From Okeania sp. SIO3I5 (GTDB taxonomy: Bacteria; Cyanobacteriota; Cyanobacteriia; Cyanobacteriales; Microcoleaceae), in assembly GCF_010672085.1 (NCBI RefSeq), contig NZ_JAAHHT010000060.1:1-43140 (forward strand): 43,140 nt of DNA. Reading direction: 5' to 3'. Each line of letters starts with the position of its first letter. The first letter of the stretch is position 1. Positions 1-43,140 of the stretch are shown here, piece by piece. A model generated the notes under the pieces. That model saw only the letters and a program-made list of their open reading frames with translations, searched no databases and had not been told where the DNA came from. The position numbers were made by a program, and so were the translations under genes.

Positions 1-1587
1 GTGGCGATCGCTTTCTTTTTAATATGTCTATTATTTAATCTGCACCGCTATTATAGTTTTTACGCCTCTTACGACCAGGGTATATTCAACCAAGTTTTTT
101 GGAATAGTATGCACGGTCGTTTTTTTCAAAGTTCCCTCTCTTCAGCTCTTTCCACAAATGTAGTCCACCAAGGCCAAGTTTCAGAAGTATACTATCACCG
201 CTTAGGCCAACATTTTACTCCTGCTCTTTTGCTCTGGTTGCCAATATATGCCCTATTTCCATCTCCTGCTACTTTGACAATCTTACAAGTGACATTAGTC
301 ACTGCTGCGGGTTTAGTTTTATATATTCTAGCTAGACAATATCTCCAACCACAGTTATCGGCCATGATTAGTGTTAGTTTCTATGGAGCTAATGCAGTAA
401 TCGGACCTACCCTAGCAAATTTCCATGATATTTGTCAAATACCTCTGTTTGTATTTAGCTTACTACTGGCAATGGAAAAACGCTGGTGGTCTCTATTTTG
501 GATTTTGGCAATATTAATTTTGGCTGTCAGAGAGGATGCAGGAGTAGTATTGTTTGGGGTTGGGTTCTACCTAATTTTAAGTAAACGCTATCCCAAAATA
601 GGTTTAGCTGTCTGTACTCTCAGTTTTGCCTATATGGTTGCTCTGACAAATCTAATTATGCCGATATTTTCCGAAGACATTTCCCAGAGATTTATGATGG
701 AAAGATTTGGTCAATATGCGGAAGGAGACGAAGCTTCGACTTTGGAAATTATTTGGGGGATGATTAGCAACCCTTGGCGGTTAATAGGGGAAATTTTTAC
801 TCCTTTCTTTGGCACTATCAAATATTTATTAGGTCAATGGTTGCCGTTAGCATTTGTGCCTGCTGTTGCTCCTGCTGCTTGGATGATAGCAGGATTTCCT
901 TTACTGAAATTATTTTCTGCTCAGGGTTTGTCTGTACTGTCAATTACGATTCGCTACGCCATGACAGTGGTGCCTGGATTATTTTACGGTGCAATTTTAT
1001 GGTGGGGAAAAAGAGAATCAGATGTTGAAAATTCACAACTGCCATCACCAAAGTTTCGCCGTTTCTGGGTAGCTTGTATTTGCTTGTCACTATTTTTTAC
1101 ATTTACATCTAATCCTAATCGCACTTTTTATTTTTTAGTACCAGACTCAATACAACCTTGGGTTTATGTTCCCGCACACCAACAATGGCAGCACGTCGGT
1201 AAAATGCGACCATTGTTAGAGAAAATTCCTGATGATGCTAGCGTCGCAGCAACAACTTATATTATTCCACACTTATCAAGTCGTCGAGCAGTTTTGCGGT
1301 TTCCGAGGATGAAATTTAGAAATGATGCGAGAGAAGTGGAAAAAGTGCAATATATAATTGTTGACTTGTGGCGGTTGAATAGATATCGAGTCGCATTTAA
1401 GAGCGATCGGCAACGACTAGAAAAAATTGTACCTCGAATTGAAGAGCTTTATAAATCTGGTGAATATGGAATTACTGATTTTGCAGATGGTGTGATTTTG
1501 ATGCACAAAGGTGTTGTTTCTGATTTGGATGCTGTTGCTGCATGGGAAAATTTCAGGCGAGAAATTGATGAATTTTCTGATGAGTGA
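1..1587 (+). CDS. DUF2079 family membrane protein, 5' end cut by window
   Basis: Predicted polytopic inner-membrane protein of the DUF2079 family, whose function is unknown (some members resemble glycosyltransferase-like membrane enzymes). The frame is open from base 1, where a GTG happens to stand, so the true start is probably upstream. Visible are the family-type N-terminal block YASYDQGIFNQ (about residues 21-31), a soluble loop with YYHRLGQHFTPALLLW (about 65-80), and about eight to ten hydrophobic segments up to residue 375. A soluble C-terminal domain of about 150 residues follows. At 528 residues it is near full length. A degenerate copy of its 3' end lies about 10 kb away at 11612-11772. 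DUF2079 assignment is from recognised motifs; the biochemical role is not known. Confidence 0.75.
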   Translation: MAIAFFLICLLFNLHRYYSFYASYDQGIFNQVFWNSMHGRFFQSSLSSALSTNVVHQGQVSEVYYHRLGQHFTPALLLWLPIYALFPSPATLTILQVTLVTAAGLVLYILARQYLQPQLSAMISVSFYGANAVIGPTLANFHDICQIPLFVFSLLLAMEKRWWSLFWILAILILAVREDAGVVLFGVGFYLILSKRYPKIGLAVCTLSFAYMVALTNLIMPIFSEDISQRFMMERFGQYAEGDEASTLEIIWGMISNPWRLIGEIFTPFFGTIKYLLGQWLPLAFVPAVAPAAWMIAGFPLLKLFSAQGLSVLSITIRYAMTVVPGLFYGAILWWGKRESDVENSQLPSPKFRRFWVACICLSLFFTFTSNPNRTFYFLVPDSIQPWVYVPAHQQWQHVGKMRPLLEKIPDDASVAATTYIIPHLSSRRAVLRFPRMKFRNDAREVEKVQYIIVDLWRLNRYRVAFKSDRQRLEKIVPRIEELYKSGEYGITDFADGVILMHKGVVSDLDAVAAWENFRREIDEFSDE

Positions 1588-1636
1588 AATTGTAGGGGCG
1601 GATTTCATCAAAAACAATTTACATTATCAGGACTTA

Positions 1637-1982
1637 TATCATGTTCGGTTGAATACTTATAAATAATTATCAAGGAGTCAGGAGTCGTAGGGGATTTCCG
1701 GCCGTTTGCTTCGCATAACTATCGTTAACGGCCGTACAGGAGTCAGAATTTCTGGAGAAAGGAGTCAGGAGAAAAGTAGAAGTATAATATCTTTTCCCTA
1801 CTCTCAGCAGCTCAAATTTTAGGTAGTGGTGCATTGTAATGGTTGTGCATTTTCCCGATCTTTGTTAGGAAGCGCGGCAGTGGGAGCATCTTGCTCCCGT
1901 GCCAGATATTTCTTTCTCCTGTATACCATTACTATGCAGGACTACCAAATTTTATTTATAACTGATTATCCGAACATGATAC
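1637..1982. repeat. TA-flanked inverted-repeat element, copy 1 (MITE-like)
   Basis: Starts TATCATGTTCGGTTGAATAC and ends TTATCCGAACATGATAC, so the ends are imperfect inverted repeats, with a TA on each side (1635-1636 and 1983-1984). The inside holds GGAGTCA heptamers, a palindrome built on ACGGCCGT at about 1696-1735 and a short hairpin GGGAGCATCTTGCTCCC at 1882-1898. No transposase frame is present. It sits within a broken AGGACTTACGCAAG sequence: removing the element plus one TA restores that string. Confidence 0.7.
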
Positions 1983-2010
1983 TACGCAAGAACACTATAT
2001 ATAGTGTATA

Positions 2011-2493
2011 TCGCTAACCACTCACCCCTATTACTTAGATGAATTAGAACATCTGCTGGTCTATCGCTGTCAGAAAATTATGGAGCAGCAGGAATTTGTT
2101 CAGGGGTTAATATCAAATCCGGTTGAATAGTTATTGTATAGTTGGGAGTAGGGGAGTAGGGTAAAGACGTTGCATAAGGGCGTCCGTACGAGAGTAGGGG
2201 AGATTGAATACTGAAAATTATAGAATTATCAACATATACTATATAACCGGATTCTATATTATATAAAATTCGGTTATACAGTAATCGCATTCAAAAATCC
2301 TCAACTGAAATATGTGTTTGCTAGAAGCACGAATTTAAAAATTTATGCATTTTCATTCCTTTCTTACTCCGTACGGACGCCCTTATGCAACGTCCCTACC
2401 TCCTTACTCCTTACTCCTCAGTAATACAATAACTAATTACCCGGATTCTATATAACCTGTTTTCACTGGTGGCCTCAAACTAGAAATGCTTAA
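2011..2493 (+). pseudogene. C-terminal remnant of an IS630-like transposase, split by a MITE
   Basis: The frame from about 2014 reads PYYLDELEHLLVYRCQKIME, then QQEFVQGL, and is interrupted at 2110 by an inverted-repeat element. If that element and one TA are removed, the frame continues TCFHWWPQTRNA and stops at 2491-2493. The pattern LDELE..L..RC ... FVQGLT.FHWWP resembles the C-termini of cyanobacterial IS630-family transposases. Only about 40 residues survive and nothing recognisable remains upstream, so this is a dead fragment. The reconstruction is read directly; the family assignment is from memory of the family and is less sure. Confidence 0.55.
2110..2452. repeat. TA-flanked inverted-repeat element, copy 2 (composite)
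   Basis: The outer ends are ATATCAAATCCGGTTGAATA on the left and ATTACCCGGATTCTATA on the right, inverted and similar over about 28 bp, with TA at 2108-2109 and 2453-2454. The size (343 bp) is close to copy 1. A second internal end, ACCGGATTCTATATTA near 2250, suggests a nested or modular structure. The interior carries GGGAGTA-type repeats and the string ACGGACGCCCTTATGCAACG in both orientations. It interrupts the IS630-like remnant. Confidence 0.7.
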
Positions 2494-2677
2494 TCATCAC
2501 TAATCATCCCGACATGATATTAATTTGATTTTCAAATTATCCTTAAATCTTTCTAAAATGAGAAACCTAAAACCTTTAGTCAATCCCAACTAACAAAAAT
2601 TTTGGCAGAAGTCCCCAGCTAAAAATATGAGCGGGACACCGTTATATGAGGTGGTGAGAATTCCCAACTAGAAATTT

Positions 2678-2712
2678 AACTTCTGACTTCTGACTTCTGA
2701 CTTTTGACTTTT
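2678..2712. repeat. Heptamer array (CTTCTGA)n
   Basis: About four to five units of 7 bp, the last ones degenerate (CTTTTGA). The array begins three bases beyond the stop codon of the minus-strand gene that follows. Confidence 0.8.
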
Positions 2713-3147
2713 TCAAGCCGCTACATCGTTATTATCAAATAACTCAAAAATCTGCCGACAAAAATATTTCACTTTAGCAGCAGATTCTGTTGTTGGTTGA
2801 GTATTTCCCACAAAACGCCAGCCACCGACGGTTGATAATTTCCACTGTTCCCCATGATGATCGTAACCAGCAACTTCAACCCCTATTACACGACGATAAG
2901 CTTCAATTGGGTCTTGATAAAAGCGAATTTGCACTAATAGACAACGACTTTCCAAAGATCGGCTTCTACCAGGCAAATGAAAACCAATATCTATAGAATC
3001 TGGATCAACCAATTCTAAAGTATCTGGATCGTTCATCCAAGGCTTTAGATCGACCTTAACATCTGGAAACTGGGACTTAAATAAATTAACAATTGTAGCA
3101 ATCTTACTAACAAGTTCAAAGTTTTTGGCCTGTTCTGCAGCATTCAC
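2713..3147 (-). CDS. Conserved hypothetical protein, 144 aa
   Basis: I do not recognise the family. The product is a soluble 144-residue protein with no signal peptide or membrane segment. It starts MNAAEQAKNFELVSKIATIV, and the middle reads SIDIGFHLPGRSRSLESRCL followed by VQIRFY and VIGVEVAGYDHHGEQW, a beta-rich pattern with a C-terminal helix ending FDNNDVAA. The start has a usable ribosome-binding site (GAGGAGG, about 9 bases upstream on its strand). It stands alone; a heptamer array lies immediately beyond its stop codon. Confidence 0.7.
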   Translation of the reverse strand: MNAAEQAKNFELVSKIATIVNLFKSQFPDVKVDLKPWMNDPDTLELVDPDSIDIGFHLPGRSRSLESRCLLVQIRFYQDPIEAYRRVIGVEVAGYDHHGEQWKLSTVGGWRFVGNTQPTTESAAKVKYFCRQIFELFDNNDVAA

Positions 3148-3352
3148 TATAATGTATCCTCCTCAATGAAAAAATTCCAGATTACTAATTAATTAATTTA
3201 ACTACAGATAAAAAACTGTGATTATTTGGACAATTCATAATAACTTTAGATTCTTTACTAAAAAATTAAGTCTCAAGTCTCCTGCCTTTTTAAGACGATG
3301 AAAAAATCAACTTCAATATTTCGAACCTCTGACTTCAGTGTATTAATAACTA

Positions 3353-3484
3353 ATATCATGTCCGGTTAAATAGTTATAAATAAGGAAGGAGGAGTCAGGA
3401 GTCAGGAGTCAGGAGGGAAGAGGAGAGAGTTTGAATGTATAAGGAGGAAAAAGTTTTTTGAGCACTAATTATCCGGACATGATC
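3353..3484. repeat. TA-flanked inverted-repeat element, copy 3
   Basis: Starts ATATCATGTCCGGTTAAATA and ends CTAATTATCCGGACATGATC, flanked by TA at 3351-3352 and 3485-3486. The terminal 14 bases pair almost perfectly (ATCATGTCCGG). At 132 bp it is the smallest complete copy, and the centre is little more than GGAGTCA heptamers. Confidence 0.75.
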
Positions 3485-3589
3485 TAATAACTGATATAGC
3501 AGTCAAAGCAAAGGGAGCGGACAGTTCTAAATCCTGTTTGCGGAGCATTTCCCTATACGAAAAACCCTTTGATAGTCTCCTGTTCCCTG

Positions 3590-3784
3590 TTCCCTCTGTT
3601 GGTGCGCATTCCCTCTGTTGGTGCGCATTTCCTCTGTTGGTGCGCATTCCCTCTGTTGGTGCGCATTCCCTCTGTTGGTGCGCATTCCCTCTGTTGGTGC
3701 GCATTTCCTCTGTTGGTGCGCATTTCCTCTGTTGGTGCGCATTCCCTCTGTTGGTGCGCATTCCCTCTGTTGGTGCGCATTCCC
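3590..3784. repeat. 19-bp tandem array, ten copies
   Basis: Ten copies of GGTGCGCATTCCCTCTGTT, starting every 19 bases from 3601 to 3772, differing only by TTCCC or TTTCC. A related single unit (TTGGTGCGCGTTCCCTTGCG) occurs at about 12940. Because 19 is not a multiple of 3, all frames stay open over much of the array and give false reading frames on both strands. Confidence 0.9.
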
Positions 3785-4040
3785 TTGCGACTTTCCTCTT
3801 GCAGAGGAGCTTTGCTAACGTCGTCGCGGGGTCGCACCGCTTGCGACTTTCCTCTTGCAGAGGAGCTTTGCTTTTTCTTATCGGGAATGCTCCGCAAACA
3901 TGTCGCGCAGCGTTAGCGGAGCTTTGCGTCAGCAAAACGTCGTCGCGGGGTCGCACCGCTTGCGAGCTGTCGGCGACGCGGGGTCTGACGTTGCGTCTGT
4001 CGCCGACGCGGGATCGCACCGCTATTCCCTATTCCCGATT
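3785..4040. repeat. Cluster of GC-rich palindromic repeats (REP-like)
   Basis: A patchwork of short GC-rich units: GCGACTTTCCTCTTGCAGAG twice (3787 and 3843), GTCGTCGCGGGGTCGCACCG twice, GGAATGCTCCGCAAAC, and GTCGGCGACGCGGGGTC facing GTCGCCGACGCGGGATC. Pieces recur at 12950-12985, 34075-34125 and inside a gene at 35503-35524. The high GC contrasts with the AT-rich surroundings. No coding sequence is credible here. Confidence 0.75.
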
Positions 4041-4072
4041 CAAGTAGCGCTATAACTAATAACTGAAACGAT

Positions 4073-6436
4073 TTATTCTTGAGTAGACTCAGGTTCTTTA
4101 GGCAACAGCACCTTCGCCCGAAGAAACCGTAAACCACTTATTCCCTGTAAAGGTTCAATCAAACCAGTCTCAAATTTATCTTCCACCCAACCTTCACGAA
4201 CCAAATAACGGAAATACTGTTCATATTCCTCCCACTCTTCATCTGTAGAATAAACAACTGTCAACATTCCAGGTTGAGTAATGCGCTCTTTGGTTTCCTT
4301 ATCCACACCCTTATCAATACGCTTTTTCACAATTTCATAACGAATATCGTGAGTACCTTTCACATCAAATAATCTTTCCGTACTTTCATTGTGATAAATA
4401 TCAATCGTACCATTCTGGACTAATATCAGATGCACAACTCCTAATATTGGCTCCTCAGATTCAGCTTTCAAACGCAAGGCAGTTCGTGCACAATCACAAA
4501 TTGCCCGTAGTTGATCGTAACGTAAACTGCTAAGATGAAATTGATTAAATTTAGAGTTAATAGATTTACCCACATACATCATGTGATCTATGCCATCAGT
4601 AGCTTCCAAATCACAATGGTGAGGGAGAATAAGCTGCATCTGCGTTTGCCAGTTTTCCCAAGTATTTTGGAGGTGGTAGTTAATTTTGTACAACATCTGA
4701 TCATAGCGTTCTCGTGCTTGATATACGCCATGATGGATATTATCACAAGCTGCACGATAAGCTTCAACAGCAACTTTAATAGTATCTCCACATTTTTCAA
4801 AATAGTCAAAATATATCTCTAAACGGCAGCGTAGATATTCTAAAGCTGTAATTTCAGTATTCACTGAAACTCTTTTTTCTAGGGACTTAATATGTTCCAA
4901 CAAATCTTGTCGTAGTTGCTCACACAAAGCACTATCTTGTTTCTGGCAAACAGTTTCCACAATGGCTAAACCTAGGCGAAATTGAGCCAGAATATCACTT
5001 TGAATTGCCCGATTACGTTCTGTAGAAGAACCACGAATATCACAAATACCATAAAGGGGATAGACATTTTCAAAAACAATTGTTTCAGCAGGTAATCCCC
5101 AACGACGTCGTTCCGCTTCTTGCAAAAATCGCCATTCAACTGCGGGATGAATATTACGAATATTAGTAAACCGTTCTTGAATTGTTTGACGAACTGCGGT
5201 ACTAAAAGCAGGAATCAAGTCTTGGGCATTTTGATAATCTGAGACATTAAAGTTGCTAGGACGATTGCTCATTAATCCTGCTATTCCCAAAATTTCTGGC
5301 ATACCCGATCCCTCTTTTGGAGAAGCAGGTTTAATCACTAGGGGAATTAGCAGTAAAGAGCGGACTCCTTTTTGAAATAAATTTTGCTCGCACTCAGTTC
5401 GACAATTTGATTCAAGTTCGGTAATATTTTCAATTTGATTTGTTTTTGCACTTTTGAGGATCGGAGAATCCTGTAAACTCTGAGTAGAATATAGCTTGGG
5501 ATATTTTGCTCTCGTTAAAAATTCGCTGCCAATAAATAACTTGTATTGTTTTTCGCCTTCATTTCGCAGCAAAATCATATCATCTGCTCGAAATAGCGAT
5601 CGCAATAATTTGTCAATTGCCTTAAATTTATCTTGCTGCATTAATGACTCTGGTTCAACTAAAAGTTGGATTAGTTTTCGTTTTTGTTCTTTGAGAGTGA
5701 CATCTAACCCTTCGAGTAAAAGTAAACCTTCTATTTGGTAATTTTCTAATTTTAATTTTTGGGCTAATATTTCTACATTTCCAGGTTGTATCAACCAAGC
5801 TATTTCTTCAGACTTTGACATTGACTGAAAATTGAAATCTATAAACTCGTCTATTTTTTGGTCAACTCTTGTAACTTTTAGTTCCTGAGAACAAAACCAG
5901 AATTCTATATACTTTGGTTCTGAGTTTTTTAGGGAATTAACTGTTGATATGACTGAGGAATCTTGAAATTGTAGATTTGCTGTATCTATCTCATAAAGTT
6001 GTTTGAGTACCCAGTGCAGAATTTGTAAGCGGTAAAGTTTTTTTAGTTCTGTATTATCCCAATCACTAAATAATTCGTTTAGCTTAATATTTTGCTGTGT
6101 TTCTATTGCACCCCGCTCTATACCCATTAGTTCGTAAAATGGATGACTAGCATATTTAAAACTCAAGCTTCCTGGTTCTATAATTGCTGTTAATATTTTG
6201 CTGTGCAGTGGAAAATTTTCTAATCGCTCTGTTATTTGTTTCCAAATTTTTAGTCGATCGATTTGATTATCGTGTTGAGATAGTTGAGATACTAAAGCTT
6301 GCGAGAGTTCTTCTATTTTTATTTGTTCGCTTTGTTCGCTGTCTTGATAGTTTGTAGTTGCAGTAGTCTGCTCTGGCAAAGCTTTTGTATCATATTTATG
6401 ATTTTTATCTGTGCTTTTTTGTTTGGAAATCTGCAT
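4073..6436 (-). CDS. Large GAF-type protein of unknown function
   Basis: Soluble protein of 787 residues from the chosen ATG; a GTG 66 bases upstream would give 809, but the extra residues are basic and low in complexity, and AGGTG precedes the ATG. The N-terminal part is charged and variable. About residues 80-110 (HSKILTAIIEPGSLSFKYAS) look PAS-like, and about 285-430 form a GAF-like sensor module. A block PLYGICDIRGSS lies at about 460-471, with WRFLQEAERRRWGL before it; I know this block from GAF-containing proteins of cyanobacteria and Bacteroidetes. The C-terminal half is helical and ends in an alpha/beta domain with GVVHLILVQNGTIDIYHNES. No histidine-kinase or cyclase core is visible. 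It may be a cytosolic signalling protein; the ligand is unknown. Confidence 0.75.
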   Translation of the reverse strand: MQISKQKSTDKNHKYDTKALPEQTTATTNYQDSEQSEQIKIEELSQALVSQLSQHDNQIDRLKIWKQITERLENFPLHSKILTAIIEPGSLSFKYASHPFYELMGIERGAIETQQNIKLNELFSDWDNTELKKLYRLQILHWVLKQLYEIDTANLQFQDSSVISTVNSLKNSEPKYIEFWFCSQELKVTRVDQKIDEFIDFNFQSMSKSEEIAWLIQPGNVEILAQKLKLENYQIEGLLLLEGLDVTLKEQKRKLIQLLVEPESLMQQDKFKAIDKLLRSLFRADDMILLRNEGEKQYKLFIGSEFLTRAKYPKLYSTQSLQDSPILKSAKTNQIENITELESNCRTECEQNLFQKGVRSLLLIPLVIKPASPKEGSGMPEILGIAGLMSNRPSNFNVSDYQNAQDLIPAFSTAVRQTIQERFTNIRNIHPAVEWRFLQEAERRRWGLPAETIVFENVYPLYGICDIRGSSTERNRAIQSDILAQFRLGLAIVETVCQKQDSALCEQLRQDLLEHIKSLEKRVSVNTEITALEYLRCRLEIYFDYFEKCGDTIKVAVEAYRAACDNIHHGVYQARERYDQMLYKINYHLQNTWENWQTQMQLILPHHCDLEATDGIDHMMYVGKSINSKFNQFHLSSLRYDQLRAICDCARTALRLKAESEEPILGVVHLILVQNGTIDIYHNESTERLFDVKGTHDIRYEIVKKRIDKGVDKETKERITQPGMLTVVYSTDEEWEEYEQYFRYLVREGWVEDKFETGLIEPLQGISGLRFLRAKVLLPKEPESTQE

Positions 6437-6639
6437 ACTTTTTGCACCTGATTTTTTTTGAATATATATTTTTTTATCATAACCTTGTTTAAAGACTCGC
6501 ACTTTTACTTAAGGAAACGTCAGGATGCAAAATATATTTATGTTCTGATATATTGTTCTGGTATATTATTAAATAGTTATTAATATTTATTGACTTTTTT
6601 GATAATTAATAATTATAACAAGCTGAGGTGTATATTAAT

Positions 6640-6742
6640 CAGGACTTATCCAGGCGAACCCAGAAACCGGGTTTTTTCCTCAATATTTATTGTTAAAAAC
6701 AACGATTTATCCTAAAAACCCAGTTTCTTTATGTAAGTCCTG
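6640..6742. repeat. AGGACTTA hairpin repeat, copy A
   Basis: About 103 bp beginning CAGGACTTATCCAGGCGAAC and ending TTCTTTATGTAAGTCCTG, so its two ends are inverted copies. Internal arms AGAAACCGGGTTTTTTCC and AAAAACCCAGTTTCTTT pair around TTGTTAAAAACAACG. Other copies are at 13290-13391, 22007-22107 and, split, at 25861-26229. Confidence 0.8.
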
Positions 6743-6826
6743 TTAACATTAATAACCTCCAGCAGTATGAATACAGCAATCCAGGCATTCATTAGTTGTG
6801 ACATCTCCTTAATTTCAATTCCAGAG

Positions 6827-7230
6827 CGAAAAAATCAAAAATATTTTCCTGATTTCAAGCCTCTGACTTTCCTGCGGAATGCGGAGCAAACAGGCAAAAG
6901 TTACAATTTTGAATTTTGAATTTTGAATTTTGAATTTTGAATTTTGAATTGAATTGATGGTTACCTGAAAACCTTTAATTCAATTCTGACTCCCTCCTGA
7001 CTCCTGACCATTTTTTGAATTCAAAATTCACCCATTCAAAGTTCAAAAATTTTGGCTCATTCCTTAATTTCAATAATTGTTTAATTAAGGATTCAAGCCT
7101 CGTTATTCTCTCTTATCGAAAAAATCAAAAATATTTTCCTGATTTCAAGCCTCTGACTTTCCTGCGGAATGCGGAGCAAACAGGCAAAAGTTACAATTTT
7201 GAATTTTGAATTTTGAATTTTGAATTTATT
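6827..7230. repeat. Direct duplication of about 100 bp plus TTTTGAA heptamers
   Basis: The block from CGAAAAAATCAAAAATATTT through CTGCGGAATGCGGAGCAAAC to GTTACAATTTTGAA occurs at 6827-6925 and again, essentially identical, at 7117-7215. Each copy runs into an array of TTTTGAA heptamers (6907-6952, 7198-7227). GACTCCTGACTCCTGAC heptamers lie beside both. The stretch 6437-7327 has no credible gene. Confidence 0.85.
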
Positions 7231-7327
7231 TGACTCCTGACTCCTGACATTAGAGAAAACATAAAAAATAATGCCACTAATTACAAATAGTGACATTACA
7301 AATCTACTATAAACTTTTTCCTAACAA

Positions 7328-7903
7328 TTACCACAGCCCTCTTACAGGTGGTGGTGGAGTAGGCCGCCGAATAGGAGGTGGTGGTTGAAGCGGTGGGAAC
7401 TCTAAAGATGGAGGACCTTGGAAGTTATATTGTGGTAAGCGAACTTCTACCCGTTCGTAATTATAATCTGGGATAACTTTAAAGAAATCAATACAACCAC
7501 AAGGCTTGTTTGGGTCATCATCCTTTTTACCCACAATAGCATAAAGTCGCATTCCAGGTACTAAACCTGCTATTTCGATATTATGCATAGGGGAAAAATA
7601 TAGAGTCCGTAGTTGACCACGTTCTGTTGCGGGAATTGTCACAAAAGTTGGTTCACCATCGTTCTCGGCAATTCCAGGAATGCCTAATTCTTCTTCATCA
7701 TCTATGAGAATTGTAACTACATTACCGATAATACCCTTAACATAGCCTACAACCTCGATTTGATTTCCTCCGCCAGCACGAACTCTTCGCCGTTGGGCAA
7801 CTTTTTCATTTTCAGGAGCAGCGATCGCGGGAGAAATTGCTCCGAATGTAATTAACATTGACAAGCAACTACTTGTCAAAATAGTATATCTTGGAAGACG
7901 CAT
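7328..7903 (-). CDS. Secreted proline-rich conserved protein, 191 aa
   Basis: I do not recognise a named family. The ATG chosen is preceded by GAGG on its strand; a longer start ten codons upstream lacks support. Residues 1-29 form a signal peptide (MRLPRYTILTSSCLSMLITF, then AISPAIAA), so the mature protein is outside the inner membrane. The core, about residues 45-150, is beta-rich (VVGYVKGIIGNVVTILIDDE) and has a CGC motif in DPNKPCGCIDFFKV. The tail is a proline run (PPLQPPPPIRRPTPPPPVRG), suggesting interaction with the cell wall or a partner. It stands alone, with repeats on both sides. Confidence 0.75.
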   Translation of the reverse strand: MRLPRYTILTSSCLSMLITFGAISPAIAAPENEKVAQRRRVRAGGGNQIEVVGYVKGIIGNVVTILIDDEEELGIPGIAENDGEPTFVTIPATERGQLRTLYFSPMHNIEIAGLVPGMRLYAIVGKKDDDPNKPCGCIDFFKVIPDYNYERVEVRLPQYNFQGPPSLEFPPLQPPPPIRRPTPPPPVRGLW

Positions 7904-8132
7904 GACTACCTCACCAAATTGTGTCCTGGCCATAAATTGGCTTTCCTCTATGAATTAAAACTCGTCCAATTGGACAGAGTTTAGATAAGCAAATATAGCT
8001 GGACAGTGCTTATAGGATTGGCTCTTTTATCAAACCTCACCCTTAAGGGCCGGGTTTTAATCAAAGCCTCAGCCAAGAATTTACCACCAAGAGTTATTTT
8101 TGGCAAGCTATTTCAGTTATAGCGCTACGCGC

Positions 8133-8170
8133 TAGGGAACAGGGAACAGGGAATAGGGAATAGAGAATAG
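8133..8170. repeat. Heptamer array (GGGAACA/GGGAATA)n
   Basis: Five 7-bp units in the order GGGAACA, GGGAACA, GGGAATA, GGGAATA, GAGAATA. Similar arrays are at 31380, 33260 and 40560. The rest of 7904-8348 shows nothing I can assign beyond a truncated hairpin repeat. Confidence 0.8.
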
Positions 8171-8348
8171 TAAGCTGTCAAAGAATTTCAGGATTTATCA
8201 ATCTCCGCGCTCTTTGCTTCGACTGCTATATCGGTTAATAAAATTTGTAGCGTTTTTCACATTTATCACCTCAAGTCACAAACAAGATTCACTAAGGACA
8301 TTCCAAGGAATATCCCTAATTTAGTCTACCTAAGTGAAAACTGCTGTA

Positions 8349-8505
8349 ATATCAAATCCGCTTACTCCGTAGGGGCGATTCGCTTGCTCGCCCCTACACC
8401 CTACATAAGAAACCAGGTTTGTGGGAGATCAATGTTAGTATTGTAGAGAATTTGATACAAACCCGGTTTTTCTACTTTTTCATACCGATACTACCGGATT
8501 TGATA
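8349..8505. repeat. TA-flanked inverted-repeat element, copy 4
   Basis: Starts ATATCAAATCCGCTTACTCC and ends CTACCGGATTTGATA, flanked by TA at 8347-8348 and 8506-8507. It contains a hairpin TAGGGGCGATTCGCTTGCTC...GCCCCTA and part of an AAACCAGGTTT/AAACCCGGTTT repeat related to the AGGACTTA hairpins. Confidence 0.65.
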
Positions 8506-8527
8506 TAACTGAAAATCCTAAAAAATT

Positions 8528-8971
8528 TCACTCTTGACTCTTGACTCCTGAATCCTGACTCCTGACTTCTTGAACTTTTTTTTCTCGTGACATATATTCT
8601 TTTTCAATATTAATAGCTTCTATCCCCTGTTCCATCATCAACTTAAACATTGAGCCTAATTGTACCCAAATCAATAAGGCAGTGGGAAATACTACTATTG
8701 CACCTATAACAATGGATAACCATTCAACAATATTAAATGTAGAAAGACTAGATGCGACACATAAAAATACAAATAAAGTCGTTCCTAAATAAGCAGTTAT
8801 TATGTTGGGTGTTTGATAATCTATTTTTGTTTGATAGTTTTTGCTGCGAGACCAGATAGTTAATTTATATTCCAACATATCTTTAAAAATTACTCCCAAG
8901 AGAATAGAAAAAAGTAATGTCAATTCAATTACTGTATAAACAGGAAAATTAAAAAAAGTGTTAGTGTACAT
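8528..8971 (-). CDS. Small membrane protein with a repeat-derived tail
   Basis: Unrecognised 147-residue protein. Three hydrophobic segments are visible at about residues 10-30, 57-78 and 83-105, so it is probably an inner-membrane protein, followed by a charged helix (EAINIEKEYMSREKK). The last residues, VQEVRSQDSGVKSQE, are encoded by a GGAGTCA-type heptamer array that runs straight through the stop codon. The original C-terminus has therefore probably been replaced or extended by repeat DNA. No operon partner. Confidence 0.65.
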   Translation of the reverse strand: MYTNTFFNFPVYTVIELTLLFSILLGVIFKDMLEYKLTIWSRSKNYQTKIDYQTPNIITAYLGTTLFVFLCVASSLSTFNIVEWLSIVIGAIVVFPTALLIWVQLGSMFKLMMEQGIEAINIEKEYMSREKKVQEVRSQDSGVKSQE

Positions 8972-9139
8972 TTTTTTTGAGCCACAAATATTAACAATTG
9001 TGAATCATATCATATTTTTTGAGGAGTCAGGAGTCAGGAGAAAAGAGAATAAGCACTCAGAAGTTAGAAGAAATGAGAATTATTGAGGGGATAGGAGAAA
9101 GAATTGAATTGCCTCTTGATTTTTCCGCCCTTGTATAGT

Positions 9140-9156
9140 GCGGGCATCTTGCCCGC
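9140..9156. repeat. Short palindrome GCGGGCATCTTGCCCGC
   Basis: Perfect hairpin of the GGGCATCTTGCCC type; relatives are GGGAGCATCTTGCTCCC at 1882-1898 and GCGGGCCGGAATGCCCGC at 31108-31125. It lies in the gap upstream of the small DUF6887-like gene, with no T-run, so a terminator role is not supported. Confidence 0.6.
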
Positions 9157-9240
9157 GATGGACGTACCTCTACTGAGTTGGTAGAGAAGAAAATTTAGAA
9201 ATTACTATTCTTGAAAATGGAATCTGGGAGTTTAAGCAAA

Positions 9241-9441
9241 ATGACGAAACCTGATTTTACCAAAATGACTCGTAAGGAATTAAAAAAATATATCTTCTCT
9301 CATCCGAGAGAAGATGAAGCAATTCGAGAATTATTTATCAATCGCAGAAATCCTAATGTTCAAGTTTTCCCCTATCCTCAGAATATGCCTTATGAAGAAA
9401 TTGAAGCGATGTTGAAATCTAAATTGAATCTAGATTCATAA
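9241..9441 (+). CDS. DUF6887-like small protein
   Basis: A 66-residue soluble protein starting MTKPDFTKMTRKELKKYIFS. This opening, with HPREDEAIRELF after it, matches a small cyanobacterial family I know as DUF6887, often found beside another small gene in a toxin-antitoxin-like pair. GGGAG lies upstream of the chosen ATG; an in-frame ATG ten codons earlier is less likely because family members begin at MTKP. The next frame overlaps the stop as TAATG but codes only 28 residues and does not look like the usual partner. The pair may be broken here. Function unknown. Confidence 0.6.
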   Translation: MTKPDFTKMTRKELKKYIFSHPREDEAIRELFINRRNPNVQVFPYPQNMPYEEIEAMLKSKLNLDS

Positions 9442-9550
9442 TGGCATGGTTTATGACAAAGACTGCGATCGCTTATCGGTTTTCGATATGGACAAATGAG
9501 GTAGGGGTGGCTTCCGCGTTAAGTTAATGGGAATCCAACAAAATCAGATG

Positions 9551-9597
9551 AACCCGCCCCCTGGCGATATCATGCAATACCAGGCGCAGGGCGGGTT
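9551..9597. terminator. Strong hairpin, possible terminator
   Basis: AACCCGCCC and GGGCGGGTT form a nine-pair GC-rich stem, with a second inner pairing CCTGG/CCAGG. It lies 110 bases after the DUF6887-like gene and is followed by only a short T tract (TTTATTT). It may be a bidirectional terminator or just another palindromic repeat. The rest of 9442-9752 holds a second CCGCCC string and nothing else that I see. Confidence 0.45.
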
Positions 9598-9752
9598 TAT
9601 TTAACAAACGGCGGATATCAATCCTTTTTGCTGAATCCGCCCCTACTACAGAATAATAGGGAAAACGATTCGCACTGATAACTGATAACTGAAATGTGCC
9701 AGGTATCGTTGAGAAAAAAAAGAGAAGGCTAAACTTCCATCTCTTCTTGCTT

Positions 9753-10319
9753 TTAGCCTTTGGTCTTTATTTTGCTGCCTAGCATTAAACCGCCTAGTGT
9801 GATAAAACCTAAAATTAGGTTCGGTTCGGGGACACTCTGGCTGCTGCTGCTGGAAAACTTCGCGTAATGCATGGCTGTGTGCTTGCTTGACCATGCATTT
9901 GATCTGAGCAGATCTCTCTCTCGCCAATACTGCATATCGGTCATCCCCCACACCCAATTATCATCGTACCAACCATAAGGAACATAAAAATCATCATAAC
10001 CTTCCCCTCCAAAGTGCAGTATATCTTCTAACCCCAAGGCATTCATCACGGCCTGCGCTGCCAAAGTTGCTTCCTGCTCGGTGGAGAAGTCAAAAGTCCC
10101 ATTGTAAATGTTATTGTATGTCCCAAAGATAAATTCCACATCATACATATCTCCTTCAACCTCTAAATCCAATATTTCTCGTACGTAACCGTCGTCATTT
10201 TTAATTAATGTAAAAGCTTCGGCAGCAAGCGGTGCGACAACTATGGAGACTGAAGCCAGTAGGGCTGCGCTAGCGCTAGCAAAGTTTCTTAGGGCCGTGG
10301 GAAGAATGATTTTTTTCAT
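9753..10319 (-). CDS. PEP-CTERM sorted exported protein, paralogue 1
   Basis: Exported 188-residue protein. Residues 1-36 form a signal peptide with ASASAALLASVSIVVAPLAA. The C-terminus has the sorting signal VPEP (163-166), then a hydrophobic segment LILGFITLGGLMLG and a basic end SKIKTKG; such proteins are cut by an exosortase and sent to the surface. The middle shares LEVEGxxYxVxFIFGxYNxIY with the neighbour at 10761-11375, so the two are tandem paralogues. No exosortase gene is in the window. Lack of Lys/Arg in the mature core is consistent with surface proteins. The specific role is unknown. Confidence 0.8.
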   Translation of the reverse strand: MKKIILPTALRNFASASAALLASVSIVVAPLAAEAFTLIKNDDGYVREILDLEVEGDMYDVEFIFGTYNNIYNGTFDFSTEQEATLAAQAVMNALGLEDILHFGGEGYDDFYVPYGWYDDNWVWGMTDMQYWRERDLLRSNAWSSKHTAMHYAKFSSSSSQSVPEPNLILGFITLGGLMLGSKIKTKG

Positions 10320-10638
10320 TTTTATCTTTCTTGGTTTTTTTGACTTCCTTTGTGTGTTATTATATCTTTTGATCTTGATGTGGTGTCAAGAACATTTTAA
10401 TTACTTTACCAAATCTTTTTAATTAAGTGAGTGAAATTACGCAGTCGCGTTTCTTCCCAAACGAAGTATAACATCTAATAATACCAATCTTGCGCGACGG
10501 GAGCGAATATTGCGATCGATGTCTAAAGTTTTTGTTTGTAGTTGGGCTTTAGTTTTAGGAAAGTCCAGTAGGGTGCGTTAGGCGATTACTACAAACTACA
10601 ATTAAACTGTCAAAATGAACGTTGCGCCGCAGGGCACC

Positions 10639-10670
10639 GTTCAGTAGTTTGTAGCTATCTCAAATATCTC
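10639..10670. repeat. 32-bp repeat upstream of the PEP-CTERM genes, copy 1
   Basis: GTTCAGTAGTTTGTAGCTAT plus 12 further bases (to ATATCTC) recur exactly at 11526-11557. The copies lie about 320 and 150 bases upstream of the two PEP-CTERM starts. Nearby TACTACAAACTAC pairs with GTAGTTTGTA, so this is probably part of a hairpin repeat rather than an operator. The remaining part of 10320-10760 shows GTGCGTTACGCTCCGC-type repeat pieces and no gene. Confidence 0.7.
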
Positions 10671-10760
10671 GGTGCGTTACGCTCCGCTTTTCATGTCGTG
10701 CAGCGAAACACACCCTACTAGACTACTTCCATTGCAAGCGGATTTGATATCAACTGCTTT

Positions 10761-11375
10761 TTAACCTTTGGTCTTTCTTTGACTGCCTAGCATTAAACCG
10801 CCTAGTGCAATACAACCTAGTATTAGGCTTGGTTCTGGAATGGGTTCGGGTTCGGAGGAGGCGGGGGAGAACTTCGCGTAAGGACGCCAGGACAGGACGG
10901 TGTCCCTTTCAACCCCATGCCTACCTATGAGTAGTCGGTCATCATCCAAATCCCAAAACATCATGTCATAAGTAATGAATAACCAATCCCTCTCATCATC
11001 ATATTGAGGAGGAGTAGGGTAGGGTATAGAAAATCCGTCCATAAATCCATCCCCGAAGAGGAAGGACGGATCATAGTGTGTGAAATTACTGGATCCCAGA
11101 GCGGCCATAACTTCTGTAACAGCCCTCTCGGCAGCTACTTGAGACTGGAAGTTTAAAGTGCCGTCATATATAGAATTATAACTGCCAAAAATGAAGTCTA
11201 CGTTGTACTCCACCCCTTCTACCTCTAAACCGTCAATTCCTACTACCTGAGTTCCTGGACCGTTTAAATATCTGAGAGAGATCGCTGATGCTTCAGTAAT
11301 AGAAACTGTGCTTGCTAGGACAGCAGCGCTAACCATAGCAGCAGTGAGAGACAATATTTGCTTCATTGTTTGCAC
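10761..11375 (-). CDS. PEP-CTERM sorted exported protein, paralogue 2
   Basis: Exported protein of 204 residues with a signal peptide (MKQILSLTAAMVSAAVLAST, ending about residue 31) and the PEP-CTERM signal IPEPS (about 179-183), LILGCIALGGLMLG and SQRKTKG. AAGGG stands eight bases before the start chosen. Residues around 50-75, GLEVEGVEYNVDFIFGSYNS, match the neighbour at 9753-10319, and both end in a YAKFSxxSS segment before the sorting signal. The interior is acidic and aromatic (DDERDWLFITYDMMFWDLDD). The pair likely arose by duplication. Anchoring depends on an exosortase encoded elsewhere. Confidence 0.8.
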   Translation of the reverse strand: MQTMKQILSLTAAMVSAAVLASTVSITEASAISLRYLNGPGTQVVGIDGLEVEGVEYNVDFIFGSYNSIYDGTLNFQSQVAAERAVTEVMAALGSSNFTHYDPSFLFGDGFMDGFSIPYPTPPQYDDERDWLFITYDMMFWDLDDDRLLIGRHGVERDTVLSWRPYAKFSPASSEPEPIPEPSLILGCIALGGLMLGSQRKTKG

Positions 11376-11611
11376 CCTTATAAAGATGCTACCAGAGTAG
11401 CATAATTTCTCCCCCCTGGTGCCAAGCTACTTCTGGCAACTTCATCAAATCTTTATAAAAAGTTTTTGAAGGGAAAAAATGATAAAACAAAAAAAATGGC
11501 AGATGTGTCGGTCTGCTACCGGACTGTTCAGTAGTTTGTAGCTATCTCAAATATCTCCCCTCTTGATTCTGACTCCTGTCTCCTGTTTCCTGATTCTTGA
11601 CTCTTGACTTA

Positions 11612-11772
11612 TTATTCAAAATTTTCCCATCCATCAACAGCATCTAAATTAGAAACTACTCCTTTTTCCATCAAAATTACACCATCTGCAAAATCAGTAA
11701 TTCCATATTCACTACTATTTATAAAGCTCTTCTATTCGAGGTACAATTTTTTCTAGTCGTTGGCGATCGCTC
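11612..11772 (-). pseudogene. Duplicated 3' fragment of the DUF2079 gene
   Basis: Read on the minus strand this matches bases 1401-1557 of the first gene nearly word for word: GAGCGATCG then DRQRLEKIVPRIEELYK, then EYGITDFADGVILM and KGVVSNLDAV. A one-base insertion after EELYK brings TAG TAG in frame, and the end is shortened to WENFE and a stop. It is a dead partial copy. Its 5' edge stands about 16 bases from the end of an inverted-repeat element at about 11789. Confidence 0.85.
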
Positions 11773-11788
11773 CATCCCGCAAAATCAT

Positions 11789-12146
11789 ATAGAATCCGGG
11801 TAATTAGTTATCGTATTACTGAGGAGTAATGAGTAATGAGTAATGAGTAATGAGTAATGAGTAATGAGTAATGAGTTACGAGTTAGGAGTTACGAGTTAG
11901 GAGTAATGAGTAATGAGTTAAGAGTAATGAGTAATGAGTTAGGAGTAATGAGTTACGAGTTAGGAGTAATGAGTAATGAGTTACGAGTTAGGAGTAATGA
12001 GTTACGAGTTACGAGTTACGAGTTAGGAGTAATATCAAATCCGGTTGAATACTTATTATATAGTTGGGGGAGATGGGGAGATGGGGAGATGGGAAGGTGA
12101 GGAGATTGAATAATTAACATATACTATATAACCGGATTCTATATTA
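11789..12146. repeat. Composite inverted-repeat element, copy 5, holding a heptamer array
   Basis: Left end TAGAATCCGGGTAATTAGTT and right end ACCGGATTCTATAT are inverted. The right module (from about 12031, ATATCAAATCCGGTTGAATA) repeats the module at 2110-2262, including CATATACTATATAACCGG. Between the two modules stands the 210-bp heptamer array. The centre of the right module has GGGGAGAT units of 8 bp. Confidence 0.65.
11824..12033. repeat. Thirty-unit heptamer array (GAGTAAT/GAGTTAC/GAGTTAG)
   Basis: Exactly 210 bases, or 30 units of 7 bp, of GAGTAAT, GAGTTAC, GAGTTAG and one GAGTTAA in mixed order. The phase never slips over the whole run. It gives a spurious open frame with a seven-residue peptide repeat (SNELRV/SYELGV). 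Confidence 0.9.
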
Positions 12147-12225
12147 CCCCCGGATTTTCTTTGCTCTTCTATCAAATAGGCAAAAAATTAGCGATCGCTA
12201 TTTCAGACAAGCTATTTTTCCAGCT

Positions 12226-12379
12226 TTAATGAGCTGATTTTATTATTTCCAAAGGATAGATAAAATCGTCTTTTTCTTGTCTAGTAATATAACCTTTTTC
12301 TGTTGCCATGTCTGCAATCTTGATGCAAAAGTCACTTAAAGTTTCTAAGACTTCTTTGCTATCTAATTGAAACTGCTTG
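12226..12379 (-). pseudogene. 3' fragment of an unknown gene, cut by a MITE
   Basis: The minus strand reads YKQFQLDSKEVLETLSDFC, then IKIADMATEKGYITRQEKDD and FIYPLEIIKSAH, then stop. Codon use and amino acid pattern look like a real soluble helical protein, but there is no start: the frame begins exactly where the inverted-repeat element at 12382 ends. I do not recognise the family. Confidence 0.5.
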
Positions 12380-12381
12380 TA

Positions 12382-12498
12382 ATATCATGTCCGGTTGAAT
12401 AGTTATAATTAGAAGCTCTCGTAGTAGGGCTTGAATTATAACTATAGAAGTTGCTAGAGCAAAACTACAAACAAAAACTTTTTTGATCACTAAAAAAA
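12382..12498. repeat. Inverted-repeat element, copy 6 (right end decayed)
   Basis: Begins ATATCATGTCCGGTTGAATA after TA and continues GTTATAATTAGAAGCTCTCG, GTAGTAGGGCTTGAA, then CTACAAACAAAAACTTTTTT. This interior matches the complete copy at 39028-39152, but the right terminal repeat is missing here. Confidence 0.65.
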
Positions 12499-12559
12499 GC
12501 GGATGTTACCCCGCGCCGTATCATAGCGCAAGGGAACACCCTCCAAGCAGTAGGTGATC

Positions 12560-13110
12560 TCAATTATATTCTGAAACACACCTACTTTTATGAAAATATC
12601 TAGAGTCAAGCTATTATCTCAACCTTTTTTCTTAAATTTAGGCTGACCTAAAACTCTAGTAAAGCAACTTTTCCAAGCTGTTGACAAATATCTTAAAGCA
12701 TCCATAAGGTGCTGTTTTAGATACTTCATAATACCAGTAGTTATTAGGTTTAACCATTGTTTGTTAAAGATGAATTTGATTCCTTTTTTGGCATCAAATT
12801 AGCTCAAGGAAGCATGACTGCGCTCATAATTTTTTCTAAAGGTAGGTTGTACTTTTCCTTGAATATGACCCCAGTAGTGACTACTTTCTAATCCTACTTC
12901 AGATATCACTGCTTCATAAAACCGATATAAAACGTCTCTCTTGGTGCGCGTTCCCTTGCGCCTGTCGGCGACGCGGGGTCGCACCGCATCATAAGACATT
13001 TTACTGTTTACTTCCTGCTTCAACTGAGGCCGTCGGCGGTTACTCATCCACAGACATTCACGGTTAAGCCAACCGCATTTTAGCAGTCTATACTTATATA
13101 TAAGTCTTTG
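12560..13110 (-). pseudogene. Decayed transposase-like gene, perhaps IS200/IS605 OrfB
   Basis: On the minus strand a broken frame runs from about 13110. It includes GHIQGKVQPTFRKNYERSHA, a stop, then a helical stretch ALRYLSTAWKSCFT, GQPKFKKKG and, after another stop, DNSLTLDIFIKV. The last part resembles the N-terminal region of TnpB/OrfB proteins, where a helix is followed by PKFKKKG. A GC-rich palindromic repeat (GCGACCCCGCGTCGCCGACA) is inserted near 12940-12990 and is read through as protein. At least two stops prove it is dead. The family is uncertain. Confidence 0.4.
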
Positions 13111-13289
13111 TCAATAGATATAATTAACATTTGGTTCTCCAACCCTCACTGGGCCTTGGATAGTAGCGAGTGAGATTTTTGGAGAGTTCTGCATAGATAG
13201 ACTGCCAGTAATGTTTAAGCAGCGATTAGCGCAGAAGATACAAATTTCACCCTCGTTACTTACAAATGTGTGAAGAGAACTACTGTATC

Positions 13290-13391
13290 AGGACTTACGC
13301 AGGTGAACCCAGAAACCCGGTTTCTCGTAGACATCTATATGCTCAAAACAACGATTTATCGTAGAAACCGGGTTTCGCGTGCGTAAGTCCT
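13290..13391. repeat. AGGACTTACGCA hairpin repeat, copy B
   Basis: About 102 bp from AGGACTTACGCAGGTGAACC to GCGTGCGTAAGTCCT, with arms AGAAACCCGGTTTCTCG and GTAGAAACCGGGTTTCG. It is the best paired of the copies in this window. Confidence 0.85.
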
Positions 13392-13615
13392 ATGTATTAT
13401 ATCGCTTACACACGTAAATTGTTAACTAAGTCGAAACTCCTCTGCTAAGAAAGAGGAGTAAATTAAAATAATTTTTGATTTTCAACTTTATGATATCAAG
13501 TCCGTTTAATTGCACATACAATAATCACATCTACAGGGTTATGCCTGAAGTTTCTAGGCAGTTGAGTGTGAAATTCTTCACAATAGTAGAAACAAGTAAT
13601 TTAGTATTTTCTACT

Positions 13616-13643
13616 GTAGGGGCGATTCGCGAATCGCCCCTAC
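13616..13643. repeat. Perfect 28-bp palindrome
   Basis: GTAGGGGCGATTCGC followed by its exact reverse complement minus one base, giving a fully self-complementary 28-mer. Looser versions with TTGCTC in the centre are at about 8370 and 33137. It lies 30 bases beyond the stop of the GH57 gene and could act as a terminator, though there is no T-run. Confidence 0.8.
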
Positions 13644-13674
13644 GACTTATGACTCCTTCCTCCTGACTCCTGAC

Positions 13675-15267
13675 TTAAGAAAGTGGCCTATAAACTCGAT
13701 AGTTAATTTGAGGAAAAATATTATCGATCGCCTCAACCTTTTCCAACCAACCAGAGTCAATCTTTCCCTGTAAAATATCTTCATAAAGCTTGTTAAAACG
13801 CATCAAATGCGATCGCGTCCTCCGCACAGCATAAGGAACCATAGTACCCGTACTCATAATAAACGCCCAGTCAGAAGATTGAGCCAGCAATAATTCTCGC
13901 CCTGCCTGATTTAGAGCGCGTAGTACCAGTTCATCTTGGGCTTCATATCGGGCCAACTCAACCATCCGTTCTGTGGCCTGATGCAAATGAGGATAGATCC
14001 AAGAATTAGTATGATTAAGCCAATATTCATGGAAACCCTTATACCCCCAACTAGACTGCGCTGGAAGACAAACTTGATGCTCAGTATGTTTTTGTAAATA
14101 ATCTGCCAAATGAGTCATCCGGTAAGTGCTTTGGTCATACCAAGTTTTGCGGAATAAAAAATCCAAAAACCAAGGCCCCTCATACCACCAGTGACCGAAC
14201 AACTCAGCATCGTAGGGAGAAACAATAATCGGAAGCCGCTCCATAATATGATATAAATGCTCAACCTGACGCTGCCGATTAAACATAAAATTACCAGCGT
14301 GTTCTGCTGTTTTTTCTCGCGCCCAATATGGGTCGTAAAATTCTTTATCTCCTAATCCCAAACCACGACCTGTAATCTTATGATATTTAATGCCAGTATT
14401 CTTGCGCTGGCCATTAGGCATAACATAAGGCTTAATATATTCATATTCTGCTTCCCAACCCAAATCCTTATAAAATTCTCTATATTCTGGGTCTCCTGGA
14501 TATCCCACTTGGGAAGACCATACTTGTTGAGAAGATTCATGGTCTCTAGAAAAAACGGCAACTCCTGTTTCTGTAAAGATAGGAGCATAACTTCCGTATC
14601 TGGGCCTAGGTCGAGCGTAGAGTACGCCATGGCTATCTGTCAAGAAGTAACGTATACCAGCATCCGCCAATAATCGCTCTAGACCTTCATAATAAGCACA
14701 TTCTGGCACCCAAATGCCTCTGGGACGACGGCCAAAGTTTTCTTCATAATGTTGACAAGCAACCTCTATTTGCCCCCAGACTGCCTCTGGGTACATTTTC
14801 ATTAATGGAAAATAGCCATGGGTAGCGCCACAGGTCATAATTTCTAGGTTGTTACTGTCTTGGAACTGCTTAAATGCAGTAATTAGGTCACGGTCGTAAC
14901 GTTCCCAAAGTTCCCGAACATTGTTGAAGTGGGTAGCGTAATGTTCTGCGAGGTAGCGGATATGACCATTGTGGGTATTGTGGTCAATTTCCTTTTCTGC
15001 TAATTCTTCTAGTAAGGTTAAGTGGTGTTCGTAGCGGTCTTGTAGTAATGGGTCTCGTAACATGGACACCAAGGGAGGTGTCAGACTCATGGTTAATTTA
15101 AAATCTATACCATCTCGCTTTAACCCCTCAAACATTTGGATTAGGGGGACATAAGTTTCGGTAATTGCTTCAAATAGCCACTCTTCTTCTAAAACATAAT
15201 CACTTTCTGGATGTCGTACAAAAGGGAGATGGGCGTGAAGAACAAAGGAGAGGTAGCCAATAGCCAT
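13675..15267 (-). CDS. GH57-type 1,4-alpha-glucan branching enzyme (DUF1957)
   Basis: Cytosolic enzyme of glycoside hydrolase family 57 expected to make alpha-1,6 branches in glycogen. The 530 residues carry the family motifs in order: HAHLPFVRH (11-19, His pair), SLTPPL (61-66), GATHGYFPL (147-155), WVPECAYY with the presumed nucleophile E189, and SPYDAELFGHWWYEGP with the presumed acid/base D353, followed by the C-terminal helical part. All catalytic residues are present and length is normal. The start MAIGYLSFVL agrees with the family. It stands alone, 660 bases from the divergent conflict-gene cluster. A GAGTCAGGAGTCAG array begins in the stop codon's own last bases. Confidence 0.93.
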   Translation of the reverse strand: MAIGYLSFVLHAHLPFVRHPESDYVLEEEWLFEAITETYVPLIQMFEGLKRDGIDFKLTMSLTPPLVSMLRDPLLQDRYEHHLTLLEELAEKEIDHNTHNGHIRYLAEHYATHFNNVRELWERYDRDLITAFKQFQDSNNLEIMTCGATHGYFPLMKMYPEAVWGQIEVACQHYEENFGRRPRGIWVPECAYYEGLERLLADAGIRYFLTDSHGVLYARPRPRYGSYAPIFTETGVAVFSRDHESSQQVWSSQVGYPGDPEYREFYKDLGWEAEYEYIKPYVMPNGQRKNTGIKYHKITGRGLGLGDKEFYDPYWAREKTAEHAGNFMFNRQRQVEHLYHIMERLPIIVSPYDAELFGHWWYEGPWFLDFLFRKTWYDQSTYRMTHLADYLQKHTEHQVCLPAQSSWGYKGFHEYWLNHTNSWIYPHLHQATERMVELARYEAQDELVLRALNQAGRELLLAQSSDWAFIMSTGTMVPYAVRRTRSHLMRFNKLYEDILQGKIDSGWLEKVEAIDNIFPQINYRVYRPLS

Positions 15268-15930
15268 AGTATCTTAATAGGTAATAAATAGAGTGAACTA
15301 AAATTGAAATCGAAAAAAATTATAATATTTTCTTTAAGATTGTAAGGGTAAAGGGGTACAAAAGTTAATGCTATTTTAAATGTAGAAGAGAGTGGGGAGT
15401 AGGAAAGTAGAAGAGTTGGGGAGAAAGGACAGTTAAATATAGTAGCAGTAGGAGAGAAATTGAAAATACATCTCTCTTTCTTTACTACCGAGAAGTAAAG
15501 ACTTGAGGTTTTATTTATAACTATAATTATCCAGACATAATATAAATAGTAAAAGTCAACTTCACTGAATTTTTATTGGGGTCTAGACAAAATCTGCGCA
15601 AAGTAGGATAATATATAAATTTTTGTAAAGTTTTATGAAGGATATAGTTCAACCCAACTGAACGCCAGCAACTAATTTACTGACGCAAGTTTGTTGAAAT
15701 TATATTCAATTTTTAATGATAAATTACTTCATTTTAGCGTCGCTAGTTCCTGACCCCCCTCTGGGCATATCTCTAGAATATAGAATATAATAAATCGTTA
15801 TAGCTGTCTGAGGCTTGATTATTGCTTGCTGCTAAAGTTATAGGGCCTGCTTTAAATTATTCCGGTCTTCACAAACACTTAGCAGAATGAAGTTTAGTGA
15901 AGAATTATCTCAAGTTTAAGAGGGCAAAAG
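15268..15930. other. Divergent intergenic region before the conflict-gene cluster
   Basis: No gene is visible. It holds GGGGAGTAGG-type purine repeats (about 15395-15450) and an orphan right end of the inverted-repeat family, AATTATCCAGACATAATA followed by TA, near 15526-15545. Promoters for the divergent genes must lie here. A TATAGG about 90 bases before the cluster is a weak -10 candidate that I would not defend. Confidence 0.5.
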
Positions 15931-16830
15931 ATGGAAATCGAAGAGCGTCAAGAGTTACTTGAAGAAGCAATAGAACTTGTTCGTTTCTGTGATATTCACC
16001 TGGGAGATGAGATTTCAGAACAAGAAGCTGATCCCCTGAAACAACAAGCTATTGCATTATTAGAAAGTCTAAATAAAGAGCGGGTAGAATTTTCGCCTAA
16101 ACTGACTGTATATCCATTAAAACCTAAAGATTTCAAGATTGAAGAGCAACAGCTTTCACATGAAATTAAGGTGGGGATGCGCCACCACAATTTTTATAAA
16201 GTTGACATTCCGATTACTCTGAAGTCTGCACCGGACTGGGAATTTAGCAGTTTGTTTTGTGATGTCACTTTCTGCCCTGATGAAAAGGACAGCGAACAGG
16301 TGCATCTATTGCCAATTATCCATGACATTTTTCCCTCAGATGAATGGCAGGAAATTTTGAGTTTTGAAGAGTCTCTGACGTTAGGGTTGGATGAAAATTT
16401 AGCTTTTCGAGCTGAAGCAGAAAAAATAGAAGGGAAATGGCAGGAACTAGGGGCTGAAGCTCAAGCCAAGCTAGTTGTTCAAGTTGGGGGAGGAATCAAA
16501 CTGGCGTTTGGTCCTTTTAATTATCAAATTCGCAAGGCGCAAATTAAAGGTCGAGGGCGGGGAAATGTCAAAGCTTCTTGGGAACTTCAAGGAACTAAAT
16601 ATGTCAACGAACAGGAGGTCATATTGGGAGTGATTTTAAAGGTTCCCAAGTCAAGAAATAAGCCTATTAATGTAATTGGAGCTTTGGAAGTGCAGCATGA
16701 TTTTCAACTTTGGAGTGCAGAGTTGTTGCATTTTAGGCAATATTTTCAAGGAGTTCATCAGCAATTTTTTGAGGGAGGAGCAGCTATTTCTAAAACTCAA
16801 GCTTGGCAGGATATTACTCGGTTGACTTAG
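15931..16830 (+). CDS. Unknown 299-aa protein, first gene of CHAT/STAND cluster
   Basis: I do not recognise this protein. Residues 1-60 are an acidic helical region (EERQELLEEAIELV). The rest is beta-rich, with EIKVGMRHHNFYKVDIPITL (about 79-98), SLFCDVTFCPDEKDSEQ, and VVQVGGGIKLAFGPFNYQIR (about 182-201). No signal peptide, membrane segment or catalytic motif is evident. AAGAGGGC is a fair ribosome-binding site eight bases before the ATG. It lies 118 bases upstream of the CHAT protease gene on the same strand, so it is likely co-transcribed. Candidates are a protease substrate, pore former or adaptor; the sequence does not decide. Confidence 0.7.
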   Translation: MEIEERQELLEEAIELVRFCDIHLGDEISEQEADPLKQQAIALLESLNKERVEFSPKLTVYPLKPKDFKIEEQQLSHEIKVGMRHHNFYKVDIPITLKSAPDWEFSSLFCDVTFCPDEKDSEQVHLLPIIHDIFPSDEWQEILSFEESLTLGLDENLAFRAEAEKIEGKWQELGAEAQAKLVVQVGGGIKLAFGPFNYQIRKAQIKGRGRGNVKASWELQGTKYVNEQEVILGVILKVPKSRNKPINVIGALEVQHDFQLWSAELLHFRQYFQGVHQQFFEGGAAISKTQAWQDITRLT

Positions 16831-16948
16831 ATAGAAATCCTAAAGAAGTTGTCTATGTTAAGGAACTAAAAATAGTTTTTAGCAAGGAGTGACATTGAGA
16901 ATGAACTTAGAAATACTCAATTAATTTTGACTCGGGAGGATAGATCAA

Positions 16949-19033
16949 TTGAGTCGGTTTGTTAACTATACTCTTACTATCAGAAATGATGGGACAATTG
17001 TTCCTCAAATCGACGGACAAGAATCCGAAAATGGTCGGTTTCAGGAAATTTTTCTACCTGATATCAGACATGAACTTAGTTTACTGAATAACTACAATTC
17101 ACGAGAACAGTTTACTTTTTTAGGCAAAAAACTTTTTCAAGCGTTACTTCAACCTGTAAATTCTAGCTTTTATGGACAAGTTTGGAGTCGGTACATCAAT
17201 GAGTCTGAAAATACTGACCTTCGCATGAGAATAGTTTTTGAAAGTATTGAGAGAGAAACGGAATTAGCTAACCAAATTATTAACTTACCTTGGGAGTTTC
17301 TTTGCTATGCTCGCGATAACAATACCTTTCTAGGAACTCATCCCCGTGTTGCCCTATCCTGTAGCTATAAAAGTTGCTTCAACAGTCCTCTGCCGGGATA
17401 TACTAATCGAGAATTTCCCTTGCGGGTGCTGTTTGTTCACGGTCATCCCTCAACGCTCCCTGATGTTGGTTTTGTGAAGCTTGTGCAGAGAATCTTAACT
17501 GAATTAGATGAAACAGTTGAGGTTAGGGAACTGAAAGACCCAGAACCAAATAAGCTTGCTGAAGAACTATCTAAGAAACCTCACGTTTTACATTTTTTAG
17601 GACATGGTAAACCTGGGGCATTAGCTCTAGGTGATTTATCAAATGGAGAGCCTTCCTGGCTTGATGATCAATCGCTATCTGATTATCTGCGGGGAGGAGG
17701 CGTGAAATTAGTTGTCCTACAAGCTTGTGAGGGTGCATCCCCATCTCAGGAACTAGCCTTTACGGGAACCGCAGCGCAGTTAGTCAAGAGTCATGTTCCA
17801 GCCGTGATAGCTATTCGGTATCCAATCTCGCAATCCCTGGCTTGGAATTTTGTCAGAACTCTCTATGGCAAATTAGTGGCAGGGGAACCCGTCGATGTAG
17901 CCGTGCAAAGCGGACGCGAACAGTTAGCAATAGGAAATAAATCTCATGCTTGTCGTGATTTTGGGGCGCCTGTGCTTTGGATGCGTCTACGCGATGGATT
18001 ACTATTTCCTACTCCCACACAAGAAGAAACTGGACAGAGTAATAGTGAGTTACAAAAAACAATTTGGGGCCAGATTGTTATCAACGGAACTTTAACAGCA
18101 GACGATCAGATTCAGTATGAAGACAAGGTTGTTACGGTAGAAAAATATCTTAACCTCATAAATGAGCATCTAGACACTAACTTCAGATTAAAAATAGTTG
18201 AAAGAGGAAGTGTCAAACTTACGTTAGAGGGATCTCAGGAAGATTTCAATCTTCTAGATGAGTTTTTCAAGGATGGTAACTTCAGTAAAACTTTGGATAT
18301 AACGATTGAATCGTTGACTATTGACATTCCTAAAAAGGAACAAGAAGACCGACCCGCTAAACCTATAGATAATAGCAGGTACTATAATCAGCATGACTTA
18401 AAACAAAAACTTTTAGAGTTAGAAGATTTATTAGTCAAAAAGCAATGGAAGCAAGCAGACAAAAAAACATCTGAAATAGTGCAAGCATTTGCTGGTAAAA
18501 AACGAGAAGAAGATTGGGAAGCACAAAATGTCCTTCGCCAAATCGATCAATTGTGGCAAACATATCAGGACTTAAAACAAAAACTTTTAGAGTTAGAAAA
18601 TTTATTAGCAGAATATCAATGGAAGAAAGCGGATGATAAAACAACTGAAATTATGCTAGAATTTGCTGGTAAAAAACGAGAAGAAGATTGGGGACTACAA
18701 AATATTCAGAACTTTTCTTCCGATATTCTTTGCGAAATTGATCGACTATGGCAAGACAATAGCAATGAAATGTTTGGTTTTAATAGACAAGTATTAAAGT
18801 GGCAAGAAAATCCCGAAAAGTGGCAAGAAAATAACAAAAAATTCGCTGAAGAGCTCGGGTGGTATGATCAGAATAAAAACAAATGGTTATCATGGGAAGA
18901 TGAAGTTTTTAGAAATAATGTAAAAAGAAGGGATATTGAAGGTCTTCTTCCAACACCTCCACCATTTAAAAAGGATAGGCAACATAGTGTTGACCTGATG
19001 CCTCAGCTTGCAGATAAGATGAAACAGTGCTAG
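16949..19033 (+). CDS. CHAT-domain caspase-like protease fused to GUN4-type domains
   Basis: Predicted cytosolic cysteine protease of 694 residues. Residues about 100-350 are a CHAT domain: INLPWEFL, LRVLFVHGHP, the catalytic His in VLHFLGHGKPG (H219) and the catalytic Cys in VVLQACEGA (C260). Residues 370-460 form a small domain with VKLTLEGSQEDFNLLDEFF, resembling adaptor-type effector-associated domains. The C-terminus has a 58-residue tandem duplication (483-540 and 541-598; WKxADxKTxEI, AGKKREEDW) whose second copy continues as a full GUN4-like fold (FGFNRQVLKWQE, LGWYDQNKNKWLSW). GUN4 binds chlorophyll precursors. Whether this one still binds a tetrapyrrole is unknown. The start is TTG, supported by GGGAGGA eight bases upstream. 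Confidence 0.85.
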   Translation: MSRFVNYTLTIRNDGTIVPQIDGQESENGRFQEIFLPDIRHELSLLNNYNSREQFTFLGKKLFQALLQPVNSSFYGQVWSRYINESENTDLRMRIVFESIERETELANQIINLPWEFLCYARDNNTFLGTHPRVALSCSYKSCFNSPLPGYTNREFPLRVLFVHGHPSTLPDVGFVKLVQRILTELDETVEVRELKDPEPNKLAEELSKKPHVLHFLGHGKPGALALGDLSNGEPSWLDDQSLSDYLRGGGVKLVVLQACEGASPSQELAFTGTAAQLVKSHVPAVIAIRYPISQSLAWNFVRTLYGKLVAGEPVDVAVQSGREQLAIGNKSHACRDFGAPVLWMRLRDGLLFPTPTQEETGQSNSELQKTIWGQIVINGTLTADDQIQYEDKVVTVEKYLNLINEHLDTNFRLKIVERGSVKLTLEGSQEDFNLLDEFFKDGNFSKTLDITIESLTIDIPKKEQEDRPAKPIDNSRYYNQHDLKQKLLELEDLLVKKQWKQADKKTSEIVQAFAGKKREEDWEAQNVLRQIDQLWQTYQDLKQKLLELENLLAEYQWKKADDKTTEIMLEFAGKKREEDWGLQNIQNFSSDILCEIDRLWQDNSNEMFGFNRQVLKWQENPEKWQENNKKFAEELGWYDQNKNKWLSWEDEVFRNNVKRRDIEGLLPTPPPFKKDRQHSVDLMPQLADKMKQC

Positions 19034-19139
19034 TGTGGTCATTTTATAGTAAAGATGAAGTTGAGTTTTAGGTAATTAAACAAGCCATAAAATATTTACA
19101 GGGTGCAGTTTATAATTACAGTTATTTAGGAGATTTTTT

Positions 19140-21116
19140 ATGTCAACTTTTTGTATAGGACGCACTAAAGAAGAAAAACAATTCAAAGAAGTATTAAATA
19201 CTCTGATTAGTCCAGATTTTGACAGCTATAACTCTAATCATCAGCGTATTTTTCTGTTTGATGGATATGGTGGAATAGGAAAAACAACTTTACTAAAAAA
19301 ACTACAAGAAATTACTGAGGAATACCAATATGCAGAGCAAATTAATTCTATTTTTATAGATTGGGAAAAGCAAAAAAATAAAGATATTAGATTACGGCTA
19401 GGAACTGAAAATATTCAACCTATTACTATACTGGATATATTATTTGAAAAATTTTCTACTGATTTAGAGGAATACTGCTTTAGTAAGTATAAGCAGAAAA
19501 AAGAATTACTACAAGATACTCTTAAAAAAATTGAAGAAGCTGAAGAAAGCAGCAGAGAATTGACACAACTTAATTTAGACAAAGATGCATGGGATATTTA
19601 TCATCAACCTGAAGAAAAATTAGCACCACAGTTAAGTAATGGAATTAATCAATTAGTTGAGCAGGAAGGTAAACCCTTAGTTATCTTTTTTGATACTTAT
19701 GAAATTATAGATTCACAAAAATGTGACGATGCTGTGCGTCGTGTTATAAAAGGGACTAACGATACAATTGTTTGGGTAATTGCTGGCAGATTCAATCTAG
19801 CAAAAAAAACTTGGAGAAATGAAGAGGTTCAGTTAGCTCTACTAGATAAGTTAAAAGATTCAAATCCAGATATTGTGAAAGCAGCAATTGAATCATTAGC
19901 TTTCTATGATCGAGAGGTTGAAGTTGAGCAACTTATAAAATTTCTTTGGCCACTAGAGAATAAGCATCCAGATCGTTATATTCGTGAAGCAGCAGTGCGT
20001 GAGTTGGGAAATCTGATTGATTCTGATGTTAGTGAAAAAGTGTTATTGCAGGCAGTTGAACCAATCGTTCAAACTCTACGAAAAGATGATATTAGTAAGG
20101 TACGAAATGCTGCAAAAAAATCACTGGGACAAATTTATTATGCACTAGAGGAAAAAGTAAATTTATCTTTTCCACCTCCAGAATTTACCCTAGCTGAACG
20201 AACCTGGAGACGTGAAGATAGTAAGGAAGATAAACTTAGTAAGTTTTATCAGGAAATATTACCAATTGAAGAAGAACTTCTTTCTAATAAATCACAAAAG
20301 GAAAAGGTACAGTTACTCACCGAGTTTCTTGGTGAGAACAATCAAGACCTAGATATTCGAGCTGCTGCTGCAAGAGAGTTGGGAGAAATAGGTTCACCTA
20401 CTGCGGATAGTGCAATTCCAAAATTGATTAATGCTTTAGACTATAGTAATAAGAATAGCGATCGCTATCTACGACAAGAAGCAGCAGAAGCACTCAGTAA
20501 ATTAACGCCTACGATAGAGATTATCAATGCTTTGAATACAGCAAACCGACAGGATGTTATTAGTAATGTACGCAATGCAGCAGAAGCAGCTTTAAAAAGT
20601 ATTGCTGCTCCAAATAATTCTATAGGCAAACAAGCGCAACAATACCTTGACTTGATGAATCCAGACAAGCTACAACTACAAGAAACAAGTGTAGAAAATT
20701 TAATCAAAAAGCTAGAGGACGAAGACTCAAGTGTGGTTGCTGCTGTAGCAAATGTACTCGGTAAAATTGGGGATTTCTCTGCTTTGGAATCCTTACTTAG
20801 CAAGCTTGAAGACATAAAATATGGAGATCGGGTTGCTCGTCAGTTTGTGGTTACAGCATTAGGAAATTTACAATCAAAACTCTCAAAAGAAGGTCAAAAT
20901 GCTAATTTAGAAATAGTCATTGATACTTTAATCAATATGTGGCGCAACGATGCAATTAGTAGTGTGCGAGATGCTGTTGAACCTGCTATCCAAAAGATAT
21001 ATGAAACTACTCGCCATCCAACTGCTTATAAAGCATTAAAGCGATATCCTGATTATAAAGATCAAAAAGTTGAAGACTCTTATGAAAAGTTTTTCAGCGA
21101 CTTTCCCCTGAATTAA
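19140..21116 (+). CDS. STAND NTPase front half joined to HEAT repeats
   Basis: 658 residues. The N-terminus opens FCIGRTKEEKQF. A P-loop GYGGIGKTT (42-50) and a Walker B LVIFFDTYE (180-188) follow, with IVWVIAGRFNL (210-220) as the sensor strand. After residue about 227 the usual STAND lid and winged helix are missing and HEAT-like repeats begin abruptly (LALLDKLKDSNPDIVKAAIE). HEAT units continue to about residue 625 (for example DIRAAAARELGEIG, VVAAVANVLGKIG). AGGAG precedes the ATG. The lid that would complete this NTPase appears in the fifth gene of the cluster. It may sense through the HEAT surface; whether the truncated NTPase hydrolyses ATP is unclear. Confidence 0.8.
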   Translation: MSTFCIGRTKEEKQFKEVLNTLISPDFDSYNSNHQRIFLFDGYGGIGKTTLLKKLQEITEEYQYAEQINSIFIDWEKQKNKDIRLRLGTENIQPITILDILFEKFSTDLEEYCFSKYKQKKELLQDTLKKIEEAEESSRELTQLNLDKDAWDIYHQPEEKLAPQLSNGINQLVEQEGKPLVIFFDTYEIIDSQKCDDAVRRVIKGTNDTIVWVIAGRFNLAKKTWRNEEVQLALLDKLKDSNPDIVKAAIESLAFYDREVEVEQLIKFLWPLENKHPDRYIREAAVRELGNLIDSDVSEKVLLQAVEPIVQTLRKDDISKVRNAAKKSLGQIYYALEEKVNLSFPPPEFTLAERTWRREDSKEDKLSKFYQEILPIEEELLSNKSQKEKVQLLTEFLGENNQDLDIRAAAARELGEIGSPTADSAIPKLINALDYSNKNSDRYLRQEAAEALSKLTPTIEIINALNTANRQDVISNVRNAAEAALKSIAAPNNSIGKQAQQYLDLMNPDKLQLQETSVENLIKKLEDEDSSVVAAVANVLGKIGDFSALESLLSKLEDIKYGDRVARQFVVTALGNLQSKLSKEGQNANLEIVIDTLINMWRNDAISSVRDAVEPAIQKIYETTRHPTAYKALKRYPDYKDQKVEDSYEKFFSDFPLN

Positions 21117-21169
21117 TTCAAAAAGCCGAAATTCACTTCATTTCAACAAATTACTAGAGGTAAAACCCA

Positions 21170-21973
21170 ATGAACTTTCCGGTTAAAGCAAGAGAAGGCA
21201 AAGCTTACAAAACACCAGATGGTAAAACAGTTACTGTATCGGACACAATGAAGAAAATCTCCAACCCTAATACCCAAAGTGAAGCATTAGGGGATTTAGG
21301 AGTTACCATCAATAATTATCAGTTAAAGATTGAATTTTCTGAGACTGGCAACCCTTATGCAGAGCCAGATGGCGATCGCACAAAAGTATCTGATGCTTCA
21401 ACCCAAACTGTTACGGTAGAGCTAATACTTGACGATCCTCCTCCATCTACTCTTAAACTTCAAACTCAACTTTCTCCATTTACACAAGATAGTGTCAACT
21501 TTTTCGGTTCGGTGACATTAGAAACTCCAGATGGAGAAGTGCGCAGCATTCCGATGACAGGCCGCGGTACGGTTGCTTTGGAGGGCAAAGAGAGTGGTGA
21601 TATTCACGCTGGAATTGTTACTGGGGGAACTTGTGCTTGTTTTCAACAAAGAGCAGCTTTGGTTTTAGCTGTGGCAGCATCATCTGGTGCCAAGAGTGAA
21701 CAACTCAATGAAATTGGAGAGAAATTACACACTCTCAATGATAATTTTCATGGACGGGGAGAAATTTTGGATTATACAGTTGAAGCAGCTAAAACTTCCC
21801 AAAATAATATGCCAAGCTATACAAAGTTTATGGCAGATCGTTATTCAGAAAGTCAGCGTTCAACCCTTCTTCAAAGTGTTATTGAGACAGGAAAACCTAA
21901 TGCTGTTTTTTATGAAAAAGTTAGAACTAAGATGACAGAAGAAGAGTTGGAAATAGATCGAGAAACTGAATAA
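21170..21973 (+). CDS. Unknown 267-aa protein, fourth gene of CHAT/STAND cluster
   Basis: Not recognised. Residues 1-140 look beta-rich (GKAYKTPDGKTVTVSD, TVTVELILDDPPPST, FFGSVTLETPDGEVRSIPMT), perhaps one or two sandwich domains. A turn with two cysteines, TGGTCACFQQ (C155 and C157), leads into a hydrophobic helix RAALVLAVAASSG (161-173), then charged helices with FHGRGEILDYTVEAAKT. No signal peptide. The helix is too short and small-residue-rich to be called a membrane span with confidence. GAGGT precedes the ATG, and the gene follows the HEAT protein by 53 bases. A cysteine-dependent activity, lipidation or membrane insertion is possible but not shown. Confidence 0.7.
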   Translation: MNFPVKAREGKAYKTPDGKTVTVSDTMKKISNPNTQSEALGDLGVTINNYQLKIEFSETGNPYAEPDGDRTKVSDASTQTVTVELILDDPPPSTLKLQTQLSPFTQDSVNFFGSVTLETPDGEVRSIPMTGRGTVALEGKESGDIHAGIVTGGTCACFQQRAALVLAVAASSGAKSEQLNEIGEKLHTLNDNFHGRGEILDYTVEAAKTSQNNMPSYTKFMADRYSESQRSTLLQSVIETGKPNAVFYEKVRTKMTEEELEIDRETE

Positions 21974-22006
21974 TTTAGCTGTAGTGATAATTGGGTGAAT
22001 AAACAC

Positions 22007-22107
22007 AGGACTTACGCGGGCAAACCTATAAACCCGGTTTTTTCGTAAATTTCTATTCTTAAAAACAAGGATTTATCCGAAAAACTAGGTTTCTTTGTGT
22101 AAGTCCT
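22007..22107. repeat. AGGACTTACGC hairpin repeat, copy C, inside the cluster
   Basis: About 101 bp from AGGACTTACGCGGGCAAACC to TTCTTTGTGTAAGTCCT, lying between the fourth and fifth genes, 33 bases after the first stop and 45 bases before the next ATG. As RNA it would fold into a long hairpin and could reduce read-through or stabilise the upstream part of the transcript. Confidence 0.8.
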
Positions 22108-22152
22108 AAAACATATCGGTACAAGTCTTTATTTAATGGAGAAAAACAACTT

Positions 22153-25002
22153 ATGGTTACTCAAGCAGCTTCAAACCAAAATATTTCTGATGCTGGATTA
22201 GAAGCAGAGTTTTTTATTCTAAAGAAACGAATTTTTGAGGATAGACCAAATTTACTTCGAGGAACTTCAGAAAATAATATAACTGAGGAAGAGCTAGACT
22301 CTTTTTCTACTCTTAATGAGGCAGTTAAGAAGTACAACTATTTACTACTTTTGGGTGAACCGGGAGCTGGAAAAACAGTTGCTTTACGAGAGTTTGCGAA
22401 AGAGATAGATGTAGAAAGCAATAGTCTGATTATATTTGTATCTATTCAAAAATGGAAATACCCAGAAAATATTGTTACGTTTTTAGCAAAAGAGATGGGT
22501 AAAACAGAAGAATCTTTCCGTGAAGAAATTCAAACAAAAGAAGTATTATTACTTTTGGATGGATTAGATGAATTACCTTCTAATGTATCAAAAATGTCAG
22601 AAAGTAGAGATGCAGAAATTATAGACTATCGGGTTCAGTTTCTCTTGAAGTTATCAGAGTTTTTAGGAGATTTTAACCCGCATAATATTTCAATTGTGAT
22701 GACTTGTCGTTATAGAGATTATGAGGAAATATTACTCAAAAATCAGGAAGAACAAAATAGATTTCAGTACATTTTTCATGGGTTAGTTGTTCTCAATCGT
22801 TTAAAGAATGATGAAATTCAAGAATACCTAAACGAGATTAATCAAAGAAAGCTGAATAATTCTTTAAATAGTGAGTTAATCTGGAAAACTATTCAAGTTA
22901 ATAAAGATGTGTTGGAATTAATTCGGACACCATTTTTGCTCTATGTTCTGTCATCTACTTTAGTGTCGATTTTTGAACAAAATCCGAATGTTATTTCTCA
23001 AGAGATAGAGCAAATTAAAGCAGTCCGTAATTTGGAGAAATTGCTCGATAAATTTGTTATACAGGAGTACAGAAGAGAGCTAAAGAAACAAAAAAAATTA
23101 TTATGGTCGCTCAATGAAGTTAAAGAGCTACTCGGAAAAATTGCTATACTAATGATGAGCGATCGCGAGCCAGATGATAATGAGATTTTGCCTGAACACT
23201 TCGATAAAATACTTCAAAATCGACCCATTGAAGAATTTATTAAATTGAGTAAAAACCTATATTTATTATCTGAAGAAAAAGCTACTAATCATAACAAAAC
23301 CACAACTAAGTTTCGGCATTTAACACTGCGTGATTATTTTGCTTTTGACTATGGTTCCAAATTTTTTGATCGAGAGGATAACTTAATCCAAAAATCTGAA
23401 AAGTCTCTATTAGCAATAGAAGCAGAACAAGTCGTAAAAGCGATTGGAAAAATAAAAAAAATGCAAGTAGTTAAACTATTAACTAAATTACTTTATCATT
23501 CCAATCCAGATGTATGCTATGAAGCTATAAAGTCTTTAGGGGAGTTGAGATCGGTAGTATATTTTGAAGGCTATAAAAGCTATTTTCCACCCGATCAAGT
23601 TGTCAATAAATCTCTTGATGAATTTGATGAATCCCTTATTAAAGAATATTTTAGTAAAAAGGAGGATTTGGAAATCAATGATAATGATGCTGAAAAAATA
23701 TATAAGTACAGTGGTGGTAATGTTTGGATAATAGAGCAAATAGCTACTACACTTGGCAGAAGTACAGCTTCTTTAGATGAAATATTAGGTGGTGATTCTA
23801 TTCCCACACGCATCAAATGTAGAAACCCTAAAGAACAAATTTTTGCAACAACTGTTGAACGTTTGTTACGTTATTGTGAAAACAAGGAAGACAAACGCAC
23901 GGTTTACTTACTTGCCATAGCACATCGTCCAAATCGTGAATTTCTGGAATTCATGTTGGGTTGTGAAAATTTAGATGCTAAATTGCAGGAATTAGACAAT
24001 AACTACCCATTTATATTGCCAGAAAAACAACGGTTAGAGGAGATACATCAGAAGTTTACTAAACAATACTTACTCTCACTGAGAAATGAAAGTAATCTAA
24101 ACAAGTATGAAAGTGAATCTCAAAAAATAGCTAAAAATCTTAATCGTCAGGCGGCAGATTATTTTCGGAATTATATAGAAACCTTAACTCTAAAACTAAC
24201 AACAGCAAAACAGCGTTTTAACCACGAAGAATTTCCCGATTTTCTAATTAATCGGTTTTATCATAGGTTCTGGTTAAGTAGTAAAGATAATGTAAAGCGT
24301 ATATGGAATGATATGATTCCTTATTTAGTAGAGGGGTGGCATTATGATGAGAATTTTGCCCTTGAACTTTTAGAAGTTGCTGATGAGTTTTATCCAGAAA
24401 TTACTGATGAGTTTGATAAAGACTATGAACTTTTCCAGCTTTTCAGAGTTGTTTTAAAGGAAGGAAAAGATGAGCCTTTTCTTGTGAAAAAATTGGTGGA
24501 GATATTAGATAAGACGAAGGAAAAAGCTGAATGGGTAGCGATCACACTGCTTAAGCATTGTTATTTACAGTATAAAAATAAGCAATACTCAGAAGTATTA
24601 AAAAGATGTGAGCAAGCTAAACTATGCATACCTGAAGAAGCAGAAGACTTAAGGAGGTTATTTGACGAATTATCGAGTAAATCATGGAACGATCAGAATA
24701 AAGATAATCCTAAGGTAAATCCAATAGAAAAAGAATCTAGTCCACCAATAAGTGAACCTGATTCTACAACAAGTAAACCTATAGAAAACCAAACAAATCC
24801 ACCAATAAGTGAACCTGATTCTAATGGTTTAACTCCTACTAATTCTCCACTAGAAATCTCCAGAAAAAGTTCTGAAATCTTTATAGTAATAATTGTAGGA
24901 GTGATATTAGCATTTTTACTATTTGCACCACTAGAAAGGATAATTATTATTTTTTCATTTGGCGTTGCCGTTTTTTTTATTTCAAACAAAGAGAGTAAAT
25001 AA
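22153..25002 (+). CDS. NACHT NTPase with HEAT segment, STAND lid and C-terminal membrane hairpin
   Basis: 949 residues. NACHT NTPase: P-loop GEPGAGKT (68-75), Walker B LLLLDGLDE (132-140), sensor MTCRYRDY (183-190), and the winged-helix end FRHLTLRDYFAF (387-398). A short HEAT segment (about 420-466, LLYHSNPDVCYEAIKSLGEL) stops abruptly and passes into VVYFEGYKSYFPP, then LIKEYF, DAEKIYKYSGGNVWIIEQIA. These last motifs belong to the lid of a different STAND NTPase, the one whose front half is the third gene. TPR-like helices follow to about 860, then a Ser/Pro linker with ISEPDS twice, and two hydrophobic segments (about 909-925 and 928-944). GGAG precedes the ATG. Likely membrane-attached through the C-terminus. 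Confidence 0.82.
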   Translation: MVTQAASNQNISDAGLEAEFFILKKRIFEDRPNLLRGTSENNITEEELDSFSTLNEAVKKYNYLLLLGEPGAGKTVALREFAKEIDVESNSLIIFVSIQKWKYPENIVTFLAKEMGKTEESFREEIQTKEVLLLLDGLDELPSNVSKMSESRDAEIIDYRVQFLLKLSEFLGDFNPHNISIVMTCRYRDYEEILLKNQEEQNRFQYIFHGLVVLNRLKNDEIQEYLNEINQRKLNNSLNSELIWKTIQVNKDVLELIRTPFLLYVLSSTLVSIFEQNPNVISQEIEQIKAVRNLEKLLDKFVIQEYRRELKKQKKLLWSLNEVKELLGKIAILMMSDREPDDNEILPEHFDKILQNRPIEEFIKLSKNLYLLSEEKATNHNKTTTKFRHLTLRDYFAFDYGSKFFDREDNLIQKSEKSLLAIEAEQVVKAIGKIKKMQVVKLLTKLLYHSNPDVCYEAIKSLGELRSVVYFEGYKSYFPPDQVVNKSLDEFDESLIKEYFSKKEDLEINDNDAEKIYKYSGGNVWIIEQIATTLGRSTASLDEILGGDSIPTRIKCRNPKEQIFATTVERLLRYCENKEDKRTVYLLAIAHRPNREFLEFMLGCENLDAKLQELDNNYPFILPEKQRLEEIHQKFTKQYLLSLRNESNLNKYESESQKIAKNLNRQAADYFRNYIETLTLKLTTAKQRFNHEEFPDFLINRFYHRFWLSSKDNVKRIWNDMIPYLVEGWHYDENFALELLEVADEFYPEITDEFDKDYELFQLFRVVLKEGKDEPFLVKKLVEILDKTKEKAEWVAITLLKHCYLQYKNKQYSEVLKRCEQAKLCIPEEAEDLRRLFDELSSKSWNDQNKDNPKVNPIEKESSPPISEPDSTTSKPIENQTNPPISEPDSNGLTPTNSPLEISRKSSEIFIVIIVGVILAFLLFAPLERIIIIFSFGVAVFFISNKESK

Positions 25003-25236
25003 ATAAGACCTAATCATTTTTCATCTCTCAAATTCTAATCTTTTAGAACTATCAAATACAAAATCCCTATTTGATGATAGCCATAAGTCACATTTTATAG
25101 TAAAAAAAATCGGTCTACTGCTTCAGCAATAATATCCCAACCATAAAGAGGGGAGTAGGGGAGAAGCAAACACAAAGCTTTTATCTAAAACTCAGAGCAA
25201 TAGCTGATAGCTGACGGCTGAATGCTTGCATAATAA

Positions 25237-25737
25237 TTATCTATAAGGATATATACTACCGTCAGGTAAAATTGCACCTTTTAGTTGAGCATCAATAAAG
25301 CTGGCATTATTGATATTAGTGTCCCGCAAGTCTGCCCCTCTTAAATCGGCATTCCAAAAAACAGTTTCTGTTAAATCAGCTCCGCGTAAATTGGCCTTCT
25401 GAAGATTTGCCCCCCAAAAGTTAGTTGATTTGAGGATAGACCTCTGTAAGTTAGCTTCTTGTAAATTAGCGCTATCGAATTCTGCTTCTGTTAAATCTGT
25501 GTTGGTAAAATTAGCTTTTTCAAGATTTGTATTAGAGAAGTCAGCATTCTGTAATACTGATCCAGTTACATTAATTTTTTTATAATTAGAATTACTGAGG
25601 TTGATATTGGAAAGGTTACAGTAAAAACATTCTTTCGATCGTTTTAAAGTTCGTGCTTGCCACTTTGTGTATGCAACTACAGGTGTAGCAAAAGCTAGTG
25701 AAACTAATAGAGTTGTGATTAATATTTTAAATTTCAT
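25237..25737 (-). CDS. Exported pentapeptide-repeat protein
   Basis: 166 residues from the chosen ATG; a longer frame extends 35 codons upstream, but the chosen start gives a clean signal peptide, MKFKILITTLLVSLAFATPV with VAYTK after it. The mature part has CFYCNLSN and then about nineteen pentapeptide units of the A(D/N)LxX type (NADFS, KANFT, EANLQ, GANLQ, RGADL), which fold as a right-handed beta-helix. It is therefore a periplasmic or lumenal beta-helix protein. Such proteins are numerous in cyanobacteria and mostly of unknown role. No partner gene is evident; it is convergent with the NACHT gene. Confidence 0.8.
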   Translation of the reverse strand: MKFKILITTLLVSLAFATPVVAYTKWQARTLKRSKECFYCNLSNINLSNSNYKKINVTGSVLQNADFSNTNLEKANFTNTDLTEAEFDSANLQEANLQRSILKSTNFWGANLQKANLRGADLTETVFWNADLRGADLRDTNINNASFIDAQLKGAILPDGSIYPYR

Positions 25738-25860
25738 TTTAGCTATGACAGCACTTTTTGAGTTGATAGCGAACATAATTTGTGAAAAAAACTGTAGGGG
25801 TTTTTTCTCCAAATTCCTCATGCACTTGAGTTTAGAGACCAAACCCCTACTTGGGAATTG

Positions 25861-26229
25861 GTATTACGCAGGCAAACCTAGAAACCAGGTTTTTTTTCAG
25901 AGATATCTATTAGACCTCTCCGATAATCAAAAATCGGTGGTGGTGCTGAGGAATGGTAGAGAGAGTGTGGGAGGTGTGGGAGGTGTGGGAAGTTGGTTCG
26001 TGTGGGAAGTTGGTTCGTGTGGGAAGTTGGTTCGTGTGGGAAGAAATTACAAAACTTATGTATCTTCGCCATTCCTCAGCAGGACTACCCAAAAATCAAA
26101 TCAATTCTTATTGATAAATTATCAATTACTCCCCCCAGTTAAGTGTTCCCTGTTCCCTCTTTTCTGGAGATATCTATTGTTAAAAACAACGATTAATCCC
26201 AGGAACCAGGTTTCGCTTGCGTAAGTCCT
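25861..26229. repeat. AGGACTTACGCA hairpin repeat, copy D, split by a 255-bp insertion
   Basis: The left half ATTACGCAGGCAAACCTAGA to GAGATATCTATT ends at 25911. The right half resumes at 26167 with the same 12 bases GAGATATCTATT and goes on to GCTTGCGTAAGTCCT. The 12 bases are a direct duplication around the insert. The insert holds inverted GCTGAGGAATGG (25945-25956) and CCATTCCTCAGC (26069-26080), three and a half 17-bp units of GTGTGGGAAGTTGGTTC (25983-26044) and a TTCCCTG heptamer pair, with no gene. Confidence 0.75.
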
Positions 26230-26256
26230 AATTAGGTAATTGTCATCCAAAGAATT

Positions 26257-28323
26257 TTAGAACCTATAGGGAGAAAAGCGCCATACCTTAATTGTGTCAT
26301 CAAAACTGCCACTAATTAATGTTTTGCCTTGAGGGTCAAAGGTTAAATTCACCCAAGCAGAATGTCCTTTAAGAGTTCCCATCAAACCACCTGTATTAAT
26401 TTGCCAAAGTTTGATCGTACCGCCAAAATCTCCACTAGCTAAGGTGTCACCATCCGGACTAAACTGCAGAGATTGCACTTTCTCAGAATGACCAATCAAA
26501 GTACGTTGAGAACGCCAACTTACTCGTTGACCACTATTACTATTGATATCCCACAATTTAATCGTATTATCCCAACTACCACTAGCTAAGGTCTGACCAT
26601 CAGGACTAATAGCAACAGACCACACAGGTCCTTGGTGTCCCTTCAGGGTGCGCAGCAGTCTACCATAACGCCAATCCCATAGTTTGACAGTACCATCATT
26701 GCTACCACTAGCTAAGGTCTTGCCATCAGAACTGAAAGCAACAGATTGAACTTCATCTAAATGACCATAAAGGGTATACAACAGCATACCAGTATTCATA
26801 TCCCACAGTTTAATAGTTCTGTCTTTACTGACACTGGCGATCGTATTGCCGTCTGGACTAATAGCTACAGAGAAAACGTCTTTCTGATGATCGTACAAGG
26901 TATTTTTCAATCTACCAGTATAGAGGTTCCAAATTTTTACCGTGCTATCACCACTAGCACTAACGAGAGTGCGACCATCTGGACTAATAGCAACAGACCA
27001 TATCGGTCCGTCATGTCCTGACAATTTACCCAAACTTTGCCCGCTACGCAAATGTAATAGTTGAATAGTGCCGTCTGTACTACCACTGGCAACAATTCGA
27101 CCATCAGGGTTAGTTGCGATCGACCATACTGGACCGGAAGTTGTTGCCAAAGTTCGTAGTGGAGAAAGTCGATCTACTATTCCTGTAGGTGGTGGTAGAG
27201 ACGGGAGCTTAGTTGTGTCTTCTATTTTAGGTTGAGGTAAACTTGGCTCTAACTTAGGAATAGTCCTAGTTCTGGAGGATGAAAATGATGGCTCAGGTTT
27301 GGGAGATGGTACGCGAGAACTAATAACTAATGATAAGAGAGCGATCGCTGCTGCTCCCCAAATGGTTACACTCCACTTTGGTTTTTGCAGTAGAACATCT
27401 GCTGGTGTAGGTCCGTACTTGATATCTTTAATAACTTCTGCTACGGACTGATATCTTTGACGATGGTCTCGTTGCACCATTTTATCTAAAATGCGACCGA
27501 GATATCTACTAATGGGATGTTTTAAATAGTCTCGCCATACCCACTTTTCGGCTTTAATATCAAATAGTTCAAAGGGTGAAACCATTGTTAATAGATGGAG
27601 ACAAGTTGCACCTAAACTATATATGTCACTGTTGGGGTAGACTTTTCCCTTGGTTTGTTCTGGGGCAGCATATTCAGCAGAACCATTAATACTTCCTATT
27701 GATAATAAGTCTCCATTGGTAGATATTGTTACCCCAAAATCAACTAAAACAAATTCTTGAGTATTTGTTCCTGGTTTGGTTCGACAAATGATATTTTCTG
27801 GTTTAATATCTCCATGAATCAAGTGATGGTCGTGGATAAATTCCAAAACTGGTAATAATTGATTCAATATTTGCCAAATTTTATTTTCACTAAAGACACC
27901 ATCTTCTATAAGTTCTGTGGCCAGATTTGAGCCTTCAATATATTCTTGTACTAAATAACGGTGGCCATCATATTCGACAGATGCTAATACTTCCGGAATC
28001 TGGGGATGTTTGCCGATTTTGTCTAGCTGCACTGGGTCACAGCTAAATGTCGGCAGAATTTCTTGACCCTGAAAAACTAGGTCTTTTCTGTCGTCTAGGT
28101 TGACAAATTCTTTAATAATACACGGCGGTTTGGAAGGTTTGTCCTGGTCAATGGCTAGAAATGTATGGCTCCAGACACTTTCACCCAAGGGTTTGATGAC
28201 TTGGTAGCGTTCTTTGAGTATAGGTGGACATTTGGATATTCCCCCTATTGTCTCATTTTGACTGACAATGTTTTTGTCAGCATCTTCCGGATTCTGGTTG
28301 TGAGGATTGATGCGATGATTCAT
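26257..28323 (-). CDS. Ser/Thr protein kinase with C-terminal WD40 propeller
   Basis: Membrane-spanning Hanks-type kinase of 688 residues. Kinase domain about 40-305: a degenerate glycine loop LGESVWSHTFLA, ATP-binding Lys in IIKEF (K71), catalytic loop HGDIKPENI with D172, DFG at 195-197, APE at 220-222. The HRD arginine is glycine, so activation is probably not by classical activation-loop phosphorylation. A single membrane segment (TIWGAAAIALLSLVIS, about 320-335) and a Ser/Pro linker follow. From about 388 seven WD40 repeats (SPDGxTLASGSxDxTIKLWD) form a complete propeller, presumably outside the cytosol. It is not in an operon. The kinase substrate is unknown. Confidence 0.92.
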   Translation of the reverse strand: MNHRINPHNQNPEDADKNIVSQNETIGGISKCPPILKERYQVIKPLGESVWSHTFLAIDQDKPSKPPCIIKEFVNLDDRKDLVFQGQEILPTFSCDPVQLDKIGKHPQIPEVLASVEYDGHRYLVQEYIEGSNLATELIEDGVFSENKIWQILNQLLPVLEFIHDHHLIHGDIKPENIICRTKPGTNTQEFVLVDFGVTISTNGDLLSIGSINGSAEYAAPEQTKGKVYPNSDIYSLGATCLHLLTMVSPFELFDIKAEKWVWRDYLKHPISRYLGRILDKMVQRDHRQRYQSVAEVIKDIKYGPTPADVLLQKPKWSVTIWGAAAIALLSLVISSRVPSPKPEPSFSSSRTRTIPKLEPSLPQPKIEDTTKLPSLPPPTGIVDRLSPLRTLATTSGPVWSIATNPDGRIVASGSTDGTIQLLHLRSGQSLGKLSGHDGPIWSVAISPDGRTLVSASGDSTVKIWNLYTGRLKNTLYDHQKDVFSVAISPDGNTIASVSKDRTIKLWDMNTGMLLYTLYGHLDEVQSVAFSSDGKTLASGSNDGTVKLWDWRYGRLLRTLKGHQGPVWSVAISPDGQTLASGSWDNTIKLWDINSNSGQRVSWRSQRTLIGHSEKVQSLQFSPDGDTLASGDFGGTIKLWQINTGGLMGTLKGHSAWVNLTFDPQGKTLISGSFDDTIKVWRFSPYRF

Positions 28324-29545
28324 AATTAGATATTAGCTACAACTGGCAGAAGCTCCACACCATTTGCAAAGCATAACCTAAGAAAAGGCAACATCGGTGT
28401 GGGATGAATCCCGACCTTAACTATCCAGTGTAGCTTGATTTTCTTATATACTTTTTCAACAAGGAATAAAGTTAGGGAGTTTGGTAGCTCTGTCAATTTA
28501 GGCGTGGGGTGGAAAAACGACGTATTTGTTTGAATAAACGTGGTGAGAGTCATTCATTTACTCCAAAATCTTAGCGGTGTTGACTTTCCCTATTTTGATG
28601 ATCGTAAAAATATTAGCAAAACAACAAAAAATATGGGATGTTAACAAGTGTTGCTTTATCCCAATCAAAATCTTTTGGCCATATTAAAATATTTGTGTGG
28701 CGAGGCGAATAAAGTATTCAATTGTTCTGTTTATTATGCCCGACAAGTTTGATTTAAAGAGAATAGATTTGTCACTTAAAGGAAACTTCGGCAGATGAAA
28801 TGGAACTTGCATTTTAATGTAATGTACGCCTAAGCGTACCTAACAAATATGCAACGGTATTGTTAAACTTTTAGAAGTTTTAAACAACTACTTAAACTGT
28901 TTGGAAAATTTGAATTAGCCAATCAACCAAAACCTCCTAAATATTGCAAACCATGTCTATTTACCAATGGATAATTGATAATTAATCCCCAAAGGTTTAA
29001 AGCATCTCCTAAAAATTGATGATTTATAATTAATAATTATGCTCAAAAATAATTATCCATTATCCATTTTTTATTATAGGGAAGCTTATTAGGCGAGGTT
29101 TATATAAATCTGCTGTGTTTTTTTTGATTAATGCCGACTGCAATGGTGCTGCAAATATTCTCAGGAAAGTATCTGGAAGACTTAAGTTAAGCTCAACTTA
29201 AGTCAACTAAGTAGAGGTGCATTGACAACGCCTCTAAGACTTCGATTTTGGAATACTTAAGAATCTGCGTCTCTCTAGAGCGCAGAGTGTCAAAGAATAT
29301 AGTTACGTCATCACAACTAGCAATAAAAAAAACTATTCCATAGCGCTGGTTTTTGTAGTTACGTTTTGCTTAATTCCTAACCAAACTCTAGATGTATTTC
29401 ACGGGAAATTGTAAAATATTTATTGTGGTATAATTCAATCTATGGTTAAATATTTATCATTTCATCAAGAGAGAGAAATATTATATATTATAAATTAGGA
29501 TAATTCGGTATTTCAGTTTAAATTCATAGCAACTAATAATTAATT
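28324..29545. other. Long intergenic region, 1.2 kb
   Basis: I see no convincing gene. A 75-codon frame on the minus strand (28326-28553) ends two bases before the kinase start but has no family resemblance. A weak hairpin AGAGG...CCTCT lies at about 29213-29240, and ACTTAAGTTAAGCTCAACTTAAG near 29180 is a direct and inverted repeat of CTTAAGTT that could bind a regulator. An extended -10 promoter sits near the msrP end. Confidence 0.5.
29426..29434 (+). promoter_or_regulatory. Extended -10 promoter for msrP
   Basis: TGGTATAAT is a perfect extended -10 (TGnTATAAT), 112 bases before the msrP ATG. A -35 at proper spacing is not evident, which extended -10 promoters can do without. Identification is by sequence only. 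Confidence 0.45.
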
Positions 29546-30532
29546 ATGCCCCTAATCCGAATCAAAAAATCTTGGGAAATTCCTGAAACAGAAATTACAC
29601 CAGAAAAAGTTTATTTAAACCGCCGTCGGTTTATGAAAAATTTAATCGGTGCTGGTCTAAGTGCTACTGCTTTATCTACTCTTACAAATTGTGCTAGCAA
29701 CTCAACAACATCTCCAATTTCTGAAGCAGTAACTTTACCAAATATTAGCAAATTTACATCTAATCCTAACTTTTCTCAAGTTGAAAGACCAATAACTGAT
29801 GAAGTTTTAGCCACAACATATAACAATTTTTATGAATTTGGCGGTACTAAATCTATTTGGCAAAATGCTCAAGCTTTACCCACAGAAAATTGGAAAGTCG
29901 AAATTACAGGTTTAGTCAAAAATTCTCGTATTTATGACATAGATCAACTACAAAAAAAGTTTCCTTTAGAAGAAAGAATTTATCGATTTCGGTGTGTTGA
30001 AGCATGGGCAATGGTAGTACCTTGGCTTGGTTTTCCTATGAAGTTATTAATGGCAGATGTGGAACCAACATCAAAAGCTAAATATGTTCGTTTTACATCC
30101 TTTTATAACCCACAAATTACTAAAGGTCCGGGTTTTTGGGCAGGTGGTTATCCTTGGCCTTATACAGAAGGTTTAAGAATAGATGAAATGGCTAACGAAT
30201 TAGCTTTTTTTGCTATGGGAATGTATGGTAAATCATTGCCGAAACAAAATGGAGCGCCCTTAAGAGAAGTTATTCCTTGGAAGTATGGTTTTAAGGGGGC
30301 AAAATCTATTGTAAAAATTGAATTTTTAGAACAAAGACCTGCAACATTTTGGAATACTTTGGCAGCAAATGAATATGGTTTTGAAGCAAATGTTAATCCT
30401 CAAGTTCCCCACCCTCGATGGTCACAAGCAACGGAAAGAATAGTCGGTGAAGGTGCTAGTTGGTCTTGGGAAAAACGCCCGACTTTACTTTACAATGGTT
30501 ACGAAGAATATGTTGGTAGTCTTTATAGTTAA
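29546..30532 (+). CDS. msrP: MsrP/YedY-type molybdopterin sulfoxide reductase catalytic subunit
   Basis: Periplasmic molybdenum enzyme that repairs methionine sulfoxide in proteins; 328 residues, a normal length. A twin-arginine signal NRRRFMKNLIGAG (25-37) shows export of the folded protein by Tat, as expected for a molybdopterin enzyme. The molybdenum ligand is the cysteine in YRFRCVEAW (C150). Family blocks are YNNFYEFGG (92-100), WPYTEGLRIDEM and APLREVIPWKYGFKGAKSI, ending WSQATER. The membrane haem partner MsrQ is not in the window. A hairpin follows the stop by 15 bases, so the gene is probably transcribed alone. Confidence 0.93.
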   Translation: MPLIRIKKSWEIPETEITPEKVYLNRRRFMKNLIGAGLSATALSTLTNCASNSTTSPISEAVTLPNISKFTSNPNFSQVERPITDEVLATTYNNFYEFGGTKSIWQNAQALPTENWKVEITGLVKNSRIYDIDQLQKKFPLEERIYRFRCVEAWAMVVPWLGFPMKLLMADVEPTSKAKYVRFTSFYNPQITKGPGFWAGGYPWPYTEGLRIDEMANELAFFAMGMYGKSLPKQNGAPLREVIPWKYGFKGAKSIVKIEFLEQRPATFWNTLAANEYGFEANVNPQVPHPRWSQATERIVGEGASWSWEKRPTLLYNGYEEYVGSLYS

Positions 30533-30546
30533 ATAGGGTTTTCTAT

Positions 30547-30570
30547 GGAATGCTTTTTAGCAAGCATTCC
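30547..30570 (+). terminator. Probable terminator after msrP
   Basis: GGAATGCT, an eight-base loop, then AGCATTCC and TTCTTC. The stem is eight perfect pairs; the T tract is weak. Confidence 0.55.
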
Positions 30571-30726
30571 TTCTTCAGATATTAGCAAATGGTATATTTT
30601 AGAATTTTAACCCCTGCAAAAATATGCTTTATACAAAATGCTTACAATTATTAATTCTGATTCCAGAGATTCATAATTAATGCTATACTGATAAAAAATT
30701 TCTAGTCAGATAACTATTTCTTTTAT

Positions 30727-30927
30727 ATGGCAATGCAATTAAAAGTTTCATCTATTGCTTGTAGTGGATGTGCAGATACTATTACTAAAGCAATCAAAAA
30801 TCTTGAGTCTGAAGCTGATGTCCAAGTGGATGTGGAGCAAAAGCTAGTTACAGTAGAAACCAAAGCATCTGAAGAGTCCATTAAGCAAGTAATTACTGAT
30901 GCTGGACATACAGTTGATAATGGATAA
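30727..30927 (+). CDS. Heavy-metal-associated (HMA) domain protein, CopZ/Atx1-like
   Basis: A 66-residue single HMA domain, expected to carry Cu(I) or a similar ion in the cytosol. The metal site is CSGC in VSSIACSGCADTI (C12 and C15), followed by the helix TKAIKNLE and the strand DVQVDVEQKLVTVET, all in family order. No P-type ATPase is nearby. The start could equally be the second ATG two codons later. The last codons (VDNG) belong to a GGATAAT heptamer array that supplies the stop codon. Confidence 0.88.
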   Translation: MAMQLKVSSIACSGCADTITKAIKNLESEADVQVDVEQKLVTVETKASEESIKQVITDAGHTVDNG

Positions 30928-30944
30928 TGGATAATGGATAATTA

Positions 30945-30965
30945 CCTCTCCCTTTTAGGGAGAGG
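30945..30965 (+). terminator. Hairpin after the HMA gene
   Basis: CCTCTCCC-TTTTA-GGGAGAGG, eight perfect pairs. No T-run follows at once, so termination is only possible. A second pairing CTCCTTAAAAGGGGAG lies 45 bases on. Confidence 0.4.
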
Positions 30966-31608
30966 ATTGACTAAAAGGAAAAAATTGATTTTTTTCTCCT
31001 TAAAAGGGGAGGCTTTCAACCTGAATTATTTAATTATTTAATTATTAATTATTCGCTAAAAATTAAGACTGCTAGAGTGCTTAATGTTCCGTGGGTTAAG
31101 GCGTAGTGCGGGCCGGAATGCCCGCAACGATTTTCGTTCCGATTCATAATTATTGCCACCTCACTCTCCCCACCCTAAGTCTGGGTTTAATATTCCTTTG
31201 ATAAACACTCTCTAAAACTATAATTAATTGTCACATTTTGCCTAACTACTACTCTTGATCGAGAATATTTCTTTGGTTAATTTAAGGGTAAACTTCTTCA
31301 GACCGACTCATAAGTTTCCATAGCATTTTCGTAGGAAAAACTAAGTCAGAAATTACTTTAGACTTATTGCAGAAGTCAGGGAATAGGGAATAGGAAATAG
31401 AGGGATGAAATTGTTGATTTCATCTCTTAAATTGATTTAATTAAAACTTTTGCCAGAGGTCTTTTGAACTTATAAATTTTAAATTTTAAATTTTAAATTT
31501 TGAATTCATTAATGGTGATGGGCAAACAGACAAATAAATAGATTTGGGCGTCGTTATCTTTAAATATTTCTTGATTGCCAATTTCCCATCACCAATAGTT
31601 AACTTTAA
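30966..31608. repeat. Intergenic region with several small repeats
   Basis: Contains the hairpin GCGGGCCGGAATGCCCGC (31108-31125), GGGAATA heptamers (about 31378-31400) and a TTTTAAA heptamer array (about 31476-31505). No gene is visible. Confidence 0.6.
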
Positions 31609-31944
31609 TTAATCTTCCATACTATCTATACTGAGGGGTACTAATTCGCCATTAGTCGTAAATCCTAATAACATCGCTTCACTTGGTCGTATCACTTTCC
31701 CAGTAAGTACACATCGTTCCTCTTGTTGGGCAGTTGCAGCTAAACTTGCTCGAATATCCGAATGGGATAATTGTGGCCGATAATCGCCAGACTTTTGCTG
31801 GACATAGGTCCAGAGGATATCTCGAATCAGAGCTTGATAGCCTTTATTATTGGCCAGTCTTTTGAGACTATCTTTTAACTCCCTTTCTAGACGAATGCTA
31901 GTAACTTCCATCTCAGTAGTTGAGGTTTTGGGAATTGTATACAT
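31609..31944 (-). CDS. Ribbon-helix-helix DNA-binding-like protein
   Basis: 111 residues. Residues about 13-50 (EVTSIRLERELKDSLKRLAN, then GYQALIRDILWTYVQQ) fit a CopG/Arc-type ribbon-helix-helix fold: one strand and two helices. The C-terminal 60 residues contain CVLTGKVIRPSEAMLLGFTT, which could bind a ligand or partner. AAGGAG seven bases upstream supports the start. There is no toxin gene next to it, so an antitoxin role is not supported. It could be a small transcription regulator. Confidence 0.7.
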   Translation of the reverse strand: MYTIPKTSTTEMEVTSIRLERELKDSLKRLANNKGYQALIRDILWTYVQQKSGDYRPQLSHSDIRASLAATAQQEERCVLTGKVIRPSEAMLLGFTTNGELVPLSIDSMED

Positions 31945-32040
31945 GATTTTTTTCTCCTTGATTTTTACCTAGACATATCTGTAATATTAGTGTAGTATAA
32001 AAAAGGTAAGATTTGAAACCCACTTTTTGAGAGCTTTTTT

Positions 32041-32289
32041 GTGAAATTTTTATTTACCCAAATCATCGATCGGTCAAAAAGCAACCTATTCAAGGGTTGT
32101 ACGACTACTTTATGGCTGAGTTTGGGAAAAATAATATTTGATGAAATTCATGGAAGAGATTTTGCCATTGATTATGGAGGCTTAGGATTAATCGAAAAAA
32201 TTAATAATATTTTTCAGATTGAATGGCCAAAGCTCGGGTCAAGTAAATTCGGAAGGGGAACGTACAGACCGAAAATATCTGTACATTAA
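32041..32289 (+). CDS. Possible small protein, 82 aa
   Basis: An open frame from GTG with no recognised domain (KFLFTQIIDRSKSNLFKGCT, then GRDFAIDYGGLGL). It has a TAGTATAAA about 60 bases upstream and a terminator-like hairpin 33 bases after its stop, which suggests a transcript. There is no good ribosome-binding site and no known homologue, so it may be a non-coding RNA or chance frame. Confidence 0.3.
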   Translation: MKFLFTQIIDRSKSNLFKGCTTTLWLSLGKIIFDEIHGRDFAIDYGGLGLIEKINNIFQIEWPKLGSSKFGRGTYRPKISVH

Positions 32290-32321
32290 GTTAGACTAAA
32301 AGGTATAAATATCTTTTCTCT

Positions 32322-32365
32322 AGCCCCCGCTTCCGAATAAACAGAAGCAGGGGCTGTTACTTTTT
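32322..32365 (+). terminator. Rho-independent-type terminator
   Basis: AGCCCCCGCTTC pairs with GAAGCAGGGGCT around CGAATAAACA, followed by GTTACTTTTT. The pairing is strong with one bulge. It ends the transcript of the possible gene at 32041 or works as an attenuator before the HNH gene. Confidence 0.65.
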
Positions 32366-32474
32366 AGATAGGATGAAGAAATTAAAGAAATAAAGTGAAC
32401 CTTTGAACTTGGACAATCAATTTATAAACCAGTCGCTATAAAAAATCTAAAATTTTAAATTAGGAGGTAAAGCA

Positions 32475-32990
32475 GTGACCAGCATAACTCAAGTATTAAA
32501 CCAATCTGTAGTAGTATTTTCTCAGAATTACCTACCAATGACCCGCGTCAATATCAAGCGGGCGATCGCTCTGTTGGTGGCTGGCAAAGCTGAACCTCTA
32601 GATTTTGATAATGAAAGTGGCTGGCCTGTCCGTTCTCCTAGTTTGGTCTTATATGTGCCTGAACAAATTCGCCTGACGATGGCCTCCCAAGAACGGGTAT
32701 GGAAAGTTCCTCCAGTCAACCGAAAGGAAGTATTAAAGAGAGATAATCATCGTTGTCAATATTGTGGTGCTACTAAACGTTTAACCTTAGATCATGTAAT
32801 TCCTCGCTCGAAAGGCGGTAAACATACTTGGGATAATGTAGTTACGGCTTGCGATAAGTGCAATGCTTTTAAAGGTAATCGTACTCCTACTGAAGCAGGG
32901 ATGAAATTATTACATCAACCGAAGACACCAATACATCCGACTATTGCATTTGCTGAACAGTTCTGGCGCGAACGGCAACACAAGGTTTAG
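32475..32990 (+). CDS. HNH endonuclease family protein
   Basis: 171 residues with a C-terminal HNH nuclease fold. A zinc knuckle CQYCGATKR (about 93-101) leads to the HNH core LTLDHVIPRSKGGKHTWDNV, whose catalytic His is in LDHV, and the second cysteine pair CDKCNAFKGNR. The N-terminal 80 residues (RVNIKRAIALLVAGKAEPLD) are conserved in a common cyanobacterial single-HNH family. Its target is unknown; members are often not part of restriction systems. The GTG start is fixed by TAGGAGGTAA 5 to 9 bases upstream. Confidence 0.88.
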   Translation: MTSITQVLNQSVVVFSQNYLPMTRVNIKRAIALLVAGKAEPLDFDNESGWPVRSPSLVLYVPEQIRLTMASQERVWKVPPVNRKEVLKRDNHRCQYCGATKRLTLDHVIPRSKGGKHTWDNVVTACDKCNAFKGNRTPTEAGMKLLHQPKTPIHPTIAFAEQFWRERQHKV

Positions 32991-33629
32991 AAGTTCCTAT
33001 TTTTTCGCAGGAGAAGACCTGAAAAGTTGTTTATAAGTTTCGTTAGTTCTAGTGAGGTAACTAGAGCTAAATTCTGATGCCGTTATTTAAGAAGAGAATG
33101 GTTGGGAAATAACCAAGTTAGAAGTCAGAAATCAGTAGGGGCGATTCGCTTGCTCGCCCGTACAGAAGTTGTTTTTGTCACGGGGATTTAAGCTTCCTGC
33201 CAAAAACATTTCGCTGATACTGGTGGAGTGGCGCAACCCAATTATTTTGATAATCCTATAGCAGGGAATAGGGAACAGGGAATAGTTGAAAAAACATTTC
33301 CACTTTCTAGATTCATCATTAGTCGTTAGTCCTAACTAATTCTTTCTTAGCTATAGATGCCAGATGTTGCAAAAAAACTAATTTCAATAACTGCAAAGAG
33401 TTTTGAGTTTTGAGTTATAGATTAATTACTCAATAACATCCGAAGCTCTTCACATCAAAAAAGCAGTTAGCTCTCGACAATCAGATATCAGCAGGAGCAA
33501 GTTTTTTAAGGTGAATGAAGGGAATTTGAACCCCTCCTAAACCATTCGGGGATTAACCCAGAGCTGCTAAGAGCTGATAGCTGAATGCTAAAAGCTAACA
33601 GCTAGTCAAAAAAGGAGAGACGACCGGGA
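32991..33629. repeat. Intergenic repeats
   Basis: Holds the hairpin TAGGGGCGATTCGCTTGCTC with CGCCCGTA (33137-33165), GGGAATA/GGGAACA heptamers (33263-33285), GAGTTTT heptamers (33400-33418) and AGCTGAT-type heptamers (33570-33605) ending just before the next gene's ribosome-binding site. TTTGAACCCCTCC near 33528 resembles a tRNA T-arm in reverse but has no acceptor stem. Confidence 0.65.
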
Positions 33630-34031
33630 ATGCTAAAGTTAACTTATACTGAATCTGGCTTTTATATCGAGCGTTTGGCTCAATCTCCCGAACAGTTGGT
33701 AGCACTGCGGGTAATGTTGGCTATGCGAGTTGGTCATAAAATTGTAGTTGAACCAAGTTCTGCAGCTTTTTTGCTACCTGTAAATTTACCTGAGTTGTCA
33801 ATGTTGGAAGTAGCTGTACAAAAGGAGGGTGGGGAAGATGTTGCCCTTTGTGTTGCTGATGATGAATTTGTGGAAGTCAGTTTAGTAGGATGTTGGATTA
33901 CTGTAGATCCAGAAGAAGAGAATGGAGTTTTTATTACTGCTTTGAGCGATCGCATTGAATTTTTACTTTTTAAGTTGTGGCAAGCAACTGAGGCAAATGC
34001 GTCCGTGAGTCAGGAAGCTAGTGATTGGTAA
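33630..34031 (+). CDS. Conserved cyanobacterial protein, 133 aa
   Basis: A soluble acidic protein of the kind found in many cyanobacterial genomes, with no known function. It starts MLKLTYTESGFYIERLAQSP. It continues LVALRVMLAMRVGHKIVVEP, then VALCVADDEFVEVSLVGCWI and FLLFKLWQATE. An alpha/beta pattern and lack of signal peptide suggest a cytosolic protein. AGGAG is 13 bases before the ATG (AAGGAGAGACGACCGGGAATG is slightly long spacing). No operon partner. Confidence 0.75.
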   Translation: MLKLTYTESGFYIERLAQSPEQLVALRVMLAMRVGHKIVVEPSSAAFLLPVNLPELSMLEVAVQKEGGEDVALCVADDEFVEVSLVGCWITVDPEEENGVFITALSDRIEFLLFKLWQATEANASVSQEASDW

Positions 34032-34727
34032 AATTTAGACATCTCTAGAAAAAAGTAGGGACGTTTTGCTGACGCAAAGCTCCGCTTTCCGTCAGGAAAA
34101 AGCGGAGCATTCACTATACGAAAACGCATTAATGTTCAAGCAACGTCCTTATGGAGTAGGGAAAGGAGAGGCTTTAAACCTTAATTTTTCGGTAAATAGG
34201 AAATATGTATAAGTAATAATGTAGGGATGTTCTATGAAACATCCCTACAAAAATTTCTGGCAATATTCTCTTTTCTGTCAGGAATGCGATCGCTAATTAT
34301 CCAAAAGTAGTTTCAAATTTATAATTAGATAAGAGAGTCAAATTATAAATTTAACTTATTACCTCAGCAATTAAATTTTTTTATTTTAATTAAACAAGCT
34401 TCTATTTTCCCCGAATTATTACAAAATATTTCACGCACTTGCGTTATTTCAAGTGTTTGTATCATAATTTGTACATAAGGTATTTTGCCAATGTTGTGTT
34501 TCAAAGTAAAAGATTCTGTTTGGAAAAAGCTATAAGCAAGTATTTACGTTCAGCTCATCTTGAATATTCATATTTTTGCCAAAAGTGGATAATCTCAAAA
34601 CGATAAATTTTAGATAAGTAGAAGTGCTTAAGTAATTATGGCTATTGACAGATGACTTATTATACGGTATAAATTTTTTCTCCAGATTGAAATAGAATAT
34701 TTGAGTAATGCTCAAAAATAATAGAAT
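34032..34727. repeat. Intergenic region with palindromic repeats
   Basis: GTAGGGACGTTTTGCTGACG with nested AAGCTCCGCTTT and AAAGCGGAGCATTC pieces lies at 34055-34150; GTAGGGATGTT/AACATCCCTAC makes a hairpin at 34221-34248. The remainder is AT-rich and shows no gene. Confidence 0.6.
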
Positions 34728-35300
34728 CGATTTATAAATCTGAAATTGAAGGTAGTTTCTAGTGAAAAAATAATCTTACTTGAGATTTGCTAGATTAAAT
34801 TTTTTGACGAGATTTTTATAATTTTTTCCCTCTTCCTGAGATTTTTTTTTCAGAGCGATCGCCAATCAAAATATCTCAAGTCAAATTACAAAAGCGATAG
34901 TCAAAAATTAGAAATTTGAAATCTAGTCAAATATCAGAAATTTAAGTGGGTAGAATAAATTGATTTATGAGATTTTTCCAACTTGTTCCTTTTTAATTAT
35001 TTCTTCTTCCTTCATCGATTTATAAATCTGAAATTGAAAGTAGTTTCTAGTGAAACAATAATCTTACTTGAGTAGTCAAATACTTGAGATTTGCCAGAAT
35101 AAATTTTTACCCTTGATTTTTATAACTTTTTCTTTCTTCCTGAGATTTTTTTTTCAGAGCGATCGACAATCAAAATATCTCAAGTCAAATTACAAAAGCG
35201 ATCGTGAAAAATTAGAAATTTTAAATCTAGTCAAATATCAGAAGTTTAAGTGGGTAGAATAAATTGATTTATGAGATTTTTCCAACTTCTTCCTTTTTTA
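34728..35300. repeat. Tandem duplication of about 285 bp upstream of a gene
   Basis: The block from CGATTTATAAATCTGAAATT to GAGATTTTTCCAACTT occurs at 34728-35003 and again at 35016-35300, about 90% alike, with a small insertion in the second (GTAGTCAAATACTT). GAGATTTTTTTTTCAGAGCG and AATATCTCAAGTCAAATTAC are common to both. The second copy ends just before the start of the broken gene, so it duplicates that gene's upstream region. Confidence 0.85.
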
Positions 35301-35323
35301 TTCTTTCTTCTTTCCTTAATGCT

Positions 35324-35963
35324 ATGTCTTACAGTGAATTTACTCTCTCACAACTAGAATCTGAATTTAATCTAATACTTAAGGAACGAGTAGAATTATT
35401 CAAGTCGATAGAATCTGTGAAACCTAGTCCTTTGCTGAAAGAAATTTTAGCTGAAAATATTCCTTTAGCATTAGAAATAGATACAGAAAAGGCTCGTTTC
35501 CTAACGGAATGCTCCGCAAACGGAATTGATTGTTTCTCCAATTATTGTAGAACTCAGAAAATACTTTGATCGCCAAATTAGTTTATTTTCTGGCACAGAG
35601 TTTAATGTGGATAAAAGCAAGGGATTAACGGGAAGATGTGATTTTATAATTAGTTATTCTCCGAAACAGTTAGAAATAACTGCTCCTGTCGTGACAATTG
35701 TTGAGGCAAAAAACGATAATATTAAATCTGGATTAGGTCAATGTATTGCGGGAATGGTGGCAGCTCAGTTGTTTAACCAACAAAAAAATAATCAAATTTC
35801 TTGTATTTATGGAATTGTGACAACAGGGAGTAATTGGAAGTTTTTAAGGTTGATAGAAAATCAAGTTGATATTGAAGCGGACGAGCATTTTATTGGGAAT
35901 TTAGAATATCTGTTGGGAATTTTAATTTATATCATTAAAGAGGGAGTAGGGAGTAGAGAATAG
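35324..35963 (+). pseudogene. PD-(D/E)XK-like nuclease-family protein, broken by a palindromic repeat
   Basis: The first frame reads MSYSEFTLSQLESEFNLILK to LALEIDTEKAR, then shifts to nonsense. The second frame resumes LIVSPIIVELRKYF and continues CDFIISYSPKQL, VTIVEAKND (a D...ExK pattern typical of PD-(D/E)XK nucleases) and GQCIAGMVAAQLFN, as in a common cyanobacterial family of about 200 residues. Between them lies an insertion of about 26 bases, TCCTAACGGAATGCTCCGCA and onward, that matches a dispersed palindromic repeat and causes the frameshift. The C-terminal GVGSRE comes from GGGAGTA heptamers. A nuclease activity is inferred only from the motif. Confidence 0.75.
35503..35524. repeat. 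Short palindromic repeat inserted in a gene
   Basis: CCTAACGGAATGCTCCGCAA plus ACGG. The GGAATGCTCCGCAAAC core is also at 3886-3901, and related GGAATGCGGAGCAAAC at 6874 and 7164. It stands at the exact point where the reading frame of the surrounding gene is lost. Confidence 0.7.
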
Positions 35964-36041
35964 GGGAAAATAATTGATGATTTCTGTATGATAATTGATT
36001 GGATTTTTGATTATTGGAGATGTCTATTGAAAATATTTGTT

Positions 36042-36251
36042 ATGATTAATTTTTTCCTAAAATATGAGGTATTAAATTTATTGGTAAAACGATATATTAA
36101 TGATGAAGCATTAGCAGAAATTTATAAATAATGCCCAGAAGCATCTACTAAATCTTTTGATGATAATTTACAAGCTATAGTTGGAGATAAAAAAAAGCAA
36201 GCTGTTAGTGGTAGAAAAATTATTTATGCACTACTGAAAAAAACTGGTTGA
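36042..36251 (+). pseudogene. Small gene interrupted by a stop codon
   Basis: A 70-codon frame with one internal TAA: MINFFLKYEVLNLLVKRYIN, DEALAEIYK, stop, CPEASTKSFDDNLQAIVGDK, then AVSGRKIIYALLKKTG. Residue pattern on both sides is protein-like and in the same frame, so a single nonsense change is the simplest reading. Family not recognised. Translation of the first 29 codons alone is possible. Confidence 0.45.
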
Positions 36252-36770
36252 GAAAAAAATATTTTAAGAATTAAGAATCATCGGTTGTTGAAAAGAAAGT
36301 TTTAGGAAGGCTTATCCATAGGAGTCACCTAATAAAAACTCTAATACCATTTTCATAAAATATTGCTACAGTTACAGAATAGGAGAAAGGAGATAGGGAA
36401 CCCCGAAACCAGGAAAGATAAATAGACAAAAAATGGAGGAAAAAACTTTGATTTTTACAATTAATGCAATCCATAAAGTATTAAAATGTAGGAATAAATG
36501 ACAAATTGGAATGTAACAGCCTTTGCATGAATTTGGTATAAAAATATTTGGTTTCGCTTCCTCAAGCCAACCTACGGAATTTCAGATTTTTGGTTCTCAC
36601 TGCTCAAGGAGGAAAAAAATATTTTAAGAATTAAGAATTATCGGTTGTTTTGAACAAAGTTTGAGTAAGGCTTATCCATAAGAATAACCTCACAAAAATT
36701 AGAAAAATGTTGGGTTTCGGTTCCTCAACCCAACCTACATAATTTCAGATTTTTGGTTCTAACTTAAGCA
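36252..36770. repeat. Interleaved imperfect direct repeats
   Basis: Unit a (AAAAAAATATTTTAAGAATT ... AAGGCTTATCCATA) is at 36254-36345 and 36614-36695. Unit b (GGTTTCGCTTCCTCAAGCCA ... ATTTCAGATTTTTGGTTCT) is at 36548-36600 and 36713-36763. Copies are 80-90% alike. The order a-b-a-b suggests a tandem duplication of about 360 bp that later drifted, with unrelated sequence in the first spacer. Confidence 0.7.
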
Positions 36771-36854
36771 TATTTGTAACGATTAGTTTTCTTTATTATG
36801 CACAAGAGAAACCTAACTGTAATTGACTATTTTCCTATTAATTTTGGATTATAC

Positions 36855-37262
36855 TTAGTCTTCCGTGAAATAATAACTATCACAATGTATTCTGTAATCA
36901 CCACTAGCCATATCCTCAGCAACAGATCGACGGCCTTTAGCTTCCCCAACATCCCTAGCTTCTCGAATTGCTTCCTCTGTTAAACCTCCTTGCTTGGCTC
37001 TAATTTCAGTAAGTTCTAAGTTCTGGCGTTCAGCCTCAATTCTATTTCGTCTCATTTGATAATCCTCGTTAGTCTCGTTATTGGGATAAGGTTTTTTCTT
37101 TTCACAATAATAAACTGCTGATGCCAACTCTACTTTTTTCAAAAGCTCTTGCTCTTTCCTCTGGTTTTGCATATTTGCAATACTTTCACATGATGAGCAG
37201 GAAAGAATTACCCCGACTAAAACAAATATCTTGACAATATTGAATTTATTTACGCTATACAT
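36855..37262 (-). CDS. Probable lipoprotein, 135 aa
   Basis: Not recognised. The N-terminus is basic and then hydrophobic (KFNIVKIFVLVGVILSCSSC), with a lipobox-like ILSC ending at C22, so it may be lipid-anchored outside the inner membrane. The rest is charged and helical (QNQRKEQELLKKVELASAVY; ERQNLELTEIRAKQGGLTEE), probably coiled coil. Two further cysteines (YYCEKK and IHCDSYYF) could form a disulfide. It is convergent with repeat DNA on one side and divergent from the HTH/STAND gene on the other. Confidence 0.6.
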   Translation of the reverse strand: MYSVNKFNIVKIFVLVGVILSCSSCESIANMQNQRKEQELLKKVELASAVYYCEKKKPYPNNETNEDYQMRRNRIEAERQNLELTEIRAKQGGLTEEAIREARDVGEAKGRRSVAEDMASGDYRIHCDSYYFTED

Positions 37263-37458
37263 AAAAGCAATTTTGATAGATGAACTTAGCTTAACTTTTC
37301 TTCCAGTATAATCTTTTGTTTCTAGGTAGAGCTAACGTAAAATATCCTATTAAATCTTGTATTTTCTAGACTAATACTAATATTAAAGTCTGAAAATGTC
37401 GTGAATTGTCGTGTAAAATTAAGTTATAATACCTGAAATTTAACTATATCTAGAGTTT

Positions 37459-38835
37459 ATGAGTATTGCAGAGGTATTACAATTAGCAGATCGGTTAATT
37501 TTCGAGGGAACTGGTAAACACTTAGATGATCTTCAACAGATAGTTATTCAAGGAGTATGGCAGGGAAAAAGTTATAGTCAAATTGGAGAAGAATGTCATC
37601 GCAGTGAGAGTCGAGTTAGGGATGTAGGTTATAGATTATGGCAAATTTTATCGGAGCAGTTAGGGGAAAATGTTAATAAAAATAATTTTCGTTCAACGAT
37701 AGAAAGATTATTTATAAATTCATCGTTTATTAATTTGTTTAATCATAAAAATCATCACCATATTTTTAATTTCTGTTCGCCGATATCTGAGCAACCACAA
37801 CAACAACCAGATATTGAGAATAAAGTTGATTCTACATCCTACTATGAAGATTTAGGAATAGCACCTAAAATTAATTTGTTTTATGGCAGAAACAAGGAGC
37901 TAAAAATTATCCATGATTCGATATTTTTACAAAAATCTCGTTTGATTAGTGTTTTAGGATTAAGTGGAATTGGTAAAACAACATTAGTAAAAAGATTCGT
38001 CGATCTAAACAGTAAATATTTTGATGTTCTGATGTGGAAAAGTTTAAGATTTCCTCAACCGTTAAATTTGCTTTTAACTGAAATATTCAAAGATTTTTAT
38101 CTGGGAAATGATAGTGTCAATCTTAATGAAGAAACCTGGAGAAAGTTTTTTAATATTTTACGCCAGAGAAAATGCTTAATTGTCTTGGATGACGTTCAGA
38201 ACATTTTTACAGAAAAAGAATTTGCCGGACAGTATCAACCAGAATATAGAAATTACAAAATATTCTTGAAAATGATGACTGAGATTGAACATCAAAGCTG
38301 TTTAATTTTAGTCAGTCAAGAGAAATCTCAAGAAATGAAATCTTTAAATGAGGAATTATATCCCATTAAACTTTTAGAGTTAACAGGTTTATACGAAACA
38401 GAGCTTTTGAATCATCAAAGTTTAGAGAATCCTGAATCTTGGTCTACCTTAATCAAACTCTATGAAGGAAATCCTTTATATTTACAAAATATAGCCGATT
38501 TAATTCAAGATGTATTTCAAGGTGATGTTTTGAGTTTTGTCGAGCAGGACGAGTTGATTTTAACAGAAGATTTGAAAGAGATATTTAATTCGTTATTCGA
38601 TAAATTATCGAATGTAGAACAAAAAATTATTGTGGAAATGACTCAACAAAACCAAGAATTTTCCATAGAGACTTTAAAAGAAAATTTATCTTTATCATCG
38701 ACAGATTTGATTAATGGTTTACAATCTTTATCCAGACGATATATTTTACAAACAAATCCTCAAAATAAAAAAATGTTTCAACTTTCTCCAATCTTTCAAG
38801 AATATCTTAAACAAGGTAATAATTTTGATGAATGA
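37459..38835 (+). CDS. HTH/STAND NTPase lacking a C-terminal sensor
   Basis: 458 residues. Residues 1-85 match the N-terminal helix-turn-helix-type domain known from vWA-MoxR-associated and NB-ARC proteins of cyanobacteria (LDDLQQIVIQGVWQGKSYSQ, then RVRDVGYRLWQILSEQLG). After a linker, the NTPase has LFYGRNKELK, a P-loop GLSGIGKTT (167-175), Walker B CLIVLDDVQ (239-247), and the lid YEGNPLYLQNIADLI followed by a winged helix (SNVEQKIIVEMTQQ). Family members usually continue with WD40 or TPR repeats. Here the protein ends right after the winged helix (FQLSPIFQEYLKQG). It could be a regulator, or a truncated one. Confidence 0.82.
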   Translation: MSIAEVLQLADRLIFEGTGKHLDDLQQIVIQGVWQGKSYSQIGEECHRSESRVRDVGYRLWQILSEQLGENVNKNNFRSTIERLFINSSFINLFNHKNHHHIFNFCSPISEQPQQQPDIENKVDSTSYYEDLGIAPKINLFYGRNKELKIIHDSIFLQKSRLISVLGLSGIGKTTLVKRFVDLNSKYFDVLMWKSLRFPQPLNLLLTEIFKDFYLGNDSVNLNEETWRKFFNILRQRKCLIVLDDVQNIFTEKEFAGQYQPEYRNYKIFLKMMTEIEHQSCLILVSQEKSQEMKSLNEELYPIKLLELTGLYETELLNHQSLENPESWSTLIKLYEGNPLYLQNIADLIQDVFQGDVLSFVEQDELILTEDLKEIFNSLFDKLSNVEQKIIVEMTQQNQEFSIETLKENLSLSSTDLINGLQSLSRRYILQTNPQNKKMFQLSPIFQEYLKQGNNFDE

Positions 38836-39027
38836 CAAAACTTTATTAACCTGAAATAATTCTACTTTTAAGAACTCAAATCTACCAATAATTGTATTAA
38901 TATATGATGAGCCAAACTTTCTTAATTTCTAGTTTTGTCTGTTGAGTTATGCTCTAGGAATATATAGCAGTCGCCATTACCGGCGCAGATATTCTCAAAT
39001 ATACTCACAGCAAGAATGTAACTTCTA

Positions 39028-39152
39028 ATATTATCTCTAGTTGAATAGTTATAATTAGAGCTTCGTAGTAGGGCTTGAACAATAAGTGTAGATATTGCTC
39101 AAACCCTACTACAAACAGAAACTTTTTTATCACTTATTACCCAGACATTATA
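39028..39152. repeat. TA-flanked inverted-repeat element, copy 7
   Basis: Starts ATATTATCTCTAGTTGAATA, ends TTATTACCCAGACATTATA, with TA at 39026-39027 and 39153-39154. The interior GTAGTAGGGCTTGAACAATA to CCCTACTACAAACAGAAACT is a hairpin and matches the copy at 12382. The rest of 38836-39181 has a partial TATAGCAGTCGCC end near 38964 and an ACTTCTA heptamer run beside the aroB stop. Confidence 0.75.
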
Positions 39153-39181
39153 TAACTTCTAGCTTCTAACTTCTGACTTCG

Positions 39182-40273
39182 TTAACCCATCCCCGCTAAG
39201 ACTCCCCTCAAAACATCCGCACTTACCTTATCTGTCAGAGTCACTACTCCTATTCCAGTCGCTAACACAAACCGCACCTTACCCGCTTTTACTTTTTTGT
39301 CCGTCTGCAAAGAAACTAAAATATCCTCAATATTTAACCCACTTGGCAACTTTGTTGGCAAACTAGCTTTTTCTATCAAAGCTAACTGTCGGCGATCGCT
39401 CTCCTCATTCCACATTCCTAACTCTACCGCTAACCGACTTGCTGCCACCATTCCAATACCTACCGCCTCCCCATGAGTCACCACAGTATAACCAGTCAAA
39501 CTTTCCACCGCATGACCAACAGTATGACCATAATTCAAAATTGCTCTTAACCCAGACTCCTTCTCATCTTTTGCTACCACATCTGCCTTACTTTGGCAAG
39601 ACCTAATCAAAATTTCCTCCAATAACCCTGGTGTTAAATTATTAATTTCATCAAGTCCCCGACTATTCTCCATTTGAGTAAATAATTCCACATCCCAAAT
39701 TACTCCATATTTAATTACTTCTGCCATCCCTCCCCGAAATTCTCGCACAGGTAAAGTCTTCAGCACCTCTGGATCAATTAATACCAAACGTGGTTGATGG
39801 AAAGCACCGATAAGATTTTTACCTTGAGGATGATTAACTCCCGTTTTTCCCCCAATAGCAGCATCCACCATCGCCAGAAGAGAAGTCGGAACTTGCACCA
39901 CATTCAAACCCCGCAACCAAGTCGCAGCAGCAAACCCAGTCATATCACCAACTACCCCACCACCAAGAGCAACCATTGTCGAAGAGCGTTCGAGACGGTG
40001 TGCTAAAGCTGCATCGTAAATATTTTGCAGAGTTTGGGGAGTTTTATATTCTTCTCCTGCGGGAAGGATGCAGTGAGAGACATCAAAACCTGCTTGTTCG
40101 AGTGAGGCGATCGCTCTTTCGCCATAATGACCAAATATTTCTGGGTTAGAGACTAGCAAGACCTTTTTGCCCAAGTTGAGGGGTTGCATTTTTGGGCCAA
40201 GTTGGTCAAGGTTGCCGGGGGCGATCGCTATTTGATATGATTTTTGGGGAAGTTGAACAGTTATGGATGCCAT
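39182..40273 (-). CDS. aroB: 3-dehydroquinate synthase
   Basis: Second enzyme of the shikimate pathway: converts DAHP to 3-dehydroquinate in the cytosol, using NAD and a divalent metal. The 363 residues match the family length. Motifs seen are the NAD-binding [18 protein letters not shown] (about 103-120), [20 protein letters not shown] with KNLIGAF after it, the metal-site region [12 protein letters not shown], and [13 protein letters not shown] with the metal-binding histidines, then [10 protein letters not shown]. All are intact. It is divergent from the small petL gene with 83 bases between them. Confidence 0.97.
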
Positions 40274-40356
40274 GAACGATTTAGGACTTTGCTATTTTGA
40301 ACATTAGGTATTAAACTTAATTTTATAGTTTAATTAACCATTTTGGAGAAAAATTA

Positions 40357-40458
40357 ATGACTGTTGAAGGAATCATTGCTTTTTTTGTCTTATTTGTTGC
40401 TTTTTTAGGTGTAGCTGGAGTTCTAATGTTTGGCTTGCGTGCTGTTAAGTTAATCTAG
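40357..40458 (+). CDS. petL: Cytochrome b6f complex subunit PetL-like
   Basis: A 33-residue single-span membrane protein, MTVEGIIAFFVLFVAFLGVA followed by GVLMFGLRAVKLI. One hydrophobic helix with a short basic end FGLRxxKLI is the pattern of PetL, a small peripheral subunit that stabilises the cytochrome b6f complex in the thylakoid membrane. Length (31-33) agrees. GGAG lies eight bases before the ATG. It is divergent from aroB. Other tiny photosynthetic membrane subunits are the alternative. Confidence 0.65.
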   Translation: MTVEGIIAFFVLFVAFLGVAGVLMFGLRAVKLI

Positions 40459-40554
40459 AACCTTGGTAGGGGTGAACGGCCTTCGCCCCGACAATATTGA
40501 AATACTAAGTATTACCATTAAGAGACTGAATGTATCAGGAAATATAAAAAGGAG

Positions 40555-40625
40555 ATAGGGAACAGGGAACACTTAACTGGGAACAGGGAATAGGGAATAG
40601 GGAATAGGAAATAGGGAATAGGAAA
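40555..40625. repeat. Heptamer array (GGGAACA/GGGAATA/GGAAATA)
   Basis: About nine 7-bp units with one break (CTTAACT, itself 7 bases long, so phase is kept). It lies about 100 bases after petL, following a hairpin-like GGGGTGAACGGCCTTCGCCC. Confidence 0.8.
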
Positions 40626-40799
40626 TCAAGACAAGTATTGAAGAGTTAAAATCAAGGGAAGATATATACCTTTCCTCCTAATCAATCTACCAAATTTCAA
40701 TCTCTTGAAGTACCTTTTACTTTTAGATTTTAGTCACTCAACAACTCTCTTAAGACTTATTTTACAAACAGTTTCTAAAATAGGGTAGTCCTGTAGATG

Positions 40800-40903
40800 T
40801 ATAGCAATCGCCAAGGAGGTTAGGACACTGCTTGCAGAACTGACTTAATCATAAGAGAACACTTCCTCTACTCTATGTCCTAATCGCCCTGACTGTTGCT
40901 ATA
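40800..40903. repeat. Inverted-repeat element with TATAGCAA ends
   Basis: Starts TATAGCAATCGCCAAGGAGG, with TTAGGACA after it, and ends TGTCCTAATCGCCCTGACTG with TTGCTATA, so both ends are complementary over some 25 bases with mismatches. Half of such an element (TATAGCAGTCGCC) is near 38964. This is a second small inverted-repeat family; no gene is inside. The remaining parts of 40459-41031 show none either. Confidence 0.7.
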
Positions 40904-41031
40904 ACACCTCAAAGTTCTCACTTTAAACCTCAACCGAGAGGTTTCAAAACGCAACCAGAATAAGGTTTTATTGGGTTTCACTGATCGTTCTACAAGGGCC
41001 TAATTCTACTTCCCACGCTCCCCACACTCCT

Positions 41032-43098
41032 CTACTCTCCTACAAGCAAATCCCACAGTAAATCAATACTTGTGCCTAAATATTCTGAATCCTGATGTTT
41101 TTGAATCAATTGACTGACTTGGGGAAGGAGAAGGATTTTATGAGATTTTTTGCCTAATTTGCCCAAAGCACCGGCTGCCCTCCAACGCACACGATAATTC
41201 TCATCCCCAAGCATGGGTAATAGAGCATTAATTACATCCTCCGAACCATTGCCTAATTTGCCCAAAGCATCGGCTGCGCTATCATGGACATCAGAATGCT
41301 CATCGTGAAGCAGGGGTAATAGAGCATTAACTACTTCCTCCGAACTGTAACCTAATTCACCCAAAGCGAAGGCTGCCTTCCAACACATATTAGAATTCTC
41401 ATCCTGAAGCAGAAGTAATAGAGTATTGATTACATTCTCCGAACTCTTGCCTAATTCGCACAAAGCGAAGGCTGTCCTCCAACGCACATCAGAATCCTCA
41501 TCGTGAAGCAGGGGTAATAGAGCATTAACTACTTCCTCCGAACTGTTGCCTAGTTTGCCCAAAGCATCGGCTGCGCCCCCACGCACATCAGAATGCTCAT
41601 CGTGAAGCAGGGGTAATAGAGCATTAACTACTTCCTCCGAACTGTTGCCTAAATTGCCCAAACCATAGGCTGCGCTCATACGCACATCAAAGTTCTCATC
41701 CCGAAGCAGGGGTAATAGAGCATTAGCTATATCCTCCGAACTGTTACCTAAAAAACCCAAACCCAAAGCTGCGCTTCCCCGCACATTAAAGTTCTCATCG
41801 CGAAGCAGAGGTAATAGAGCATTAACTACATCCTCGGAACTCTTGCCTAAAAAGCCCAAACCATAGGCTGCGCTCCCACGCACATCAGAATTCTCATCTC
41901 GAAGCAGAGGCAATAGAGCATTAACTATATCCTCCCAAATTTGATCGAATATGGCTACCGAATCGAATCGCCAGAAAAAAAGGGGTTCATAGTCCTTTTT
42001 TTCCAAAAGCTTTTCCAGAAACAATGGAATTACCTGATCTTTTTCTCCTAACTTGACTTGATACCCCAACAGTCGCTTCTCATCAATTAAATCCGATCGC
42101 TCTTTCAACATTTCTAAAGCTTGCTTTTCAAAGTCAGTTTCACCCAAACTACAAAGAATTTGAAAAACCTGACTGCGCACCTTATCGCCAACCTGCTCCT
42201 CTTTACTCACCTCCAACTCAACCAACTTCTCTAAAATTTCCTGCACTAACTTACTATCAGCTTTCCGCATCCCCTTCGGATTTTCTGGCAAACAATAACC
42301 AGCAAATAACAAATCCCGATGCAACCATTCCTCGTACTCGCTACCATTCTCCAAAATCATCCGAATAGCTTTTGCCGCAGCTTTAGGATTTTGTTCTACT
42401 ATCAGCAATAGCAAGACTTCGCGCCAGTGAGCATCGTGCAAATTCTCCCCAATACAATTCAAAATAACTCCTAAATCATATTCATTTTTTGCCCGATATT
42501 GAATCTCTTGAGCGCACAAATATTCCTGAAACGTCTTATGCACAAAAGCATAATAATCTTGCCCCTGCTCATTCAATAAACCAGTGCGCCCCTGAATCAA
42601 CTCCAGAAATCTTTCTGTTTCTTCCTGTGCTTGATACAACTTTAATTCCTTTAATTCCCGAATCTCCTGATTCAACTTTTCTATCAAGTCATCCTTATCT
42701 ATTACGGTGCCACCCTCTTCATTTTTGCCAACTGTTCCCTGAGTGTGTACCCAATATGCCAACAATTCCATCAACCGTTTCAGATCGTCTATATCTAAAT
42801 ACTTCAGTCGCTGATGATTGCTCAACTCCTTGTTTTTATCCCAAGAAACCAACAATGTGTCTACTGCCTTTTCATAAAGTTTATTTCTTTGCTTCGGCAA
42901 AACTGCCTGATACCGATGAATCAAAGCAATAATCGTCAATAACAACGGATTCCTTGCCAATAACTTAATCCGATCGTTCTCACCCAACGCCTTTTGTAAA
43001 CTTTCTTTCCACCTTTGCGCTTGCTGTGGATCTGCAAAACGACTGTTGTACCAGTTATCAAGAAACAGGGAAATTTGTTCATCATCAAAAGGCTGCAT
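41032..43098 (-). CDS. NACHT-HEAT protein, C-terminal part; possible nonsense at window edge
   Basis: 688 residues from the first ATG. Residues 1-250 are the back half of a NACHT NTPase: FDDEQISLFLDNWY, LLARNPLLLTIIALIHRYQA, and the winged-helix end YYAFVHKTFQEYLCAQEI. From about 395 come eight HEAT units of 33 residues, nearly alike (VVNALLPLLHDEHSDVR, AADALGKLGNSS). No P-loop is present, so the NTPase front should lie beyond the window. Upstream codons RNFFNTAEFPHYQ look like genuine NACHT sequence. Yet a TAG stands in frame at 43138-43140, and the ATG lacks a ribosome-binding site. The gene is therefore partial here and may be broken. The last codons and stop fall in a purine heptamer run. 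Confidence 0.75.
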   Translation of the reverse strand: MQPFDDEQISLFLDNWYNSRFADPQQAQRWKESLQKALGENDRIKLLARNPLLLTIIALIHRYQAVLPKQRNKLYEKAVDTLLVSWDKNKELSNHQRLKYLDIDDLKRLMELLAYWVHTQGTVGKNEEGGTVIDKDDLIEKLNQEIRELKELKLYQAQEETERFLELIQGRTGLLNEQGQDYYAFVHKTFQEYLCAQEIQYRAKNEYDLGVILNCIGENLHDAHWREVLLLLIVEQNPKAAAKAIRMILENGSEYEEWLHRDLLFAGYCLPENPKGMRKADSKLVQEILEKLVELEVSKEEQVGDKVRSQVFQILCSLGETDFEKQALEMLKERSDLIDEKRLLGYQVKLGEKDQVIPLFLEKLLEKKDYEPLFFWRFDSVAIFDQIWEDIVNALLPLLRDENSDVRGSAAYGLGFLGKSSEDVVNALLPLLRDENFNVRGSAALGLGFLGNSSEDIANALLPLLRDENFDVRMSAAYGLGNLGNSSEEVVNALLPLLHDEHSDVRGGAADALGKLGNSSEEVVNALLPLLHDEDSDVRWRTAFALCELGKSSENVINTLLLLLQDENSNMCWKAAFALGELGYSSEEVVNALLPLLHDEHSDVHDSAADALGKLGNGSEDVINALLPMLGDENYRVRWRAAGALGKLGKKSHKILLLPQVSQLIQKHQDSEYLGTSIDLLWDLLVGE

Positions 43099-43140
43099 TT
43101 GATAGTGGGGAAATTCTGCTGTGTTGAAAAAATTGCGCTA

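Follow-up and report, generated by a model that had tools for sequence, protein, structure and literature searches.

The window, by which we mean the whole stretch of DNA that was analysed (43,140 nucleotides of Okeania sp. SIO3I5, contig NZ_JAAHHT010000060.1), belongs to a genome of 10.5 Mb distributed over 562 contigs; among named genomes, Okeania sp. SIO2F4 is the closest to it at this locus. Between positions 15931 and 25002, five genes lie in one orientation and encode a 299-aa protein, a protein combining CHAT, TRADD-N-like and GUN4 parts (gene 2), and the products of genes 3, 4 and 5 (table 1). In gene 2, CHAT and GUN4 exceed their Pfam cut-offs and TRADD-like_N stays below it (20.3 bits for a cut-off of 23.7). 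Genes 3 and 5 are each composed of two halves, hereafter N1 and C2 for gene 3, and N2 and C1 for gene 5. The gap between genes 4 and 5 holds a MITE-like element with 44 matches in the genome, its own copy counted.

Table 1. Positions of the genes, gene halves and repeat element discussed in the text.
Feature	Position	Strand	Description and basis
Gene 2	16949..19033	+	CHAT (caspase-like), TRADD-N-like and GUN4 parts (Pfam); upstream neighbour of gene 3
Gene 3, whole	19140-21116	+	658 aa, N1 then C2
N1 (gene 3 front half, residues 1-225)	19140..19814	+	STAND-type P-loop core; Walker A GYGGIGKT, Walker B VIFFDTYE, end AGRFNLAKKTW; aligned with the N-terminal part of intact STAND proteins
C2 (gene 3 back half, residues 226-658)	19815..21116	+	HEAT repeats, starting RNEEV; HEAT_2 at 6.8e-29
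Gene 4	21170..21973	+	267 aa, without known family; flanked by the two chimeric genes
MITE-like inverted-repeat element	21995..22120	+	in the gap between genes 4 and 5; 22-nt arms at 22007-22028 and 22086-22107; away from both joints
Gene 5, whole	22153-25002	+	949 aa, N2 then C1
N2 (gene 5 front half, residues 1-467)	22153..23553	+	NACHT NTPase (GEPGAGKT, LLLLDGLDEL), winged-helix-like part, about one HEAT repeat, end GELRS; NACHT and HEAT_2 matches
C1 (gene 5 back half, residues 468-949)	23554..25002	+	STAND lid-like part without P-loop, then C-terminal hydrophobic membrane segment; sequence searches and alignment

In STAND switches, the nucleotide is bound between a P-loop core and a lid carrying a G-x-P-like motif. 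A previous reading of the sequence alone had proposed that genes 3 and 5 exchanged tails, gene 3 passing from a STAND front half to HEAT repeats, and gene 5 from a NACHT domain and the beginning of a HEAT region to the lid expected behind the front half of gene 3. Both architectures held on inspection. In gene 3, Pfam places HEAT after the core, with a joint refined by alignment to W225|R226 (approx. 19814|19815); in gene 5, the HEAT_2 match scores 26.7 bits (cut-off 27.7) and ends at residue 467, i.e. at profile position 60 of 88, and the joint lies at S467|V468 (approx. 23553|23554). The reading frame is kept at both joints, and the positions first proposed, near 19820 and 23550, fall within about two codons of the refined sites. 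The beginning of C2 is marked by an R-N pair invariant in six sequences.

The core of gene 3 is weakly recognized in the window (AAA_16, 19.5 bits; NB-ARC, 15.8 bits, both below the Pfam cut-off) and more clearly in a second genome carrying the pair, G360, where AAA_16 reaches 35.3 bits for a cut-off of 32.6; Walker A and Walker B are both present in the seven gene-3 rows out of seven. The NACHT domain of gene 5 lies well above its threshold (37.0 bits for 26.7), with intact Walker motifs. A lid and winged helix were looked for within the chain of gene 3, which proved to be HEAT from residue 226 on, and neither the lid profile searched against unfused gene 3 nor the core profile searched against gene 5 gave a match (ORFs of at least 150 aa in the loci compared, E-values up to 1); as judged by sequence profiles, a hidden lid in gene 3 appears to be excluded. 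AlphaFold2, run on two-row alignments, returned poor models (mean pLDDT of 48.0 and 36.7), and searches of solved structures gave best E-values of 0.016 for N1, 0.25 for C1 and 0.21 for the intact parent. In gene 5, the motif which we take to be the G-x-P-like one reads SRGIPLVV in G360, GIP being also found in three further chimeric sequences (L076, L078 and L116), and it is degenerate in the group of the window, where it has lost the proline (SGGNVW). A hydrophobic C-terminal segment is common to all eight C1 tails examined, and the gene 5 protein is likely to be membrane-bound through this tail. Compared with the antiphage NACHT family EruA, gene 5 scored 22.2 bits for a required 1000, and PADLOC yielded weak partial matches only.

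The sequence-only reading implied that N1 and C1 were once parts of a single STAND protein, and such single chains, joining gene 3 residues 1-225 to gene 5 from residue 468 onward, do exist. When N1 was used as a single query, six of 386 cyanobacterial genomes matched at E up to 0.001; besides the window, only G360 (3e-49) and G193 (2e-12) gave strong matches, the latter being the best non-chimeric one. The G193 protein is a 1174-aa ORF in which N1 is directly followed by C1, then by TPR repeats. The same protein was retrieved at 3e-25 by C1 of the window used as a single query, which matched four of 10 chosen genomes. These two single-sequence searches are free of circularity. A C1 profile including the G193 protein matched 14 of the 386 genomes, and an N1 profile applied to 38 genomes of the family of G193 matched 15, nine of them at full length. 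In all nine full-length relatives, which belong to the genus of G193, C1 begins six residues after N1 according to profiles built from chimeras only, and C2 or N2 gave no match at E 0.01 in the stretch examined (up to 798 residues); frame lengths of 565 and 692 aa were recorded for two of the nine. The three intact relatives in which a TPR tail was looked for, L014, L032 and L015, all have one. More distant proteins (L032, L022, L023 and L024) likewise have the core before the lid, with weaker scores.

The joint region of the intact proteins reads, for instance, AGRANLADSYRLSQDYFRGYRDEF, and the two halves of G360 read AGRSNLADNIW (gene 3) and GVYFRGYRQSF (gene 5) at the joint. The tryptophan that ends the front half of gene 3 is absent at this place in the nine nearest intact proteins; it fits L032 and L015, since both have a W before the lid (AGRQKLHQDSW and AGRQELDKNYW, respectively). 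For L015, the N1 profile matched, the C1 profile did not fall below E 0.01, and the lid is assigned by alignment alone. Sequences matched by N1 only (L009, L036) or by C1 only (L021, L033) were left uncounted as intact proteins. A further candidate, in G397 (L117, 10084-12237), was rejected as an intact parent: stop codons lie just upstream of its C1-TPR frame, and no N1 was found there by profile or by three-frame reading. This frame is probably a broken gene of the intact type.

Both joints recur in seven loci from five genomes and two families: the window, L016, two loci of G390 (L079 and L078), L013 in G360, and two loci of G389. In this count, L016 and L080 of G387, which are equal in length and reversed, are taken as one contig; the first locus of G389 pairs gene 3, at the end of L077, with gene 5 of L116 on the assumption that they form one locus, and the second is the fused L076. 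The order gene 3, gene 4, gene 5 is found in the window, L016, L079, L013 and L078, that is, in the five loci that a contig spans, although L078 is damaged, with gene 4 partly masked and gene 5 split into two overlapping frames. Outside these seven loci, G320 retains a partial gene 5 at a contig edge (L031, 38-928), with a stop inside the N2 match; neither gene 3 nor gene 4 was detected in this genome. Within the genus scan, N1 was present in four of seven genomes. C1 occurred in five of 50 genomes of the family of the window, all within the genus, and in two of 20 genomes of the family of G360, one of them being G397, which lacks N1. Plasmid searches (tblastn) with genes 3 and 5 and scans of viral contigs with three profiles were without result.

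This recurrence bears on the simplest alternative, namely that the chimeras of the window result from misassembly. Fragmentation of the genome into its 562 contigs is the point in favour of such an artefact; however, other assemblies show the same joints at 28-85% identity. With both joints present in seven loci from five genomes, assembly error is excluded, and the chance that the window is an artefact is negligible. In addition, profiles made from chimeras only match the same intact proteins, core before lid, and this, together with the recurrence of the joints elsewhere, confirms at the sequence level that the domain order of both genes is beyond chance. Conversely, the picture that would have spoken against a tail exchange, both architectures widespread and without intact parents, is not the one obtained: the chimeric architecture does recur, yet intact STAND proteins exist. 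We regard the tail-swap rearrangement itself as probable.

The evidence for the second parent, a NACHT-HEAT protein made of N2 and C2, is of a different kind. Used as a single query, N2 matched 91 of the 386 genomes, the matches listed covering mostly the NACHT part; none of eight N2-like NACHT proteins tested contained HEAT at E 0.01, and five of the eight end in NCH2. A WH-HEAT profile matched 18 of 292 genomes, through NACHT-WH or HEAT alone. Generic single chains of the NACHT-WH-HEAT type do exist (L083, L101); the specific chain joining gene 5 residues 1-467 to gene 3 residues 226-658 was not found, the loci examined giving generic NACHT or HEAT matches. Like these cyanobacterial NACHT proteins, N2 has a NACHT domain, a winged-helix-like part and a HEAT start; unlike them, its HEAT run ends after about one repeat and gives way to a STAND lid. 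The phase of the HEAT repeats was examined across a virtual N2|C2 joint, with shifted or linker-inserted joins as controls. HEAT_2 scored best at the natural join, with 54.1 bits in G360 (controls: 45.6, 39.4 and 51.8) and 47.4 bits in the window (controls: 41.5, 35.0 and 44.8), which gives moderate backing to a common origin of N2 and C2. The NACHT-HEAT parent of the earlier reading thus stands in part, through the phase of its repeats and the existence of generic NACHT-WH-HEAT chains, and its specific intact form was not recovered.

It is also conceivable that C2 and N2 come from different proteins, the insert having consisted of a HEAT gene, of gene 4 and of a NACHT-HEAT gene and having by chance been fused in frame at either end. 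The missing intact N2-C2 protein would agree with such a scenario, as would the small effect of an 8-residue linker at the virtual joint, which lowers the HEAT_2 score by just 2-3 bits. On the other hand, the break between N2 and C2 coincides with a repeat boundary, HEAT_2 is best at the natural join, and two in-frame gene fusions would be required instead of one break inside a gene. A separate origin of the two halves seems unlikely.

The quarters of the pair have diverged to a comparable degree, C1 the furthest, and four trees, one for each quarter, all set the group of the window, L016 and L079 apart. In the N1 trees, the intact G193 group stands beside the chimera of G360, with weak support (0.83 in one tree and 32 of 100 in another). 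The combined N1+C1 tree, in which four of the nine G193-type proteins were used and G320 was left out, places the chimeras on one side of a branch with a support of 44, and C1 alone gives 43. Chimeras as one clade were rejected in no case (AU p of 0.39 for N1, 0.49 for C1 and 0.50 for the combined tree). The identical joints argue for a single origin of the chimeras; the trees neither prove nor deny it.

These trees also bear on polarity, as the chimera could, partly or wholly, be the older form, from which the G193-type intact proteins lost the insert again. The position of the G193 group in the N1 trees is compatible with this reversal, and so is the spread of chimeras over two families. However, the C1 and combined trees group the intact proteins (with supports of only 43 and 44), and the intact order of core and lid is found in three divergent groups, i.e. 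the genus of G193, L032 with L015, and L022 to L024. Core followed by lid is also the usual STAND order. A reversed polarity appears highly improbable.

In the history that we favour, the starting point would be an ancestral STAND ATPase gene (N1 core and C1 lid), still intact in other cyanobacteria, into which a block made of C2, gene 4 and N2 would have been inserted in frame. This block would comprise gene 4 and a NACHT-HEAT gene broken within its HEAT part, and would have entered as one event, for example as a circle or a piece of tandem array. This would have produced the chimeras N1-C2 and N2-C1, which remain linked to gene 4 within a conflict-type locus of CHAT, EAD and GUN4 proteins. 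We infer that the intact form is ancestral, that N2 and C2 derive from one protein and that entry took a single event; the insertion of the NACHT-HEAT and gene-4 block is read as old. By reasoning, one crossover between a circle (N2-C2 with gene 4) and the STAND gene would produce N1-C2, gene 4 and N2-C1 in the same orientation, and a linear piece of tandem array would give the same order; a single inversion of opposed genes would leave the chimeras oppositely oriented and a second step would be needed. Integration of a circle, as initially suggested, is one single-step route to the co-oriented order, and no repeat was found to mark both joints. Taken as a whole, this explanation is somewhat more probable than its negation.

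What the separated halves do is less certain. The proteins of genes 3 and 5 would bind each other, the gene-3 P-loop core being completed by the gene-5 lid and the HEAT parts of both proteins stacking in the complex. Such a complex, with a STAND site completed in trans and stacked HEAT, would be the most economical functional reading, and the membrane-anchored two-protein STAND switch so formed would regulate the neighbouring caspase-like (CHAT) or EAD protein; GUN4 may act as the sensor of tetrapyrroles, a role mentioned in PMC7159879. We nevertheless consider such assembly of a single STAND switch from two proteins to be doubtful, and the degenerate lid motif in the group of the window counts against it. 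A fuller version, an interlaced NLR-like switch with the STAND site completed in trans, a complete NACHT ATPase of its own in gene 5, a shared HEAT solenoid and neither protein working alone, seems rather unlikely.

Alternatively, the same rearrangement could have left two independent proteins, gene 3 being a lid-less P-loop-HEAT protein and gene 5 a complete NACHT switch in which a vestigial second lid would serve as linker or membrane adaptor. The NACHT domain of N2, with its intact motifs, and the degenerate lid of the group of the window are in line with independence. Moreover, C1 is the least conserved quarter between the window and G360 (28% identity, versus 38% for N1, 39% for N2 and 41% for C2), and the gene 5 remnant of G320 occurs without detectable gene 3. 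Still, genes 3, 4 and 5 are adjacent in all five loci spanned by a contig, and the sole natural fusion dropped the NACHT P-loop and retained N1 and C1. This fusion, L076 of G389 (226-4893), is a single ORF of 1555 aa starting near the contig end and composed of N1, C2, the WH-HEAT part of N2 and C1; neither gene 4 nor the P-loop part of NACHT is present in it, and it keeps both the Walker A and B motifs of N1 and a GIP lid motif. By reuniting core and lid in one chain, L076 suggests that the two proteins work together, although it could possibly have arisen by chance deletion. Independent chimeras are, on balance, a serious possibility that falls a little short of even chances. If the interlaced switch were real, L076 would represent a lineage that restored the split ATPase to one chain.

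Fusion and fission of domains are common; here, two regulatory NTPase genes look like reciprocal tail swaps that have remained adjacent. As one parent type is still intact in relatives, it can be tested directly whether reassociation of the separated parts in a complex is what kept the pair functional. Completion in trans, if true, would mean that a STAND switch tolerates the separation of its core from its lid, and that obligate heteromeric switches of the immune type can arise through nested in-frame insertion. Mainly within the openly accessible literature, and as far as the consulted portions of it go, nothing on point was found for split or tail-swapped STAND pairs, reciprocal exchange, nested insertion or bacterial NLRs. 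The nearest known systems share parts of the locus. According to the available portion of PMC8195603, some bacteria encode TRADD-N proteins beside TPR-tailed STAND proteins from the AP-ATPase clade, and the C-terminal parts of TRADD-N proteins include GUN4 and HEAT. N1 and C1 resemble the core and lid of such a STAND protein, the intact relatives have its TPR repeats, and gene 2 is TRADD-N-like with GUN4; in contrast to what that portion describes, core and lid are here divided between two proteins and separated by HEAT and NACHT-HEAT parts, and gene 5 encodes a hydrophobic tail segment.

The surroundings of the pair are also similar to the EAD/CHAT/GUN4 conflict systems of multicellular bacteria (PMC7159879, PMC8195603), as far as the available parts of both sources describe them, since CHAT, EAD1, TRADD-N-like, GUN4 and sub-cut-off EAD6 domains adjoin the chimeric pair; the split STAND pair and gene 4 are absent from the descriptions in those parts. 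In all six chimeric loci with upstream sequence (window, L016, L079, L077, L078 and L013), the gene immediately before gene 3 encodes a GUN4 protein. Among the neighbours, CHAT, GUN4 and EAD1 exceed their cut-offs, TRADD-like_N does so in L079 only, and EAD6 remains below. In placing an effector or adaptor gene next to that of a STAND NTPase, the locus has the layout of the EAD/TRADD-N/CHAT/GUN4 conflict type.

Gene 4 gave no family above cut-off in Pfam. It was present in two of the 386 cyanobacterial genomes, both carriers of the chimeras, with 56% identity in G360, and tblastn searches of plasmids and phages were without result. Its family displays conserved HAG, GG-CA-FQ-R and HGR stretches and, in the sets searched, occurs only beside the chimeric pair.

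The neighbours upstream of gene 3 vary between loci. In the second chimeric lineage, EAD1 is encoded near GUN4 in L013 (9830-10714) and L077 (1829-5314), and sub-cut-off EAD6 in L077 and L078 (6929-7714); in L013, EAD1 and GUN4 form a single chain. Finally, when L079 (14710-17007) is compared by eye with the window (16949-19033), the CHAT part is very different, the TRADD-N-like part near-identical and GUN4 a separate gene, which suggests replacement of the effector next to a retained adaptor.
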